Below, in pieces: positions 1-64,000 of a DNA stretch of 64,000 nt. The stretch is from positions 1 to 64,000 of the forward strand of contig NZ_CALEMI010000051.1 in the NCBI RefSeq assembly GCF_937910895.1. The letters are read 5' to 3'. The notes below the pieces were generated by a model that saw nothing but the letters and a program-made list of their open reading frames with translations, searched no databases and was not told the DNA's origin. A program made the translations under genes and the position numbers. The DNA comes from an uncultured Dokdonia sp. (GTDB taxonomy: Bacteria > Bacteroidota > Bacteroidia > Flavobacteriales > Flavobacteriaceae). Numbering within the stretch: position 1 is the first letter of the stretch; the number at the start of each line of letters is the position of its first letter.

Positions 1-3000
1 AGAATCTTTCGTGAATCTGTAACTCCAAATTTTAAACTGATGTTACTCAGCGTATATGGATTCTTACCAGACTTACCGATGCTCACGCCCAAGAAGATTC
101 CCCAAGATGGATTGATGGTTGTCCCAATAAACGGAACGCGCACCACGTCGCCAATGTTCCACATTGTGATATACCTGACGATAGAACGCTTCGTATTCTC
201 CAATCCTGCCACATAGGTGGCGAGTTGAGATGTCTTGGCGTGAATAATTTCTTCCAGCTTTGTCCAGTCAGACTGAATACGCTCGTTTTCTTTTTCGGTA
301 TCGCCACTACCACGCTGGGGTAAATCGTCACGATCTTCTTTTAGCCTATTGATGACTTCAAGCTTTTTCGCTTTACGCTCTTCAATAAGCAATGGATACT
401 TCTCATTGATAGCATCTACCATTTTCATTTGTACCTGAACAGGTTTCTGTCCTTCAAGCGCATCAGTAATTCGCTTATCGATATCCTGTTTGGTAAACGG
501 TCGTTTTAGATTATTGACAATCGTAATATCGCGCACTGTATCTTTTCCAAATGGTGTAGCGCCACCTTGACCTTTCTGAAACAGAAAGCGCTTTTTAGTT
601 TCTGCGTCAAGTGGCAGGAACTCTGTTTCCAGATCATAAGTTCCTTGTTGTTTTTCAAGTTTGATTTGATGGTCATAACGTTCCAGAAGATCATCATAAA
701 GTGCATCTTGCTCTTCCACTTTCAGCAACCCAGCACGACCAGTTAGTTGACGTACAGCTCCATCCTTAAAACCATTTCGCTCATAACGTATGTAGCCGTT
801 TTTATCAGTTTTCTTCTGATAGGTAGGATAACCTAATTGCTCCATCATTTCCTGATTCTCATCTACCCAATTCCAGGCAGCGATATCTCCATATTTATTT
901 AGGAAATCGGCACTTTTTAAAGTTTCATCATTGGTTTTTTGTGATCCTGTGGTATTCGCATCCAGCGATTTTAATTTCGCCTTTAGCATAGTCATCAATC
1001 TTTTTTCCGTAGGAATGTCGCTTGTGATGTAATAGTATTCAGGCAACACCACTTGCCCAGTACGATTGATACGACCACGCTTTTGAACTTCGGTATTGAT
1101 ATCCAATTCAAATTGATGCACAATCATCGCCCGCTGCCGCTGATCCTTAAAATCTTTACTTGCGTGTGCCGATGAGCCTGTGGAACCACTTTGATTAATC
1201 AGCAACACATCATAATCGCCACTATTGAACATCCTAAAAGATCGCTCCGTATTACTGCGGAAGGATTGCACCACAGCTTCGTCGCCATCCATCGCAATGC
1301 GTTGATTACGACCTGTGACTTCGGCTACTTTAAAATATAAATCGGTATGGCCACCAAGATGTTTTGGTTTTTTCTTTTTCTCAATAAAGTGAATCAGCTC
1401 ATCAATAGGCGAAATAGAAAGTCCTGAACTCTCCAGAACCATTCGACTTTTAATGTCTTTGTATTTCTCGATACCTTTTTGTGATAGCTCTTCCAGTTCT
1501 ATGCGCTCACGTGTTTTTGAGCCATCAATAGCGGTATAACTGTAATTGAAAATTCCGTCCAGACCACGAACCAAAGTTCTCACAAAATCTATTTGTTCCT
1601 TGGGAATCACATCGCCACTTACCAAGTTCATTTCCTTTAAAAATGCACCCATTGTCGATTTAAAAGCGATCACTACCTTTTTGTCTTCCTTCAGCAATTT
1701 GATGGTATGATCAACCACATCTTTTACCTTAAGAGCAAACAGCATTTGGTCAACAATATTGAAAACTCTGGAAAAGTATGGCGATTGCTTTACGCCCAGA
1801 CTTCTCGGTTTGGAAGACATATGCTCGCCTTGCGCTTTCGCGGAAGCGTGAATATCTGCCAAAATAGGCGCCACAAATTCCTGTTCAAACTGAACAACTT
1901 CATTCATCAATGAAATGATGCTGTTGACACTCGCACGACTGATGCTACGCTGTGGCTCTGCATCGAGCGTGATATAATCTATTTTAATGCCTTCATTTGA
2001 TCTTTGCCTACGAATGAGCTGACCACTTTCAGAAAGGTTGGACGCCACAATTTCCTGAAGCGCTAAACCGCCACTAGTCATTGATCGCACAAAACTGGCA
2101 TCAGTCAATCCAGTTTCTGCAATTGCGGTTTTCTTTGCATAAAACGGCATCACTTCTGGATATTTGGCAAAGGTGGCACTCAAAAAGCAACACGCTTTAG
2201 TTTGTGGTAATACATTCCGCATCCACGTCCCAATGATGGAATCAAAACCACCTGCCATATGCGACTCATCGAGAATAAAGATGACCTTCTTGTATTTCTT
2301 GCTGCCTTCCAGACCATTGTTTACCATACTTTCCAGCCACAATCGTTTATAAGGATGTGCAGACTGTACTTGAGAATAGGTGCAAAAAATCATATCGTAA
2401 CCTACAGGCAAATGGTCTAAGGTTTCCGTAATCGTGATGAAAGGCAACTTGTCTGGATCTGGTAAATTCTTACCGATTTTCTTGTGCCACTCAATAGACT
2501 CGATGCTTTCTGTGGGAAATTCTTTTTCGGTGGTAATCAGCTCATATTGTGCCTTACTGATCATCGGTGTAAAGACGACATTTCCTTGGGCATCTTTTAC
2601 CTTGGAATCCGTATCTGTGTTGACGATAAATGGGCGGATGTTGTCAAAACCAATCGCTTTGAGATCTCGGTACATATCTGTAAAAAGATCTGGCTTTTTG
2701 GTAAAGAAAACGGGAAGAAAGCCCTGCATAACTGCGTGTCGTATCACCGCCGCTGCTTGCCTGCCTTTCCCAATTCCCGTTTGATCTGCTATGATAATGC
2801 CTTGCTCGTTCTCAAATTGCTTGAGATATAATCCCACAGCATCCACCTGTTCTGCGCCGAGACCTTTCCACATCTCTTTAGTAGATTCATACTTGAGCTG
2901 ATTGCGCACATAATTATCAATATTGCCTTTGTCCTTAACGATACGGTTCAATGACTTTTGTACTTCAAAAGCCATATTGCGTGGGATAAGCGTATTCATT

Positions 3001-3125
3001 TTGTAAGGTGCTTGCGACTTGGACGCATAAGGCACTAATGCCGCTTCCTGAGTGGCAAGTTTTGCTACTTCATCAGCGTTCTGGCTGTACTCAGCTTCCT
3101 TGATATCGAGTTCTTCGTTATTCAT
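1..3125 (-). CDS. Strawberry-notch (Sno)-like SF2 helicase, 3' end outside window
   Basis: This is a leftward reading frame open from the ATG at 3125 to the window edge, so about 1,041 codons are visible and the C-terminus is missing. It shows an N-terminal P-loop typical of Sno proteins (ADQTGIGKGR, about residues 113-122), a DESH Walker B box (about 286-289), and a C-terminal helicase half with QKRGRINRTG (about 681-690) as motif VI. Sno-type ATPases occur in phages and conjugative elements beside or fused to adenine methylases, for example in P1 DarB-like antirestriction proteins. The start overlaps the stop of the preceding 140-aa gene in the string ATGAATAA, so translation is probably coupled. 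Inferred role: an ATP-dependent DNA-remodelling protein working with the upstream methylase. The family call is confident; the biological role is not. Confidence 0.85.
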   Translation of the reverse strand, partial: MNNEELDIKEAEYSQNADEVAKLATQEAALVPYASKSQAPYKMNTLIPRNMAFEVQKSLNRIVKDKGNIDNYVRNQLKYESTKEMWKGLGAEQVDAVGLYLKQFENEQGIIIADQTGIGKGRQAAAVIRHAVMQGFLPVFFTKKPDLFTDMYRDLKAIGFDNIRPFIVNTDTDSKVKDAQGNVVFTPMISKAQYELITTEKEFPTESIESIEWHKKIGKNLPDPDKLPFITITETLDHLPVGYDMIFCTYSQVQSAHPYKRLWLESMVNNGLEGSKKYKKVIFILDESHMAGGFDSIIGTWMRNVLPQTKACCFLSATFAKYPEVMPFYAKKTAIAETGLTDASFVRSMTSGGLALQEIVASNLSESGQLIRRQRSNEGIKIDYITLDAEPQRSISRASVNSIISLMNEVVQFEQEFVAPILADIHASAKAQGEHMSSKPRSLGVKQSPYFSRVFNIVDQMLFALKVKDVVDHTIKLLKEDKKVVIAFKSTMGAFLKEMNLVSGDVIPKEQIDFVRTLVRGLDGIFNYSYTAIDGSKTRERIELEELSQKGIEKYKDIKSRMVLESSGLSISPIDELIHFIEKKKKPKHLGGHTDLYFKVAEVTGRNQRIAMDGDEAVVQSFRSNTERSFRMFNSGDYDVLLINQSGSTGSSAHASKDFKDQRQRAMIVHQFELDINTEVQKRGRINRTGQVVLPEYYYITSDIPTEKRLMTMLKAKLKSLDANTTGSQKTNDETLKSADFLNKYGDIAAWNWVDENQEMMEQLGYPTYQKKTDKNGYIRYERNGFKDGAVRQLTGRAGLLKVEEQDALYDDLLERYDHQIKLEKQQGTYDLETEFLPLDAETKKRFLFQKGQGGATPFGKDTVRDITIVNNLKRPFTKQDIDKRITDALEGQKPVQVQMKMVDAINEKYPLLIEERKAKKLEVINRLKEDRDDLPQRGSGDTEKENERIQSDWTKLEEIIHAKTSQLATYVAGLENTKRSIVRYITMWNIGDVVRVPFIGTTINPSWGIFLGVSIGKSGKNPYTLSNISLKFGVTDSRKI

Positions 3126-3540
3126 TTTTGAAAAGTGCTAAAGCTTCTAAGTAGCTGCGAAGCGTGGTTTCTGAATACAATTGCACGGCATCTTCCTTGT
3201 CCATTCCACCATACATTAATGAATTAGTGGGTAGGCTGTCGTCCATTTTATCCCAACTTTCTTTGAGCGTCCACAGCGCGGTTTGCATCTTATCGGTTTC
3301 CAATAAAAAGCTCGCAATTTCTTCAGTACTAGTCCCATCATTGTAGATGACTTCTAAGTATTCTTCAATAAGTGCTATAGGATCTTCTCCCGTTGCTCTA
3401 GCTTGCTCAATGAGTTCGTGTAGTTGGATGAATATGCCTGCTTCGTGATCTTCAAACCGTTCAAATTTTGAAGGGTTTGAAACCATAAACAGTCGCGCTT
3501 TGACATCGCCAGACATTAATTGGTTGTTATAAAATATCAT
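3118..3540 (-). CDS. Small acidic protein between methylase and Sno helicase
   Basis: This 140-residue soluble protein has no signal peptide or membrane segment. It is rich in Glu and Asp and looks mostly helical. I do not recognise a family. Its ATG overlaps the methylase stop (ATGA, 4 nt) and its stop overlaps the helicase start (8 nt), so it sits inside a tightly coupled three-gene operon. The stoichiometric coupling suggests a subunit or accessory factor of the methylase/helicase pair, but that is inference from position only. Confidence 0.75.
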   Translation of the reverse strand: MIFYNNQLMSGDVKARLFMVSNPSKFERFEDHEAGIFIQLHELIEQARATGEDPIALIEEYLEVIYNDGTSTEEIASFLLETDKMQTALWTLKESWDKMDDSLPTNSLMYGGMDKEDAVQLYSETTLRSYLEALALFKNE

Positions 3541-6236
3541 TGTATTCGTGCTTTTTTAAGTTGCGAGATGAGTGTATTTAAATTTGGTTTAATGTGTGAC
3601 TTGACACGTTTCCAGAGATCGAAAAAGGTCTCAACCATTGTATTTAATTCTGGCGCTTTAGTCTGATCTGGCGCAACACCAGATGGTTTTGATTTGCGAC
3701 CACCTACTAGAATGAGCATCGTTTTTGTCACAGCGCCTTGCTTATTGTAGAGCTTGTAACTGTTCATATTGATAATATCGTCCACGTGATAATGACGGTA
3801 CAACCAATTGAAAAATGGACGGTATTTTGCAAACAAACCATCTTCGCCAAAATACACGTGACCCATAATGATGATCGCCGCTTTGCCATCACCCTTCATC
3901 GTGTGCAACGCCAGTCCTGCCATTAAGTGTTCCAGACGAATATGGTTTGCTATCCCACGCTGTTTGTTGAAATATTTATTGGCGATACGCTGCTTATCAA
4001 ATTTGGACGCTTCCCATCGTGCAAATGGCGGATTGGTCACAACCACATCGTGCACTTTATTCATTACTTCAGGAAAAGGTTCGGCAGCATTGTTATTTGT
4101 GATGCGGCCAAAACCCTGATACTCTAGTGATTTTTTTCGGCTGTTGTCAATCTCATTAACGTGCGTGATTCTAGGATTTGCGCCTACGAGCAACAGGCCA
4201 TTGCCGGCACTTGGTTCAAAGATGAATTCTGCATCCTTCATTTGGGTGTATTCTGCGACGATGGCGCCTATGGGACAAGGCGTTGAATACTGTTTGTACA
4301 ATTCTTTGCTACTGTCTGAATAGGCGTATGTCGGCTGAACTTGACTCCAGAAAAAATCCATTTTACGCAAGCGACTTTCAAAAGCGATTGGCTCTTTGTA
4401 GAGCATTTTGTACCACAGTAACCAACTCAATTCCACAGCTTCCCAGAGTGCACCTAAATTGGGTGCGCCGGTTTCTTCTTTTAATGCTTCGACTTTCTTT
4501 TTTGATAGGCGTTCCGCTTTCGCGAAAGCGGTATGCATCACAGCCACCACACGATCTATATAATCGTTTTTAGTAGTTGATTTTTGAGTCTTTTGCTTTT
4601 TGGGAAGTGATTTCGGTTTGTTGTCTGGCTTTTGCTGTCCATCCAAATAATCCTGAATATTGGACTTAGAACGCTCCAAACGATTCATCTGCCATTGCAT
4701 CTCGTTAAAGGCTTCTTTGGATTTCTTATCCGTTTTGGGTTTACCAGTTTTAGGGTTCACATAGTCCAGATGATCTTCTACCAATTGCAATAACATCGCA
4801 TCGATAATCTCAATTCCTTTCTGTGGATTTGCGATGGGACGTGAATGCTCTACCACAGACCACCACTTGTGGCTGTAATCCTCGATGTCGATTTCGGCTC
4901 CCAATGGCGAGACACTTTTATAGCCTGTGTGAATGTTTACATAAGGATAATTGAGATCAGTGGGATAGCCGATGGTTGCAAATGCTTCTGGCCCACGATT
5001 TTCCCATTCCTGCAACAGCGTCGAGCGATTTACAGCAATACCATAATCGTTGGGATGTGGCATCTGTGACAATTGAAAGAGCTCCAAACCAGACACTTGT
5101 TTCAAGTTCTCATCATTAACTGTATAAAGTTGGGGAAACTTAAATTTTAAGAAGTTGCCATCGCCTATGGTCAAACTGCCAGACTGAAATGGCTCGCCAG
5201 CGTGAACGGGAACAAGCACATTGGGAACGATATGATCGCGATTAAAAATATCTTTGGCAATAGACCGAGCTTCAGTTTCAACTTCTTTTAAGGGAATAAG
5301 CTCCAGACTCAAAGATTGATTCAACCGGTTCACTTGCATTAATGCCATCGCCCGATCTTTAATATCCAGATCGTACACCCAATCTTTAAAATTTTGAAGT
5401 GCTTTTAAAAGATGATTTTTAAAATGAATTTCGCTCCATTGGTCGGCAGCGTCTTCCAGATCCATTACGGTGGTGGCGATAATAGTTTCAGGTTCGCCGT
5501 CCAGATCTTCGGTTTGCTCGTTCAGTTTTTCTATGACTTCCTTTAAAACAGATCTTGTGGAAAGCTTACGTTCTGCATCTGTTTTATAACCAGAATCATT
5601 TTCTGGTTCTTTACCGATTTCTGTTTTTTCTTCAGCTAGTTCTTTAGGGACTTTGTCATTTGCAGCATCTCCTTCCTTAGCGACTAGTTCATCATTTTCA
5701 GCTACTTCCTTAACGACTTCGTTTTGGATAGGTACACTTTCTAAAGCTACCATACCATCAATCACTTTCCCATCTCTAAACAGGACGCGTGACTTTCTCT
5801 TGTAGTTGCGAGGATGTACTTCTATATGTTTGAGTGTATCGCCATACTTGCGCATTGCAAAACGACTCGCTATCTCGTGAGCGACTTTCTTGTAAGAATC
5901 AAAAACGACATAGTTTTCCTGTTCTGCTTTTTCCTGCCCCTTAAGGAAGATCGTTACATAGGTAAATTGCCCTTTGTCAATGTTTTCTAAGGACGACTCA
6001 AAAGATGGATGGATCAATACGTGTTTCCAATCGCCATCTTTTACAAATTCCTTTTCCAACTCTTCGACATAGCGACAGTATGCAGGATGATTGTCAACAT
6101 ACCATTTCATTGGGTCTGACAGTGTTTCCTTAAAACCAAGTTCCTTCAAATGAAATGCTAGTTCTTTAGGAAGGACTTCGCTAAAGTGAAGCTCGATGCC
6201 TTTTTTCTGTTTGTTGAATGTACTGGTTAATTGCAT
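3537..6236 (-). CDS. N6-adenine DNA methyltransferase of the polyvalent-protein type
   Basis: The protein is 899 residues from the ATG at 6236; a TTG four codons upstream is possible but less likely. The C-terminal third carries an adenine-N6 methylase core: SAM-binding EPSAGNG (from about residue 674) followed by catalytic NPPF (about 735). The N-terminal 600 residues have no recognisable catalytic motif; they contain a long Glu/Lys-rich low-complexity stretch (about 185-225) and a second Lys-rich linker (about 550-570). Much longer than a simple methylase, it resembles the large multidomain proteins of conjugative elements. It is the first gene of the methylase / 140-aa / Sno helicase operon. 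It could act in antirestriction, in a restriction-like defence, or in marking element DNA; sequence alone does not decide. A GCTTTCGCGAAAGC palindrome lies in the gene at about 4,515-4,530. Confidence 0.85.
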   Translation of the reverse strand: MQLTSTFNKQKKGIELHFSEVLPKELAFHLKELGFKETLSDPMKWYVDNHPAYCRYVEELEKEFVKDGDWKHVLIHPSFESSLENIDKGQFTYVTIFLKGQEKAEQENYVVFDSYKKVAHEIASRFAMRKYGDTLKHIEVHPRNYKRKSRVLFRDGKVIDGMVALESVPIQNEVVKEVAENDELVAKEGDAANDKVPKELAEEKTEIGKEPENDSGYKTDAERKLSTRSVLKEVIEKLNEQTEDLDGEPETIIATTVMDLEDAADQWSEIHFKNHLLKALQNFKDWVYDLDIKDRAMALMQVNRLNQSLSLELIPLKEVETEARSIAKDIFNRDHIVPNVLVPVHAGEPFQSGSLTIGDGNFLKFKFPQLYTVNDENLKQVSGLELFQLSQMPHPNDYGIAVNRSTLLQEWENRGPEAFATIGYPTDLNYPYVNIHTGYKSVSPLGAEIDIEDYSHKWWSVVEHSRPIANPQKGIEIIDAMLLQLVEDHLDYVNPKTGKPKTDKKSKEAFNEMQWQMNRLERSKSNIQDYLDGQQKPDNKPKSLPKKQKTQKSTTKNDYIDRVVAVMHTAFAKAERLSKKKVEALKEETGAPNLGALWEAVELSWLLWYKMLYKEPIAFESRLRKMDFFWSQVQPTYAYSDSSKELYKQYSTPCPIGAIVAEYTQMKDAEFIFEPSAGNGLLLVGANPRITHVNEIDNSRKKSLEYQGFGRITNNNAAEPFPEVMNKVHDVVVTNPPFARWEASKFDKQRIANKYFNKQRGIANHIRLEHLMAGLALHTMKGDGKAAIIIMGHVYFGEDGLFAKYRPFFNWLYRHYHVDDIINMNSYKLYNKQGAVTKTMLILVGGRKSKPSGVAPDQTKAPELNTMVETFFDLWKRVKSHIKPNLNTLISQLKKARIQ

Positions 6237-6544
6237 TTGCGTTCCCAAAATTTGCTAGTCGCTTAGGGACTAGTTTGTGGTGTGTATTGGGATAAATATA
6301 GATTTCGCTTTCGCGAAAGTGACGTAAGGGAAAGGGGTTGCGGTACGTTACAGCATTTAGTTTTTTAGTCTAAAATCAAGAAACCCTAGCGGTGGCTAGG
6401 GTTGTGAATTTATGGGTGGGATAAATAGAAAAAGAAGTTATCGGTACAATGGTCTTTTCTAAAAAAATTCAAACTAAGTTGAAAACTTAAATTTCTAACG
6501 AGCTTATAAATGATTAAATTAGTAAAGAATTTAAACTTAAAATT
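6237..6544. other. Divergent intergenic region with a hairpin
   Basis: This 308-bp stretch separates the leftward methylase operon from the rightward 43-aa gene. It holds a GCTTTCGCGAAAG palindrome near 6,304 and a strong hairpin at about 6,382-6,402 with arms CCCTAG and CTAGGG. On the minus strand the hairpin is followed by a T-rich run, so it could stop a transcript entering from the right. No other gene was seen. Confidence 0.5.
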
Positions 6545-6676
6545 ATGGGAATTAAACCAGGTCCAAAAAGAACTGCCAAATCAACGGGAAAACCAGACAG
6601 ACGCCAACGAGATAATAAAAAGACTGGTGGAAATACGCCATCATTAAAACCACATAAGCACAAGAAAGGAGATTAG
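6545..6676 (+). CDS. Small basic Gly/Lys/Pro-rich protein (43 aa)
   Basis: This short frame runs from ATG to TAG and encodes a 43-residue, strongly basic, Gly/Pro/Lys-rich protein starting MGIKPGPKRT and ending KHKKGD. It has no hydrophobic core and would be largely disordered, like a small nucleic-acid-binding peptide. It is oriented against the surrounding leftward operon and converges on the glycosyltransferase gene 21 bp away. The clean composition and start favour a real gene, but there is no recognised family. Confidence 0.5.
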   Translation: MGIKPGPKRTAKSTGKPDRRQRDNKKTGGNTPSLKPHKHKKGD

Positions 6677-6697
6677 TTTATATAAATTATTTGATTT

Positions 6698-7882
6698 TTA
6701 AATAAACAAATCCTGAAACCTCTGAAGTTGCCTGCTCGTAAAATGCTGCTCCATCCAAATAGACTTCAGGGCATTCTTACCCATCTGATCGCGTAGCTTT
6801 TTATTAGAAACTAAACGTTGGATAGCGTTTACCCAATCTTCAGCGCTTTCGGCAAGTAATCCTGTTTCTCCTTCCTTAAGGACTTGTTCCGCTGAATGAA
6901 ATTTTGATGCAATTACTGGAATACCAAAAACAGCACCTTCCAATAGCTCAGTGTAAGGCGCACATTGAGAAAAGCGGTTCTTTTCAGAAAGTAAAAGAAC
7001 CATATCCAGTGCCAAATCATTCAGTTTTTTAAAGTGATTTTCAAACGCCACAGGTTTATGATATTCTATTGCTAGTCCTTTAAGAACTAGCTCGTCATTA
7101 CTATCTTTTCCATCCCAACCATAGCATACAAATTGAACTCCTTCCTTAGGGACTTCTTTAGTTTTTGCAACTAGTTCCTTAAGAACTAGCAAATCTTCAA
7201 GCTGACTTTTACTACCTATAATCCCAATCCTGATTGTTTCAGACTCATTACGTTTTAATGGCGGTATTTCTTCGTATCCTAGTCGTGACACTAAAGAGGG
7301 CAATTGCGCAACGTGTGTACTATGATTAGGAAAATTGTCGTGCAGGATCTTTTTGTAAAAACTAGCCAGTGGTTTAGTAGCAGTTGTAACCACATCCATA
7401 GAAATCATATTAGATAATAATTGCTCTTTGTCACGAGTGTTGACTTTGCGCGACAATGCGTGACTTTGAGGAATAGCGGTAAAGTTTTGATCGATATCCA
7501 TTATCAATTGAACATCTGGTCGCAACACACGAATCGCTTTTATAAAGAAATCAATATCTGAAAAGATAACTGGGAAGATCACATAATCTGCCCAGTATAA
7601 TAGTTTTTCATCAATCAGATTCTCATAATCTTCAAAGCGCTTATTGAAGTTGAAGGTTTCAATAGCGGTAATAATCGCGCAATGAGATGATGTCTTATTT
7701 AGTTCTAACGCAGGTGTTATTGCACGGTAATACCCTGTGGAATCTAAACAAGGAGACACATACAGCAAATGAACTTTATCATCGTCTTCTTCATAATCAG
7801 GATATTTTCTGCTGAATAAGGTTTCATTCTTCAGTCGTGCTTTTAATTCTAAAATGGTTCTCATATCAATTGGTTTCAGCAT
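6698..7882 (-). CDS. GT-B fold glycosyltransferase (GT4-like)
   Basis: This 394-residue protein has the layout of GT-B enzymes: an N-terminal Rossmann-like half (LLYVSP start at about residue 39) and a C-terminal donor-binding half. The second half has a GIIGSKSQ segment after the linker and the typical PYTELLEGAVFGIPVIAS stretch, where acidic residues contact the nucleotide sugar. The C-terminal ETGLLAESAEDWVNAI run is also typical of GT4. The start at 7882 overlaps the upstream gene by 17 bp; an in-frame ATG at 7864 removes the overlap. Unusually, it lies between replication/regulatory genes and a DNA methylase rather than in a cell-surface cluster. It may modify the element's own product or a surface structure. 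Confidence 0.8.
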   Translation of the reverse strand: MLKPIDMRTILELKARLKNETLFSRKYPDYEEDDDKVHLLYVSPCLDSTGYYRAITPALELNKTSSHCAIITAIETFNFNKRFEDYENLIDEKLLYWADYVIFPVIFSDIDFFIKAIRVLRPDVQLIMDIDQNFTAIPQSHALSRKVNTRDKEQLLSNMISMDVVTTATKPLASFYKKILHDNFPNHSTHVAQLPSLVSRLGYEEIPPLKRNESETIRIGIIGSKSQLEDLLVLKELVAKTKEVPKEGVQFVCYGWDGKDSNDELVLKGLAIEYHKPVAFENHFKKLNDLALDMVLLLSEKNRFSQCAPYTELLEGAVFGIPVIASKFHSAEQVLKEGETGLLAESAEDWVNAIQRLVSNKKLRDQMGKNALKSIWMEQHFTSRQLQRFQDLFI

Positions 7883-8147
7883 TAATATTCATCTCGTTTC
7901 CTTCGTAGAATTTGGCAATACGTTGTCCAGTAGCTTTGTCATAAATCTCAATAGTGCCCGCAAGTGGTCCGTATTCCTTTATCTTTTTGCGAAAGCGCGA
8001 AAGACCAGTTTCCTTACTTTTAGTTTTGGATAATTTATGGCGCCAGTCGATAGAGTACATCGTTCGCACATTACCATCTTTGAACCAGACAATCATTTTA
8101 GTTTCTGAGTCTTGGCCGAGTTTCCAGCCTTTTTTCTTTTGTTGCAT
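7866..8147 (-). CDS. Small basic protein of unknown function
   Basis: The protein has 93 residues, many Lys and Trp, and no signal or membrane segment. The start joins the stop of the 162-aa gene in TAATG (1-bp overlap), so the two are translated as a unit. I recognise no family. The beta-rich pattern (KMIVWFKDGNVRTMYSIDW, then GTIEIYDKATG) suggests a small beta-sheet protein. The position in the element's leftward operon suggests a plasmid-type accessory gene. Confidence 0.7.
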   Translation of the reverse strand: MQQKKKGWKLGQDSETKMIVWFKDGNVRTMYSIDWRHKLSKTKSKETGLSRFRKKIKEYGPLAGTIEIYDKATGQRIAKFYEGNEMNINAETN

Positions 8148-8635
8148 TATTTAAAGTATTTAATGAGTGATAAAAGTGAAATTTCCTTGACGTAGGTCTT
8201 GTTGTGAAAAGCTTTAACTGTTACAACATCCTCTTTGACATTTAGCCAGATCTGAACATCTTGCTCACAGATTTGATTGGCCGTGGCAAATTCCTTGAGA
8301 TACTTTTTGATACTGAAGGCAATCTTGTTGCGCACATTGGGTAGCGCAGCAATACTTTCTTCCAGGAAAAAGAACGCCAGCTCATCAGTAGGGATTTTTT
8401 TCAAAGGCACATCCTGATTGTACAGGTAAGAATGAACTTTGTGCTGCTCTTGGTAAATACGCAGATATAATCGCTCCACGGGAAGTTGTTGCCAAGTGGC
8501 AATCTGCTGTGTATAATTCTTGATATTATGCGAGATCTTTTTCTCATAGCCAAAAACATCAATAGATATCTCGGCAATCGCTCCCTTGAGTTTGTTGGTC
8601 AGGGCAGCGTTTTTCTTTTTGAAAATGCGTTTCAT
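8147..8635 (-). CDS. Element-encoded protein of unknown function (162 aa)
   Basis: This is a 162-residue soluble, Lys-rich, mostly helical protein without recognised motifs. It lies 3 bp downstream of the 418-aa winged-helix gene and is coupled by 1 bp to the next gene. Conservation of such a neighbour beside a replication-type protein would suggest a role in maintenance of the element, but this is inference from gene order only. Confidence 0.65.
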   Translation of the reverse strand: MKRIFKKKNAALTNKLKGAIAEISIDVFGYEKKISHNIKNYTQQIATWQQLPVERLYLRIYQEQHKVHSYLYNQDVPLKKIPTDELAFFFLEESIAALPNVRNKIAFSIKKYLKEFATANQICEQDVQIWLNVKEDVVTVKAFHNKTYVKEISLLSLIKYFK

Positions 8636-8638
8636 TCG

Positions 8639-9895
8639 TTAAATATTGGTGTATAAAAATCGTTGTGTAGAAGGGTTGAGCACACTTGCGTGAAAGTGTT
8701 GCAATAGCTCAGGTTGTCCCAGTTTACCTATTCTCGTCTCACATTGCCTGAAAAGTGCCAATCTCGGTTTTTGTTTGGCAGTATCTTTTTTTTCGTTGTT
8801 TAGAAATCTGCGTATTTGCGCAGCAACGATGAGTTTTAGTTGCACTTCTACCTGGCGTTTTTTGTGGTCTCGCCACCATTTTTTTGTGCCGGCAAAACCT
8901 GTTTTATTTTTAGGATCAAAATATTGATTTGGCAACTGCACGAAGCGACGCTCTGGGTCTTTGGCGAGATATTTCCGTACGAGTTCTATGCGATCTACAT
9001 AGCATTGATGCACATTTGCTAGATGTTTATCGGCTACTGGATTATACCATTGCCAGAGTAACTCTTTACCAATTTTGATTTGTGATTCTGTGAGATAGGT
9101 GTCTTGGTAGAGCACATTTCGCGAAAGCGTCCAAAGCGCATTCACATAAACAGAAAGGGAAGCGGAACGAGCCGAATCTCGTGGCAAATTTTCGGCGCCA
9201 GTTTGATTTGTGGCTCGATTCCGCGCATTTTCCCCTGCATCTTTGGATTTTTTGGGGCATTTTTTCCCTGTGTATCCTGTAAAAGTGTTGCTAGAAGCGT
9301 TGCGTGACGTTGTTTCTTTTGTGAGCGGTAGCGAATTCCTTTTATCTCCGAATAGCTTGGCTCGGCTTGAGTTATCAACGCCTATTATTAAATTATTTAT
9401 GTAACCATTGTTACTAGAGTCTGTATGACGACAAGTTGTCGTATGTGTTTTTTTAAGATGTTGATTGTGTGTAGGTTGTAAATTCCGTGAGTCTTGCTCA
9501 TTTTTGGGCTTATCAACCTGTTTTAAACCGTTTGCTAACAAGATTTTTGGCTCGACCCAGAGGTCATATCCAGAATTGGTACCGTGCCATATTTTATTGA
9601 TAATAATCCCTGCATCTATGAGTCTTTTTAAGTGACGCTGGATGGTACGAGGACTGGCGTTGCCCATTTTAGCCAACTGTAGATTGTTGGTCTTTAGAGG
9701 CGGTAAATTTTGTGGATCAAGTTGTGTGACATTACTCGCTTTCAGTAGTGAAAGTCCGTAAATCTTAATGATATCCTTTGCAGTAGCGGCAATGGCCTGG
9801 CGTATGCGGTTGGAAAGTTGATCTGTATTCTGGTTGTGTTCTTTTATGTGATAATCCAATGCCTTAAAGGCAATGGAATAATTAACTATGCTCAT
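8639..9895 (-). CDS. Winged-helix DNA-binding protein, plasmid/ICE replication type
   Basis: A 418-residue protein with a clear N-terminal winged helix-turn-helix at about residues 72-115 (LAKMGNASPRTIQRHLKRLI is the recognition part, followed by GYDLWVEP as the wing). A polar Asn/Thr/Ser-rich linker (about 125-230) leads to a basic C-terminal region with KTGFAGTKKWWRDHKKRQ. The DNA-binding N-terminus plus basic tail resembles initiator or regulatory proteins of Bacteroidota mobile elements. It overlaps the end of the 53-aa gene by 14 bp. No catalytic Tyr or primase motif is seen, so replication is only one possibility. Confidence 0.6.
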   Translation of the reverse strand: MSIVNYSIAFKALDYHIKEHNQNTDQLSNRIRQAIAATAKDIIKIYGLSLLKASNVTQLDPQNLPPLKTNNLQLAKMGNASPRTIQRHLKRLIDAGIIINKIWHGTNSGYDLWVEPKILLANGLKQVDKPKNEQDSRNLQPTHNQHLKKTHTTTCRHTDSSNNGYINNLIIGVDNSSRAKLFGDKRNSLPLTKETTSRNASSNTFTGYTGKKCPKKSKDAGENARNRATNQTGAENLPRDSARSASLSVYVNALWTLSRNVLYQDTYLTESQIKIGKELLWQWYNPVADKHLANVHQCYVDRIELVRKYLAKDPERRFVQLPNQYFDPKNKTGFAGTKKWWRDHKKRQVEVQLKLIVAAQIRRFLNNEKKDTAKQKPRLALFRQCETRIGKLGQPELLQHFHASVLNPSTQRFLYTNI

Positions 9896-10043
9896 TTTTA
9901 GGACTGTTATGAAACAGCAAAGTGTGTGCTTTGTCTATCTCACTAGTCGGCTTGTGGTGCTTTTTTAGCATCTCTATTTCTTCCTTGATTTCTTTGATAA
10001 GGCTAAGGAAACCTTGGTCTGGGCTATCTTCTGCAAATTTCAT
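9882..10043 (-). CDS. Small protein (53 aa) preceding the winged-helix gene
   Basis: This short leftward frame has a good ATG at 10043 and a TAA at 9882. It encodes a 53-residue acidic peptide with a central charged helix (IKEIKEEIEMLKKHHK). Its 3' end overlaps the start of the 418-aa gene by 14 bp, an arrangement that usually means translational coupling. No family is recognised. The heptad-like spacing suggests a short coiled coil. Confidence 0.5.
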   Translation of the reverse strand: MKFAEDSPDQGFLSLIKEIKEEIEMLKKHHKPTSEIDKAHTLLFHNSPKNEHS

Positions 10044-10058
10044 AAGATGAGATCTGCA

Positions 10059-10337
10059 TTATAATTTCATCGACGTTTGCGACTTTAAAGGCAGGTTCTC
10101 TGTGAGTACTTTTCCCTTTTTACTATTGCGCAATGTTTTCTCGTGTTTAGATTCTAAAAGAGTCAGACAGGCTTCGTAAATAAGTTCTTCGCTAGATGGC
10201 CTAATTTCTTTCCTATTAAAAAATTTAGAAACCGTTGGTCTTGATTTTCCCGATTCTTTAGCTACAAGCGCAATGGGATTATCAAAATACTTGTGCATTT
10301 TTCTCGTAATGGCTTTAATTTCATCTGGTTGATACAT
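10059..10337 (-). CDS. Small HTH DNA-binding regulator
   Basis: A 92-residue protein whose middle (about residues 22-60) reads as a helix-turn-helix: IALVAKESGKSRPTVSKFFN resembles the LacI/XRE recognition helix pair, then a short helix ending EACLTLLES. The tail is basic. It is the first gene of the leftward operon and diverges from the XRE-like gene at 10,500. A consensus -7 box and a 17-bp palindrome lie upstream. It probably controls the element's leftward operon, possibly itself. Confidence 0.65.
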   Translation of the reverse strand: MYQPDEIKAITRKMHKYFDNPIALVAKESGKSRPTVSKFFNRKEIRPSSEELIYEACLTLLESKHEKTLRNSKKGKVLTENLPLKSQTSMKL

Positions 10338-10430
10338 CTATTATAAATTTTATGTGATTCGTGTGACAATTCCGTGTAAAAGTTTTGTAAATTTGACAAC
10401 AATTTAACGCTAAATAAGCATTTATTTGGT

Positions 10431-10464
10431 CAAATATATGTATAAACGTTGCTTAATAAGCAAC
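10431..10464 (-). promoter_or_regulatory. Leftward promoter with embedded palindromic operator
   Basis: On the minus strand a TATATTTG box (10,431-10,438) fits the Bacteroidota -7 consensus TAnnTTTG, and a TTG lies 22 bp upstream (10,461-10,463). A near-perfect 17-bp palindrome GTTGCTTAATAAGCAAC (10,448-10,464) fills the spacer. A bound repressor there would block the promoter, so it is a good operator candidate for one of the two flanking regulators. Confidence 0.5.
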
Positions 10465-10499
10465 AAAAACAAATAATTATTTTCAGATTATAGAATTAA

Positions 10500-11252
10500 A
10501 TGAATGTAAAAAAGGTAGAGAAAAAGGAACAAGTCACTCAAAATAAGGTAGATAAAATGAAAGAAAATTTAGATTATGATACCATTGATCTTAAGTTTAT
10601 AGATGCCATCGATGAAGTATTAGAGAAGAATGATGAGATGGGTATTAAACCAAGTAACGATAGTAGCCTTGGAAAATTAATTTATCCATCTAATAGAAGT
10701 ATTATCTCATCTGTAAGAAGCAGGTCAAAGCATATACCGCATCTGGCACTTATAAACTTTGCAAAAATTTTTGATGTAGATATGAATTACTTCTACGGCC
10801 GTGATGCGTTGAATTATCTTCCTAAATCAAAAGGCACAGTCAACAATTCTAATAACTCTGTTCATAATACGGGAAATAATAATACAACTACTCACGCTGG
10901 AAACCGTGGTACCATAAAAGAAGTTAAAAATGTTCAAAACGAGGTAAATGGCGGCTCAATGGACATCGACACAATGATAATAAATCTTATGGCAAAGCTA
11001 GATAAAGAGTGTGTTGACGAATTTTATAAAATCATAAAGAAGATGAGGAAAGAAAATAAAAAATTAAATAAAGAACTTAATTCTCATTTAAAAAAGAAAT
11101 CCAAAAAGATTGAAAAGATGGCAGCATTGCACAGCGCCGAAGTCAAATCGCTACAAAAAGAACTTAAAAAAAGTAATCAAAATTTACTTGATGCTCAAAA
11201 GAATGAGAGCGATATTCTTAAAAAATATATTTTTTCTTTAGAAACAAAGTAA
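10500..11252 (+). CDS. XRE/CI-like regulator with long coiled-coil tail
   Basis: A 250-residue protein. Residues about 30-100 resemble a phage-repressor-type HTH domain (SLGKLIYPSNRSIISSVRSR, then PHLALINFAKIFDVDMNYFY). An Asn/Thr/Gly-rich linker follows (about 112-140), and residues 150-250 form a strongly charged coiled coil (KKMRKENKKLNKELNSHLKK). It is divergent from the small HTH gene and leads the rightward block ending in the recombinase. It probably acts as the repressor that keeps the element quiet, with the coiled coil giving oligomerisation. Confidence 0.6.
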   Translation: MNVKKVEKKEQVTQNKVDKMKENLDYDTIDLKFIDAIDEVLEKNDEMGIKPSNDSSLGKLIYPSNRSIISSVRSRSKHIPHLALINFAKIFDVDMNYFYGRDALNYLPKSKGTVNNSNNSVHNTGNNNTTTHAGNRGTIKEVKNVQNEVNGGSMDIDTMIINLMAKLDKECVDEFYKIIKKMRKENKKLNKELNSHLKKKSKKIEKMAALHSAEVKSLQKELKKSNQNLLDAQKNESDILKKYIFSLETK

Positions 11253-11310
11253 AAACGTCTTTGTTTCGTAACGTTTATAATAGTATGTTTGTATTATCAA
11301 AATAAAAGTC

Positions 11311-12057
11311 TTGAAAGAACAATATCCAGATTATTCAAAATTATTGAGATTACTCAACGAAAAGGAATATGCTAATAAATACATCGTAAATGCCGAAAGA
11401 CGTATGATTACCCACTGGCAGGATATAGGTCTCTTTGAAGATCAACGCCATACTGATAGTGGATGGAAAAAATTTAGTCTCATCGATATTCTATGGATGG
11501 GTATCATCATTGAATATCGCAATCTGGGATTTGCAAATGAGAGAATAAAGCCTGTTAGGAAATTTCTTTTTGAGAATACAACCATTGTAGGTAAAAGCAT
11601 AAGTAAGTTAGAATACTCAGCTGTTCAAGTTCTCGCTTTCGCGAAAGCGTTATACTTAATAACTGATGTGGCGGGAAACATATATCTCGCAGACGATTAT
11701 GAATATGTAAAGCTCTTGCAGGAAGGCGAAGTGACCAACCACATTGTATTAAGCTTAAATAAAGTAGTCAAAGAAAATATAGCTGTCCTTTTTTCTGAGC
11801 CTAATTTCAACGCTTTTGCAGGATTAAATAAAGAAGAAATCCAAGTAATGCTCATACTGAGAAGTGAATCATATCAATCTGTCCAAGTGACCAAAAAGAA
11901 TAGAGAGATCGATATGATAGAAGGAACAGAACGCATTAGCGAGAAAGATAGAATCATTGACATTCTAAAACAGCACGAATATCAAAATATCGAAATAAAA
12001 CAAGCCAACGGTAAAGTGGTCTTAATAAGCCGTACCGTAAAACAGAAAGCAAAATAG
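11311..12057 (+). CDS. MerR-like HTH regulator
   Basis: A 248-residue protein starting at TTG 11311; no closer ATG keeps the N-terminal helix. The N-terminal region (residues 27-75) fits a MerR-type winged helix: YIVNAERRMITHWQDIGLFE, then WKKFSLIDILWMGIIIEYRN and LGFANERIKPVRKFL. The C-terminal part is unrecognised. It follows the XRE-like gene by 58 bp and precedes the recombinase. MerR-like proteins near large serine recombinases commonly act as recombination directionality factors or activators, which is the inferred role. A CGCTTTCGCGAAAGCG copy lies in the gene at about 11,634 and reads AFAKA. Confidence 0.6.
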   Translation: MKEQYPDYSKLLRLLNEKEYANKYIVNAERRMITHWQDIGLFEDQRHTDSGWKKFSLIDILWMGIIIEYRNLGFANERIKPVRKFLFENTTIVGKSISKLEYSAVQVLAFAKALYLITDVAGNIYLADDYEYVKLLQEGEVTNHIVLSLNKVVKENIAVLFSEPNFNAFAGLNKEEIQVMLILRSESYQSVQVTKKNREIDMIEGTERISEKDRIIDILKQHEYQNIEIKQANGKVVLISRTVKQKAK

Positions 12058-12235
12058 AACAACCATTTGCCATTCACACTCAATTTGTAATCCCATAACG
12101 GAAACAAGTTTGAAACCAATAATTATGAAAACCTAATAACCATCGATTGACAGTAAACGGAATGAGCTGAAAAAGCCATCCACCATCCCATTAGTGCTAT
12201 GACTATAAAATAGAATAGCATTCACGGATTTATTA

Positions 12236-12421
12236 ATGCAATCAATAGATGTAAAAAAAGAGAATAATAAGGAAGTAACAAAAAATAAAATGTCTGTAGA
12301 GAGACTCAAATCATTTAAGGGATTTGAGAACGTGAACGAAGATGAGGCAGATGAAATAATTAAAAATCTTGAGCAGTTTGCACTCATATTATGCAAACAA
12401 GTTCAGCAAAACGTAGCCTAA
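12236..12421 (+). CDS. Small acidic protein overlapping the recombinase start
   Basis: This 61-residue frame with a good ATG ends 31 bp inside the recombinase gene. The product is charged and helical (VERLKSFKGFENVNEDEADE), without Cys clusters or membrane segments. The overlap suggests coupled translation with the recombinase, as for small directionality or accessory factors. No family is recognised. Confidence 0.55.
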   Translation: MQSIDVKKENNKEVTKNKMSVERLKSFKGFENVNEDEADEIIKNLEQFALILCKQVQQNVA

Positions 12422-14025
12422 TGAAAGATTTATCCATCTTTAACCAATTTGCCCGTAAAGACGAAAGCAAGTCACTCAGACAAGCAGGAAATGCTGTTAT
12501 ATATACAAGAGTATCCACTAAAGAACAAGCGGATAATAATGCTAGTTTAGATACGCAGTTAAAGTACTGTGAGCAACTTGCTCAGAAGAAAGGGCTTGAT
12601 GTGGTTGAGTATTTTGGTGGGACTTATGAATCTGCTAAAAGTGATGAGCGTAAGCATTTTCAAAAGATGCTCAACTTTGTAAAACGCCGAAAGGATATTG
12701 GATATATCATAGTGTATTCTTATGATCGGTTTTCACGAACTGGTGCAAACGGAGCATACATAAGTGACCAGCTAAAAAGACAAGGTATTGTTACCATATC
12801 TGCTACTCAAGAGGTAGATACTTCAACTAGTGCAGGATCTTTCCAACAGAATTTATATTATATGTTTTCTCAATTTGATAACGAGTTGAGAAGAGACAAA
12901 TCCGTTTCTGGAATGCAGGAAAAGTTACGTAGAGGCGATTGGACTGGAGCGTGGCCATACGGTTATACTAATACGAATCCGGGAAAAGGAAAAAAACCCA
13001 ACTTTGTAATTAATGAAAAAGGAAAGCTTCTAAAAAAGGCATTTGAATGGAAAGCAATGTTAAACACCTCACACGTTGAGATATCCAAAAAACTTAAGCG
13101 AAAAGGATTAGACCTCTCAGCAAAAAAGCTAAGTGATTATTTTAGAAATCCGTTCTATTGCGGATTAATGGTAAACAAACTAATACCAGGAGAAGTAATT
13201 CAAGGTAACCACGAACCTATGATCACTCGTGAAATGTTCCTCAAGATTCACAATCTTCTTAACTCAAGAGAAGAAGGCAGGAAGTACAACCTTGATGATG
13301 AAAATCTACCGTTGAAAATGTTCGTTAAATCAACGGAATGCGGCACACCCTACACAGGATATGTTGTTAAAAAGAAAGGTTTGTATTACTATAAGAACAG
13401 AAGATCTGGAAGTAGAGAAAACCGAAGCGCAAAAAAGCTTCATAGTTCATTTATGGCACTTTTGGAAAACTACACACTATCTGATGCAAAGTATATAGAA
13501 CCTCTTAAAGAGATTATCGAGAAGACTTTCATCGATTTAAACAAAGAGCAGATAGATGAAGCAAAGGTATTGAATACTAAAGCTGCGGAGCTGGATGTTA
13601 AACTTGACAGGTTGGAAGAACGTTTCGTATTTGAAGAAATATCGAAGGTTCAATACGATAAATTCAAATCAAAACTTGAGTCCGAAAAGAACAAAATAAC
13701 GGAGCTAGTTTCAAACTCAGGATTTAATAGTTCGAACCTCAAAAAATCGATTGACAAAGCTTTGAATTTCGCCTTGAATCTCCCGTCATTGTGGCAATCA
13801 GGTAATATTGAAGTAAAGCGCTCACTTCAATTTATGCTCTTTCCAGAAGGAATAGGGTATGACTTTAAAAACGACCGACTTCGAACTTTTAGAGTGAACT
13901 CAATTTTTAGCGCAATGGCCTCTATTTCAGATAAGTTAGGAGCAAATAAAAACGGGACTTTTCAAAATGATTTTGAAAAATCCCGTTTAGTGACCTCGAC
14001 TGGATTCAAACCAGTAACCTCTTGA
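12391..14025 (+). CDS. Large serine recombinase (integrase) of the mobile element
   Basis: A 544-residue protein with the resolvase catalytic domain: YTRVSTKEQ holds nucleophile Ser42, and YDRFSRTG and the DNELRRDKSV region carry the conserved arginines. A recombinase domain follows (about 185-275, KPNFVINEKGKLLKKAFEW), then a degenerate zinc-ribbon region around CGTPYTGYVV in which the usual second Cys pair is missing, and a coiled coil (about 375-450). The last 25 codons are read from the terminator and the antisense of tRNA-Arg (ending TSTGFKPVTS), so the native C-terminus depends on the junction. It probably catalyses excision and integration of the element lying to its left. An in-frame ATG at 12421 is an alternative start. 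Confidence 0.9.
   Translation: MQTSSAKRSLMKDLSIFNQFARKDESKSLRQAGNAVIYTRVSTKEQADNNASLDTQLKYCEQLAQKKGLDVVEYFGGTYESAKSDERKHFQKMLNFVKRRKDIGYIIVYSYDRFSRTGANGAYISDQLKRQGIVTISATQEVDTSTSAGSFQQNLYYMFSQFDNELRRDKSVSGMQEKLRRGDWTGAWPYGYTNTNPGKGKKPNFVINEKGKLLKKAFEWKAMLNTSHVEISKKLKRKGLDLSAKKLSDYFRNPFYCGLMVNKLIPGEVIQGNHEPMITREMFLKIHNLLNSREEGRKYNLDDENLPLKMFVKSTECGTPYTGYVVKKKGLYYYKNRRSGSRENRSAKKLHSSFMALLENYTLSDAKYIEPLKEIIEKTFIDLNKEQIDEAKVLNTKAAELDVKLDRLEERFVFEEISKVQYDKFKSKLESEKNKITELVSNSGFNSSNLKKSIDKALNFALNLPSLWQSGNIEVKRSLQFMLFPEGIGYDFKNDRLRTFRVNSIFSAMASISDKLGANKNGTFQNDFEKSRLVTSTGFKPVTS
13949..13990 (-). terminator. Intrinsic terminator of tRNA-Arg, inside the recombinase frame
   Basis: A 19-bp inverted repeat with one mismatch (AAACGGGA...TTTTCAAAAT on each side of a 2-bp centre) is followed on the minus strand by a T run. 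It begins 1 bp past the tRNA 3' end, so it ends tRNA transcription. The same bases encode part of the recombinase C-terminus on the plus strand. Confidence 0.85.
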
Positions 14026-14064
14026 GCCGTAATCAAGTGCGCTATTCAGTTGCGCCACGAGGCC
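13991..14064 (-). tRNA. tRNA-Arg(ACG)
   Basis: The minus strand folds into a full cloverleaf: 7-bp acceptor GGCCTCG/CGAGGTC (one G-U), D-stem GCGC/GCGC, anticodon stem CTTGA/TCAAG with loop TTACGGC (anticodon ACG), variable loop AGGTT, and T-stem ACTGG/CCAGT. A73 is present and CCA is not encoded, as is usual in Bacteroidota. The D-loop has G18-A19 and the T-loop has U56, so the normal G19-C56 contact is replaced by A19-U56. The 3' end abuts the mobile element, making this gene the probable attachment site. Confidence 0.92.
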
Positions 14065-14110
14065 TTTATTTTTCCAAAACAACAAAATAATAATTGTTTG
14101 TTTCGGGGTG

Positions 14111-14141
14111 CAAATATATTTCTTTTTATCTTGCTGGCAAA
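14111..14141 (-). promoter_or_regulatory. Predicted promoter of tRNA-Arg
   Basis: On the minus strand TTTG (14,138-14,141) is followed after 19 bp by TATATTTG (14,111-14,118), an exact fit to the flavobacterial -33/-7 consensus. It would start transcription about 40 nt before the tRNA. Confidence 0.6.
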
Positions 14142-14157
14142 TACTTTTTACAAAAAA

Positions 14158-14670
14158 ATGAAACTAATTAAGTACATCCGTGATATACAAGATTTTCCAA
14201 CGCCAGGAATTATTTTTAAAGATATTACTCCTTTATTGGGAGATCGCACCGCTTTCGCGAAAGCGTGCCAAGAATTAGTAGCACTCGTCGGAGATCAGCA
14301 GATAGATAAAGTGGTAGGCGTAGAGTCCAGAGGCTTCTTTTTTGGAGGCGTACTCGCCGAAAAATTAAACGTAGGTTTTGTCCCCGTGCGCAAACCTGGA
14401 AAACTACCATATAAGACAGCATCACAAAGCTACGCACTGGAATATGGAACCGATACTTTAGAAATTCACGAAGATGCTATCCAACCAGGCGACAAAGTCT
14501 TAGTACACGACGACGTCCTCGCCACAGGAGGTACAGCCGCTGCCGTTGTCAAATTAATCGAAGCCCTTGGTGGGGAAGTCGTACAATGTAATTTTTTGAT
14601 TGAACTCAGCTTTTTATCTGGAAGAGAGAAATTACAAGGACACGCTATCGCTGCCGCGATTACGTATTAA
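14158..14670 (+). CDS. apt: Adenine phosphoribosyltransferase
   Basis: This enzyme converts adenine and PRPP to AMP and diphosphate in purine salvage, in the cytosol. The 170-residue protein from ATG 14158 has the usual length and start (MKLIKYIRDIQDFPTPGI). It contains GVESRGFFFG and the PRPP-binding loop VLVHDDVLATGGTAAA (about 116-131). The frame is open further upstream to 14050, inside the tRNA, but the ATG at 14158 matches the family N-terminus. It diverges from tRNA-Arg. A CGCTTTCGCGAAAGCG copy encodes AFAKA at about residue 31. Confidence 0.95.
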   Translation: MKLIKYIRDIQDFPTPGIIFKDITPLLGDRTAFAKACQELVALVGDQQIDKVVGVESRGFFFGGVLAEKLNVGFVPVRKPGKLPYKTASQSYALEYGTDTLEIHEDAIQPGDKVLVHDDVLATGGTAAAVVKLIEALGGEVVQCNFLIELSFLSGREKLQGHAIAAAITY

Positions 14671-14749
14671 ATCAGAATATCCGTTTGAGTATCGTTGAGA
14701 ATTTCTATAGCTATTAAGATTAGGTATACTCTATAGAATATATTGCTTT

Positions 14750-15643
14750 TTATTTGTCTGGTTCAATATGTATTAATACATGCCCTAAATGGGGTATTTC
14801 CATTCGTAAATGGTCTTTTAAATGATGTGCTATATCGTGTCCTTCTTTTACCGATATTTCTCCGTCAACAATTGCGTGTAAATCAACGTGGTATTTCATT
14901 CCTGCTTTTCGAATAAAACATTTTTCTGTCCCTAGAACACCTTTGACTTTAATAGATTCTTCGCGAATTTCTTCTAAAAGATCATCATATAAGTGCTCAT
15001 CCATAATTTCTCCCAAGGCGGGTCTAAAAATTAAATAGCTATTGTAAAGAATAAAAGCAGAAGCAAACAACGCAGCCCAATCATCAGCTGTTTCATATCC
15101 TTCGCCGAATATTAAAGCGATAGAAATTCCGATAAATGCCATCATAGACGTAATTGCATCGCTTCTATGATGCCAAGCGTCTGCTTTAAGCGAAGAACTA
15201 TGTGTCTCTTTACTTTTTTTAATGACGATTCTAAATGAGATTTCTTTCCATAAAATAATACACCCCAGTACAATTAACGTCCAATATTTGGGAGATTTAT
15301 GAGGTGTTTGGATGTTTTGGATGCTTTCATAAGCAATAATGGTTGCAGATGTTACAAGAAAAACAACCACTAAAAAAGTGATGAGCGGTTCAATTTTTCC
15401 GTGTCCGTATGGATGATTTTTATCTGCGGGTCGTTTTGCATATTTTAAACCAAATAGAACAAGTAAAGAAGAGAAAATATCGGTCGTCGATTCTATGGCA
15501 TCAGCAATGAGCGCATAAGAGTTCCCAAAGAAACCTGCAAGTCCTTTTACGATGGCTAGAACTGTATTTCCAATGATGCTGAAGTATATAGTTCTTATGG
15601 CCGTTTGTTCGGTATTCATTCCATTATTCAGGTTGTTCATCAT
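14750..15643 (-). CDS. Cation diffusion facilitator (CDF) metal transporter
   Basis: This inner-membrane metal/proton antiporter has about six TM helices (residues 17-205) and a cytosolic C-terminal domain of about 85 residues. CDF signatures are visible: DAIESTTDIFSS in TM2 (acidic residues 48-55), the HPYGHGKIEP loop, and KADAWHHRSDAITS in TM5. The 297-residue length is standard. Substrate (Zn, Fe, Mn, Co) cannot be told from this alone. It stands alone, converging on apt, and its start is followed by a long non-coding stretch. Confidence 0.9.
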   Translation of the reverse strand: MMNNLNNGMNTEQTAIRTIYFSIIGNTVLAIVKGLAGFFGNSYALIADAIESTTDIFSSLLVLFGLKYAKRPADKNHPYGHGKIEPLITFLVVVFLVTSATIIAYESIQNIQTPHKSPKYWTLIVLGCIILWKEISFRIVIKKSKETHSSSLKADAWHHRSDAITSMMAFIGISIALIFGEGYETADDWAALFASAFILYNSYLIFRPALGEIMDEHLYDDLLEEIREESIKVKGVLGTEKCFIRKAGMKYHVDLHAIVDGEISVKEGHDIAHHLKDHLRMEIPHLGHVLIHIEPDK

Positions 15644-16452
15644 AACTCATACTGACGAGAATTTCAAAATCTAAGGTTGTAGACACGTGCATTTCTTTGA
15701 CATTTAGAAAAATAAAAATAGAGCTTATTTTTTTAACTAGTGACAATGCCACCTTGAAGACAGTCAAAAGATATTCTCAAGAATAAATTGCTTATCATAA
15801 GTTCTCTACTGCGCTCGAACGGGCACGAACAGTTTTGTTTTTATTCAATAGTGTCCGATTAAAATGTATGTGTTTATTTTTTCCTTGATGAAAAACGAAC
15901 CAAAAAAATCAAGACTTAAGAAGCTTTTACTAAAAATTTCTTTTACCAAGGCACAAAAATAAAGTGATGGCTTTTTAAGAATCATTGTGAACATAGTATA
16001 TTTTTAGTCATTTACAGACTTTTATCTTGCGACATTTTTTGCTTAACCCTTCGCTTCAATTCATTTTTTACGTAAAATTTTCTTAGGTCAATTTACGATT
16101 GACCACCAAAAGTGTAAAACTTCGACAGGCTTAGTTTGAAAAACTAAAATGACGAACCATCAAAGTGGTGATTACGTACTAAAATGTAATAAATTATTAA
16201 GTTTTTTCTTCTTTTTCTCCAGTATAGTAAGATGTTTCCGTTAAAAATTTTTGAAGCCTTGGAAAAAATTTAGGAAGCATTTTACGGTTTTTCGCTTTAA
16301 GCGAAAAAATACCTAAGAAAAAGTGTCTTTTCTTTTGGTTCCGTTTTCTTTGGACAAGCAAAGAAAATGAACAAGATGCAAATAGCTAGTTAACCTTATT
16401 AATTTTGTAAAAAATCATACAAAGAAACTCACTAGCTATTAACATCTAAATT
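15644..16452. other. Long intergenic region with an interspersed repeat
   Basis: This 809-bp A+T-rich region has no credible gene. It includes a short Bacteroidota-type intergenic motif around 15,885-15,960 (GAACCAAAAAAATCAAG) and one copy of a longer interspersed repeat at 16,201-16,369. It separates two minus-strand units. Confidence 0.6.
16201..16369 (+). repeat. Interspersed repeat, copy 1
   Basis: Four blocks in this stretch recur in reverse complement and in the same order at 32,141-32,422: TTTTCTTCTTTTTCTCCAG, TTTCCGTTAAAAATTTTTGA, the hairpin TTTTTCGCTTTAAGCGAAAA, and TTTTCTTTTGGTTC with CTTTGGAC. The hairpin keeps its pairing while its loop-proximal base differs (TTTAAG versus TTCAAG). 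Confidence 0.75.
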
Positions 16453-18186
16453 CTATTTAACACTCTTCTCCACAACCCCACCTTTGGCACTATCGACTTT
16501 GATTTTAAAGGTATTGCCACCTTTAACAATCCAACGAACCATGACAGTACTATTGCCAGGGATATTTTCAACGTGAATGGTTTCAGGGGTGTTTTTTTGC
16601 TCTTCTGTCACATTAAAATCGGCATCTTTGACGATCATACCTGCGAGTACAGTTCCGCCGGAAAGGGTAATGTAATCAGGGCGCTCGATGTTGTATTTTA
16701 AATCCTGACTTGCGTGGGTGGGCATCAAACGATCATTAACGATCGTGGCAGTGACTTCCTTTAAACCGTTTGGTAAGGATTTTACCGTCACATCACCTAC
16801 CGAAAGATGTGGCATGTGAAAGGCGTGATAAAACACAAACACCATATTACGATGTGCTTCTTCCTCCAGCATAAACCCAGGCGTTGCACGACCGACGTTC
16901 TTTTTAAATCCGCCGATTTCTACTTCGCCATACGTTGGGTGATTATAGGCTTTAAAAGGCGTAAAGCCATCGCCTAATAGTAAGTCCTTCCCTGCATCAT
17001 AGATCTGATCGCGACCTCTAGTTTTATCTTTATAATAGGCAAAACCTGTAAAGATTTCGTTGGTAAACGTATAAATCCCACGACCGCCATAAAACCAATC
17101 GAGTTCTCCGCCAAACACCGAATACAAATCTTTATACACCGTCAGGTAATTATAACCTGGTAATAACTCTTCTCCTTTTTTACCAATGGCATCATAAATC
17201 GCAACATCGGCACGGTTGTAGGTTTCTACATCTTCTTCGGCGCCAGGACCTCTTAGGATCATTCCGCCACTGTTATGAAAACTCTGTGCACCCGCAATAT
17301 TTGGATGAGCTTTGACAAAATCGGCGACGGCTCTGGTTTCTGGTGCGGAGAACGGATATTTATACGCACCTCGTTGTACATAATCAGGTTGCCATTTCCA
17401 TCCCCAATCTCGGTTTGGATCATAATAGCCTGGCGTATCTTCATTAATCTGACCATCCCCATCATTATCAATTCCTTCACGTCCTAACATCTCATAACGT
17501 TGTCCTGTAATCACATCATCTGGTTGGATGCGAATCATTTTTCGCGGATCTCTCGGATCTAAAATATAATCGCCTGTAGTGCTTTTACGACGCATTTGTG
17601 TGATCGATCCATCGCCATCCAAATCATCATACCCATCTTCATCAAAAAGGCCGTCACTATCATCATCTAACGGAATCATTCCCGCTCGCGGACTACTTCC
17701 CGTGTTGGGTTCTTTCATATAATTATTACGTGCATCTGGATTGATGGTTGCCACGATATAAAACACACGATCCTTCAACATTTCTGTGATATACGGTACG
17801 TTTCCGAAGCTTTCGGTGAGATACCAAGCCGTATAGGTGCTGATTTCTCCTCCTTGAATTTCGTTGGAGTGAATGTTTCCGTCCAGATAAAAACCTGGTT
17901 TCCGATCGGCGTCTCCTGTGCTGTAATCGGTGATGGCGAGCATCCAAATATCTCTGCCTTGTGTAGATTTTCCTATGGACATCCGCTTGACTAAGTTGGG
18001 ATGTGCATCGGCTATTTTTTTACCGATGGCTGCGAGTCCTTCGGCGGTGTAGTATTGGTTAAAAGCGACGTTCACCTTTGGGTTGGAAGGGGTTCCTGCC
18101 GCTTGAAAAATGTCTTGGGCTGATTGCGCTTTCGCGAAAGCAAAAACCACCAGCACACATACGGTTGTAAGGATATATTTTTTCAT
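16453..18186 (-). CDS. Secreted M14-family zinc carboxypeptidase
   Basis: A 577-residue exported peptidase with a signal peptide (hydrophobic core then AKAQ, cleavage near residue 21). The M14 catalytic set is complete: zinc ligands His106 and Glu109 in NIHSNEIQGGE, the third zinc His in SFHNSGG, and the catalytic Glu in FTNEIFTGF. Asp-rich inserts (DDDSDGLFDEDG and DNDGDGQINED) look like calcium-binding loops. The C-terminal about 120 residues form a beta-sandwich-like domain. The start is 9 bp downstream of a paralogue, so the two form an operon. It probably releases C-terminal amino acids from peptides in the periplasm or outside the cell. Confidence 0.9.
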   Translation of the reverse strand: MKKYILTTVCVLVVFAFAKAQSAQDIFQAAGTPSNPKVNVAFNQYYTAEGLAAIGKKIADAHPNLVKRMSIGKSTQGRDIWMLAITDYSTGDADRKPGFYLDGNIHSNEIQGGEISTYTAWYLTESFGNVPYITEMLKDRVFYIVATINPDARNNYMKEPNTGSSPRAGMIPLDDDSDGLFDEDGYDDLDGDGSITQMRRKSTTGDYILDPRDPRKMIRIQPDDVITGQRYEMLGREGIDNDGDGQINEDTPGYYDPNRDWGWKWQPDYVQRGAYKYPFSAPETRAVADFVKAHPNIAGAQSFHNSGGMILRGPGAEEDVETYNRADVAIYDAIGKKGEELLPGYNYLTVYKDLYSVFGGELDWFYGGRGIYTFTNEIFTGFAYYKDKTRGRDQIYDAGKDLLLGDGFTPFKAYNHPTYGEVEIGGFKKNVGRATPGFMLEEEAHRNMVFVFYHAFHMPHLSVGDVTVKSLPNGLKEVTATIVNDRLMPTHASQDLKYNIERPDYITLSGGTVLAGMIVKDADFNVTEEQKNTPETIHVENIPGNSTVMVRWIVKGGNTFKIKVDSAKGGVVEKSVK

Positions 18187-18195
18187 GAGATACGT

Positions 18196-19806
18196 TTATA
18201 AGTTGATGGTTTTTGTTGCGGTTCCTGCCTGCGGAACCGTCGCCTCTACGGTCACATTTCCAGAACCTTGGATCAGCCAACTCAGGGTAATCGTGTCGTC
18301 TCCATCTATTTTTTCAATCACCTGACGTGGTTTCCCAGAAATGAGTTGTTGGTTGTTTTTTGTTTTTAGATACACATTAATCTTGCGCATCCAGCGAGAT
18401 TTTTCACCCATTTCAGTGTGGGTAGGCAAGAGACCATTGTTATGTAGATCGACGGTGATTCTGGTAAGATTTGCGCCGACTTTTTCTTGTTTAAGATTCA
18501 CGAGTTGTAATTCTGGTTGCATTTCGGCTACTTTCAGGATAAAATCCGTGTGCTTGATGGCAATACTATCCACGAGGGCATACGGAGGATTTTTCATGAG
18601 AAACGGACGGATGCCGCCGACTTCTACTTTGTGATTCGGGAAATCGGGATGTTGTATTTCTTGCCAAGGGATAAACGCATTTTTGATCCCTTCAGCTTCT
18701 GCGTAGGCTAGGAAATTTGCGGTTTCATTTTTAGGTGCTTTGTTTATAGAATCACCTTCAAATTTTTGAGGCCACCATCCGGGTGTACTCATGGCGAGTC
18801 TACCAAAATGAAAGTATGCCCACTCAAACGCACTTCCGCCTTGAGCGCTCCCATCCGGCGCATTGGTGTTCGGGATCAATTTATTATAAGTTTCTGAAAG
18901 CATGGCGTTAATGGCTTCGTCATCTTCTAGAATACTGGTGATGACTCTTTTTGATGCGCCTGATTTATTGTATTTAAGCGGTGTAGAAAGGTTGTTTTCA
19001 TCACTAAAGGTCAGGATCGCATACAGATTCCATTGCGTATATAAGAAGTCGAGTAGGGCGCGGTGCTCCACCTGAGACACGGGATGTTCTCCAGCACCGG
19101 GTGTGAAATACGGGAAGTTAAACGTAAAGTTTTTATTAAACGCGACACCGCCCAAACCGTCTTCATTAAAATCACCATCTTTATCGTTATCCATCCCTTC
19201 GGTGAGGAGGTCATAGGTACCACGTTCTCCTTGATTAGGATCAGACATGACCATGATACGATTATCTTCCTCTAGCATTTTATAAATCCCTGTCGGGTCT
19301 TCGATCCGCATCATGGTAATAACGCCATCACCATTTAAGTCCTCAAACGGATCTTCATTTACCTGTCCGTCACGGTCATCATCTGTTTTGGTCGCATTGC
19401 CGTGTCGGGCAAATTGGGTCGCTGCAAAATACTGTGCGGTTGCATCTGGGCTTAGATTGGGGAAAATATAAAAGGTAGTTTTTTGTAAAACTTCTGGATG
19501 GTTGGTAACGATGTTTTCTGCCATATTCAGGGCAATCTCGGTGCCTAATAAGTGATCTCCTTGTACACCGCCCATAATGGCAATCCCGGGATGACTTTCT
19601 GGAGCGCCGTCAGAAAGGGTCAGCATCCAGATGTCTTTGCCGCCTACGGTTTTGGTCAGGGAGGTGAGTTGGGCTTCTGAGTGTTGGGAGGCCATGCTTT
19701 TAAGCGCCGCAGTGACCTGCTGTTCATTACGATACTCCGTTTGTGCGATGGTGACATAGCACAGGGAACATACCAGAAGTAGTGAGAGTAGTGATTTTTG
19801 ATTCAT
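18196..19806 (-). CDS. M14 carboxypeptidase-like protein lacking catalytic residues
   Basis: A 536-residue exported paralogue of the downstream M14 peptidase with signal peptide (LLLVCSLCYVTIAQ), the same Asp-rich loops (DDDRDGQVNED, DNDKDGDFNED) and the same C-terminal domain. Aligning the shared GxE segment, HSNE of the active enzyme becomes QGDH, the third zinc His segment reads TFSDEN, and the catalytic FTNE is replaced by MSTPG. All three zinc ligands and the general base therefore appear lost. It is the first gene of the pair and likely binds peptide or partners the active enzyme instead of cutting. The reading frame is intact, so it is not decaying. Confidence 0.85.
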   Translation of the reverse strand: MNQKSLLSLLLVCSLCYVTIAQTEYRNEQQVTAALKSMASQHSEAQLTSLTKTVGGKDIWMLTLSDGAPESHPGIAIMGGVQGDHLLGTEIALNMAENIVTNHPEVLQKTTFYIFPNLSPDATAQYFAATQFARHGNATKTDDDRDGQVNEDPFEDLNGDGVITMMRIEDPTGIYKMLEEDNRIMVMSDPNQGERGTYDLLTEGMDNDKDGDFNEDGLGGVAFNKNFTFNFPYFTPGAGEHPVSQVEHRALLDFLYTQWNLYAILTFSDENNLSTPLKYNKSGASKRVITSILEDDEAINAMLSETYNKLIPNTNAPDGSAQGGSAFEWAYFHFGRLAMSTPGWWPQKFEGDSINKAPKNETANFLAYAEAEGIKNAFIPWQEIQHPDFPNHKVEVGGIRPFLMKNPPYALVDSIAIKHTDFILKVAEMQPELQLVNLKQEKVGANLTRITVDLHNNGLLPTHTEMGEKSRWMRKINVYLKTKNNQQLISGKPRQVIEKIDGDDTITLSWLIQGSGNVTVEATVPQAGTATKTINL

Positions 19807-20338
19807 ATTTTGTGTTTGTTAGTGAAACTCAATTTTGTAAAGTCTGTAAGACGTACACAACATTGAACGTTGAATTCATTCCGCTGTATGCTGAACTTGT
19901 TTCAGTACCTGTCGGGTTTTTGTTTGAATTCTTTTTATGTTGTTGAAAGTACTATTAAATGGGAAATTTTTAAGAGGGATTAAGGAATTTTTAAGAAGGG
20001 TAAGAATTTGGAAGTGGGGTTGTGGTTGGGTGTTTCTTTTGGGTTCGCTTTCGCGAAAGGCTGTAGTGATAATCTTTATGTTGTGTTTACGGGTTTCCGT
20101 AAGGATATTTGTTGGGGGTGGGGTATTTTTGAATTTGAGAGGAATACTGTTTTTAAGAAGCGGAATGTGTGTGGAATGTGGAATTATTCTATTTAATTTT
20201 AATCAATTACGTAATTCTATTAATATTTACTTGTTAAAATAGATTATATTTAACAAGTAGCTATTAATCAAATATTTAAGATGTTAGCTGTTATTTTGGC
20301 AAATATTTGTTAATTTATATACAATAAGAATATTTAAA
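19807..20338. other. Intergenic region before the STAND/putAbiC pair
   Basis: This 532-bp region contains a GCTTTCGCGAAAGG palindrome near 20,045 and an open frame (19,937-20,242) whose Gly/Val/Leu/Arg composition and internal palindrome make it unlikely to be a gene. Base composition drops to very A+T-rich toward 20,339, marking the start of the foreign-looking island. No clear promoter consensus was seen. Confidence 0.5.
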
Positions 20339-21031
20339 ATGAATAAGAAACAATGGCTAATATTACTTTTCATTATTCTATCGGTAGTATTTGTTGCACC
20401 AATAATAATATTTATTTATCATTTTTTTGTTTGGCCACCAACATTTTCAAACGATCTGAGTGATTGGTCATCTGTTGGGGGATATTTTGGAGGTATATTA
20501 GGACCTATTTCAGGAATAGCCAATATAGTCGTTCTATGGTATATTACAATTCTTGTCGAGAAGGCGAATACACAAAGAGCTTTTAAAGATGAGATGTTTG
20601 CTGTTAGGCAATTCAACATAAAATTGATGCAAAGTTCATTTGTAGATATTGAAAAAAAATTTAAAGAAGTAGATGCAGCACAGATATTTGAACTTATAAA
20701 TACAATAGAAGACAGAGATATTACGGAAGAAGTATTTTTGAAAGAAAAGAGAGTAATAAAAAGAAGTTTTCTAAATCTTTTTAATGAGGTTGATTTTTTT
20801 AAGAATAATCAAAGCTTAGTTTTTGATTATTTAAATACAAATAATGATAATTATCCAAAGCAAATACTAGAGGACATAGATAATAGTATCAAACTAGTAA
20901 TTCAAGAACTATCTGGTGATTTAATTCTCAATAAAGGAGCCATAAAAAAAGTGATATTTGACTATTTTGACGCTCGAGATAGATTTTTCCAATCTTTATT
21001 AAAGGAAATTAAGCAATCAATAAAATATTAA
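20339..21031 (+). CDS. Two-TM membrane protein, putAbiC-like
   Basis: A 230-residue protein with two N-terminal membrane helices (about residues 7-30 and 48-72) joined by a short loop containing WSSVGGYFGGILGPISGIAN. This Gly-rich entry into TM2 resembles the N-terminus of putative phage abortive infection proteins (putAbiC family). The remaining about 155 residues are a charged, helical cytoplasmic domain without enzyme motifs. It lies 6 bp upstream of a STAND-like NTPase, in DNA much richer in A+T than the flanks. By analogy with defence systems it could be the membrane effector, with the NTPase as sensor. Family assignment is tentative. Confidence 0.5.
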   Translation: MNKKQWLILLFIILSVVFVAPIIIFIYHFFVWPPTFSNDLSDWSSVGGYFGGILGPISGIANIVVLWYITILVEKANTQRAFKDEMFAVRQFNIKLMQSSFVDIEKKFKEVDAAQIFELINTIEDRDITEEVFLKEKRVIKRSFLNLFNEVDFFKNNQSLVFDYLNTNNDNYPKQILEDIDNSIKLVIQELSGDLILNKGAIKKVIFDYFDARDRFFQSLLKEIKQSIKY

Positions 21032-21037
21032 TAAGTA

Positions 21038-23890
21038 ATGGATAAACCCTCTGAAGAACGGTTTGGTGATTTTATACCAAGTAATAAAAAGAATAAGATA
21101 ATTTTAGCGAATTTACCACTTAAACCATTTTATTGTATAGATCGAAATGAATTGAGTAAGCACTTCAACGAAACTTTAAAGAGTAACTCAATTGTGAAAG
21201 TTCAAGGAATAGGAGGTTCAGGAAAATCAACTTTTATTAATAATTATTGTAGAAGCGGGTTATGTGATAGTAAAAATTATATTTGGTATACCTGTTCAAA
21301 ATCTGAATCTGAATCTGATGTTCTTAATAATCTCTATGATTTAAACATTCCAATAACAAGAAAATCGAGACAAATTCGAATAAGAACTTTAATAAAATAT
21401 TTAAATGATAGTGTAAGTGTCTTAATTTTGGATGATTTTGATAAAGTAGACAATAGTCAGTTTATTGAATTGTTTAGATCAATGAATCAGTTTGGTGATT
21501 CGGCTAAAATTATTTGCATCTCAAATATTGACAACAATGAAATGAGTGGTAATTATGATTATGTGAAATTTCATTTTCCAGATGGATATTCTAAGGTAGA
21601 GGTAAAAGAATTATTGAAATTAAAATACCTTGATATTTCTACAATAGACTTGTCAGGATTATTTAAATCTACTAATTTTTTACCAAGACTTATTGAATAT
21701 TTGATCTCAAGTGATACGATAGTGGATTTTAATTCAAAAGTTATAAATAATAACTTTACTAAAAGAGTTGAAGGATGGATAAAACTTATTGAAACTAAAC
21801 TAAAAGCATCACACATTAAAAGCCTAATCTGTCTTAGCCATATTGACGGCACATTTCCTAGAGATATGTTAAATTTTATAGGAAGTAAATATAATATAGA
21901 TAATGATGATCTAGAAATGTCACTTAACAAGCCTCTTGTATTATCTGAGTTTGAAGATGGTCGATTGAAATTGAATGAGATGGTCTCTCAGTATTATAGA
22001 AGTACTAATGATAAAAAGAACATTAACGATATATATAGTACAATTGCTTCCTATTTTCGGGGTAGAATTAAATTTGAACCAGACAGGTTGAAAAAACTAC
22101 TTTTATCTTTACGATCTATCAAGTATTTTCATTTAGCTGAAAATTACCTAGATGCAGAATATGTTCTTGAAAAGAGTATGAAAGGTTATAAGTTAGAAGG
22201 AATGTATGAGGAAATTATACCTATTTTAAACTACCAAATTAAAAATAGTGAATCGAACGAAGTAAATTGGTTAAAATATCATTATGCGCACGCAAATTTT
22301 GTTGTAGGGAATTATGAAGAATCATTAACTACATTGCGATCACAGTTGTTTGCTACTCCAAATTTCAACCTGAGAGAAGGAAAGAAAATTCAGAATATTA
22401 TCCGATTTGAACTTAAAATATTTCTCCTTTATACTGAGCTACTATCAACAATAGGACAATCAGAAACTGCAATAGAAATAATTCTTCGTAAAATAAATAA
22501 AATAGTAGTTCAAGATTATTCTGTGTCAGAATTAAGCTGGCAAGTTATTTCAAATTTCATTTCCAATTTATCGTGGTATTTAATTGAAAATAAAGAGTAT
22601 GATAAAGCGATAAATATTTTAAATAAGTTAAATAAATCTACCCTTTTGATACAAAAAGATTACTCCTTAGCTATAAATAATACAAGGCTAGCTGTAGCGT
22701 ACTTTTATAAAGAAGAGTTCACCGAATCTAAGAGACTACTTGAACTTGCATATGAAATTTTCGATTCAAATAAAATCAATGATAAAAGAGCCAAAGCATG
22801 GGCATGCACATATTTTGTTCGACTCTACCTTGTGGATAGTCAATTAAAATTTGAAAAGTCATTAGAAGAGTATTTAAGAATTTGTTTAGAAATTAATTCA
22901 GATTCAAAGCTCATTGATTTGCGTTACTTTGAAATGTTGAATATGCTTTCGACCTCTTATGAAAATCTCGAGATAGATCCCGAATCAGATTTAATTCAAT
23001 ATGTAGAGGATGAGAAAATTAGACAGAATGACTTACTCGTTAACTCTATCGAAATAACTGAAAAAAAAGAGTTTATTGATATTACTATAGCAATTTTGGG
23101 TGGTTTGAAAGACAATGATTATGATATGTATTCATTGGTAAATAGATTTTTAAATAAAAAAACTGTTCGTATTGGAGGCGCTTATTTTAAATCATTTTTA
23201 AATAATGTCAAACACAATGCTACTAGGGTACTAGCACATATTTTTTCTACGAAAGATAAGAGTGAAATATTTATGACTCCTTATTTGAATGTAATGATTA
23301 CAGTTGCTATTAAATTTGATGAGGATGGAATTTATAAATATATTATTCCGAATATTGACTTAATAAGTTCAAAAACTACAGATTCAATAAGATTACATTA
23401 CGTTCGAGCATTGTCAGAAGGGAATTGTAAATCGTATGCCATAGATTTATTAGAAAAGATTAAGGATAGGTCTTCGGAGTATTATAATTTATTTGGTAAT
23501 GCTACTTCGGACTCGAATATGTACGAAAGCTATAAAAATTACAAAATAGCTTTCGACATTAGTAATTCTACTTATGATAAAGGACGTTATATGAACAATC
23601 TTGCTTGGTTAATTTACAAGAATAATTGGAAATCTAAATATGATGAGGCAATAGAGTACTGTCAACTCTCTCTAAAATACCGAAAATATCATTATAAATT
23701 TTGGCCATACGCTATGCAATGTTTTTTATTGTTAAACATTGATCTTACACCTCTAGAGAAAATAGAAATTGAATTTAAAAAAATAATTAATGAAAGTAAT
23801 TTGAATGTAAAAGTCAAATGGGGAATAATTGATAAAATTAGAGACGTACGAAAGAAAAAAATCATTGAAAATTTTGAAATTATTTCCTAG
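21038..23890 (+). CDS. STAND-type NTPase with long helical-repeat region
   Basis: A 950-residue protein with a P-loop GIGGSGKST (57-65), Walker B LILDDFD (129-135) and a helical segment after the NTPase, the order seen in NB-ARC/STAND signalling ATPases. From about residue 330 to the end it is a helical solenoid with TPR-like pairs (for example NNTRLAVAYFYKEEFTESKR and YMNNLAWLIYKNNWKSKYDE), the usual sensor part. No nuclease, TIR or protease domain is fused at the N-terminus, which is unusual for antiphage STAND proteins and points to the upstream membrane protein as partner. Codon use is strongly A+T-biased. Regulator of another process is the main alternative. Confidence 0.7.
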   Translation: MDKPSEERFGDFIPSNKKNKIILANLPLKPFYCIDRNELSKHFNETLKSNSIVKVQGIGGSGKSTFINNYCRSGLCDSKNYIWYTCSKSESESDVLNNLYDLNIPITRKSRQIRIRTLIKYLNDSVSVLILDDFDKVDNSQFIELFRSMNQFGDSAKIICISNIDNNEMSGNYDYVKFHFPDGYSKVEVKELLKLKYLDISTIDLSGLFKSTNFLPRLIEYLISSDTIVDFNSKVINNNFTKRVEGWIKLIETKLKASHIKSLICLSHIDGTFPRDMLNFIGSKYNIDNDDLEMSLNKPLVLSEFEDGRLKLNEMVSQYYRSTNDKKNINDIYSTIASYFRGRIKFEPDRLKKLLLSLRSIKYFHLAENYLDAEYVLEKSMKGYKLEGMYEEIIPILNYQIKNSESNEVNWLKYHYAHANFVVGNYEESLTTLRSQLFATPNFNLREGKKIQNIIRFELKIFLLYTELLSTIGQSETAIEIILRKINKIVVQDYSVSELSWQVISNFISNLSWYLIENKEYDKAINILNKLNKSTLLIQKDYSLAINNTRLAVAYFYKEEFTESKRLLELAYEIFDSNKINDKRAKAWACTYFVRLYLVDSQLKFEKSLEEYLRICLEINSDSKLIDLRYFEMLNMLSTSYENLEIDPESDLIQYVEDEKIRQNDLLVNSIEITEKKEFIDITIAILGGLKDNDYDMYSLVNRFLNKKTVRIGGAYFKSFLNNVKHNATRVLAHIFSTKDKSEIFMTPYLNVMITVAIKFDEDGIYKYIIPNIDLISSKTTDSIRLHYVRALSEGNCKSYAIDLLEKIKDRSSEYYNLFGNATSDSNMYESYKNYKIAFDISNSTYDKGRYMNNLAWLIYKNNWKSKYDEAIEYCQLSLKYRKYHYKFWPYAMQCFLLLNIDLTPLEKIEIEFKKIINESNLNVKVKWGIIDKIRDVRKKKIIENFEIIS

Positions 23891-24064
23891 ATTTTATCTT
23901 AGAAAATTTTTGCAAAAAAATAGGTAGTGTAGCGTAATTCAAATATGTGAGAATTTTATACGAATATATTGCCATTATTAGTGAAGTTCTCCTAACCACA
24001 TTTTTGTGAAAGCATATAATAATACATCACATTACTTTTTCCAACTCCCATCAAACAACCCCCC

Positions 24065-24685
24065 CTACAACTTCCCAATAGCAGAAACAGGCAATCCCGT
24101 ATATTTCTTTATGATATCAATCTCAACACCGTCTTTCTTCATTTTGGTAGCAACGATTAGGCGTTCTTCTTTGCGAGCACGTTTTAGTTCTGTTTCTATT
24201 TTCCATTCTTCTAGTGCCTTTTTCTCAGGACCTACAACCTCAAACAAACCAGATTTTTTAAGTTCGTCCATAATGCCTTTGTCTGCAAGACTTGTATAAG
24301 ACTCGTCGGTAATAATCAGGTGGTCTATCACTTCTATGTTAATGAGTTTTCCTACTTTAAGCATACGGTCTGTAAAGGTGGTGTCGCCTTTAGAAATGGC
24401 TAACGTACCACTCGGATGGTTGTGTACCAACACCATTTTGACCGCCAATTTATAGATCGCCATTCTAAACACATCCGGCGGATCTGCATTTACACGGTTG
24501 ACAGCACCCAAGCCAATTAATTCTATAAACAATACTTTGTTACTATTATTCAACCCAACCACCCAAAAGTGTTCTTGGTTTCTTCGTATTTTGTTTTCAC
24601 GCAACAAGATTTGTTGCATCACATAGTAGATGTCATGCGAATTAAGCACTTTTATTTTTTGCTCCTTGGTCAAACGTACGTTCAT
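24065..24685 (-). CDS. RadC/JAB-domain protein with Rpn-like tail
   Basis: A 206-residue protein with a JAMM metalloprotease-like core: VHNHPSG (His88, His90) followed by SKGDTTFTDR (Asp101) and EVIDHLIIT. This is the RadC/MPN fold found in Bacteroidota, whose cellular role is unsettled despite the DNA-repair name. The last 60 residues are a charged helical extension ending KKYTGLPVSAIGKL, resembling the C-terminal tail of Rpn/PD-(D/E)XK_2 proteins. It converges on the STAND gene. A dispensable accessory gene is plausible. Confidence 0.85.
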   Translation of the reverse strand: MNVRLTKEQKIKVLNSHDIYYVMQQILLRENKIRRNQEHFWVVGLNNSNKVLFIELIGLGAVNRVNADPPDVFRMAIYKLAVKMVLVHNHPSGTLAISKGDTTFTDRMLKVGKLINIEVIDHLIITDESYTSLADKGIMDELKKSGLFEVVGPEKKALEEWKIETELKRARKEERLIVATKMKKDGVEIDIIKKYTGLPVSAIGKL

Positions 24686-25602
24686 AGTTCAAATATACAA
24701 AATGGTTAAGATAAGAAATTCATTCTGAGTGTATTTTCGCGAAAGCTTATTTATAAAAAAAGTTACTTTATGTTTTGTTATTCCCTCCTAGAAAGGAGGG
24801 TTAGGGAGGTGTTACTGAAAGGAATGTTCAGAACTATATTTTTCTAATTTAAAGATGTATATAATGATAACACACCCCTTAATCCCCTCTTTCTAGAGGG
24901 GAAACTCATAGTTTGTACTTTGGAGTGCGCTACTTTTACTTCAAAACAATCCCATCTCCCTCTGGGAGAAGGCTAGGATGAGAGAGGTTGCAAAAAATCT
25001 AGAATTTGTCTATTTAGAATAGCCTACGCTTCAGATACTGGGGAAAGGGTTTTCAGATTTGAAAATGATGTTATTAGTTTTTAAGAGAATTTATAGTAGT
25101 TGTTTTTTCTTTTTTTCATCGCCAAAAAAAGAAACAAAAAAGTCTAGGCTGGCGAAACCTTGTCTAAATGTATCGCTCTATTCCTGAATTTCAGAAACTC
25201 GCTACGCTCAGACAGGCCGAAATTCTACGGAATATTCACTTCACATTTTACGACAACTTTTCGAATGCCAAAACAACATTTAGAAATCATAACATGATCT
25301 CAAAATAATATCAAACATACGAGAGTGGGGAAAAGGCAATTCGATTTGAATCTTCAGGGTTTGCGGAAAAGGCGATTCGATATCAAAAAAACAACAACCA
25401 ACTTGATTTTATGAGTTAGTTCCTAGATTTTAGATACTTAGAGTTCTAGTGTTTTTTTAGTTAAAAATGAGCTTTGTGCTGTGTTTTGTGGTTTTTATGG
25501 GTATAATGCTGCTTTCTGTGGCATTTTTTTTTGAAAAATCAAATCGTTTCCTCTTTATTTGTGAAAGCTACTTATTTAATATGAACCCAAAATCTAATAT
25601 TT
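24686..25602. other. Repeat-rich intergenic region
   Basis: This 917-bp region has no supported gene. It contains a TTTCGCGAAAGC palindrome (about 24,733), two oppositely oriented copies of a CCCTCCTAGAAAGGAGGG-type element (24,781-24,814 and 24,868-24,904) that could pair into a large hairpin, and an AAAGAAACAAAAAAGTCTAG motif near 25,130 common in flavobacterial intergenic DNA. Confidence 0.6.
24781..24904. repeat. Inverted pair of CCCTCCTAG-type intergenic repeats
   Basis: Each arm has a small hairpin (CCCTCCTAGAAAGGAGGG or CCCCTCTTTCTAGAGGGG) and a GGTGTT or AACACACC end, in opposite orientation about 55 bp apart. Related single copies occur at 29,205, 44,177 and 62,624. Confidence 0.65.
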
Positions 25603-26109
25603 ATGAACACAAAACCAACAAGTCCCGAATGTAGTTCTGTAATCGTACCAGAAGGATACGTATTTCTAACTAAAGGTCCTAACCAACCTAAAAACAATGT
25701 AGGGACTCAGGATCCCGTGGAGATTGAGTTTGAACATAACAGACCTGTGCGACCCTTGGAGCCTATGGTACAAGCAGATTATAACATTGTCAATAACGAT
25801 GGGGTAGATACGGTCACCATTCAAGTGTGTGCCATTGTATTCATTAACACAAGCGCTGCTATGTGTATCCAAGAATATGGAACGATGGTGTATTGGAACA
25901 ACAATTTTGCGGCTCCAGAATTTTTTATCGCTTACTATGCGCTAGAAGCAACATCAAAAACATTTTATGCGTACGAAGTGAATTTTGAAATCTCGCATGG
26001 CACGTCAGATTCTCATCCTCAAATTCCTGAAATCACGACTTATTTGGTAGATCAGGATCCTGTGACCTCAAGAGGAACAAAAACAACGGTACAACCGCCA
26101 ACTACTTAA
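25603..26109 (+). CDS. Unknown protein, 168 aa
   Basis: This intact frame with a good ATG is followed by a clear terminator. The product has no signal peptide, is rich in Val, Thr and aromatic residues and looks all-beta. It has three Cys (residues 9, about 77 and 87) and ends in a Thr/Pro-rich tail. I recognise no family. It stands alone behind a 900-bp non-coding stretch and is separated by a MITE-like repeat from a histidine kinase gene. Confidence 0.65.
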   Translation: MNTKPTSPECSSVIVPEGYVFLTKGPNQPKNNVGTQDPVEIEFEHNRPVRPLEPMVQADYNIVNNDGVDTVTIQVCAIVFINTSAAMCIQEYGTMVYWNNNFAAPEFFIAYYALEATSKTFYAYEVNFEISHGTSDSHPQIPEITTYLVDQDPVTSRGTKTTVQPPTT

Positions 26110-26151
26110 TAGGTACTTGTGTAACCAGAGAAAATCAATTTTATTAAATAT

Positions 26152-26186
26152 TTAAAAGTAGTGCCATTTGTGTACTACTTTTTTTT
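26152..26186 (+). terminator. Intrinsic terminator after the 168-aa gene
   Basis: AAAAGTAGT and ACTACTTTTTTTT form a stem around an 11-nt loop, ending in a run of T on the plus strand, 43 bp after the stop codon. Confidence 0.8.
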
Positions 26187-26210
26187 GCCCTAAATTCATT
26201 CACTACTTAC

Positions 26211-26378
26211 ACCCAGATTATGCAATAGAAAATCTATTATAACTTGAAGATGCTTCAAAATGTACCATTATACTACGTTTTTAAGTTTAACCATAGCAGT
26301 GCTATGCTAAAATCAGAAAACGTTATATTTTATTGCTTCTTCAAGCCTCATCACGAAGTTCTATTACATAATCTGGGT
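26211..26378. repeat. MITE-like 168-bp imperfect inverted repeat
   Basis: The ends are 20-bp inverted repeats with one mismatch (ACCCAGATTATGCAATAGAA and its partner at 26,359-26,378). Inner arms also pair (CTTGAAGATGC with GCTTCTTCAAG), and the centre is the perfect palindrome CATAGCAGTGCTATG. The whole stretch could fold into one long hairpin. It carries no gene and ends 13 bp before the histidine kinase start. Confidence 0.6.
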
Positions 26379-26391
26379 TAAAAAAAGATGT

Positions 26392-28137
26392 ATGAATGTG
26401 AGGGGACATTTCCATGTATTTCTTTGTTTTTTTTTGATTTCCGTAGCGTTCTATGCTCAGGAAAAAGAGACGACCAGCTACTTTGACAACGAGGTGAAAC
26501 GGGTGAGCAATGGGTATCTGAAGGAGTCCGCTTTCGCGAAAGCGCATACCTACTTTTTACAAAAGGAATGGGACTCTACCCTTGTGTACTCCATGGAGCA
26601 GTTAACGACCAATGTTGACGATAAAGCATTGAAGGATTTGTGTCTCTTTTTTAGAGGATATGCCTTTAAAGAAAAAGGGTTGCTCAACGAATCTAAAACC
26701 GCATTTTTAGGAATCTCTGAAGATTTTACATTTTATAATCAAGTCAAATTAAAACTAGGTACCATTCTCCTAGAAGAACAGGATTATAAAAATGCACTGA
26801 CGTATTTTAAAGAAATAGAGCAGTATAGCACCGATGAACTTTTAGGCATTCAAAAAGATAATATAGAGGAAAATATTGGGCTTTGTTATATGCATTTGGA
26901 GCAGTTTGACAAAGCAGAAAGCTACTTGAATCGAAGTATTGCACTTAAGGAAGCAAGAAAAGATACGCTGTCACTGATAGGTAGTTATGGAAATATCGCC
27001 AACTTATACTATGTCCAATACAAGGATACACTGGCGATTCCTTATTTTGAAAAAGCATATACACTTTCTAAGGGAATCAAGCATTTTCCTTCCAAAAGTG
27101 ATGCTACATTTAATATGGCGATTGTGGAAGAGAATCGTGAAAATATGGCAGCTGCATTGATGTATAGAAAAGAATACGAGCAATGGAAGGATTCCCTAAA
27201 CGATCAAAATAAAGTATATGAGGTCGCGCAAATGGAAAAGGAGTTTGCGGTTAAACAGAAACAAAAAGAGGTAAGTCTGCTGGAGGCGGAAAATAAGATC
27301 AAAGAAGCGCAGAAAGATGGGTTGTTGTATTCGTCTATTATCCTTTTAGCTTTATTAGGAACAGGGGTGTATTTCTATCGCGAGAAGGTAAAAACGAATA
27401 AAATCATCGTGGCTCAAAAAGAGAATTTAGATGAATTGAATGCGACCAAAGACAAGCTTTTTTCTATTGTGAGTCATGATTTACGTTCTTCGGTACATGC
27501 GTTAAAAGCGAGTAATTCAGATTTGGTAGATCATCTAGAGGCTAAAAATCTAGAGAAAGTAAATACCTTATTACACTCCAATAGTGCGATTGTTAACGGT
27601 GCGTATAATCTGTTAGACAACTTATTGAATTGGGCATTACTACAGACCAAACAGTCGTATTTTGAAATTACGGAGTTGCGTTTGTTTTTTATCGTAGAAC
27701 AAGTCGCTCATAATTATAAAGCATTACTTCTTGAAAAGAAGATTCATCTTGAAAATGCAGTTTTAAAAAGTGATAAAGTGTACGCCGACCAAGAATCCTT
27801 AAAAATCATTTTGAGAAACATCATAGATAATGCAATCAAGTTTTCGAATCCAGAAGATACGATCAAAATCTACACGCAAGCCACGAGAGAAGGGTATTGT
27901 GATTTGGTGATCGAAGATACGGGTATAGGCATGAGCGAAGCGACGAGACAGAATCTGCTGAAAGAAACCATTGTCACATCTGAAAAAGAAAACAAAGAAA
28001 TTATAGGTTCAGGATTAGGAATGCAATTATGTAAGTCGATGATTAAAAAGAATCATGGGGAATTCTTTATAGAAAGTACGTTGGGAAAAGGCACAAAAAT
28101 GATTGTATCTTTAGCTAAAATTGCACCTAATGGATAA
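26392..28137 (+). CDS. TPR-containing sensor histidine kinase
   Basis: A 581-residue hybrid-free kinase. It has a signal peptide (ending FYAQ, about residue 23), periplasmic TPR-like repeats (about 40-290), one membrane helix (about 308-327, SSIILLALLGTGVYF), and a cytoplasmic HisKA domain with His362 in IVSHDLRSS. The HATPase domain shows N box RNIIDNAIKF, G1 EDTGIGM and G2 GSGLGMQL. It overlaps the response regulator gene by 8 bp (ATGGATAA), so they form a two-component pair. The input is unknown. A GCTTTCGCGAAAGC copy lies near the 5' end and reads AFAKA. Confidence 0.9.
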   Translation: MNVRGHFHVFLCFFLISVAFYAQEKETTSYFDNEVKRVSNGYLKESAFAKAHTYFLQKEWDSTLVYSMEQLTTNVDDKALKDLCLFFRGYAFKEKGLLNESKTAFLGISEDFTFYNQVKLKLGTILLEEQDYKNALTYFKEIEQYSTDELLGIQKDNIEENIGLCYMHLEQFDKAESYLNRSIALKEARKDTLSLIGSYGNIANLYYVQYKDTLAIPYFEKAYTLSKGIKHFPSKSDATFNMAIVEENRENMAAALMYRKEYEQWKDSLNDQNKVYEVAQMEKEFAVKQKQKEVSLLEAENKIKEAQKDGLLYSSIILLALLGTGVYFYREKVKTNKIIVAQKENLDELNATKDKLFSIVSHDLRSSVHALKASNSDLVDHLEAKNLEKVNTLLHSNSAIVNGAYNLLDNLLNWALLQTKQSYFEITELRLFFIVEQVAHNYKALLLEKKIHLENAVLKSDKVYADQESLKIILRNIIDNAIKFSNPEDTIKIYTQATREGYCDLVIEDTGIGMSEATRQNLLKETIVTSEKENKEIIGSGLGMQLCKSMIKKNHGEFFIESTLGKGTKMIVSLAKIAPNG

Positions 28138-28879
28138 GATCAATGTACTCATAATAGAAGACACTCTGGCTCAGAGTGATACATTGGTACACGCCTTAGA
28201 AGAAAACAACTATGCAGTTGTGGGTGTCGCGACAACGCTTACAGAAGCCTTATCCCTGTTTTATAGTTCGCAAAAAGTTGATCTTGTCATTATCGATATT
28301 TTTTTGCACGGTGTTCCCGACGGCATTGCTTTTGCCGAAACCATTAATGCGGTTCCTAATGCCTCAAAGCCTTTTGTTTTCTTAACCAGCTCTACCGATC
28401 GGCAGATTTTTGAACGTGCAAAACTAACACAACCTTTTAGTTACTTACTAAAGCCTTTTAATGAGCTCGAATTATTGTACGCCATAGAAATGGCTGTCGA
28501 AAAGTTTTATGCACAACAGGATGTGTTTTTTGGCGATGAAGAAGATACGGTCATTAGTGAAGAATATTTGTTTATCAAGAAAGGAAAATCGCTTAAAAAA
28601 GTCCAAATCACAGATATTATCTATATCGAAGTAGAGGAGAAGTACTGTAATATCATCACCGAAAAAGAAAAATTTGTGATTCTCATATCGCTGACTAAAA
28701 TCTTGAAGTTATTAGATAATACTATCTTTTGCCGTACACATAGAAACTATATCGCAAATCTCGAAAAAATCGAAGAAATCATTCTCGCTGATAATCTGAT
28801 TCTATTATCGGGAAATCATAAGGTGACGTTGAGCGATACGTATAAGGACATTGTCAAAAGAATGCGGACGTTGCGGTAA
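28130..28879 (+). CDS. LytTR-type response regulator
   Basis: A 249-residue regulator from ATG 28130; a TTG nine bases earlier is less likely. The receiver domain has the phospho-acceptor Asp56 in LVIIDIFL and the conserved Lys in YLLKPFN. The C-terminal half is a LytTR DNA-binding domain (DIIYIEVEEKYCNI, FCRTHRNYIANLEKIEEI). It is coupled to the upstream kinase. LytTR regulators usually control a few surface or secreted functions; targets cannot be seen here. Confidence 0.92.
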   Translation: MDKINVLIIEDTLAQSDTLVHALEENNYAVVGVATTLTEALSLFYSSQKVDLVIIDIFLHGVPDGIAFAETINAVPNASKPFVFLTSSTDRQIFERAKLTQPFSYLLKPFNELELLYAIEMAVEKFYAQQDVFFGDEEDTVISEEYLFIKKGKSLKKVQITDIIYIEVEEKYCNIITEKEKFVILISLTKILKLLDNTIFCRTHRNYIANLEKIEEIILADNLILLSGNHKVTLSDTYKDIVKRMRTLR

Positions 28880-29584
28880 TAGAGTGTCATTTTCTTTTTC
28901 AAAAGTGATTTTAACTTTTTAGATGGTCGTTACATTATATAAGAATAAGTGCTTAGCTATTAGTCGTTGGCTTTTGGATCTTGGCTCTTGGCTTCTGATT
29001 TCTATATTATTCAAATTATTACTTAGAGAATTTTTCATCCCTTTAAGGTAGAGGGGAAAAGAAAGATTTGGTACTGGTGAGGCTAGTTTTTTGCTTTCGC
29101 GAAAGCGTATAATGAATATTTCCACAACACTACTCAATTGATATCCGTTCGAGCTTGTCTACCGTAGATAGGCGCAGTCTAGGGTTATAGGTATTGTTTT
29201 GAGCTTCCCTCCTAGAAAGGCGATGTGCTGAGCCTGTTGAAGTAAAGGATTGAGGGAAGTGTTATGTTACACACTACCTAAATCATGTTCATATACACAT
29301 CGCATTTCTAAAATAGAGTAGTGTTCTAAAATAGAGTAGTACTCTATTTTGCACACATCTGAATAGCATTCTTGTTCCCTTTAAAGCTAGGTAAATAAAA
29401 ATATGACACTAACGATTACGAGTTCTTTAGCTAATAGGTACGGTTTAAGCACATCTTTTTATACTCTATTACCCCTGTTTTATGGATAAGAATCTCCACT
29501 TGATGCCATTTTTCTAGGGATGCGTACATTTCTTAGCTACTTTTAATATAGAAATCAAAAAGTATTGATGTAGTAATAGTGATT
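28880..29584. other. Repeat-rich intergenic region
   Basis: This stretch of about 700 bp carries several short repeat families: a TTAGTCGTTGGCTTTTGG-type run (about 28,957-28,999), GCTTTCGCGAAAGCG (29,092-29,106), a CCCTCCTAG element (29,205-29,272) and an AAATAGAGTAGTACTCTATTT palindrome (29,329-29,350). No credible gene. Confidence 0.55.
29205..29272 (+). repeat. CCCTCCTAG-type repeat with internal insert
   Basis: It starts CTTCCCTCCTAGAAAGG and ends GGAAGTGTT. Between them lies GTGCTGAG...GAAGTAAAGG, which is also present inside the inverted copy at 62,624-62,689, showing that the two share a common ancestor. Confidence 0.6.
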
Positions 29585-29887
29585 ATGGGAGCATATAGAT
29601 ATAAAGTTCATTCAGCCATTTATTCTTGGGATACGCCAGGATCTTCCACACGACCTGCCTGTAATGTCACGGAAGAGGTTCAACATATTTTGGATAACTC
29701 TAAAAATAGTGGTGTGATTCCATTAAATGCAAATCTCATTACCGATCCAGCACCGGGGTGTTCTAAGACATTTGCGATTATCGTATCTATCGTAACACCA
29801 GATGGACATAATAGCACACGGTTTTGTTCTTCTATAGAAGGACCAACTCTTAATATTAATGATTCAGGAGTAGAGTGTTACTTCTAA
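29585..29887 (+). CDS. Unknown four-cysteine protein (100 aa)
   Basis: The ATG at 29585 gives 100 residues; a GTG two codons earlier is possible. The product has no signal peptide and four Cys, spaced so that two disulfides or a metal site are possible (PAC, PGCS, RFCSS, VECYF). It looks beta-rich. A terminator follows. I recognise no family. It stands alone downstream of the LytTR regulator across 700 bp of repeats. Confidence 0.55.
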   Translation: MGAYRYKVHSAIYSWDTPGSSTRPACNVTEEVQHILDNSKNSGVIPLNANLITDPAPGCSKTFAIIVSIVTPDGHNSTRFCSSIEGPTLNINDSGVECYF

Positions 29888-30022
29888 AAATATAAAAAAT
29901 AACAGGCTTCTTCTTACTGATTTAATTCAGGAAATACATAAGGGGTGAATTAGAATAGTATTGCCTGTTTATCAATATAATTTATATAATGATTTGTACT
30001 TATAAGTGAGAATTATATTGAT

Positions 30023-30053
30023 GAAAGGCTATCTGAAGAGATAGCCTTTTTTT
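30023..30053 (+). terminator. Intrinsic terminator
   Basis: AAAGGCTATCT and AGATAGCCTTTTTTT form an 11-bp stem with a GAAG loop and T tail, 136 bp after the stop of the four-Cys gene. Confidence 0.75.
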
Positions 30054-30162
30054 AGTAAAACGCTTTTTTGTAAAGTCTGAAAGACGCATACAAAACAGTT
30101 AGTTGAACTAATCCCTCTGTAAAGCGGGATTTATGATTTAATACCTTTTTTTTCTAAAATCC

Positions 30163-30315
30163 TTACTTCGTCTTCGGTTGAAATACGGGAAGTAACTTTA
30201 TGAGTCTCTTAAACGGAAAGCTCTCAAAAAAGTCCATTGAAAGAATGACAATTTTAATACATTCAAGAAACAAAAAATCATAAAAAAGTGTACTGAAAAG
30301 TATATTCTTTTTTTA
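30163..30315. repeat. Degenerate copy of fahA 3' tail plus terminator
   Basis: TTACTTCGTCTTCGGTTGAAATAC matches the last codons of the fumarylacetoacetase gene (32,769 onward, minus strand) in sequence and orientation. It ends in an AAAAAAGTGTAC...TTCTTTTTTT hairpin like those at 32,546 and 32,690. The internal part has diverged. Confidence 0.6.
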
Positions 30316-30395
30316 TATATTTATGTAACTAGAAATGAATCTATATCTATAGAGGCATTACGTTTTACAATGAAATCTTTTTTCAGATTCGGGCA

Positions 30396-30542
30396 ATGGA
30401 GAATAAAGAAGTCTACTCCAAATGCTGCCTTAGATATAAGGTGCCGAATTTTCAGGTTGACTTCTACAAAGTATGCAAAAATTGTTCAGATCGTAAGACA
30501 GGACATGCTGTGTCAGTCCTTTACTTTAGTTCCATTAAATAA
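30396..30542 (+). CDS. Possible small Cys-containing protein (48 aa)
   Basis: A 48-codon frame encodes a peptide with Cys10, Cys11 and a CKNC pair, rich in Lys and Tyr. There is no neighbour support and the start is not distinctive. It may be a chance frame; it is listed because a CxxC peptide is unusual in such A+T-rich DNA. Confidence 0.2.
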   Translation: MENKEVYSKCCLRYKVPNFQVDFYKVCKNCSDRKTGHAVSVLYFSSIK

Positions 30543-30712
30543 TATGAGAATATGTTGATTCAAATAGCATAATCATTTTTATGTGGTTTTTTAATTCTGT
30601 ACAATTAAAAAACCTAAAAATTCAGTGCTGAAAAATATCTTAATAGCATATTTACAGCATTACATTTTAATAAATTTTTCTAAAAATATCTAAGCGTATA
30701 AAGAAGACAAAG

Positions 30713-31297
30713 ATGATACATCCAAAAACAGAAATAAAATATATAAATGATAGCGTTGGCTACGGTGTTGTAGCTAAAGAGTTTATTCCAAAAGGTACCA
30801 TTACTTGGGTATTGGATAAGTTAGATCGCGAGTTTACCCCTAATGAATTAGAAAACATGGAGCCTATTTACAAAGATATCTTTGAAACATACGCTTACAA
30901 AAATAATAAAGGAAACCATGTTTTATGCTGGGATAATGGGAGGTATGTAAACCATAGTTTCAATTCAAATTGTCTAACAACTGCGTATAATTTTGAACTT
31001 GCCATTAGAGACATTCATCCAGGAGAACAGTTAACAGATGATTATGGATATCTTAATGTTGACACCCCTTTTAGAGGTATTGATGAAGGGACAAAGCGAA
31101 AAATAGTCTATCCAGATGATTTATTAAAGTATCATAAACTATGGGATAAAAAATTGTTAGCTGCTTTTAAAAATATTTCAAAAATACCACAACCATTAAA
31201 AACACTGATAGAAGACGACCTTTGGTCACTCGTTTTGAGTATAGAGAAAGGGGAAGCAGAAATGGAATCCATACAAGTGAATTATTATAAAAAATAG
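30713..31297 (+). CDS. SET-domain protein (lysine methyltransferase-like)
   Basis: A 194-residue cytosolic protein with SET motifs: GYGVVAKEFIPKGTI at the N-terminus (16-30), the SAM/lysine-site NHSFNSNC (80-87), and LTDDYGY (107-113) with the catalytic Tyr. The C-terminal about 70 residues are helical. SET proteins methylate protein lysines using SAM; bacterial substrates are mostly unknown. It begins a rightward group followed by a Nudix gene 37 bp downstream. Confidence 0.85.
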   Translation: MIHPKTEIKYINDSVGYGVVAKEFIPKGTITWVLDKLDREFTPNELENMEPIYKDIFETYAYKNNKGNHVLCWDNGRYVNHSFNSNCLTTAYNFELAIRDIHPGEQLTDDYGYLNVDTPFRGIDEGTKRKIVYPDDLLKYHKLWDKKLLAAFKNISKIPQPLKTLIEDDLWSLVLSIEKGEAEMESIQVNYYKK

Positions 31298-31334
31298 TAG
31301 GAGTCAAAAGATTCATTAAGATCATACGGTATCT

Positions 31335-31766
31335 ATGAGAGAAAAGCACATAAAAATTAAAAAGCATAAAGAGAAATCGAAACTAATTGTATCTCATGAA
31401 GATAAACTACTGGTACTCCAGAATGAAAGCAATCCCATGGTGTATCGTTTATTTGGTGGATCTTTAAAAAAAAGTGAATCTCCAGAAGAAGCTTTGATCA
31501 GGGAACTTTTTGAAGAAGCAAAGGTGAAACTTTCAAAACAAAGTATAGCGTATCATAGGTCAACTACTATTGATTTAGGGGATAAACAAAGACTCACTAA
31601 GCACTATTTCCTTTATAAGAATAATACGAAACCGTTTATGTCTCCTGAATCTCTCAAATTATTAAATGCTACATGGTTAGCTTGGGAGGATACGTTGAAG
31701 TTTTTAGAAAAGTCAGATAAAAAGATAGTGAAAGAATTATTTAAGCCGTGTACACTTAATTGTTAA
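31335..31766 (+). CDS. Nudix hydrolase
   Basis: A 143-residue cytosolic protein with an intact Nudix box at about residues 42-64: GSLKKSESPEEALIRELFEE fits Gx5Ex7REUxEE. These enzymes hydrolyse nucleoside diphosphates linked to another group, needing Mg or Mn. The substrate is not predictable. It lies between the SET gene and an unknown 84-aa gene in the same direction. Confidence 0.88.
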   Translation: MREKHIKIKKHKEKSKLIVSHEDKLLVLQNESNPMVYRLFGGSLKKSESPEEALIRELFEEAKVKLSKQSIAYHRSTTIDLGDKQRLTKHYFLYKNNTKPFMSPESLKLLNATWLAWEDTLKFLEKSDKKIVKELFKPCTLNC

Positions 31767-31778
31767 AAACGTATATAA

Positions 31779-32033
31779 ATGAAAGAGTCTATTATCAATC
31801 GAAATGTAGAATACGGAGTATTTAAAAAATACTATGATGGATACTTCCAATTTGTAATGGATAATGGTGATACCATTGTTTTTGAGAGTATCTCAAGTTT
31901 GGCGCTTAAAAGATTTGACCTTAAATCAAATAAGTTTATAGGTAGAAGTTTTGAAATCTCATACTCAGAATATATAGAAGATGATGATGAAGATTTCGTA
32001 CTGTATAAAATAGAAAAACTAGAATTAGCTTAA
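31779..32033 (+). CDS. Unknown small protein (84 aa)
   Basis: This 84-residue soluble protein starts 12 bp after the Nudix gene, so it is probably co-transcribed. It is beta-rich at the N-terminus (YGVFKKYYDGYFQFVMDNGD) with an acidic stretch (YIEDDDEDF) near the end. I recognise no family. The pairing may indicate a function linked to the Nudix enzyme. Confidence 0.6.
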   Translation: MKESIINRNVEYGVFKKYYDGYFQFVMDNGDTIVFESISSLALKRFDLKSNKFIGRSFEISYSEYIEDDDEDFVLYKIEKLELA

Positions 32034-32140
32034 AAGACATTGACCTAAGATAACGTGAGTTCGACTTAAAAAATCAGTAAGTCTTTTAGTGTAATTACGT
32101 TAAAATTTAATGTAATCAACTTAAAAACAGGCTATTATTT

Positions 32141-32422
32141 CATTTTCTTTGCGCGTCCAAAGAAAACCGAACCAAAAGAAAAGAAGCTTTTTATGCGTGT
32201 GATTTCTATCTTAAATTTTGGAACTTATGAATCTTTGATTTCTTAGGTATTTTTTCGCTTGAAGCGAAAAACCACAAGAAGTTTCTGCCTTCGCTTCTCC
32301 TCGCCCAAAGCTAACACTTTGTCGTTTCCTAGGCTTCAAAAATTTTTAACGGAAATCGCCCCCGTCTCATCTCGCCCAGAACTTACATTCTGTCGTACAC
32401 TGGAGAAAAAGAAGAAAAGCTT
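32141..32422 (-). repeat. Interspersed repeat, copy 2 (inverted, longer)
   Basis: This copy shares four ordered blocks with 16,201-16,369 in reverse complement. It is about 110 bp longer because of two internal segments (around 32,290-32,330 and 32,360-32,400) that each contain a CTCGCCCA-like motif, so the elements have expanded or lost internal units. Confidence 0.7.
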
Positions 32423-32484
32423 ATATCGAACTCACGTTAAGATAGGAATTCTAAATCCTATTTTAGTGGGATTTGAGAATTCCC

Positions 32485-32769
32485 TACTTCGTTTTCGGTT
32501 GGAATACTAGAAAGAGCTTCGTAAGTAGACAGGAAACGGAAAATCATAAAAAAAGAGTACTGAAAAAATGTACTCTTTTTTATGATAACCACCAATTACG
32601 GTTTTGGTAATGGTATGTTTTATATACTTACTTCGTTTTCGGTTGGAATACTAGAAAGAGCTTTTTAAGCAGACAGGAAACGGAAAATCATAAAAAAAGA
32701 GTACTGAAAAAAATGTACTCTTTTTTTATGATAACCACCAAGAGGTTTTGGTAAAGTTAGTATACTATT
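32485..32769. repeat. Two tandem copies of fahA 3' tail plus terminator
   Basis: Units of 144 and 141 bp begin TACTTCGTTTTCGGTTGGAA, the end of fahA on the minus strand, run through AGACAGGAAACGGAAAATC, and carry a GAGTAC/GTACTC terminator stem (32,546-32,584 and 32,690-32,729). The real fahA tail starts at 32,769 directly after the second unit. Confidence 0.85.
32690..32729 (-). terminator. fahA terminator
   Basis: AAAAAAAGAGTAC and GTACTCTTTTTTT form a long stem around an A-rich loop, 40 bp past the fahA stop. It is symmetric and can work in both directions. An almost identical copy is at 32,546-32,584. Confidence 0.85.
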
Positions 32770-34061
32770 TACTTCGTTTTCGGTTGAAACACTGGCAAGA
32801 GTTTCGTAGAAACTTCACCAAAACCGATACGAGGGTATTCTTTTATTTTACAATGTCCGCGAATAATCACGGTATCAAGATCTCGTATAAACTTACGATC
32901 GCCGCCTTCTTCCAAACGGACTGGGCGTTCGCCTTTCCAAGATAATTCTAACATCGATCCATAGGATTCTGGAGTAGGGCCAGATAATGTACCACTTCCC
33001 ATCATATCTCCTGCATTGACAGGACATCCGTTAATGGTGTGATGTGCCAGTTGCTGACTCATATTCCAATACATGTGCTTAAAATTGGATTTAGAAACGA
33101 TGGTTTCTTTCTTTCCTTCTGGTTGTAAAGCAACTTCTAACTTAATATCAAAACTCTTTTTTCCTTCCGATTGTAAGTAAGGAAGTAATTCTTTTTTAGG
33201 TTTTGGACCTTCAACTCTAAAGGGTTCTAAAGCATCCAATGTCACAATCCACGGAGAGATAGAAGAAGCAAAATTCTTTGCTAAGAAGGGGCCTAATGGC
33301 ACATATTCCCATTTTTGAATATCACGAGCACTCCAGTCATTAAATAACACCAAACCAAAGATATTTTCTTCAGCATCTTTCGTGGTGATAGATTCTCCAA
33401 GAGTATTTGCTGCGGTAGTTATAAATGCCATTTCTAGTTCAAAATCTACCTGACGAGAAGGGCCAAAAATAGGAGTTGTTGCACCATTAGGTAGTTTTTG
33501 TCCCTGTGGTCTATGCACAGGAATTCCCGAAGGAATGATGGACGAACTCCTTCCGTGGTAAGCAACAGGAAGGTGAAGCCAGTTAGGCATCAATGCATTT
33601 TCTTCGCCTCTAAACATTGTACCCACATTCGTCGCATGCTCAATACTTGAATAGAAGTCTGTATAATCGCCTATTTGCACAGGCAGTTGCATTTCGACCT
33701 CACTCATGTCAAAAATAACGGTGGCTCGGTCTTTTTTGTTTTCGCGTAAAGCGGTATTACTTTCTTCAAAAAGATCAGAAATACGATTACGTACCAATCG
33801 CCACGTCTTACGACCATCGGCTATAAAATCGTTTAATGTATCCTGTAAAAAAATATCGTCTGTAAGCGGGATGCCTTCAAAATAACCTAATTGATGCAAA
33901 GCACCTAGATCAATCGCGTAGTCTCCTATACGAGTACCAATGGTAATCACATCGTCTCGGGTAAGGAATACACCAAAGGGAATATTTCGGATGGGAAAGT
34001 CAGTGTTCTTGGTTGTTTTTAGCCAAGTTTTTCTCGTGGGGTCGTTCGCAGCTAGTGGCAT
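32769..34061 (-). CDS. fahA: Fumarylacetoacetase
   Basis: This enzyme hydrolyses fumarylacetoacetate to fumarate and acetoacetate, the last step of tyrosine degradation (EC 3.7.1.2), in the cytosol. The 430-residue length is normal. The active-site segment DFYSSIEHATNVG has metal-ligand Asp135 and catalytic His142, and VDFELEMAF provides the two metal Glu. YHGRSSSI and the C-terminal GTLSGPTPES are also family features. It is divergent from glyA with a TATATTTG box upstream. The 3' end and terminator have been copied into the flanking DNA. Confidence 0.95.
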   Translation of the reverse strand: MPLAANDPTRKTWLKTTKNTDFPIRNIPFGVFLTRDDVITIGTRIGDYAIDLGALHQLGYFEGIPLTDDIFLQDTLNDFIADGRKTWRLVRNRISDLFEESNTALRENKKDRATVIFDMSEVEMQLPVQIGDYTDFYSSIEHATNVGTMFRGEENALMPNWLHLPVAYHGRSSSIIPSGIPVHRPQGQKLPNGATTPIFGPSRQVDFELEMAFITTAANTLGESITTKDAEENIFGLVLFNDWSARDIQKWEYVPLGPFLAKNFASSISPWIVTLDALEPFRVEGPKPKKELLPYLQSEGKKSFDIKLEVALQPEGKKETIVSKSNFKHMYWNMSQQLAHHTINGCPVNAGDMMGSGTLSGPTPESYGSMLELSWKGERPVRLEEGGDRKFIRDLDTVIIRGHCKIKEYPRIGFGEVSTKLLPVFQPKTK

Positions 34062-34099
34062 ATATCGGTCTTAATAAGATGTTAGTAAATTTTACTATC

Positions 34100-34126
34100 C
34101 AAATATAGGATTTTATAGTACTTCAA
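34100..34126 (-). promoter_or_regulatory. Predicted fahA promoter
   Basis: On the minus strand TATATTTG (34,100-34,107) lies 38 bp before the start codon, with a TTG (34,124-34,126) 16 bp upstream. This is slightly tight but within the flavobacterial pattern. Confidence 0.4.
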
Positions 34127-34174
34127 TAAACAGTTTATGCTATTTTTACAACTCTTTTTAACATATACCATATT

Positions 34175-35449
34175 ATGCAACGTGATACCGCTATTTTTGA
34201 TTTGATCCAAGAAGAAAAACAACGTCAGTTAGACGGGTTAGAATTAATTGCTTCAGAAAATTTTGTAAGCGATCAAGTGATGGAGGCTGCAGGGTCTGTA
34301 TTAACCAACAAATATGCTGAAGGATATCCTGGAAAACGCTATTATGGTGGCTGTCAAGTGGTAGATGAGGTAGAAACCATTGCGATAGAACGTGCTAAAG
34401 AACTCTTTGGTGCCGAGTATGCAAACGTACAACCACACTCAGGATCGCAAGCAAATACGGCTGTTTTTCATGCGTGTTTAGAGCCAGGAGATACGTTTTT
34501 AGGATTTGATCTTTCTCACGGAGGTCACCTCACACACGGGTCGCCAGTGAACTTTTCAGGGCGTTTATACAATCCTGTTTTTTATGGAGTAGAGCAGAAG
34601 ACAGGATTACTTAATTATGATAAAATTCAAGAAATCGCTTTGCGCGAAAAGCCAAAAATGATCATTGCCGGTGCAAGCGCATATTCTCGTGAAATAGATT
34701 ATGCCCGCTTTCGCGAAATTGCAGACAGCGTGAATGCCATTTTGCTTGCTGATATTGCACACCCAGCAGGACTCATTGCCAAAGGCATCATCGCCGATCC
34801 GATTCCACATTGTCACGTCGTAACGACCACCACACATAAAACCCTTCGAGGACCAAGAGGCGGATTGATCTTGATGGGAAAAGATTTTGAAAACCCTTTT
34901 GGAATTACCCTTAAAAATGGAAACTTGCGGATGATGTCCTCTCTATTGGACAGCGGAATCTTTCCAGGAAATCAAGGCGGACCGTTAGAGCATATCATCG
35001 CCGCTAAAGCAATTGCTTTTGGAGAAGCGCTTACAGATGAATTTTTACACTATATGGTGCAAGTAAAGAAAAATGCAACGGTTATGGCAGATGCGTTTGT
35101 CGCCAAAGGATATGATATTATTTCTGGAGGTACCGATAATCACATGATGCTTATTGACCTTCGTAATAAAGACATCACAGGAAAAGCCGCCGAAGCAGCA
35201 CTAGGAAAAGCAGATATAACGGTGAATAAAAACATGGTGCCGTTTGATGATAAATCTCCATTTGTCACTTCTGGAATTCGTATTGGTACTGCCGCCATCA
35301 CCACACGCGGACTGAAAGAAAGTGATATGCAAGCGATTGTCAATTTTATAGACGAAGCGATTACAAACCATGAAGATGACGCTGCACTAGAAGCGATTGC
35401 AGATAAGGTAAATGTGATGATGAGTCACCGACCTTTGTTTGTTGTTTAA
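34175..35449 (+). CDS. glyA: Serine hydroxymethyltransferase
   Basis: This PLP enzyme interconverts serine plus tetrahydrofolate with glycine plus 5,10-methylene-THF and supplies one-carbon units in the cytosol. The 424-residue protein has all family features: [12 protein letters not shown] near the N-terminus, [26 protein letters not shown], and the PLP-binding Lys222 in [14 protein letters not shown]. Start at ATG 34175 matches the expected N-terminus. A strong terminator follows. It diverges from fahA. Confidence 0.97.
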
Positions 35450-35468
35450 TATGGTATTACAAAAATAT

Positions 35469-35492
35469 TAAAGCCCCTTTTTGGGGCTTTTT
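35469..35492 (+). terminator. glyA terminator
   Basis: AAAGCCCC and GGGGCTTTTTTT form a stem with a T loop and T tail 20 bp after the glyA stop. It may also serve the convergent VWA gene. Confidence 0.9.
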
Positions 35493-35519
35493 TTGTGACT
35501 AATAAATGAATGATCGTTT

Positions 35520-36620
35520 TTATTCTATGGTACAATTATCTTGAAATCCTGAGGCATTAAATGAAGCTTCTCCCCCTATACTTATTTCATTAGAGATACC
35601 TATGCGTAGTATATTTCCTCCGTTTCTTTTAGGAGTACAATATTGCAAAAGATAGAAACTGTTTGCTTCATTTTCGATCTCTTGTGCTACAGATGTAAAC
35701 TCTTCCTCTAATTGATCAGAATCTTCAGGGAAAAAAGAACCACTGTAGCCTACTTGACTTAAGATATTTTGATCAATTTCATTACCTAATCCTACAGAAT
35801 AGATATCTAGACCTTGTAGATTTGCATTGTTTACAATGCTTAACGCTTCGTTGGTGGTGTTAAAATTAGCTTGATCTGTACCATCTGTGAAAAACAAAAT
35901 AGAACCACCTGTTATGAATTGAGATTGAGAATTAACCTCTTGAATAGTGTAGTTTATACTTTGTATAATAGCTCCATTAAGATTTGTTGATTGGTCAGAA
36001 GGAAGTGTATCATTAATTTCTTGGATTTTTTGCTGTAATAAATCTTCGTCTGCTGTGAAATTCTGAAATATACTTATGTTTTGATTTCCATCAAACCATA
36101 GTATTGAGGTAAAAAGATTTTCAGCATTTACTTGTCCATAGATATTTTGTACAAAACTAGATGTAGCCATTTTTAATTGTTCTAAATTATTTTGAATAAC
36201 ACTACCACTTAAATCGAGAACAATAGTATTAAAGTATTTAAAATCTGCTTTGTCTGGATCAATTTTTCTGAACGCTTCGTTTACTGAGATTAAATTAAAA
36301 CTACTATTACTTTGTGGTTTCTCATAAATTTCAAAGAAGTTTTCTGTTTTATTAGGAACAGGGTTACCATCTATATCATTTAATTTAAAATAAACCTCTA
36401 TTGTATTTGAATTTGCAGGTATAGTATTACTTGGAGATTGAGATGTGTTAATATCTCTAACAAGAACATTAAATGTTGCATTTGCTGGATCTCCAATGAC
36501 ATCTTCAATTTCTATTTGCTCATCCTCATCACAAGGTCCTATAACGCCTAAAAAACAACCATCTTCACAAGATGTAAAGAGAGAAATGATAAGGATTACG
36601 AATATATTTTTTAGTTTCAT
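35520..36620 (-). CDS. VWA-domain lipoprotein
   Basis: A 366-residue exported protein with a lipobox (LFTSC, lipid Cys18), so it is membrane-anchored. After an N-terminal beta-like region, a von Willebrand A domain starts near residue 130: VLDLSGS (Asp136, Ser138, Ser140) is the MIDAS metal site and FFTDGTD is the distal MIDAS Asp. The last part has a C-terminal Cys pair. VWA domains bind ligands through metal and may link to caspase or MoxR partners. An 18-bp NarL-like palindrome lies 49 bp upstream of the start, tying the gene to the caspase regulon nearby. Confidence 0.88.
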   Translation of the reverse strand: MKLKNIFVILIISLFTSCEDGCFLGVIGPCDEDEQIEIEDVIGDPANATFNVLVRDINTSQSPSNTIPANSNTIEVYFKLNDIDGNPVPNKTENFFEIYEKPQSNSSFNLISVNEAFRKIDPDKADFKYFNTIVLDLSGSVIQNNLEQLKMATSSFVQNIYGQVNAENLFTSILWFDGNQNISIFQNFTADEDLLQQKIQEINDTLPSDQSTNLNGAIIQSINYTIQEVNSQSQFITGGSILFFTDGTDQANFNTTNEALSIVNNANLQGLDIYSVGLGNEIDQNILSQVGYSGSFFPEDSDQLEEEFTSVAQEIENEANSFYLLQYCTPKRNGGNILRIGISNEISIGGEASFNASGFQDNCTIE

Positions 36621-36669
36621 GATATATAATTTTATGGTTCAAAAATAGGAGTAACAAGAAGGCTAAAGA

Positions 36670-36687
36670 ATACCCCTTAATAGGTAT
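36670..36687. promoter_or_regulatory. NarL-like 7-2-7 palindrome upstream of the VWA gene
   Basis: ATACCCCTTAATAGGTAT contains TACCCCT-TA-ATAGGTA, which fits the NarL heptamer pair TACYYMT-N2-AKRRGTA exactly. It is 49 bp before the VWA lipoprotein start. Three related 18-mers follow in this region. Confidence 0.6.
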
Positions 36688-36844
36688 TTGTATAGTTTTC
36701 TTTTCGAACATATTATTTCGTAATAGACAAAGAAATAGTAACCGATAGTGCCATCCGTGAAATCTTAATATGGATGGCTAGTTCTATTTCCATGAGGTCT
36801 TTTATTTAGAACCCTTAAATTAGAACTTTCATACCCACCAAAAC

Positions 36845-36862
36845 ATACCTTATTGTAGGTAT
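36845..36862. promoter_or_regulatory. Second 18-bp palindrome of the same family
   Basis: ATACCTTATTGTAGGTAT shares the ATACC...GGTAT ends and 18-bp length with the other sites. Its inner bases deviate from the NarL heptamer. It abuts the LuxR-type gene's stop codon and lies 222 bp upstream of the VWA gene. Confidence 0.45.
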
Positions 36863-37246
36863 TTATGCCTCCTGCTTTTTGTGGATATATACATAGGCAA
36901 TTTTGTGCAGCGCACCACTCCCAGAGATTTGTAATTTCTTGATGATATTTTTACGATGCGTACTCACGGTAGCTTCACTAATAGCTAACATTGTAGCAAT
37001 TTCTTTTGATGAGAAATCTAACCCAATCAAATTAAATATTTGATTCTGTCTGGAAGATAATATCGTCGAATAGTGTTCTTGTTTGCTATATATTTTGATT
37101 AAATGAATGATCTTATCGATTAATTCGGGATTGTCAGAAATTGCCCGATAGGCAGTAATGATATGAAGCGTTTGCTGAATGTTTAATTTCTCGTGTTGTA
37201 AGCAAGCTTGTTCAATATTCGCTATGATTTTTTGGGTTGTATTCAT
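36863..37246 (-). CDS. Stand-alone LuxR/NarL-type HTH protein
   Basis: A 127-residue protein with an N-terminal helical part (1-55) and a C-terminal LuxR-type helix-turn-helix (about 62-122): LSSRQNQIFNLIGLDFSSKE, then IATMLAISEATVSTHRKNII. It has no receiver domain, so it is not directly phosphorylated. It lies between the VWA gene and the caspase-linked response regulator. A palindrome of the type expected for such regulators lies 34 bp upstream of its start, suggesting autoregulation or cross-control. Confidence 0.85.
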   Translation of the reverse strand: MNTTQKIIANIEQACLQHEKLNIQQTLHIITAYRAISDNPELIDKIIHLIKIYSKQEHYSTILSSRQNQIFNLIGLDFSSKEIATMLAISEATVSTHRKNIIKKLQISGSGALHKIAYVYIHKKQEA

Positions 37247-37280
37247 AGTATAAAGCTACTCAGAAAGAACATTGCCTACC

Positions 37281-37298
37281 ATACCCATCATTAGGTAT
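37281..37298. promoter_or_regulatory. NarL-like palindrome upstream of the LuxR-type gene
   Basis: ATACCCATCATTAGGTAT has TACCCAT as a perfect first heptamer and TTAGGTA as a near-perfect second, separated by 2 bp. Its distance to the start codon (34 bp) equals that of the caspase operon site. Confidence 0.6.
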
Positions 37299-37427
37299 TT
37301 CTATGAAGAGATGAGTGAAATAAACTCTAAATCCTGAATTTCAAAAAAAACTTCCCGCACCCAGCACCCAGTCATACGTTTTATGCCCTACAGCGAAGCG
37401 GTTTTATGTCTTTTTTAAACTCCGAAA

Positions 37428-38075
37428 TTAAAACTCATATTTCTTTTGTATCGCGTATTTAAGAAGTTCGCCTTTACCGCTAAGTCCTAGTTTGCGCATC
37501 ATATTTTTACGATGCTTTTCTACCGTCGAAACCGCTGTAAAACGGATATCGGCGATTTCTGAGGAGGTTTTATTATGAGCGATCAATTTTAAAATTTCCC
37601 GTTCGCTTTTGGATAATAGCGACTTAGGTGTTTTTGTTTTTGTGCCTAATCCATCGTGAGAACCATCACGATCAAATAGTTGTTGATTAATTCCTGTGTC
37701 ATAATAGATCTTGCCTTGCATGACGGTATGAATTGCATTCAGAAGCTCTTCTAGCGGACTATTTTTTAAAATGTATCCCTTAGCGCCTGCATCTCGCATT
37801 TGGATCACCGCTTCGTCTTGATCAAACATAGAAAACGCAATCACCTTGGTGTGTGGGAACTCTTTGGTAATGATTTTAGTTGCTTCGATGCCATCCAATT
37901 TTGGCATTCGGATGTCCATAATGACCACTTTAGGTTGCTTTAAGCGGACAATGTCCAGCAGACTTTTCCCATCATTTGACGTCCCGATGATAGAGATACC
38001 TTCTTCATATTTCAAAAGCAGTTCGATTCCGTCTATCAGGGATTGGTGGTCTTCGGCGATGGCTACGGTGATCAT
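37428..38075 (-). CDS. NarL/FixJ-family response regulator
   Basis: A 215-residue regulator with an N-terminal receiver (Asp54 in VVIMDIRMPKLDG; Lys in YILKNSP) and a C-terminal LuxR HTH (KTPKSLLSKSEREILKLIAH, then SSEIADIRFTAVSTVEKHRK). It is the last gene of the caspase/unknown/kinase/regulator group and is 135 bp from the kinase. NarL-type regulators bind TACYYMT-like heptamers, and such sites lie before the caspase, LuxR and VWA units, so it is their best candidate controller. Confidence 0.92.
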   Translation of the reverse strand: MITVAIAEDHQSLIDGIELLLKYEEGISIIGTSNDGKSLLDIVRLKQPKVVIMDIRMPKLDGIEATKIITKEFPHTKVIAFSMFDQDEAVIQMRDAGAKGYILKNSPLEELLNAIHTVMQGKIYYDTGINQQLFDRDGSHDGLGTKTKTPKSLLSKSEREILKLIAHNKTSSEIADIRFTAVSTVEKHRKNMMRKLGLSGKGELLKYAIQKKYEF

Positions 38076-38169
38076 TTTTTTGTATTTATGTGTTTATATG
38101 TTTGAGAGTTTATGAGTTTCAAAGTATTGATTTTCAGATAGTAATCTCTCTCATTTCGTATAGTATTGA

Positions 38170-38217
38170 ATCATTACATCATTATATCATTACTCCATTA
38201 TATCATTATTTCATTGT
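38170..38217. repeat. Tandem octamer repeat between kinase and regulator
   Basis: Six 8-bp units of the form ATCATTAY (ATCATTAC, ATCATTAT, ATCATTAC, TCCATTAT, ATCATTAT, TTCATTGT) run into the stop codon of the kinase. Slippage could change spacing between the two genes. Confidence 0.7.
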
Positions 38218-40115
38218 AAAGGTATATCAATACTCACACTCGTGCCACGTCCTTGAGCGCTATCGACTTCCATAGTGCCTTCTAAATGCTCTACGCGGCG
38301 TTCTATATTACCGAGTCCCATTCCATCTTTTTCCTTGAGTTTGCCGACTTTAAATCCCTTTCCGTTATCCTCGACCATAATGTTGAGTTCGTTGTCGTGT
38401 TGAGTGAGAGAAATACTTGCTTCGGTAGCTTGGGCGTGTTTTACGATATTGGTCACAAGTTCCTGTATGATTCTAAAAATGGTAATCTCTAGTTCGTTGG
38501 GAATTCTGTTTTCGAGTCCAAAGTCTTGTACATCTATTGCAAGTTGATTAGTCGTAGAAACGGTACGTGCGAGTTTCTGTATCGCAGGTAGTAACCCTTC
38601 CTTAGCCATCACACCACTATTACTCTTATGAGAAATCCCACGGACTTTCTCATACGTCTCATTGATTAAGAGATTAGCTTTTTGGAGTAAGGCTTTGGGG
38701 TCGTCTACTTTATCCAGATTTCGCTCTAGATTTTCTACCTGCATCCGTACGGTAGCGAGTGTACTTCCTATATTATCGTGTAACTCTCCTGCAAGCCGTA
38801 AGCGTTCTTTTTCTTGCCCAGAGACCATCGCATTAATGGTTTCGATTTCTTTTTCTTTAAGGATAGTTTCTGTCTTTTGGATTTGGAGTTCGCGGTCTTG
38901 CTCTGCAATACGTTGTTTTCGTTTGGTGTTTCGGTAAACGAGGAAGGCTATTATTGATCCTAGGAGGAGGGTGGAGGTAAGGGCTATGGTGATTTGTTTT
39001 GTTTTTGCTTCTTCTTCTAGCTTGTCTGCTCTAAGTTTTTGATTATTATTCTGTTCTTCAAGAATTTGTTTTTCTTTTTCGGCGGTTTGGTATTTGGTTT
39101 CAAATTCTTTAAATGCATTTATATTTTTATTAACTAAATCGTGTTCTAATATTATGGAATATTTTACTAGATTACGGTAAGCATTTTTATAATCTAATCT
39201 TACAGAGTCAGCTAGTGATTTATAAAAATAAAAATACTTTAGATGTCCTTTTTCGAATTTGTTATTAGGTTTTTTATTTATTCTTTTTAGATTTATATAT
39301 ACGCTATCCAAGTTTATATGCATAAAATATCGAGCTTTTGAAATGAAAGAAGAATTTATAACAGTAGATTTATAATTAGATGGGATTTTAGAAAGACTTG
39401 TAATTGCTTTATTTTCATAAAAAATTGCATTTTTTTTATCTTCTATTTCATCATAGTAACTAGCAATTAATTGATATATAATTGCATTTAGGTATTTGTG
39501 ACTTGATGTTTTTGTGAATTCTAAAAGATTTTTTTGAACTTCAGGATTCCATTTTTTTTGTTTATAATGTTGAAAATGTAAAATTAAATTATAGTATTCA
39601 TAGAATACATTTTCAATTGAATCGCTTTTAAATTTCCTATATTGACTCAGATATTCTTTTGATGTTATATTTTCAATTAAATAATCCTGCCTGTTGTGAT
39701 TTAAGATTTGTCTAAGAGCAGTACAGATGTATATGGAATCCCTATTTTCTTTTCCAATTTGTAAAGCTTTTAGATATTTTTTCTGGGCTTCTTGGTTTTT
39801 ATTAGGATATTTATAAAGAAGATAATCTCCATAATTTATGTAATATAGAAATTTGGCTAATTTTGGAGTTTGATCGTTTATTTTAATAATATCTTCTATA
39901 TATCTAAATTTGGAAGCATAAATATCATATTCCTTAAGAAATTCTAATCTCCATTTAATCATATCCTTTGTTAAACCTTGAAAAGAATCTATTTCATTTG
40001 TGATTTCAGAAAGTTTATGATCTCTGAATTTTTTTAATAGAAGTTCCTCTTGAGGATACAAAAAACAATTACTCAAGAGGAATATTACAAATAAAATATT
40101 TTTTTTCAAACTCAA
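38211..40115 (-). CDS. TPR-containing sensor histidine kinase (HisKA_3 type)
   Basis: A 634-residue kinase. It has a signal peptide (FLLSNCFLYPQ), TPR-like repeats through about residue 340, one membrane helix (about 374-394, IALTSTLLLGSIIAFLVYR), a coiled coil, a HisKA_3 dimerisation domain with His446 in RLAGELHDNIGS, and a HATPase with QELVTNIVKHA and DNGKGF. This NarX-type kinase pairs with the NarL-type regulator downstream. Its start overlaps the stop of the unknown partner by 4 bp, so the caspase group and the two-component genes form one operon. Confidence 0.92.
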   Translation of the reverse strand: MSLKKNILFVIFLLSNCFLYPQEELLLKKFRDHKLSEITNEIDSFQGLTKDMIKWRLEFLKEYDIYASKFRYIEDIIKINDQTPKLAKFLYYINYGDYLLYKYPNKNQEAQKKYLKALQIGKENRDSIYICTALRQILNHNRQDYLIENITSKEYLSQYRKFKSDSIENVFYEYYNLILHFQHYKQKKWNPEVQKNLLEFTKTSSHKYLNAIIYQLIASYYDEIEDKKNAIFYENKAITSLSKIPSNYKSTVINSSFISKARYFMHINLDSVYINLKRINKKPNNKFEKGHLKYFYFYKSLADSVRLDYKNAYRNLVKYSIILEHDLVNKNINAFKEFETKYQTAEKEKQILEEQNNNQKLRADKLEEEAKTKQITIALTSTLLLGSIIAFLVYRNTKRKQRIAEQDRELQIQKTETILKEKEIETINAMVSGQEKERLRLAGELHDNIGSTLATVRMQVENLERNLDKVDDPKALLQKANLLINETYEKVRGISHKSNSGVMAKEGLLPAIQKLARTVSTTNQLAIDVQDFGLENRIPNELEITIFRIIQELVTNIVKHAQATEASISLTQHDNELNIMVEDNGKGFKVGKLKEKDGMGLGNIERRVEHLEGTMEVDSAQGRGTSVSIDIPLQ

Positions 40116-40852
40116 TTTTTATATGAAAAATACGTATTTCTTGGTTTACAGGGTATATCAAACCCTTTAGGAGTTGAATCATCTGAAGTTTTATTTAAAT
40201 TTAAATCAGCACCCGTTGACTTTAATTGTGTATTAGATATTAACTGTCTATTTACTAATTTAGATAAATTCTGCTTACCTAAAGTTGATATTTGTATGTC
40301 TTCTCCCATTCGTTCCATAAATATTTCGTCAACGTAACTAGCTTTTTTAATATTCACAATATCGTAGATTTTTGTTAATTCTGATTTTATAGGTATAAAT
40401 ACTGACTCAGTAACTAGTACATCCCAATGATAAATATCTATATCCAAGTTATCAATTTCTATGAAATTTTTCTCCATATTAAAACCTTGAAGCCCAACTT
40501 CTATCATAATTTTATTTCTATCAGGAAATCTATTATCTTTATCAGGGTCTTTACTATCTATATTACTTATTACATCAATATCAAAATATCCAGTGAAACC
40601 TATAGATACTGGACCTGTATAGTTTTGTAGGTATAATTGAATTTTATTTACATTAAAATAATTCTCTCTGCTACTTCCAATAAATTTAGCATAAATAAAA
40701 AAATGAGTTCCATAAACTAAATCTGCATAAATAGATTGCCAATCTGCTACCTCACTTTTATGTTTTAAATCCTTACTAAATATATCAGTGTCATCGCTTT
40801 TTGCAACTATGTTTTCATTTAAACTTAAGGTATGTTTAATATTCTCGTGCAT
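40112..40852 (-). CDS. Unknown protein between caspase and histidine kinase
   Basis: A 246-residue soluble protein without signal peptide. The middle looks beta-rich (HFFIYAKFIGS, VSIGFTGYFDIDVI, NKIMIEVGLQGF), suggesting a binding domain, and the C-terminus is polar. I recognise no family. It starts 15 bp after the caspase gene and its stop overlaps the kinase start by 4 bp. It is very A+T-rich like the caspase. It could be a substrate, inhibitor or signal carrier for the caspase; no evidence decides. Confidence 0.6.
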   Translation of the reverse strand: MHENIKHTLSLNENIVAKSDDTDIFSKDLKHKSEVADWQSIYADLVYGTHFFIYAKFIGSSRENYFNVNKIQLYLQNYTGPVSIGFTGYFDIDVISNIDSKDPDKDNRFPDRNKIMIEVGLQGFNMEKNFIEIDNLDIDIYHWDVLVTESVFIPIKSELTKIYDIVNIKKASYVDEIFMERMGEDIQISTLGKQNLSKLVNRQLISNTQLKSTGADLNLNKTSDDSTPKGFDIPCKPRNTYFSYKN

Positions 40853-40867
40853 AATATTTAATTTATT

Positions 40868-41671
40868 TTAATTAAAAAAAGTTTGATTGATTATTCCTGA
40901 TTCATTTAAATATTGAGGGGTTTGCAGATACTCTTTTGATAAATCAGGCAATTTTTTTTGGAGTATACTTATTGCTTCTTTATAAGTTATTAGTGGATCA
41001 TTTTTTAATACATCAATTAGATACCTACTGAATATTCCATTAAATCGATTTTTAATAATATCTTCAAATGCTTCTTCATTATTTTTGCTTGCAGTTAATG
41101 TTAATCTATTCAGGGTTGATATATCTTTAAAGAAGTTTTTGTATATTATTTCTTTGTTGGTTGGATTTATAACTTTATTAGAAGCTTCATAAGTTTTTGA
41201 TTTTAGATATTTATTTTTAATTGAATCATCTATATTACATAAACCATCTTTATAAAATTCAACCCCTCCCGAAAAACAAGAATCAATAATAGATATTAGC
41301 TTAGCCTTGTCTTTAAGTGGATCAAGTCTTTCTCTAATTTCTTGATCTGTTATTGTTCTATCTACAACTCTGATACGTTCTTCAATTATAATTTTATTCC
41401 CAACTTCTTTTTTTTCAATAACACCATGTCCAGAAAAAATAAATATGCCTAGTTGTTCATTTTTTAGATTATGTATAAATTTTTTAAAAACTTTAAGTAT
41501 GTAATCAGATTTTGTTTCATAACGATACCTCAAGCGTATTATATTGCTAGGACAAACATTATAATAATTTATTAAAAGTTTTTCCCAATCTTTTGCGTCG
41601 TTCTCACATCCGTTCAGAGATTCAATTCCATTATAATGGTTTATACCAATAATAAGAGCTTTAATTTTCAT
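40868..41671 (-). CDS. Caspase-like (C14, metacaspase-type) protease
   Basis: A 267-residue protein from ATG 41671; an upstream TTG would add six residues but would spoil the 34-bp spacing to the operator. It has the caspase fold: ALIIGINHYNGIESLNGCEN at the N-terminus, catalytic His82 in FIFSGHGV, and Cys132 in IIDSCFSGG. Asn/Asp residues suit a P1 basic-specific type. No signal peptide or membrane anchor is present, so it is cytosolic. It leads the operon with the unknown protein, kinase and regulator. Prokaryotic caspases can act in cell-suicide or peptide-processing systems; which applies here is unknown. Confidence 0.9.
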   Translation of the reverse strand: MKIKALIIGINHYNGIESLNGCENDAKDWEKLLINYYNVCPSNIIRLRYRYETKSDYILKVFKKFIHNLKNEQLGIFIFSGHGVIEKKEVGNKIIIEERIRVVDRTITDQEIRERLDPLKDKAKLISIIDSCFSGGVEFYKDGLCNIDDSIKNKYLKSKTYEASNKVINPTNKEIIYKNFFKDISTLNRLTLTASKNNEEAFEDIIKNRFNGIFSRYLIDVLKNDPLITYKEAISILQKKLPDLSKEYLQTPQYLNESGIINQTFFN

Positions 41672-41705
41672 ACTCCAAACATACCCCAACCATCCCCATC
41701 AAAAC

Positions 41706-41723
41706 ATACCCACTACTGGGTAT
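41706..41723. promoter_or_regulatory. NarL-like palindrome upstream of the caspase operon
   Basis: ATACCCACTACTGGGTAT is 18 bp, symmetric in its outer seven bases, and 34 bp before the caspase start codon. The heptamers TACCCAC and CTGGGTA each differ from the NarL consensus by one base. Confidence 0.6.
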
Positions 41724-41843
41724 ATTTCACTTAAATTTATTGAAAATCAGTAAAATACAGGGTAATTTCCCTCAACAAGCTAGACAAACGCTACGAGTGC
41801 AGAAAATAAAATCGTTAAGAAGTGATAAATAAACGGTAAAGCG

Positions 41844-42032
41844 TTAGCCTTTGAGCGTGAACTTAATAAGAAATAGGAGGGCAATAAATCCTATAAAGCC
41901 CACCAAGACCCATTTAGCGCCTTTATATTGTTTGGTATGAAGCCTAGCATCTTTACGATAGGAGTAGATCATAAAGGCTATAAAAGCAATCACAAAGAAG
42001 ATGACAAAAATAAGCTGACCCGTACTAAACAT
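41844..42032 (-). CDS. Small two-TM membrane protein
   Basis: A 62-residue protein from ATG 42032; a GTG start 14 codons earlier would add a poorly conserved-looking tail. Two hydrophobic helices (about 7-23 and 41-58) flank a basic loop (YRKDARLHTKQYKGAK), so it is an inner-membrane protein with the loop in the cytosol. It lies upstream of the caspase operon, 120 bp from its palindrome. No family name is offered. Confidence 0.7.
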   Translation of the reverse strand: MFSTGQLIFVIFFVIAFIAFMIYSYRKDARLHTKQYKGAKWVLVGFIGFIALLFLIKFTLKG

Positions 42033-42191
42033 TTTTTGGTATTTTAGATACTTCAAAAATACGATATGTATCACATATCTAATAGTAATTAATAATAAGA
42101 TATCCGTCGGTATTTATGCTGAGTGTCACACTGAGCTTGTCGAAGTGTATCGTCGAAGCACGGATATAAAAAGAATCCCGTATTCACGGGC

Positions 42192-42584
42192 ATGAATATG
42201 AAGAACAAAATAGCAGCTGTACACGCCTTTCATAGTGCGTTTGGATTAGGAATCGAAGAAACGCCTACTGCACAACTCACCAAAGCAAAAAACTTACTTC
42301 GTTTTAATCTGATGAAAGAAGAGAATGAAGAATACTTAGAGGCTGCCAATGAAGGTGATCTCGTCGAAGTGGCTGATGCGCTTGGTGATATGCTCTATAT
42401 CTTATGTGGTACGATCATCGAACACGGAATGCAGGATAAGATCGAAGAGGTCTTTAATGAGATTCAACGCAGTAATATGAGTAAACTCGGTGCCGATGGC
42501 AAACCCATCTATCGCGAGGATGGAAAAGTACTCAAAGGTCCTAATTACTTTAAACCGAATATTAAGGAGATTCTTGAGGGATAG
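42192..42584 (+). CDS. MazG-like nucleoside triphosphate pyrophosphohydrolase
   Basis: A 130-residue all-alpha NTP-PPase. The metal-binding motif is visible as EENEEYLE (about 43-50) and EVADALGDMLYI (about 59-70). The C-terminal region (GADGKPIYREDGKVLKGPNY) is typical of the small type. It hydrolyses non-canonical or excess NTPs to NMP and diphosphate in the cytosol. It stands alone, before the insertion sequence. Confidence 0.85.
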   Translation: MNMKNKIAAVHAFHSAFGLGIEETPTAQLTKAKNLLRFNLMKEENEEYLEAANEGDLVEVADALGDMLYILCGTIIEHGMQDKIEEVFNEIQRSNMSKLGADGKPIYREDGKVLKGPNYFKPNIKEILEG

Positions 42585-42585
42585 C

Positions 42586-42690
42586 TGGTAGTCGTTAGTC
42601 GGTAGCTTTTAGCTGGAAGTTTGAAGTTTTTTTCGCTGTCGCGAGGTAGCTGTTGGCTTGTAGCTGTTAGTTGGTAGCTCGTAGCTGGAT
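42586..42690. repeat. GTAGCTGGTAGC-type repeat run
   Basis: Short imperfect units of the form GTAGCT/TTAGT/GGTAGC are repeated here and, more loosely, at 61,893-61,960 and 28,957-28,999. A 38-bp part (around 42,615-42,655) recurs just past the insertion sequence at 44,010-44,050, so the IS landed inside the array. Confidence 0.6.
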
Positions 42691-42725
42691 GTCATTTGTC
42701 ATTCCCTGATATATGTTGACCGTTT

Positions 42726-43562
42726 TTAGGTTAATATTTCATTATTAAATATAGTCATCAATTTTCTTTGTTGAGGCCTCAACAAAGAAAATTGTTTTAT
42801 GAACTTTTCAGGGCTCATTCTTTGGTTATTGTTATGCAATCTTTTGTTGTTATAATTGTTCACTGCTTTGCTGACCATTCTTTTTAGTTGTCCAAAGTCT
42901 TTTGGCTTCCAATTATCTAGATATTCTTCTTTTATAGTTCTATTGATTCGTTCTGCATAGGCATTATCTTGAGCTGAGAGTGACATACTAATCTTACTTC
43001 CATTGCTCTTTAGAAGTGCTATATACTCCTTGTAAGTATATTGACTGCCTCTATCACTATGATGAATCAATGGAGCTTGATTTGTCTTTAAAGCCATATT
43101 GAGTGCGTCCATATTAGCTTTTGCTCTCATGTTGTCAGATACTTTATAACCTACAATCTTTTTTGTGTACACATCTATTATAAAGACAGCATAATAATGC
43201 CTGTTTCCAATAGGAATATAAGTGATATCAGACTGCCATATCATGGAAGGACGGTCAACTTGCATTCCCTTTATTAGGTTAGGATAATAGATTTTAGAGG
43301 CTATAGTGGTTTTTCTATAGTTCTTTTTACGTTTTAACCGATATCCTAATTCCATCATTAGTTCTATAAACCTATCTCTTCCAATAAAATTGGGATTCAG
43401 TGTATAGTACATTTTCTCCACCCCACAACCTGGATGTTCTTCTCGAAGCTCATCTGCTTCAAGGATCATCTGTTCTACTTTTGTGTCAAAAGCTTTTTGT
43501 CGCACACTGTATTGCACAACGCCTTGTTTACTCAAGCCAGCTTCTTTATAGAGCTTGTTCAT
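42726..43562 (-). CDS. IS3-family transposase OrfB
   Basis: A 278-residue integrase-core transposase. The catalytic triad is WQSDITYIP (first Asp), HHSDRGSQY (second Asp) and NAYAERINRTIKEEYL (Glu). An N-terminal HTH_21-type helix region (VEQMILEADELREEHPGCG) precedes it. It is probably made mainly as an OrfA-OrfB fusion by -1 frameshifting, because orfB is in the -1 frame of orfA and no stop separates them after the slip at the AAAAAG run near the orfA stop. Confidence 0.95.
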   Translation of the reverse strand: MNKLYKEAGLSKQGVVQYSVRQKAFDTKVEQMILEADELREEHPGCGVEKMYYTLNPNFIGRDRFIELMMELGYRLKRKKNYRKTTIASKIYYPNLIKGMQVDRPSMIWQSDITYIPIGNRHYYAVFIIDVYTKKIVGYKVSDNMRAKANMDALNMALKTNQAPLIHHSDRGSQYTYKEYIALLKSNGSKISMSLSAQDNAYAERINRTIKEEYLDNWKPKDFGQLKRMVSKAVNNYNNKRLHNNNQRMSPEKFIKQFSLLRPQQRKLMTIFNNEILT

Positions 43563-43570
43563 AGAAAAAC

Positions 43571-43969
43571 TTACTTTTTGTTTGTTTTTCCTGAACCAGT
43601 TGATTGTGGGGTGGCGTAATTTTTTTTGATGTCGATATTTAGTTCTTCTTTAGCAATCTCCATCATTTTCTCCAGATATTCAATCTTTATCTGTTTACGA
43701 CCTACGGCACTCTCTAACTCTTTAACACGAGCTTCTAGGGCTTTCATTTTTTTATTACTGCTGTCTTTCATCTCTACAATTCTAAATCCCTTTTCATTAA
43801 AGGTAGAAAATTTATAGATCCATTTATAAATTGTAGGATTGGAAACACCATGTAATCTTTCCAATTGATAAACACTGTACTTCCCACTTTCAAAATCATT
43901 AACAATCCTTTTCTTAAATTCTGTTGAGTATTGACGCTGTTTACGAACACTCCGTACGTTTGTTTTCAT
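43571..43969 (-). CDS. IS3-family OrfA (HTH protein)
   Basis: A 132-residue DNA-binding protein with a transposase-type HTH (STEFKKRIVNDFESGKYSVY, then LHGVSNPTIYKWI) and a coiled coil/leucine zipper (KKMKALEARVKELESAVGRK) typical of IS3 OrfA. The last codons hold a C-AAA-AAG-TAA string, a candidate frameshift site. It recognises the IS ends and dimerises the transposase. Confidence 0.93.
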   Translation of the reverse strand: MKTNVRSVRKQRQYSTEFKKRIVNDFESGKYSVYQLERLHGVSNPTIYKWIYKFSTFNEKGFRIVEMKDSSNKKMKALEARVKELESAVGRKQIKIEYLEKMMEIAKEELNIDIKKNYATPQSTGSGKTNKK

Positions 43970-44010
43970 AAGTTTTCACTTTAAAAGTGGTCAACCTATA
44001 TCAGGGACAT

Positions 44011-44433
44011 ACAGGAAGTTTGAAATTTTTTTTGCTGGCGCAAAATAGCTTGATGTTTTTACTTATAAAATCGAAGGTGACTGAGTGATTGTTTTAAGCA
44101 AATTGTGTCGTACTGATATTGTATAAGTATATATAAAACAACGACTTAACAAACTAAAAGTAAATTAGAATTGAGTTTTCCCTCTAGGAAGAGGGGATTA
44201 AGGGGGGTGTTTTACAATCGCTCATACTAAATACTCAAAATACCCCAATCAAAAATAGAGTACTACTCTATTTTTGATTTGATGTTTACAGTAGAACGGC
44301 TGAGTGATTTACTAAAAATAAATTGCGTTGCACTGAACTTGTTGAAGTGTACCTAAGTACCGACTTACATACCACCAACAAAAAAATGCCACTCGTAAGA
44401 ATGGCATTTTTTATTGTATATCTTAATTAGAAA
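44011..44433. other. Intergenic region after the IS
   Basis: It holds the second half of the split GTAGCTGG-type array (44,011-44,050), a CCCTCTAGG-type element (44,177-44,213), an AAAAATAGAGTACTACTCTA palindrome (44,254-44,275), a CACTGAACTTGTTGAAGTG motif (44,333-44,351) and the terminator of the OmpH gene. Confidence 0.6.
44385..44414 (-). terminator. OmpH gene terminator
   Basis: AAAAAATGCCA and TGGCATTTTTT form an 11-bp stem 20 bp past the stop codon, with T runs in both directions. Confidence 0.85.
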
Positions 44434-44946
44434 TTACTCTACCGTAATCCCCATTTTAGCTAATACTTTTACTGTAATATCGTGTGCAGGATCTACATAC
44501 GCAAGGTTGTTATTGTTTCCAATGTTTAGGATTTGAGTGTACCCCAACTCTTTAGCAATAATGGCAACGTTATCACCAATTTTTTTGTAAAGTGGTCGTA
44601 ATAATTCTTCTTGCTTTAATTGTACGAGTTGTGATCCGTTGTTACGGAACTTTGCAATGTCGCTTTCTAAACCAGAAAGTTCCTGTTGTTTTGCTGTTTT
44701 CTCAGCTTGTGTCATTGTTTCAAATGAAGCTTCGGCAGCTTTGTATACTTTGTCGTAGTTGTCTAATTTTTCTTTAAGTTGTTTTTCAAGGTCTTGATTA
44801 TAGACCTTCAATGCATCTTGAGCTCCTGCAAGTTCAGGCATTTTTGATAAGGTAAAATCAGCGTCTACGGTACCTACTTTTGTTGTTTGTGCATAGGTAG
44901 TTGCTGTAAATAAGGCTACAAATGCGATAAGTATCATGTTCTTCAT
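44434..44946 (-). CDS. OmpH/Skp-like periplasmic chaperone
   Basis: A 170-residue exported protein with a signal peptide (ending TTYAQ, residue 20). The mature part has a short beta start (KVGTVDADFTL) and a long coiled coil (about 45-125, LEKQLKEKLDNYDKVYKAAE and on), then a beta end. This is the Skp jellyfish layout; the family keeps unfolded outer-membrane proteins soluble in the periplasm. The gene is alone and is preceded by a TATATTTG box 38 bp upstream (44,985-44,992). Confidence 0.9.
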   Translation of the reverse strand: MKNMILIAFVALFTATTYAQTTKVGTVDADFTLSKMPELAGAQDALKVYNQDLEKQLKEKLDNYDKVYKAAEASFETMTQAEKTAKQQELSGLESDIAKFRNNGSQLVQLKQEELLRPLYKKIGDNVAIIAKELGYTQILNIGNNNNLAYVDPAHDITVKVLAKMGITVE

Positions 44947-44984
44947 TGTGTATTGTTTTTTTAGTTTTTTGAGTATTGCGCGTG

Positions 44985-44992
44985 CAAATATA
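44985..44992 (-). promoter_or_regulatory. Predicted -7 box of the OmpH gene
   Basis: TATATTTG on the minus strand fits the Bacteroidota consensus TAnnTTTG, 38 bp before the start. No well-placed -33 TTG was identified. Confidence 0.35.
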
Positions 44993-45023
44993 TGAGATAG
45001 AAACCAATATCTGTGCCGAACTA

Positions 45024-45263
45024 TTATTTTTCAGTATATACTTGTCCGCGGTGAGGTTTTAAAGCATCTCTTACTGGTTTCATTTCATCTTCTCTTACAA
45101 CAAGATAGGCGATGCTATGGAGTTCGCTAAGATCTTCTACACCTGTGGTTTGGGTGGTTAACGCTTTCGCGAAAGCGTACTCTTTCAGATGTTTTTCGTG
45201 ATGAACTGCGGTTTGTGCTGCGCCAGGTCCTCTAAAATCCCAAATCAGTTTTAACAGTCTCAT
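45024..45263 (-). CDS. Conserved-looking small protein co-transcribed with purB
   Basis: A 79-residue soluble protein (MRLLKLIWDFRGPGAAQT, then HHEKHLKEY) with two His near residue 22. It starts inside the purB stop (TAATG, 1-bp overlap) and is therefore translated with it. I have seen this type as a hypothetical protein in flavobacteria, but can give no function. A CGCTTTCGCGAAAGCG copy encodes AFAKA at about residue 30. Confidence 0.75.
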   Translation of the reverse strand: MRLLKLIWDFRGPGAAQTAVHHEKHLKEYAFAKALTTQTTGVEDLSELHSIAYLVVREDEMKPVRDALKPHRGQVYTEK

Positions 45264-46606
45264 TAAATTCCTGTATAGTTATCTGGTGTAATTGCTTTTA
45301 ATTCTCCTTTAATAGATTCACTGACTTCTAAAGTTTCTATAAAAGAAGCGATAGATTCTTGTGTGATCCGCTCATTAACACGGGTTAATTGTTTTAAAGT
45401 TTCATACGGATTTGGATAGGCTTCCCGACGAAGAATTGTCTGAATAGCTTCGGCAACAACCGCCCAGTTATTTTCTAAATCTTGTGCTATTTTTTGCTCG
45501 TTAAGGAGTAATTTGTTTAACCCTTTGAGCGTCGATAGCAATCCTATCATGGTATGACCTATCGGAACACCAATGTTACGTAATACGGTACTATCGGTAA
45601 GGTCACGTTGTAATCTTGAGATAGGAAGTTTTGCAGAGAGGTGTTCAAAAATAGCATTGGCGATTCCTAAATTTCCTTCACTGTTTTCAAAATCAATGGG
45701 ATTTACTTTGTGTGGCATCGCACTAGATCCGACTTCTCCTTCTTTAATTTTCTGCTTGAAGTAGTCCATCGAGATATAGGTCCAGAAATCACGATTTAAA
45801 TCGATGATAATGGTATTGATGCGTTTTAATCCATCAAAAAGGGCTGCCATGTGATCGTAATGTTCGATCTGCGTGGTAGGGAAGGAGTGGTGTAACTTTA
45901 AGGTATCGTGTACAAAGTCGTGTCCAAACCGCTTCCAATCTACCATTGGGTAGGCTACTTTATGGGCATTGAAATTTCCTGTAGCACCACCAAATTTTGC
46001 GGCACTCGGGATATCATTTAATAGATTGAGTTGCTCTTCGATACGTACGACAAAGACTTCAATTTCTTTTCCTAAACGGGTAGGAGAGGCAGGTTGCCCA
46101 TGCGTACGTGCTAATAATGAAATGGATGCCCACTCATCTACCAGTTGTTTTAAGTGGTCTACCACTTCTAGTAACTGTGGGATGTAGACTTGGTTTACAG
46201 CATCCTTCAAACTCATAGGGATGGCTGTATTGTTAATGTCTTGTGAGGTTAATCCGAAGTGGATAAACTCTTTGTAGTCTGCAAGGTCTAGATCATCAAA
46301 TTTTTGTTTGATAAAATATTCGACGGCTTTTACATCATGATTGGTAATCTTCTCAATGTCCTTGATGGCTTGTGCATCTTGGGTAGTAAAGTCGAGGTAT
46401 ATTTCGCGCAAAGCGATATAAGAATGCTTATCAATGCCTTCTAATTGTGGCAGTGGTAGTTCACAGAGTGCAATGAAGTATTCTATTTCTATTTTAACTC
46501 GGTATTTTATAAGGGCTTCTTCTGAGAAGAAAGGTACAAGCGATTCGGTTTTTGAGGCATAACGGCCATCAATAGGTGAAATAGCGTGTAATGGTGACAA
46601 TGACAT
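45263..46606 (-). CDS. purB: Adenylosuccinate lyase
   Basis: This cytosolic enzyme makes AMP from adenylosuccinate and also acts on SAICAR in purine synthesis. The 447-residue protein has the fumarase-superfamily signature SSAMPHKVNPIDFEN (about 292-306), an N-terminal SPLHAISPIDGRY start and the RTHGQPASPT segment with the catalytic His. The length is normal. A TATCTTTG box (46,632-46,639) lies 25 bp upstream. It is followed by the 79-aa gene. Confidence 0.97.
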   Translation of the reverse strand: MSLSPLHAISPIDGRYASKTESLVPFFSEEALIKYRVKIEIEYFIALCELPLPQLEGIDKHSYIALREIYLDFTTQDAQAIKDIEKITNHDVKAVEYFIKQKFDDLDLADYKEFIHFGLTSQDINNTAIPMSLKDAVNQVYIPQLLEVVDHLKQLVDEWASISLLARTHGQPASPTRLGKEIEVFVVRIEEQLNLLNDIPSAAKFGGATGNFNAHKVAYPMVDWKRFGHDFVHDTLKLHHSFPTTQIEHYDHMAALFDGLKRINTIIIDLNRDFWTYISMDYFKQKIKEGEVGSSAMPHKVNPIDFENSEGNLGIANAIFEHLSAKLPISRLQRDLTDSTVLRNIGVPIGHTMIGLLSTLKGLNKLLLNEQKIAQDLENNWAVVAEAIQTILRREAYPNPYETLKQLTRVNERITQESIASFIETLEVSESIKGELKAITPDNYTGI

Positions 46607-46631
46607 AAGATTGTGCTTTATGAATAAGGGG

Positions 46632-46665
46632 GCAAAGATAAAAAAACCAACCTAGTTGTATGGCA
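46632..46665 (-). promoter_or_regulatory. Predicted purB promoter
   Basis: TATCTTTG (46,632-46,639, minus strand) is preceded by TTG (46,663-46,665) with a 23-bp spacer; both match the flavobacterial consensus. Confidence 0.4.
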
Positions 46666-46678
46666 ATGATTGGGAATA

Positions 46679-46711
46679 AAAAAAGGATGTAGCACCACGC
46701 ACATCCTTTTT
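46679..46711 (-). terminator. Terminator downstream of the kelch-like gene
   Basis: AAAAAGGATGT and ACATCCTTTTT form an 11-bp stem with T runs, about 170 bp downstream of the kelch-like lipoprotein gene and upstream of purB. Confidence 0.75.
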
Positions 46712-46880
46712 CTGCTTATACCGAGATCCTGTAATACATTTTTTTACAGAATTTGGGTTTTATAAGTACAAGTATATCCAATGAGAATAGCTTACAGCTG
46801 GTGTTTTCTTTTTTAGATTTCCAGTAGCAGGAATCAACACAGCGAGTACTTTTATAAGAATTAAATTTTTATATTATCGA

Positions 46881-48314
46881 TTAATTTAAAGCACCTTCCA
46901 TAATAGAGATTCCAAAAAGATTAGTTGTTCCAGGCGTTTGAATCGCAAAGTAGATTTTAGAATTTGAAACGGTCATTTCTCTCATAATCATATTGTTAGG
47001 TAATAGATTTGCGATGTCAATTTCTTGAAAACTAGTATCTAACGTATTGTATACTGTGAGGTAGTTGGTTGCTGCTTGCCCCGGTCCGTTGTATTTACGA
47101 CCCGCGATATATAGAAGGTTTTCATATCTAGTCGTAAATGTTCTTATTAAACTTGCTGGTAATGCTATCACCTGAGTACTCATATCAGAAAGATCATAGG
47201 TAACAATTTCATCATAGGTAATAATATCTCCTTGATCACTAAATTTAAAACCTCCTACAACATATAGTTCATTATTAATAATTTCTGCACCTACACTTGC
47301 CTTTTCTTCTTGCATTGTTAAGACTTGTGAAAATGAAGTGTCTCCAACGTTTAATAGACTTACGGCATCAAGCCCAAATCCATTGTATCCGCCAATTTTA
47401 TAAATCTCATTTTCAATGGCAACTGTTCTGAAGTCAAATTCTCCATTAAAATTAGAAAGTATCGTTGTCTGCGGATTACCTGAAAGATCAAGATTACTTT
47501 GACTCACTTCACTACTAGAAATTGTCATAATTTGATCACCTACAAAAGCGAGTTGTTGCGCGACATAATCACCTCCTGTGGTCACTTGACTGACACTACT
47601 TCCGTCTCCAAGTGCGTATTTAATAAGCTGTTGTTCATTTTGTTCCTTCCTATTAGTCATATACAAGCTTTGTGTCGCAAATGAATACTTCATATCTAAG
47701 ACGGGCTGACTGGCTTCAAAACTGAATACTTCTGTTAACGACGGTATGCTTGTAGGAGATACTTCGTAATCTGCTGTTGTCTTTTCTGAAAGTGTAAAAA
47801 CCATTGATATTCCGTTTTCAAATTCTTGCAAGCCCGTGATGGTTTGATCATTTTCGTTATAAGAAAAACGATATCGACTGGCATCTACAAATTGATATTC
47901 TCCTGTATCTTCATAATTGAGTGTTGTCTCGATAGGAGCGACTCTCACATCACTTTTAAGTTCTTGTGAGGTTGGCGCGGCATAGTTAATACGATAGCCT
48001 CTGCGATGTCTTAGTTGAATACTCGTATCTGTATTTGTGGAAAAAATAAATTCATCATCTTCCATACTATACAATGCTAGGACATCAGTTACTAAAGATC
48101 CATTTGTAATTTGAGCATTGTCTATTTTCCAAGTTTTTTCACTTCCATCAGTCATCGCATTAATCGTAGCGATGATGTCTAGATTTTCTTCTTCCTCTTC
48201 CATTTCTTCTTCAGAAACAGGAGGTGGAGTTGTATCGTCATCGGTTTGACAGCTGTAAAAGCTGGATGCTATTAGTAAAAGACTTGCGAAGTATATAATC
48301 GGTTTTTTCATCAT
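46881..48314 (-). CDS. Kelch-like beta-propeller lipoprotein
   Basis: A 477-residue exported protein with a lipobox (SSFYSC, lipid Cys about 21), a Thr/Pro/Glu-rich linker, a lipocalin-like beta region (about 50-175) and a propeller-like second half with kelch signs: EIYKIGGYNGFGLDAV, NELYVVGGFKF and LLYIAGRKYNGPG. It is likely outer-membrane anchored and binds something at the surface. No enzyme motif was seen. It stands alone. Confidence 0.8.
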   Translation of the reverse strand: MMKKPIIYFASLLLIASSFYSCQTDDDTTPPPVSEEEMEEEEENLDIIATINAMTDGSEKTWKIDNAQITNGSLVTDVLALYSMEDDEFIFSTNTDTSIQLRHRRGYRINYAAPTSQELKSDVRVAPIETTLNYEDTGEYQFVDASRYRFSYNENDQTITGLQEFENGISMVFTLSEKTTADYEVSPTSIPSLTEVFSFEASQPVLDMKYSFATQSLYMTNRKEQNEQQLIKYALGDGSSVSQVTTGGDYVAQQLAFVGDQIMTISSSEVSQSNLDLSGNPQTTILSNFNGEFDFRTVAIENEIYKIGGYNGFGLDAVSLLNVGDTSFSQVLTMQEEKASVGAEIINNELYVVGGFKFSDQGDIITYDEIVTYDLSDMSTQVIALPASLIRTFTTRYENLLYIAGRKYNGPGQAATNYLTVYNTLDTSFQEIDIANLLPNNMIMREMTVSNSKIYFAIQTPGTTNLFGISIMEGALN

Positions 48315-48414
48315 CTGTTTTTTTAATTAGTGTATACTTACTAATCTGTGATGATAAAGAAAGGTTGCGTACTTAGTGCAAAATAGTTTTAAAAGAGATA
48401 GTGATTGGTGAGCG

Positions 48415-49755
48415 TTATATAAGCCCTTTTGCTTTGATCTCTAGGTACTTGTTAATAGTATTTACGGTAAGGTCTTCGGGTTTGGTGAGAATGGTCTGAA
48501 TCCCATATTTCTTTAGCGTTTTGACCATGACCTTCTTATCATAGTCTGCTTTTTGAGCCATGGTTTTATGATAGACTTCGGCAAGATCATCTGTTTGGGT
48601 ATCTAATAAGGTATCTAACTCTGTGTTCTGAAAAAAGATAACCACCAATACATGCTTTCGCGAAAGCGCTTTTAAATAAATGAGTTGCCGTTCTAATGCC
48701 GAGATATGTTCGAAATTAGTGTATAAAAGTAATAAGCTCCGCTGTGTTACTTTGCGTTTTACTTGTGCATATAGCGTTCCAAAATCACCGTCTAAAAACT
48801 TCGTATTGATATTATAAAGTACCTCTAAAATGGTATTGAGATGCGTTTTTTTACTACTCGCAGGAACGTGATTTTTAATTTTCTCAGAAAAGGTAAGAAG
48901 CCCTACTTTGTCTTTTTTCTTTAACGCAATATTAGAAAATGCCAACGTACTATTGATAGCATAATCCAGTAATGTCAAGCCTTTAAAAGGCATTTTCATC
49001 ACGCGACTGGCATCGATAATGGTGTAAATAGGTTGTGATTTTTCGTCTTGAAACTGGTTGACCATCAAACTCGCTTGTTTTGCCGTCGCTTTCCAGTTAA
49101 TGGTACGTACATCATCGCCTAACACATAGTCTTTAATTTGTTCAAACTCCATCGTATGTCCGATACGACGAATCTTTTTCATCCCGTACATCGTCAGTCT
49201 GTTATCCAACGCAAGAAATGAATATTTCTTCATTTGAATAAATGACGGATAGACTTTGACCATTTGATCTTTCTCAAAGCGATACCTTCGTTTAACAAGA
49301 CCAATACGGCTACTTACATAGAGATTAAGATGTCCAAACACATATTCACCACGCTCTACAGGGCGTAACTTATAGGTGTATTCCTGCATTGATTTTGCAG
49401 GCAGTTGTAGTGTTTTTTTAAAATCTCTCTTTTGAAACTGCACAGGAATTTCGTCAATAATATCCACCGTTACTTTAAAAGGATATTTATTTTGAATGCT
49501 TACCGTGAGTTCATTAACATCACTATTCGAAAATTTTTCAGGGAGTAATCGTTGAGCTTTGATATGTTCGCTTCCGCGAAAAAGTACCAAGCAATCCATA
49601 AAAAATAGAACAGCGAGTCCTAGGGCTAAGAGCCCTGCAATAGGAAATAGCGCATGGAACCAATACGAAAGTAGATAACAAACACCTATTCCAGTTAAGG
49701 CATAGAAAATCCTGTTGCCAATGAATAAAGATTTTATAAAACGGATGAGTGCCAA
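48415..49755 (-). CDS. DUF58-family protein
   Basis: A 446-residue protein with two N-terminal TM helices (about 15-52), a beta-rich region (about 75-165), and a C-terminal VWA-like half starting with the DUF58 hallmark RTINWKATAKQASLMVNQF and IYTIIDASRVM. It is part of the MoxR/DUF58 pair (1 bp apart). MoxR-type AAA ATPases and VWA-like partners act as chaperone-like remodelling systems. A GCTTTCGCGAAAGCGC copy lies at about 48,654. Confidence 0.92.
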   Translation of the reverse strand: MALIRFIKSLFIGNRIFYALTGIGVCYLLSYWFHALFPIAGLLALGLAVLFFMDCLVLFRGSEHIKAQRLLPEKFSNSDVNELTVSIQNKYPFKVTVDIIDEIPVQFQKRDFKKTLQLPAKSMQEYTYKLRPVERGEYVFGHLNLYVSSRIGLVKRRYRFEKDQMVKVYPSFIQMKKYSFLALDNRLTMYGMKKIRRIGHTMEFEQIKDYVLGDDVRTINWKATAKQASLMVNQFQDEKSQPIYTIIDASRVMKMPFKGLTLLDYAINSTLAFSNIALKKKDKVGLLTFSEKIKNHVPASSKKTHLNTILEVLYNINTKFLDGDFGTLYAQVKRKVTQRSLLLLYTNFEHISALERQLIYLKALSRKHVLVVIFFQNTELDTLLDTQTDDLAEVYHKTMAQKADYDKKVMVKTLKKYGIQTILTKPEDLTVNTINKYLEIKAKGLI

Positions 49756-49756
49756 T

Positions 49757-50848
49757 CTATCTTGGGATTTCTATGGATTGTACAATCATATCAATGACTT
49801 GTTCTGCAGTCATACCTTCCATTTCTCTTTCTGGAGATACAATCACACGGTGACGCATCACAGGTGTTACCGAACGTTTTACATCTTCTGGAATTACAAA
49901 GTCACGTCCAGCGATGGCTGCAAATGCTTTGGATGCATTCATAATCGCAAGCGAAGCACGTGGCGAACCTCCTAAATATAAATGCGGATGCTTACGAGAT
50001 TTGATGACAATCTCTGCAATGTAATTCAGAATCTTTTCTTCGATCATCACCGTTTGCGTCTGCTCTCTAAACGTTGTTAGCTTTTGAGGATTCAATACCG
50101 CATTAATGGTATCTTTTGCAATCACACCTTTGCGATCATGATGGCTTTGTAGGATCGTAATTTCCTGATCTAAAGATGGATAGTCTACTTTGATTTTAAA
50201 TAGAAAGCGGTCTAACTGTGCTTCGGGAAGGGCATAAGTACCTTCTTGTTCTATAGGGTTTTGTGTTGCCAGTACCATAAATGGTGGTGGCATAGGATAG
50301 CGTGTACCGTCAATAGTGATTTGGCGTTCTTCCATCACTTCAAAAAGGGCTGCTTGTGTTTTGGCAGGGGCACGGTTAATCTCATCGATCAATACGATAT
50401 TAGAGAAAATAGGCCCTTTTTTAAACTCAAATTCGCTGGTTTTCATATTAAGAATCGACGTTCCTAATACATCACTTGGCATTAAGTCTGGTGTAAATTG
50501 CAAACGACTGAATTCTGTATCGATTGTCTTCGCAAATAACTTTGCAGTGACTGTTTTTGCAATCCCAGGGACACCTTCTATCAACACGTGACCATCAGAA
50601 AGCAGTGCCACAATAAGAAGCTCTATAAATTCTGATTGCCCTACAATAATTTTGGCAAGCTCCTCTCGGATATGATTTGCTGCATTGCGTAATTCTTCTA
50701 ACGGAATCCTGTTTGTAAACGTAAGATCTTCTTGCGTATTGGTAGTGTCCTCTATGATTTCTTCTGGAGTTGCCGAAGGAATATCTCGTGGTAATGGCGT
50801 ATTTTCCTTTCCGTCTTCTGGTACTCCAGTTCCTGTTACGTCGTCCAT
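49757..50848 (-). CDS. MoxR-type AAA+ ATPase
   Basis: A 363-residue ATPase with Walker A EGVPGIAKT (91-99), Walker B IVLIDEINRAPAK, and sensor ATQNPIEQEGTYALPEAQLD. An N-terminal acidic extension of about 45 residues is present. MoxR proteins hydrolyse ATP to remodel partner proteins; the adjacent DUF58 protein is the usual partner. It sits in the middle of the conserved flavobacterial cluster, 1 bp from its neighbours, so translation is coupled. Confidence 0.95.
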   Translation of the reverse strand: MDDVTGTGVPEDGKENTPLPRDIPSATPEEIIEDTTNTQEDLTFTNRIPLEELRNAANHIREELAKIIVGQSEFIELLIVALLSDGHVLIEGVPGIAKTVTAKLFAKTIDTEFSRLQFTPDLMPSDVLGTSILNMKTSEFEFKKGPIFSNIVLIDEINRAPAKTQAALFEVMEERQITIDGTRYPMPPPFMVLATQNPIEQEGTYALPEAQLDRFLFKIKVDYPSLDQEITILQSHHDRKGVIAKDTINAVLNPQKLTTFREQTQTVMIEEKILNYIAEIVIKSRKHPHLYLGGSPRASLAIMNASKAFAAIAGRDFVIPEDVKRSVTPVMRHRVIVSPEREMEGMTAEQVIDMIVQSIEIPR

Positions 50849-50849
50849 A

Positions 50850-52067
50850 TTATGTTGTTTTAAAAGCTTCTATGAGCTTATTTAGTTTTAATAATTCTTC
50901 TTGTGTAATGGGATATTTTTGACTGATGGAGGTAATATAATCCATGAGTCTTTTAGTCTCTTCTTGTGTATTATCAGATTTTGAGGCGAGGCGTTCTATA
51001 AAATCAAGACCTCTATCTGCGGTTTCCATCAGGTATTCTTCTCTGATGTACTCCATAAAGTGATTGATCTGGTGTAGAGCAATACTTTTATGGTCTTGCT
51101 TCTCAAAGTACATTCCCGCAATGGTCTTTGTAAAAGCCAATGTTTGATTCGGCAATGGTTTTATAATGGGGATGGCTCTTTGTTTGCGTTTCCCTTCAAA
51201 AAATACCCAAAGAATAACACCGATCACCAACATATAATACGCCCATTTAAGATAGCGGTTTTTGAAAAGCATATATAATGGAGAGGTATTAATAGTCTTT
51301 CCATTTTTGTAATGGTTATCCCAAAAGATAGGAACATCATCTGGTATATATCGTAATGCAGCTTCTGTATAGGCATAGTTTTCTTGATCAAGCATAAAAT
51401 AATTTGTAAACACATCTGGCATTAGATGTAATACAATGGTACCTTCTCCAAAACTTTGCTTGATAAAATGAACTTTCGGTTCTTTAAGGGTTAATGAGTC
51501 ATCATTTCTCATATAATCATAAGCTCCTAAGACAACCGTTTTGAGGGTATCTATTTCATGAAAGTAGATGGTTTGGATATTCAAATCAAATAGATACGGT
51601 TGTTCTTTTTTAAGTGTTGGATTCACGAGTTCTAGGAGCGGTGGTTTTCTATCAATATTATCTAGTTGATAGAAGCTTTTGGTATCCAAAGACAAGGTGT
51701 CTAATAGCGTACTTCCAATCCCTCTTGCACCTATATAAAGTGTATTACCACGCGATACCCAGTCTAAAAGTTGTATTGACTCCGCTTCATCAAAATTGAT
51801 ATAATCATTCACAAAAAAGTAGGTGCCTTTCTGATGGTTACTATCTGCTAGAAACTCATAAGGTGGTTGTGAGATTTCTTTAAAACTATCTTCTGTTCGC
51901 GTTTCTTTTAACGTATTGTAGAGGACAAAAGAGCCATAAGGGATTTTGTCCTTTTTTGCATAACTAGCAAACCAGTTGACAGGATCTTTCTGACTAGACT
52001 CTAAGTATACGAGTAACGCGAGTACAATCAATAATACGCCAGCAAGTATTTTTAATTTATTGCTCAT
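50850..52067 (-). CDS. DUF4350-type membrane protein
   Basis: A 405-residue protein with an N-terminal TM helix (about 5-22), a periplasmic domain (about 25-260), a second TM (about 275-293, YYMLVIGVILWVFF) and a cytoplasmic tail. The order and neighbours fit DUF4350 proteins found between DUF4129 and MoxR genes. It overlaps the DUF4129 gene by 4 bp. No enzymatic motif was seen; it probably forms a membrane part of the MoxR/DUF58 system. Confidence 0.85.
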   Translation of the reverse strand: MSNKLKILAGVLLIVLALLVYLESSQKDPVNWFASYAKKDKIPYGSFVLYNTLKETRTEDSFKEISQPPYEFLADSNHQKGTYFFVNDYINFDEAESIQLLDWVSRGNTLYIGARGIGSTLLDTLSLDTKSFYQLDNIDRKPPLLELVNPTLKKEQPYLFDLNIQTIYFHEIDTLKTVVLGAYDYMRNDDSLTLKEPKVHFIKQSFGEGTIVLHLMPDVFTNYFMLDQENYAYTEAALRYIPDDVPIFWDNHYKNGKTINTSPLYMLFKNRYLKWAYYMLVIGVILWVFFEGKRKQRAIPIIKPLPNQTLAFTKTIAGMYFEKQDHKSIALHQINHFMEYIREEYLMETADRGLDFIERLASKSDNTQEETKRLMDYITSISQKYPITQEELLKLNKLIEAFKTT

Positions 52068-52840
52068 AATTGATTGGTTAGTGTTACAAAAGAAGACTGT
52101 GCTTTTTCAAAAGCCTCTTTATCTACTTCAAAGTTTCCATACCATATATAGTCGTATAGATCTGTGACACGTCTAAATTGATTACGTACGTTAAGATCTT
52201 CTACTTCATATATATACTCATGATTGGTTTTTTGTACTTGCCAGTTGATGAGTTCTTTTCCGCTCATTTTTTGAAGCGCTAGCAAATAATAAAAACGAAT
52301 GGCTAGGCGGTAATTTCCAGCAGCAATCGCGCTGTCTATAAGTCCTTGTATATCATCGCGTTTAATAAGTTCTTCGTCATCAGAGAGAAAGGCTTGAGCA
52401 TTTTGCCTATTTTCAAAGGCTAAGTGTCCAGTATCCATTTTTAGGAATACCCAGACGAGCAATCCTACAAGAGAAGCAACGATTAAGTAGGGTAGTAGTT
52501 GTATTAAAAAACTACCCGTACCAGAAACGCTTTCATCTCCTAGAAGCCAACGTATAAAGCTTGACCACAAATCACTTAACCATTGTTTAAAATGCGTCCA
52601 CCAATTATCTTCTACTAACGCTTCGGTATAATCAAAATCTTCGTCGTTTTGATAGTTTTGGATTTGCTCTTTATCTAAAGTAATGGGATATAAAGGAGCT
52701 GTATCTTTTTGTAATTCATCTAAACTATAAGCAGTACTATCTTGTACAATGTTGATACCGACAGACGATGTTCCTGCATAGGTTTTTTTCGCGTAAAGCG
52801 AAATTAAAAAAATAAAAATCCAAATTATTCTATACTTCAT
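52064..52840 (-). CDS. DUF4129-type membrane protein
   Basis: A 258-residue protein with a signal peptide or TM at the start, a TM helix at about 113-133 (LIQLLPYLIVASLVGLLVWV) and a helical C-terminal cytoplasmic domain with NYRLAIRFYYLLALQKM, the DUF4129 hallmark. It overlaps both neighbours (4 and 11 bp), so it belongs to the same translation unit. It is inferred to be a scaffold of the MoxR-associated complex. Confidence 0.85.
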   Translation of the reverse strand: MKYRIIWIFIFLISLYAKKTYAGTSSVGINIVQDSTAYSLDELQKDTAPLYPITLDKEQIQNYQNDEDFDYTEALVEDNWWTHFKQWLSDLWSSFIRWLLGDESVSGTGSFLIQLLPYLIVASLVGLLVWVFLKMDTGHLAFENRQNAQAFLSDDEELIKRDDIQGLIDSAIAAGNYRLAIRFYYLLALQKMSGKELINWQVQKTNHEYIYEVEDLNVRNQFRRVTDLYDYIWYGNFEVDKEAFEKAQSSFVTLTNQL

Positions 52841-53711
52841 CAGATCTTCCTATAGAATTTATGCGCTCTAAAGAGCCTGTTTGATTTTTACGTTCGTTAA
52901 GGTTAAAATAGACAAGAGCAGATCCCAGTGGTATGATAAGATATACAATGTATTGCATAGAAGATGATATAATCGTGAGAACAATAGTGACCGTATCAAA
53001 CATATCACTAGGATCAGAAAAAGACCCTTCTTGCATCACCGTAAACATTTTGATCCACGTATAAATAATCATAGGGATACTAAAAACCATACTAATCAAA
53101 TACCATAAAAGCCCTATGAGTACAATCGCAATAAAGCTGACCCACCACTCCTCTTTAATGATCTCAAATGCTCTAGATAAAGATTCCGACACACCTTTGT
53201 CTTCAAAAATAAGGATAGGAAAAACCATAGCCATAGGCACTGTCAAGTATATTCCAGGAATAAAGCAAAATATAAAGCCAATAATGAGAATTAGATATTT
53301 AGTAATTCCCATGAGTACAGTCACTGTTGATTTATCGCGTATGTTTTGAAGAACTTCTTCTTCTTTGATTTCACCGTTATTTTTTATGTATGATTCGATA
53401 ATACACATGATCCCTGTAAATAAAAAAGATAAATATAGAAACAGGCATAAATACATGAATAATGCTGTGATAACAATTTCAGGCGCATTAAATGAACCGA
53501 GGGGATCATTATAATTAAACAGGGTTGAAGAAAACGAAATACTAGTATAATACACTTGTACGGCAAGAAAAAGTACAAACGGAATCCCTGCTGTCTTTGC
53601 TAATATTTTAAAAATGAGTTTATAGTTACGTCTAAAAAACTTGAAGGTATCTGTAACGATGTCTCCTATTTCTTTCTTTTTTCTGAATTCTATATAATTA
53701 GATGGTATCAT
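52830..53711 (-). CDS. Six-TM membrane protein of the MoxR cluster
   Basis: A 293-residue integral membrane protein with about six hydrophobic segments. The N-terminus is cytosolic and basic (YIEFRKKKEIGDIVTDTFKF), resembling DUF-type proteins with a glycerophosphodiesterase-like membrane domain, then an Arg/Asn-rich tail. It sits 1 bp from the SpoIIM-like gene and overlaps the DUF4129 gene by 11 bp. Function is unknown; it is part of the conserved cluster. Confidence 0.75.
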   Translation of the reverse strand: MIPSNYIEFRKKKEIGDIVTDTFKFFRRNYKLIFKILAKTAGIPFVLFLAVQVYYTSISFSSTLFNYNDPLGSFNAPEIVITALFMYLCLFLYLSFLFTGIMCIIESYIKNNGEIKEEEVLQNIRDKSTVTVLMGITKYLILIIGFIFCFIPGIYLTVPMAMVFPILIFEDKGVSESLSRAFEIIKEEWWVSFIAIVLIGLLWYLISMVFSIPMIIYTWIKMFTVMQEGSFSDPSDMFDTVTIVLTIISSSMQYIVYLIIPLGSALVYFNLNERKNQTGSLERINSIGRSDEV

Positions 53712-53712
53712 C

Positions 53713-54705
53713 TTACAGGGTTGGAATTTTTGGTGTGTTAGTTAATTCGAGTTGTTGTTTTTTATATTGTTGTCTGGGGTAGATCACATAATAAAAAACG
53801 ATAAGTGCTAGTGAACTAGTAATAATAACAATAGCTAATGCATCTGGCATTTCTGTATGTCTTGTGACAAAGCCTTCCAGAAATCCAGCAATGATAAAAA
53901 ATGGGACAGTACTTACCACAATTTTAAGCCCATTTTTCACTCCTTTTTTAAAGGAAGCCAGTCGTGTGTAGGTGCCTGGAAACAAGATACTATTTCCTAA
54001 GACCATACCCGCACACCCTGCAATAATAATCACAGAAATCTCAATAGTCCCGTGGATCCAAATGGTGCGTACAGATTCCCAGCCAATACCTTGCTCAAAA
54101 AAGAAATATTGAAAACTCCCTAGCATAATGGCATTGCGCATAATAACCATTAAGGAGCCTATAGAAAATAAGATCCCTAAAATAAAGGCGTATAGTGCCA
54201 CTCGGATGTTATTAATTGTAATTCCTAGAAACATATCAAGTTCGCCTTGTTCTTTATAGACCGCCATAGGATCTCCTTTTTCTATGTTACTCAATGTCAT
54301 ATTTACATAGCCATCACCTAATATAGAACGTACAAAAGTCCCATCATGCGCAGCACTGTAGGCACCAATAATGGTAAAAAGTAAGAAGGTTAAAAAAGCG
54401 ATGAGTAATTGCTTTTGATAGCCATACATAAGAAGCGGAAACTCTTCGGTAAAGAATGTAATAAAGCGTTTACTAGATTCTCTTTTGGTCTTATAGATAA
54501 TTTGATGTGATTGTGATGCTAGATAATTAAGGTACTCTAAGGTCTTGCTTTTTGGGTAAAATGTTTGCGCATAACTGAGATGATCTGTTACTTCAATATA
54601 GAGATTTGAGAGCTCATCAGGGTGTATTTGATTTTTGTTAATAATAACATTTTCAAACTTCAACCATTTAGCCTTATTTTGCTTAACAAAAGCCGCTTCG
54701 CGCAT
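53713..54705 (-). CDS. SpoIIM/DUF95-like membrane protein
   Basis: A 330-residue protein with a cytosolic N-terminal domain (about 1-95) and five or six TM helices. IWIHGTIEISVIIIAGCAGM and the GTFVRSILG region match the stage II sporulation M (DUF95) family, which in non-sporulating bacteria accompanies MoxR and RDD genes. It is the first gene of the leftward cluster and diverges from the RDD gene with 34 bp between the starts. Confidence 0.88.
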   Translation of the reverse strand: MREAAFVKQNKAKWLKFENVIINKNQIHPDELSNLYIEVTDHLSYAQTFYPKSKTLEYLNYLASQSHQIIYKTKRESSKRFITFFTEEFPLLMYGYQKQLLIAFLTFLLFTIIGAYSAAHDGTFVRSILGDGYVNMTLSNIEKGDPMAVYKEQGELDMFLGITINNIRVALYAFILGILFSIGSLMVIMRNAIMLGSFQYFFFEQGIGWESVRTIWIHGTIEISVIIIAGCAGMVLGNSILFPGTYTRLASFKKGVKNGLKIVVSTVPFFIIAGFLEGFVTRHTEMPDALAIVIITSSLALIVFYYVIYPRQQYKKQQLELTNTPKIPTL

Positions 54706-54739
54706 TTATAAAAAATTAGAAAGTAAAGAAAGAGAATAA

Positions 54740-55453
54740 ATGGATAATTTTCAAATAGAAACTGCTCAAAATGTAAGTATTTATCAAAATGTAGCGGGAA
54801 TTGGAGATCGGATACTGGCATATATCATAGATCTGCTTATTATATTTTCCTATTGGCTCCTATCTGTGTTCCTTTTAGGCGCTTTTGGGATAGACGATGA
54901 TGCTGTTTGGATATTTATGTTAGTCCTTGGACTTCCTACATTTTTATACCATTTGTTTTTTGAAACGTTCTGGGATGGTAGAACGCCAGGGAAATCTGCT
55001 ATGAAATTAAAAGTAGTCAAACTAGATGGTTCAAAACCTGGCTTTGGAAGTTATTTTGTACGCTGGATTATGCGTATTGTAGATATAAGTATCACCAGTG
55101 GAGGTGTAGCTGTTGTAAGTATCTTAATGAGTGACAAAGGACAACGGTTAGGTGATATTGCTGCAGGAACAACACTAATCAGTGAGAAGAAAAGAGTCAA
55201 CATATCTCAGAGTTTATTGGTAAACGTGCCTGAAAATTATATCCCTACCTATCCTCAAGTAACCATTTTTAATGATCAAGATGTACAAACCATCAAAACA
55301 TTGTATACAGATGCAAAGCGCAATGGCAATCATAATGTGATTATAAAATTGGCAGAACGATTAAAACAAAAAATGGGTGTTGAACCCAAAGAAACGAACA
55401 TTGAGTTTGTAGATCGTGTGATTACAGATTATAATTATTACACACAGCAATAA
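54740..55453 (+). CDS. RDD-family membrane protein
   Basis: A 237-residue protein with three TM helices and the RDD motifs: GIGDRILAYIIDLLIIF (Arg, Asp) and later DGRTPGKSAMKLKVV, with QRLGDIAAGT after the last helix. RDD proteins occur beside MoxR/DUF58 genes; some may act in ion transport. The C-terminal about 60 residues are cytosolic. Its stop overlaps the next start by 1 bp (TAATG). Confidence 0.9.
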   Translation: MDNFQIETAQNVSIYQNVAGIGDRILAYIIDLLIIFSYWLLSVFLLGAFGIDDDAVWIFMLVLGLPTFLYHLFFETFWDGRTPGKSAMKLKVVKLDGSKPGFGSYFVRWIMRIVDISITSGGVAVVSILMSDKGQRLGDIAAGTTLISEKKRVNISQSLLVNVPENYIPTYPQVTIFNDQDVQTIKTLYTDAKRNGNHNVIIKLAERLKQKMGVEPKETNIEFVDRVITDYNYYTQQ

Positions 55454-56073
55454 TGGAGATTATTACACTCATAGATATTTTAGGAACCATCTCTTTTGCG
55501 ATTTCAGGAGCTTTGACAGCAATGCATAAACGTATGGATGCGTTTGGGATTTTGATCATAGCACTCGTCACTTCTATAGGAGGCGGAACATTGAGAGACG
55601 TTCTCATAGGTAAAACACCTGTTACCTGGATGCAAGATCAAGTATTTCCTACCGTAATTTTTATTACGGCAGTATTTGCTGTTTTACTTAGAAGCAAGCT
55701 CAAGTATGTTAGGCGTTCCTTATTTTTATTTGATACGATAGGGATCGGATTATATACGATTACAGGGGTACAGGTGAGTTTAGCTTTTGGATTAGACCCT
55801 CTTATATGTGTGATCTTAGGAACTGTTTCAGCGTGTTTTGGAGGGGTTTTACGAGATATTTTATGTAATGAAATTCCTATTATTTTTCATAAAGAAATTT
55901 ATGCAACCGCATGTATTGCGGGTGCAGTCATTTATCTACTACTTTCTAAATCTGAAGTACCACAATCTATTGCGATGATTCTTTCTGGAACCACTATTAT
56001 AGGGATACGTATTCTTGCAGTGGTTTTTAAATGGCAATTACCAAGGTTGTATAAAAGAGAGGTGTCTGAATAA
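55453..56073 (+). CDS. TRIC-like/UPF0126 membrane protein
   Basis: A 206-residue protein with seven hydrophobic segments and two internal Gly-rich repeats: GALTAMHKRMDAFGILIIAL with IGGGTLRDVLIGKTPVTW, and VSACFGGVLRDILCNEIP. This pseudo-repeat is the hallmark of UPF0126/TRIC channels (YadS type), which conduct monovalent cations or amino acids. It is translated with RDD. Confidence 0.9.
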   Translation: MEIITLIDILGTISFAISGALTAMHKRMDAFGILIIALVTSIGGGTLRDVLIGKTPVTWMQDQVFPTVIFITAVFAVLLRSKLKYVRRSLFLFDTIGIGLYTITGVQVSLAFGLDPLICVILGTVSACFGGVLRDILCNEIPIIFHKEIYATACIAGAVIYLLLSKSEVPQSIAMILSGTTIIGIRILAVVFKWQLPRLYKREVSE

Positions 56074-56738
56074 TCTTAAAATGGGTTTATGCGCTTCTTC
56101 CTAATGGCAGGCAGGCAGGTTCGCGAAAGCAAACACAATACGTAGCCTTTAAAATTAGAATCAAATCTTTACTCCAAACCATCATAATCCATAAAAAAAG
56201 CTCTCTTATGATAGAGAGCTTTTATACGTTGCTTACTTCAATCAAATGGTTCATATAGGAATTTTTATAAGTAAGAAGGCTAATTCAAATAATTTATAAA
56301 ATCTCTTTCCGTAGTTTTTGATTGTCTATATATAGACGTAATTTTTTAGTCAATGTTTCATGACAAATATGAGATTAACAATTATTTAACCCTGACGCCA
56401 CTTTATAACTTTACCTTTATATGGTATCATAGGTTTTCTGTAGCATTAGTTGCATATCCAAACTTTCCTATCAATAAATAACAATATCTAGTAACACTAT
56501 GTTATGTTAAAGTCAATTATATATTCTTAATCTCTCACTCTATAGAATCTATACAATACAAACCGTTATGTATTTTGAGTTATTTTATCGATTTTACATT
56601 AAACCTAAAAGGAATATCGTAGAAAGTTTTTAATTCTTCCTTTAAGATTGAGGTAATAATTGAAAATTTTAATTCTTTTTTAAAGGCTATATCTCAAAAT
56701 GCACAACGGGTATTAGATATATAATCTTATTACATAGT
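56074..56738. other. Intergenic region
   Basis: The 665-bp region holds the terminator below and a GGTTCGCGAAAGC motif behind three GGCA units (GGCAGGCAGGCAGGTT, about 56,104-56,119). The rest is A+T-rich without a recognisable gene. Confidence 0.55.
56194..56224 (+). terminator. Terminator after the TRIC-like gene
   Basis: AAAAGCTCTCT and AGAGAGCTTTTA form an 11-bp stem, 121 bp past the stop; T-rich on both strands. Confidence 0.75.
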
Positions 56739-57629
56739 TTAGTTCTTTTTTAGAGTATCACTTCTACTACGAGTCTCTTTTTGTAATGCTTCAAAAAGAG
56801 GGTCTGCGATTGATCCATACATGGATTTCATGAAATGTAATACGTGGGGTTTGGTCTTACTGACATTTCCTCCTACAATGGGTGGAGCAGGATCATATTC
56901 CATATCAAGCATAACGGCTTGTGCGTAATCTTCTCCAGTAAGTTCTGCTAGAATAGCTAATGACATATCCATACCTGCTGTTACTCCTGCAGACGTCCAA
57001 TATTTACCATCTTGCGTATATCTGTCTCCTGTAAAAGTCGCACCATTTTCTGCTAAAATCTCTTTTGCCCTAAACCAATTACCAGTAGCTCTTTTACCAT
57101 CTAGCAATCCCGTTTTTCCTAATATCCATCCCCCTGTACAAACACTTGTAGTATATTTAGTAGTTGTATCTATCGTACGAATCCAACGTAATAATTCCTG
57201 ATTATAAGAATTTTCAATAGTTTCTTTAAAACCACCTGGGATCACAAGGATATCTAAATGACTCACTTTATCAATTGTTGTGTCTGGAATAAACTCCAAA
57301 CCCATAACAGTTGTTATATTACCCGGCTCCACAGCGATTGTAAATACATTAGCTCCCATTATATTTTTAAATACATATCTAGGGCCTAAAGCATCTAAAT
57401 CATTAACGCCATCATACACTAAAATTCCAATATCTTTAACTTCATGATCTTTTATCTCTACAGATTTCATAACTTCATCATGTTCTATTGAAAACGTATC
57501 TGTCTGATTAGTATCTTGAGTTTTAATATTGGTATTGATCTTTACCTGTTCATTTGTAGGTTGTGTTTTTTCTTCATTACAACTACATATACTCAAAATA
57601 ACGAGTATTAAAATTAATATATTTTTCAT
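56739..57629 (-). CDS. DJ-1/PfpI-family lipoprotein
   Basis: A 296-residue exported protein with lipobox (SICSC, lipid Cys17) and a polar linker (about 20-62). The DJ-1/PfpI core follows: IGILVYDGVNDLDALGPRYV, VIPGGF, and the nucleophile Cys164 in TSVCTGGWILGKTGLLDGKRA. This resembles isonitrile-hydratase or AraC-associated GATase1-like domains, but as a lipoprotein it acts in the periplasm. It lacks a regulator domain. Substrate unknown. Confidence 0.87.
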   Translation of the reverse strand: MKNILILILVILSICSCNEEKTQPTNEQVKINTNIKTQDTNQTDTFSIEHDEVMKSVEIKDHEVKDIGILVYDGVNDLDALGPRYVFKNIMGANVFTIAVEPGNITTVMGLEFIPDTTIDKVSHLDILVIPGGFKETIENSYNQELLRWIRTIDTTTKYTTSVCTGGWILGKTGLLDGKRATGNWFRAKEILAENGATFTGDRYTQDGKYWTSAGVTAGMDMSLAILAELTGEDYAQAVMLDMEYDPAPPIVGGNVSKTKPHVLHFMKSMYGSIADPLFEALQKETRSRSDTLKKN

Positions 57630-57868
57630 TTTTTAAATTTTTGTTTGAAAATGTGCCTTTAAGTATTTCTGGTTTTTAAATAGTTCTAATAAGGTTTTCA
57701 CCCTTGCCTACGGGCTAGGCAGTTTCGCGAAAGAGGATTCTTATTAAATCTATGACGTTGTTTAATCAGCATTTTGAAATCGAGTAAGACTTCCCTTAAA
57801 TGTTAAGCACGTAAAATGTGTAGTTACATATTGCGATGTGCTACTATAAAAGATTCTGAAGAATGAAA

Positions 57869-58240
57869 TTAAACCTGAGGTGGATGAAAGATATCCCAAG
57901 TTTTTAAACGTGAATACTTAGATTCTGCGGTAGCAAAATTATCTGAGCTATTCACTATTTGGTTATTGTCAGGTTCGCTTTCGCGAAAGCTAAAAAAAGC
58001 AAACTCATACTTACTATGGACAAGTTGTGGTACTTCCTGATCTTGTTTAGGCTTTTTTTTCTGAAGCTCTCGCATTAAATAGCACTTGCCACCGCATTGC
58101 ATTTTTGGTTGCTCCTTGTTAATACAAAGCACTTCTTTAATATACTCGTTGTTAACAAGAAAATCTGTCCATACCGAAATATTTATCGCTGGCTGTATAT
58201 GTAAACAAGATACTAATATGAGGGCTAATAAACGTTTCAC
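57869..58240 (-). CDS. Small secreted Cys-containing protein
   Basis: A 123-residue protein with a signal-peptide-like start (LLALILVSCLHIQPAINIS). The central CINKEQPKMQCGGKCYLMRE has three Cys in C-x8-C-x3-C spacing, a pattern I associate with a common uncharacterised Bacteroidota family, sometimes near metal-uptake genes. A polar tail follows, with an AFFSF stretch read from a GCTTTCGCGAAAGC copy. A role in metal handling is a guess. Confidence 0.65.
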   Translation of the reverse strand: MKRLLALILVSCLHIQPAINISVWTDFLVNNEYIKEVLCINKEQPKMQCGGKCYLMRELQKKKPKQDQEVPQLVHSKYEFAFFSFRESEPDNNQIVNSSDNFATAESKYSRLKTWDIFHPPQV

Positions 58241-58688
58241 AATTTTTACAAAAATAAATATTGTGATTCACAAATGATACTAAATTCCTTATAAATCTCC
58301 AGGTTTTTGACAGTTTAGAAATAGTATGATTAGAAAAATTAAATAAATTTTGAAGTCTAAAATTTCAAACTTTTATTTTTTATCAAAAAAACATCAATAC
58401 ATTGAAATTAGTGATAAGGAGAGACTAAAAGTAATCCTTTCCGAAATATTAAAGGGAGTATTGACTTCTGTTATTGGGTAATCGATTTCCAAAGAAGTCT
58501 GTAGTCCTTTGATACATTAGGAAATAGTTTTGATTGGTGTAAAGAGCGATTGAAAAGATGGATTACTAACCGCTGTATTGAGACCTGTACAGCCTTTCCC
58601 GTACTTGATGCGGGATACGATGGTGTGAGAGACGCATTGGCGATCATTTGATCTTCAGCCATCTACTCGACTGTGCTTTCGTTATTTT
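58241..58688. other. Intergenic region
   Basis: A 448-bp region. The 63-codon frame at 58,471-58,662 lies on a CCCGTACTTGATGCGGG inverted repeat and looks like chance. Nothing else could be named. Confidence 0.5.
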
Positions 58689-59396
58689 CTAATTATCATT
58701 TTGTAATTCAGAAAAGATGATTGTTAGTTTTGTTAAAGATTCAATTGCATTTTCATAAGCTTCTCTATTTTTACTCAAAGTTGTTATTCTAGCTATAACC
58801 GAGTTTTCAAAATATGCATCTTTTCCAAAATTATCTGAAGACTCGGTCATATTCATAAATCTTGCATTTGACATTAAATAATCCTGAGTATATACATTTA
58901 TCAACTCTCGGTCAAGATCCTCAATAAATTTAATGTCATTGAATGAATCGTATGTTTCAGATATAGAATTACGTAAGTTCAAATCTTCAAAAAGTTTTAG
59001 GTCTCCTGAAAATTTTAAGTTTTCATGGGTAATCGTTATTGGATTAAATGAATTACCCGAAATTATGTAGATGGATTTTGATAGTAATTTTGGGTTTTCA
59101 TATTCTTTGTTTACTAAGATTTTAATTAACGTATCTAGTTCTGTAAGTATTTTTATTGACTCATCTTTATGGTCATTTAAGTTTTTTAGATTAGCTTCTG
59201 CTTCATCATTTAGCTGAGCAATATAAGATTTAAATAGATTATTATCGTCTTTTTTTCTCGATTGGTTGTTAATTCCTAAGGCTATAAGAATTCCAATAAT
59301 TACCAGAATTATTTCTCCAAATGCATATATTAGATATTTGCCAAGCTTATTTTCAGTCAGCATATTTTTACGAATTTTTCTAAAGAATTTTATCAT
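58689..59396 (-). CDS. DUF6090-type membrane protein
   Basis: A 235-residue protein with a basic amphipathic N-terminus (MIKFFRKIRKNMLTENKLGK) and a single TM helix (about 26-44, FGEIILVIIGILIALGINNQ). A long helical domain follows. This N-terminus is a hallmark of a very common flavobacterial family (DUF6090-like) of unknown role. It stands alone with a GC-poor upstream region. Confidence 0.8.
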   Translation of the reverse strand: MIKFFRKIRKNMLTENKLGKYLIYAFGEIILVIIGILIALGINNQSRKKDDNNLFKSYIAQLNDEAEANLKNLNDHKDESIKILTELDTLIKILVNKEYENPKLLSKSIYIISGNSFNPITITHENLKFSGDLKLFEDLNLRNSISETYDSFNDIKFIEDLDRELINVYTQDYLMSNARFMNMTESSDNFGKDAYFENSVIARITTLSKNREAYENAIESLTKLTIIFSELQNDN

Positions 59397-60043
59397 TGGT
59401 TAGCGGTTTCTGATAATGAAGCACAACAATAATATAATAGCAATTGCTATTATACTCTATATATTTATTACAAATCTAACGGATTCTTAAGTCATTTAAA
59501 ATTGTTTACAGCACTTTATAAATTTCTCTTATTTTCGGACTATTATGACATAATAGGATTTTGAATATACCTTAAAGCGATACCATTTTCTTATAAACAA
59601 ATAGCAAAACTATGTCTTATTGTATGCAGGGTAACTCCCTTACTTATTATTGATTTTTTCTACTGCCCCAACCACTATTTTTTTTACACAATTAACCTAT
59701 ATTTATTAAATCTATATTATTAAGTTAACTTTATACTAGCTAGTTGATAGATTAAATTAGAGCTGACGAAAATAGAAAGTTAACGTAGGGTTTTACGTGA
59801 GACTATATGCTATTAAATGATACGATTTGTATTATTTTGGAATAGTAAGTATCTTTTTTTAACTATTTAAAAATAAAATCCCAGAGTCCGGAACTCTGGG
59901 ATTTTGTGGTAGACATTTCTTCTAATTAACACTAACCATCAAAACGAATTAAAAGGTGTCTAACCAGTCGAAGTTAACTTCTTATTCTATAGACGTATTA
60001 TTTTAGGTAGTGTTACAGCGATTTATTTTTTTAACTTTGTTTT
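59397..60043. other. Intergenic region with orphan terminator
   Basis: The 647-bp A+T-rich region holds a strong hairpin (59,875-59,905) not adjacent to any coding gene. No promoter with both boxes was recognised. A short untranslated RNA is possible. Confidence 0.5.
59875..59905 (-). terminator. Orphan intrinsic terminator
   Basis: AAAATCCCAGAGT and ACTCTGGGATTTT form a 13-bp stem with a CCGG-A loop. On the minus strand a T-rich run (TTTTATTTTTA) follows. No gene end lies nearby on either strand. Confidence 0.7.
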
Positions 60044-60430
60044 ATGATAATAAAGCCCACATTAGTTCTCGGCGCCTCTCTAAAGCCCATTCGATATTCA
60101 AATATTGCCATACAACGTTTGCAACAATACAACCATCCTATTATAGCTGTTGGCTTGAAGGCCGGGATCACTCATGGTCAGGAAGTGATCACGTTTGAGT
60201 CCGCTTTCGCGAAAGCGGAAACACATAGAAACACCATAGATACCGTCACCTTATATATCAGTCCGCAACGTCAAGATTCCTATATGGAGTATGTAGTTTC
60301 GCTGAAGCCGAAACGTGTCGTTTTCAATCCAGGTACTGAAAATCCTGAATTTTATAAGGTTCTCAAAGAGAATAATATTCCTTTTGAAATAGCGTGTACT
60401 TTAGTTCTTTTGGGTACGAATCAATATTAA
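60044..60430 (+). CDS. CoA-binding-domain protein (YccU-like)
   Basis: A 128-residue Rossmann-fold protein. LVLGASLKPIRYSNIAIQRL is the nucleotide-binding start and VVFNPGTENPEFYK the second conserved segment, as in small stand-alone CoA-binding proteins. The role is unknown in most species. Its 3' end overlaps the convergent symporter gene by 30 bp. A CGCTTTCGCGAAAGCG copy reads AFAKA in the middle. Confidence 0.88.
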   Translation: MIIKPTLVLGASLKPIRYSNIAIQRLQQYNHPIIAVGLKAGITHGQEVITFESAFAKAETHRNTIDTVTLYISPQRQDSYMEYVVSLKPKRVVFNPGTENPEFYKVLKENNIPFEIACTLVLLGTNQY

Positions 60431-61864
60431 GCCTAAGAAGGTAAGTGCGCCGTTGAGAATGAGGATAAAGAATCCAAAATCAAAGCCTGCGTATGTTTTA
60501 CAGAAATAACTAATCAGGTATGCTAAAATGGGAGATGCTATCGCAATAATGGGTACGATGGCGTCTTTGACATTCCAAGAGGTAAAAAGCCCAAAGGCAT
60601 ATAAGCCTAGTAATGGCCCGTAGGTGTACCCTGCAAAAGTGAATAAACGAGCGATTACACTGTCATCTGCAATCACATATTTGAAGATAATAATCACTAG
60701 AATTAATACAACAGACATGAGTACGTGAATGCGTTTACGCATTCGGATTTGTTCTTTTGGTTCGTATTTCTTTTCTATGTCTAGAATATCAATACTAAAA
60801 GACGTCGTAAGGGATGTCAACGCACTATCAGCACTGGAGTATGCCGCAGCAATCAATCCTAACAAGAAGACAATTGCCAGTCCAGCTCCCAATCCGCTTT
60901 CTACTGCGATCGTAGGGAAGAGTTGGTCTTTATGTGCATCTATTCCTTGTTGGGAGGCATACACCGTCAATAAAACGCCTAAAACTAAAAAGACCATATT
61001 GACAATTGTGAGTACGATGGTAAACCAAAACATATTCTTTTTGGCATCTTCCAGATTACGACACGTTAGGTTTTTTTGCATCATATCCTGATCCAATCCT
61101 GTCATCACAATAGCAATAAAAGCTCCTGAAATAAATTGCTTAAAGAAGTAATCGCTGCTCTTCCAATCGTCAAAAAAGAATACCTGAGACAAATCACTAT
61201 CTGATACAAAGCTCATAATCTCACCGCCCGAAAGTCCTAGTTCTTCAGAGACATAATAAATAGCCACGCCAACGGCAATCAGCATAAACAAGGTTTGGAG
61301 TGTATCTGTCCACACAATGGTTTTAATTCCCGCTTTAAAGGTGTAGAGCCAAATCAACAAAATGGTAATCGTCACCGTTACCCAAAAAGGCACGCCTTCT
61401 TGACCAAAAAATGACATTTTATCAAAGACTAAGAGTTGCAATACATTCGCCACCAAATACAACCGAAAACTCGCACCCACAATCCGACTCAATAAAAAGA
61501 AGGAAGCCCCCGTTTTATAAGATGCATTTCCAAATCGAGTCTCTAGATAGGTGTAAATAGATGTTAAATTTAGTTTATAGTAGAGCGGGAGGAGTACCAA
61601 TCCGATGACAGCATATCCTACGGTATACCCTAATACCACTTGAAAGTAACTAAAACTCGAAGCTTCAATCCATCCAGGCACGGATATAAATGTCACTCCA
61701 GAAAGCGAAGCTCCAATCATTCCAAATGCCACCAAATACCACGGCGATTGCTTTCCAGCTTTAAAGAAATCAGCATTAGAGCCACTTTTACCTGTGAGGT
61801 AACTAATGCCCATTAAGACACCAAAATAACCAGCAATAAGAAGTAAGATTTGATAGGGTTGCAT
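60401..61864 (-). CDS. Sodium:solute symporter (SSS family)
   Basis: A 487-residue inner-membrane transporter with about 13 TM helices. Family features include GASLSGVTFISVPGW near the N-terminus (TM1 break), YTYLETRFGN, and SSADSALTSLTTSFSIDI (TM8, sodium-site Ser/Thr). The C-terminus extends into the convergent CoA-binding gene. Substrate unknown, but many relatives carry amino acids, sialic acid or sugars. Confidence 0.92.
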   Translation of the reverse strand: MQPYQILLLIAGYFGVLMGISYLTGKSGSNADFFKAGKQSPWYLVAFGMIGASLSGVTFISVPGWIEASSFSYFQVVLGYTVGYAVIGLVLLPLYYKLNLTSIYTYLETRFGNASYKTGASFFLLSRIVGASFRLYLVANVLQLLVFDKMSFFGQEGVPFWVTVTITILLIWLYTFKAGIKTIVWTDTLQTLFMLIAVGVAIYYVSEELGLSGGEIMSFVSDSDLSQVFFFDDWKSSDYFFKQFISGAFIAIVMTGLDQDMMQKNLTCRNLEDAKKNMFWFTIVLTIVNMVFLVLGVLLTVYASQQGIDAHKDQLFPTIAVESGLGAGLAIVFLLGLIAAAYSSADSALTSLTTSFSIDILDIEKKYEPKEQIRMRKRIHVLMSVVLILVIIIFKYVIADDSVIARLFTFAGYTYGPLLGLYAFGLFTSWNVKDAIVPIIAIASPILAYLISYFCKTYAGFDFGFFILILNGALTFLGLILIRTQKN

Positions 61865-61987
61865 GCAATATGATTTATTGGGTGCTAATATAGGGGTTTT
61901 AGTTGTTGGCTTTTAGATCTTAGTGGGTAGCTTTTGTTGGGAGCGTAAAGTTGGAAGTTTGATGAGGTATTATTAGCGATTAACCTT

Positions 61988-62434
61988 TTATTCGGATGCT
62001 GTATCTCCTTGTCCTTCTGGAACAATTACAAAAGCCCATTCTATCTCTTTAGGAACACCATAATTGTCCAAAAACTTTCCTCCAATTCCACTCACTTGAG
62101 ATTTCTTATCTTCAACTTCAAGTCCATATTCTTCTCCAAACATGAATTTCACTCCATTATCTAAACAAAGAGTGTCAGTATCTTTTAAATCAATAACTAT
62201 AAATTGATTCGGTTGTATTTTTTGGTTTTCTATTATTCCAATTTCTTTAGAAGTTTCATTGTAAATAAAAACTTCGTAAGTCTTTCCAGTTTTTTCGTAT
62301 TTGGTAGGGATTATAAATAATTCGTCTCCTTTTTCTATAAATTCATTTCCATTTTCATCAAAATATCTATTCTCTTTTTTACAACTAAAAAATGCAATTA
62401 AAAGAATACTCAAAGCTGTTATAATCTTTCTCAT
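61988..62434 (-). CDS. Unknown lipoprotein (148 aa)
   Basis: A 148-residue protein with lipobox (AFFSC, lipid Cys18), followed by KKENRYFDENGNEF and a beta-rich domain. No family is recognised. It stands alone and is A+T-rich. Confidence 0.7.
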   Translation of the reverse strand: MRKIITALSILLIAFFSCKKENRYFDENGNEFIEKGDELFIIPTKYEKTGKTYEVFIYNETSKEIGIIENQKIQPNQFIVIDLKDTDTLCLDNGVKFMFGEEYGLEVEDKKSQVSGIGGKFLDNYGVPKEIEWAFVIVPEGQGDTASE

Positions 62435-62878
62435 TGATTGATTTATTTATTTATTTATTCTGTATGTTGTGATTAACATATAAACTTACCTAAAATACTA
62501 TAAAAAGACATAATGCACTTACCTAGGTCTATTAAATCGCAATATCAAAGATCACACAGGAAACAAATCTTCCCCTCCGTCTGTATGTCATTTTATTGCT
62601 AGTCCTTATAATGCTAGAAGCTTAATAAAACACCTCCTTAGCCCTTACTTCGGTAAACTCAGCACGACGCCTTGCTAGGAGGGAAGACTTTTGAGAGAGT
62701 AGTTTATAAGAGCATGCTTCCGCGAAAGCGTAAAAAAATAAACACTAGAAAATAGAGTACTGTTCTATTTTAGAAATACTACGCTATTTTGACTTGCAAG
62801 CACCCAGCATCCAGCTTCAAACAAATCCCAAATCTCAAAAAATCAAACTACAAAAATTTCCTGCTTCAAGACCCAATT
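62435..62878. other. Repeat-rich intergenic region
   Basis: The region holds an inverted CCCTCCTAG-type element (62,624-62,689), a GCTTCCGCGAAAGCG variant (62,716), and an AAAATAGAGTACTGTTCTAT palindrome (62,746-62,770). No gene was seen. Confidence 0.6.
62624..62689 (-). repeat. CCCTCCTAG-type repeat, inverted copy
   Basis: Read on the minus strand it matches 29,205-29,272 including the internal GTGCTGAG...GAAGTAAGGG insert, with AGGTGTT at its end. Confidence 0.6.
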
Positions 62879-64000
62879 TCATTCCTCCTTGAGTCTTAAT
62901 AGCTTAAAATATTCATTCGTAGTTTCATCGAGACGGTCAGTGATCATTTTAAAATTCTCTTGATTTGGTTTGAGATTGATATGTTTATCAATAACGGTAC
63001 TTCGTTTATAAATGAGAAACGTGTTTTCTACCTGTGGGTTAATGCTATTCAAATAGACTTCTGAAGCTTTATCTTCAAAAGAAGGCACAAACGTCAAGGC
63101 GACTTGTTTTAATCTTAGATTGGTTCCTAGTTTTTCTAATTCTTGAATCCTATTCTCTTTCCTATAGTTGGATTCGTTGCCGTATATAAAATAGACTTTT
63201 AAATAGTTTTCTCTTTGTTGGCTTTCGCTATCCAGAAAAGTAAGCCAATCTTTAATTTCTTGCCAATTGGGCTTGTTCCCTACAAAATATAAAATCCCGT
63301 GATACCAACCGTATTTACAAACCGGACACGTTTTTGTCCCTTTGTCTGCGCCATACGCATGAAAGGGTGTAAACGAACTAATAGCTTCCCCGATCTTCTT
63401 GCCCGAACTCACCGTATTTGTACTTTGTATGGGATACTTAGGAATATTCAAACCTAAAATGATATTGCGTTCACCAATCCACAAACCTTCTTTTTGAACA
63501 AACCGAATAACACCACTTCCTCCACGGTTTTCCATTTTTTTTCTGCGTTGCGAAGTCAATAGCGGATCATCATCAAATACAAAATTATCTATATAGTAAG
63601 GTTCTTTCATGTTTTCCTCTTGAACCGTAATATGAATATGTGCAGCTTCGTCTCTGCTTGGATAGGATCCAGGTTGTATGGTGTAGATTGAATAGGCACC
63701 TTGTTCATCTGTTTGTACCCATCCTCTTATATAGCCATGTGTTTGCCCTAATTTGTTTTTGGGCATATTTCTTTCCTCGCTTTCTTTGGTACCATATACT
63801 CCGTTCGTATTTGTTTGATAATAGTATAGAAGTACATTTGGAGCAGGTGTCTTTCCGTCTCTTTGATACACGGTTCCTGTAAGCATGATTTTCTGTCCTT
63901 TTTGTTTATAGGCAGGGCTTGTATCAATAGCGAAGACTTTTCTAGGCATCCCATAGTAAAAGGGCATTGATTTGTTAAAATCATTACTTAAGGTGTTTGT
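62879..64000 (-). CDS. Intradiol-dioxygenase-like domain fused to thioredoxin-like domain (5' end outside window)
   Basis: The frame is open from the window edge to the stop at 62879, so the start and any signal peptide are missing; an internal ATG at 63967 gives 362 residues. Numbered from there, residues about 15-175 resemble the intradiol ring-cleavage dioxygenase beta-sandwich: LLYYYQTNTNGVY supplies Tyr and AAHIHITV supplies His110 and His112 as iron ligands. Residues about 200-362 look like a thioredoxin-like domain with a CPVC motif (214-217). The fusion implies redox-linked chemistry on an exported protein. Catechol cleavage is not proven; the iron-binding set is only partly visible. 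Confidence 0.75.
   Translation of the reverse strand, partial: TNTLSNDFNKSMPFYYGMPRKVFAIDTSPAYKQKGQKIMLTGTVYQRDGKTPAPNVLLYYYQTNTNGVYGTKESEERNMPKNKLGQTHGYIRGWVQTDEQGAYSIYTIQPGSYPSRDEAAHIHITVQEENMKEPYYIDNFVFDDDPLLTSQRRKKMENRGGSGVIRFVQKEGLWIGERNIILGLNIPKYPIQSTNTVSSGKKIGEAISSFTPFHAYGADKGTKTCPVCKYGWYHGILYFVGNKPNWQEIKDWLTFLDSESQQRENYLKVYFIYGNESNYRKENRIQELEKLGTNLRLKQVALTFVPSFEDKASEVYLNSINPQVENTFLIYKRSTVIDKHINLKPNQENFKMITDRLDETTNEYFKLLRLKEE

Follow-up and report, generated by a model that had tools for sequence, protein, structure and literature searches.

A predicted operator palindrome shared by a caspase two-component operon, a LuxR-type gene and a VWA lipoprotein gene in an uncultured Dokdonia sp.

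Introduction

The role of bacterial caspases, and the way in which they are switched on, remain largely open. Conflict systems in which caspases or trypsins are associated with EAD/EACC domains (PMC7159879, PMC8195603) resemble the locus described here in having a protease beside a constant partner and exchangeable effectors. They differ in that the chassis of the present locus consists of an operator, a histidine kinase and a response regulator, whereas that literature (PMC7159879, PMC8195603) includes the statement that the vWA-associated effectors yielded no histidine kinase domains. Two-component control has been reported for CRISPR-Cas in Marinomonas (PMC8523701), where a kinase and regulator likewise control genes acting in defence, but the bacterium and the targets are different and protease exchange is unmentioned in the text examined. 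In the open-access literature searched, of which only the top matches of each search were considered, no description of such a protease-swapping cassette was recognised.

With regard to the regulator and its sites, NarL/NarP-type regulators share the REC plus GerE architecture and a 16-bp palindrome with TAC...GTA ends. However, the consensus found here is TACCY N6 RGGTA and the regulator scores far under the NCBIfam cut-off for NarL; no nitrate genes were seen among ten distal proteins scanned with Pfam. Flavobacterial sigma-A promoters possess a -7 box, TAnnTTTG, at -12 to -5 (PMC9723704). This box is common to both, with the difference that here a palindrome precedes it at a fixed distance.

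Genes of the Locus

The window (the whole 64,000-nucleotide stretch of DNA that was analysed) was found to encode the following genes of the locus, all on the minus strand:

40868..41671, minus strand: caspase-family peptidase, 267 aa, in the exchangeable slot (Pfam PF00656, E 1.8e-18)
40112..40852, minus strand: partner protein, 246 aa, family A (no Pfam or NCBIfam match)
38211..40115, minus strand: histidine kinase, 634 aa (HisKA_3 and HATPase_c; transmembrane segment at about 383-395)
37428..38075, minus strand: NarL/FixJ-family response regulator, 215 aa, proposed operator binder (Pfam PF00072 and PF00196)
36863..37246, minus strand: small LuxR-type (GerE) protein, 127 aa (Pfam PF00196, E 3.9e-13)
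35520..36620, minus strand: VWA-domain lipoprotein, 366 aa (Pfam PF00092, E 9.1e-10)

The peptidase meets the criteria for the caspase superfamily (C14), with 67.5 bits against a cut-off of 21.4 and His/Cys dyad motifs SGHG and DSCFSGG recognised by eye. It does not meet that for EACC1-associated caspases (NF047832, 33.2 bits against a cut-off of 140), and comparison of its partner with the EACC1 membrane partner could draw only on a beta-rich model of low confidence (pLDDT 61). Partner family A is fast-evolving, with invariant N, G, R, G and C across 13 aligned members. Neither this model nor that of family C (pLDDT 77) gave a Foldseek match to a known fold at E 0.001, and VIA-align gave a Z of at most 2.7 for family A; these missing matches do not show novelty.

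The N-terminal half of the kinase is probably exported, as inferred from a signal peptide recognised by eye. Membership of the response regulator in the NarL/FixJ family was confirmed (PF00072 at 1.3e-25 and PF00196 at 4.2e-12, both over cut-off), while its NCBIfam relatives score below cut-off and the NarL equivalog test was not met (NF007935, 101.7 bits against a cut-off of 250). The claim that a NarL-family regulator and its kinase lie inside the caspase operon held at the level of domain matches. The small LuxR-type protein, in which no receiver domain was found, has relatives in the genus, and the VWA lipoprotein has a lipobox, SLFTSC, identified by eye. When the six proteins were run against PADLOC models, the caspase gave a 39-bit match to a caspase model over residues 3-158, and the two regulators matched CARF models alone, through their helix-turn-helix part; no system was callable.

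Operator Palindromes in the Window

The original prediction had placed four palindromes of the form ATACCN8GGTAT in the window, and all four were found at the positions given:

41706..41723, minus strand: predicted operator of the caspase operon, ATACCCAGTAGTGGGTAT (motif scan)
37281..37298, minus strand: predicted operator of the small LuxR-type gene (motif scan)
36845..36862, minus strand: weaker operator-like site with box TAATTTAA, 4/6 (motif scan, box matching)
36670..36687, minus strand: predicted operator of the VWA lipoprotein gene, exact fit to the NarL consensus (motif scan)

The spacing that it had described also held, with 34 bp from the end of the 18-mer to the ATG at 37246 (LuxR-type gene) and to the ATG at 41671 (caspase), and 49 bp to the ATG at 36620 (VWA gene). 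The same applies to the proposed fit to the NarL consensus TACYYMT-N2-AKRRGTA, said to be exact in one site, off by one or two bases in two and limited to the ends in the fourth: mismatches number 0 at site 36671, 1 at 37282, 2 at 41707 and 3 at 36846. The label of NarL operator held only in part, as the layout is right and the consensus differs. The sites appear to be NarL-like in their 16-bp palindromic layout only, with TACCY N6 RGGTA as their own consensus. No gene start was found within 160 bp of site 36845, the second on the VWA side, which is regarded as weak and without an evident gene.

The further remark that the 18-mers occur, as far as could be seen, only in this stretch did not hold. 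The window contains five matches, compared with a mean of 0.03 expected from dinucleotide shuffles of the window, the fifth (50095-50112) lying within coding sequence and lacking both the Y/R core and a -7 box. The genome as a whole has 16 sites (4 for the reversed control), seven of them inside coding sequence. With the core included (ATACCYN6RGGTAT) there are 11 sites against 2 in the control; the motif is not unique to the stretch, yet four of these 11 are the window sites. Of the other core-bearing sites, those on contigs C85, C126 and C128 and a pair on C160 are intergenic; C148 and C150 carry theirs within coding sequence.

Promoter Phasing and Geometry

Of 121 gene-oriented sites, 78 have a flavobacterial -7 box with at least five of six matches at offset 39, compared with 11 and 7 sites for the next offsets and at most 5 in the opposite orientation. 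This phasing remained after merging similar flanks (63/104), while 43 of the 121 fall below 5/6 box matches at the fixed offset. It should be noted that these 121 sites come from loci picked for holding the motif or the regulator and that an ORF start within 160 bp was required. In the window, the boxes score 6/6 for the caspase and VWA genes, 5/6 for the LuxR-type gene and 4/6 for site 36845, and those with a gene are as follows, predicted +1 positions being based on the box position of -12 to -5 taken from PMC9723704:

41676..41683, minus strand: predicted -7 box TATGTTTG of the caspase operon (predicted +1 at 41671, the A of the caspase ATG)
37251..37258, minus strand: predicted -7 box TAGCTTTA of the LuxR-type gene (predicted +1 at 37246, the A of the ATG)
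36640..36647, minus strand: predicted -7 box TATTTTTG of the VWA gene (box at the fixed offset)

The composite of operator and -7 box has no mismatch before the caspase (41676-41722) and VWA (36640-36686) genes and one before the LuxR-type gene (37251-37297). From sequence alone, the caspase mRNA would be leaderless. Because the -7 box lies at one fixed offset, the operator is centred near -43.5. An operator at a fixed phase directly upstream of the core promoter suggests a class II-like activator geometry, with activation itself being inferred. The composite rule (palindrome, 23 bp, TAnnTTTG) constitutes a usable regulon finder in a phylum with few mapped regulons.

Conservation in Relatives

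In relatives, such sites are found again upstream of the operon and downstream of the regulator, in places equivalent to those of the window. The pattern TACCYN6RGGTA gave 74 sites in 48 loci with a response-regulator relative (373 kb), compared with a shuffle mean of 0.73 (maximum 3 over 30 shuffles) and a single site for the reversed pattern. Among the 256 four-base palindromic words, TACC ranks first in these loci (80 versus 3.7 expected from base composition). No site at all was found in 13 of the 48.

Between genomes, 13 that have the regulator contain the strict form ATACCCN6GGGTAT 33 times (reversed control 3), although it is absent from four of them (G007, G008, G017 and G019), and 46 genomes without a regulator match at E 1e-50 contain it 11 times (control 1). 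This contrast is weaker with the looser ATACCYN6RGGTAT, at 75 (control 27) and 60 (control 41) sites, respectively. Loci whose regulator has the helix EIAxxRFx[SA][VI]ST[VI] have sites in 23 of 24 cases, compared with 12/24 for the remainder; the helix classes were set after seeing the data and are confounded with relatedness. The absence of sites from Flavobacterium regulator loci could not be upheld as a strict rule, given that eight of nine Flavobacterium loci have none and the ninth (L145) has two.

An Exchangeable Protease Slot

A finding that goes beyond the original prediction is that the caspase slot is exchangeable. In relatives it is occupied by a subtilase, a papain-like or a trypsin-like protease, or by none. 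No close caspase orthologues were found in relatives, with matches in 8 of 99 genomes including that of the window, the others at 26-33% identity. A comparison of five close relatives gave 88-96% identity for the kinase half and only 16-24% for the sensor half, except for a value of 47% in a pair sharing a protease class. Sensor similarity was 0.32 within a protease class versus 0.18, whereas the kinase halves of such pairs gave 0.65 versus 0.68. This permutation comprised 13 loci in three protease classes and left out the caspase locus, protease-less loci, the second kinase of L132 (which the sensor and kinase comparison did include), and L143, whose protease class had not yet been assigned. 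The sensor of L143 was nearest the papain-like class (0.27-0.37 versus 0.15-0.21), in agreement with a later Pfam C70 match of the protein in its slot.

Class assignment rests on evidence of differing strength. In the papain-like class, L126, L136 and L143 are over the Pfam cut-off and L058, L059, L089 and L135 below it; in the trypsin-like class, L057 has a weak Pfam match and L121, L127, L133 and L140 have none, their assignment resting on aligned H and G-[DN]-S-G motifs. Unrelated proteases in one slot with exchanged sensors represent a natural swap experiment, in which one chassis has been combined with many protease-sensor pairs.

Proposed Mechanism

The four sites are likely to serve a single two-component system as operators. 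The sites, their phasing and conservation, and the exchange are seen directly in the sequences, with binding, activation and autoregulation being inferred. In the proposed model, the membrane histidine kinase, its sensor half probably exported, would relay a signal to the NarL/FixJ-family response regulator, which once phosphorylated would bind TACCYN6RGGTA palindromes whose centre lies about 43.5 bp ahead of the transcription start, and activate promoters in a class II-like manner. It would activate its own operon (caspase, partner, kinase, regulator), the genes of the small LuxR-type protein and of the VWA lipoprotein, and a few distant genes whose products are exported. Under such positive autoregulation the signal would induce the protease. 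Together, protease slot, partner and kinase sensor half would form a cassette swapped as a unit, and the operator, kinase domain and regulator a constant chassis, in most cases at one shared chromosomal position within the genus. A cytosolic location of the protease and any role in stress or defence are likewise inferred.

That the caspase operon, the LuxR-type gene and the VWA lipoprotein gene share an operator is well supported, in the absence of binding or expression data. The autoregulated signalling system of the original prediction is supported, its autoregulation being inferred; the protease output held in part, the gene being real yet swapped between unrelated proteases. As the caspase lies under a definable operator of a kinase-regulator pair, its induction is directly testable. 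A bolder reading, slightly less likely than not, is that of a modular surveillance system of Flavobacteriaceae, in which a constant chassis would carry swappable cassettes of protease, partner and matching sensor. Each cassette would read a different envelope signal, one shared regulator would induce the protease and a set of surface proteins, and sensor, partner and protease would work as one functional unit, replaced under arms-race-like selection.

Alternative Explanations

The alternative that survives best is that the slot is a hitch-hiking hotspot, with recombination swapping proteases and sensors without functional match. The exchanged block lies between conserved flanks (the MazG-side gene and the kinase domain), and homologous recombination alone would produce such a pattern. 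We lean slightly against it, as sensor halves resemble each other more within a protease class without any greater likeness of the corresponding kinase halves. However, hitch-hiking is not excluded because linkage alone can also give a likeness between sensor and protease.

It is also conceivable, although unlikely, that the small LuxR-type protein is the main binder and the response regulator acts elsewhere. In its favour, sites flank the LuxR-type gene both in the window and in several relatives within the genus, and the helix of its product is 51% identical to that of a paralogous regulator on C160 with such sites nearby, compared with 33% to that of the window regulator. Against this, a LuxR relative was detected in just seven of 48 regulator loci and 28 of the other 41 still have sites (27/40 without L121, which is cut by a contig end inside the LuxR-type gene). 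Genome G029 has the regulator and sites with no LuxR-type gene in the locus, and G004 retains phased distal sites with only an orphan regulator at the locus. The operon's own response regulator is therefore the likely binder, with binding itself inferred.

Similarly, there is little to favour the sites being repressor operators, through which the regulator or the LuxR-type protein would keep the operon off until a signal arrives. Several NarL-family proteins both repress and activate, and repression would suit a dangerous protease. However, in those 78 of 121 sites the palindrome precedes the -33 region and keeps a rigid spacing to the -7 box, which is typical of polymerase-touching activators; repressor sites usually vary in position. 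Finally, an origin of the 18-mers as chance or repeat-derived palindromes without regulatory meaning, for which the location of seven of the 16 in the genome within coding sequence might speak, is all but excluded by the shuffle, reversed and all-palindrome controls, by conservation and by a promoter phasing that persists after similar flanks are merged.

Distal Sites

Just a few further sites with a phased promoter were found in the window's own genome. The composite of operator and box at up to three mismatches gave 73 matches compared with 75 in the reversed control, and thus a wider regulon cannot be read off. Neighbours of the intergenic sites include CBASS genes on C160, an operon for an ABC-3C hydrolase on C128 (with Pfam CTD8) and, on C126, the gene of an MmeI-type restriction enzyme. 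A defence-only regulon was considered and rejected. The fixed-offset boxes point instead to a lipoprotein on C128 (4/6) and a secreted 497-aa gene product on C126 (5/6), and the proximity to defence genes is therefore misleading. Most distal targets in relatives, 14 of 15 when judged by eye, are exported proteins.

Locus and predicted operator sites

The genes of the locus are listed in order of transcription.

Genes of the locus
40868-41671, minus strand, first: caspase (PF00656)
40112-40852, minus strand, second: partner protein of 246 aa, without domain matches
38211-40115, minus strand, third: histidine kinase (HisKA_3, HATPase_c)
37428-38075, minus strand, fourth: NarL/FixJ-type response regulator
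36863-37246, minus strand, fifth, after the response regulator: small GerE (LuxR-type) protein
35520-36620, minus strand, sixth: VWA lipoprotein

Close by, window 42726-43969 carries two transposase genes (rve and HTH_Tnp_1) that look IS3-like by eye.

The original prediction placed four 18-bp palindromes (ATACCN8GGTAT) at 36670, 36845, 37281 and 41706, with one an exact fit to the NarL consensus, two off by one or two bases and one agreeing by its ends. Both claims held, all four being found (0.03 expected) with 0, 1, 2 and 3 mismatches. The claim that the 18-mers are restricted to this stretch failed, as the window's own genome contains 16 (4 for the reversed control), seven of them within coding sequence. 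A fifth copy, at 50095, is within coding sequence and has neither the core nor the promoter box. ATACCYN6RGGTAT occurs 11 times in this genome (control, 2) and the shorter TACCYN6RGGTA 23 times (control, 18), and single short matches therefore carry little meaning.

Conservation in relatives

The palindromes are considered real, and a regulatory role for them very likely. Neighbourhoods were fetched for relatives of the LuxR gene and for named loci of response-regulator relatives (numbered with L), with three contigs common to both sets (L121 = L061, L122 = L057, L134 = L060). Of 80 named regulator loci, 48 (L121-L168) were analysed, over a span from 5 kb before to 2.5 kb after the regulator gene; the 32 left out were at 35–42% identity. 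TACCYN6RGGTA was found 74 times in the 48 loci, compared with a mean of 0.73 (maximum 3) in dinucleotide shuffles (n = 30) and one match to the reversed pattern. Sites were present in 35 loci and absent from 13, usually directly upstream of the operon and directly downstream of the regulator gene, matching the window. Among the 256 possible four-base words w taken as wN8w', TACC was the most enriched (80 vs. 3.7 expected). The runner-up palindromic word was TCCCN8GGGA (16 vs. 1.0 expected).

Promoter phase

For promoter phase, 121 unique sites were oriented, each toward a gene whose ORF starts no more than 160 bp away. In 78 of the 121, a TAnnTTTG box matching at five or more of six positions occupies offset 39-46, counted from the start of the palindrome; the next-best offsets gave 11 (offset 16, within the T-run following the palindrome) and 7, and the opposite orientation a mean of 1.5 and maximum of 5. 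With similar flanks merged, the box was phased in 63 of 104 (other offsets ≤8), and 58 of the 74 sites in the named loci were phased on the operon strand. This box is located at −12 to −5 in F. psychrophilum (PMC9723704), which together with the fixed offset places the palindrome centre at −43.5. Activators that touch polymerase usually sit close to this position.

In the window the box is complete (6 of 6) before the VWA and caspase genes; the LuxR gene scores 5 and the weaker site at 36846 (the 18-mer at 36845) 4. For the LuxR gene the predicted +1 falls on its ATG, and for the caspase on ATG 41671 instead of the upstream TTG (41689) picked by the ORF caller. At nine phased sites the predicted +1 coincides exactly with a start codon, in six cases that of a LuxR-type gene; leaderless mRNAs have been put at 5.5% (PMC9723704). 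The proposal that the caspase operon and the LuxR-type and VWA genes form one regulon is thus supported, recast as an activator model inferred from sequence alone.

Putative binding protein

In the activator model, the response regulator is inferred to bind the sites, without binding data. LuxR relatives were detected in 7 of the 48 regulator loci, and sites nonetheless occur in 28 of the other 41 (in one of these, L121, the contig ends inside the LuxR gene). At the locus, genome G004 retains the regulator alone and has no site; five sites persist elsewhere in the genome, and three of these are phased with a box score of 5 or 6 out of 6. This orphan regulator (L231:6363-6989) has no kinase or protease genes beside it. 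Regulators with the recognition region EIAxxRFx[SA][VI]ST[VI] had sites in 23 of 24 loci, compared with 12 of 24 for the rest (Fisher p 0.0007); these classes were defined after the data were seen and track relatedness.

The strict form ATACCCN6GGGTAT was found 33 times (control, 3) in 13 genomes with a regulator match at E 1e-50, and 11 times (control, 1) in 46 lacking such a match. Of those 11, four come from the fragmented genome G001, which carries kinase and LuxR genes belonging to the system, and four of the 13 regulator-bearing genomes (G007, G008, G017, G019) have no strict site. The contrast is weaker for ATACCYN6RGGTAT (75, control 27, vs. 60, control 41). The strict-site comparison covers only genomes searched for the regulator, leaving out others such as G042 with five sites.

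Extent of the proposed regulon

The composite of operator and box occurs with 0-1 mismatches at five places in the window's genome: the VWA, caspase and LuxR sites, contig C126 (a 497-aa secreted protein) and contig C160 (a paralogous two-component operon). Two mismatches add seven more, including site 36846 and a C128 lipoprotein; at ≤3 mismatches the 73 matches are no more than the 75 of the control. Among the distal sites fetched from this genome and its relatives, with core and paralogous loci left out, 15 have a box of at least 5/6 and a gene starting no more than 180 bp away; by eye, 14 of these genes encode an N-terminal signal peptide or lipobox. Six additional phased distal sites have no such gene, two being within coding sequence. 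Domains in ten scanned proteins of distal or related loci include Kelch, FG-GAP and a Por secretion tail; five of the ten have none or weak ones only.

In four genomes, a phased operator promoter is followed by a short stretch that contains a GGGGGA core and, by eye, a hairpin resembling a terminator (L095:7009 onward, L110:5897 onward, L085:6431 onward, and L247, minus strand). For at least three of the four, an MMPL gene lies nearby, and no such stretch was seen beside MMPL in the window's genome or eight others looked at. This stretch is possibly a small RNA of the regulon.

Exchange of protease, partner and sensor

The larger point is that the signalling chassis stays constant and the protease and sensor are exchanged. 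The caspase slot is occupied by a subtilase in L055, L100, L130, L132 and L138 (all exceeding the Pfam cut-off), by a papain-like C70/C39 protease in L126, L136 and L143 (exceeding a cut-off) and L058, L059, L089 and L135 (below it), and by a trypsin-like protease in L057 (weakly by Pfam) and L121, L127, L133 and L140 (by alignment only). Other slots, e.g., in L056, L060 and L103, have no protease.

The window kinase is 88–90% identical to those of genomes G015, G011, G014 and G007 in its kinase half and 20–24% in its sensor half; G014 and G007, both with trypsin-like loci, share 47% sensor identity. Aquimarina latercula, with a papain-like protease, and A. amphilecti, with a subtilase, are 97% identical in the kinase half and 25% in the sensor half. 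Over 13 loci in three protease classes, sensor identity was 0.32 within vs. 0.18 between classes and kinase identity 0.65 vs. 0.68, a contrast matched by none of 10,000 label shuffles (uncorrected for descent). The sensor half of the window kinase had no Pfam match, and one of five scanned kinases (L127) had a TPR match.

Across 13 members of partner family A, five residues are invariant. Models of partner proteins were beta-rich or mixed, of low to middling confidence and without significant structural matches. Unrelated partner families (L121-L168 and window 40112-40852) show short recurring C-terminal tails of three kinds: GGGVL-like, KDGSIIV-like, or with an invariant Cys close to the end. 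Tandem partner-kinase modules occur within single loci (L132:3519-10627, L100:3439-9471), with sites between or before modules.

Paralogous loci and related ARRANGEMENTS

The C160 locus and contig C475 of G007 encode a paralogous regulator, with sites like TACCTTGGTGAGGGTA. Both loci adjoin a trypsin-like gene (Pfam-confirmed in the window's genome) and a CBASS operon, with CD-NTase, HORMA and TRIP13 in C160 and CD-NTase, E1-E2 and JAB in C475. The paralogous kinase-regulator operon lies beside a trypsin-like gene in L071:7859-16803 (C160), L076, L167 and L168, with CBASS in L071 and L076. At six sites before downstream genes of this paralogue, [AGT]T[AT]CTTG[TC] replaces TAnnTTTG at the fixed offset, which is reminiscent of the TAnnTTGY alternative-sigma box (PMC9723704). 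Distant caspases are also found beside other kinase/NarL-type regulator pairs in four of eight loci inspected (L063, L064, L068, L069). Locus L064 also contains a TIR-domain gene.
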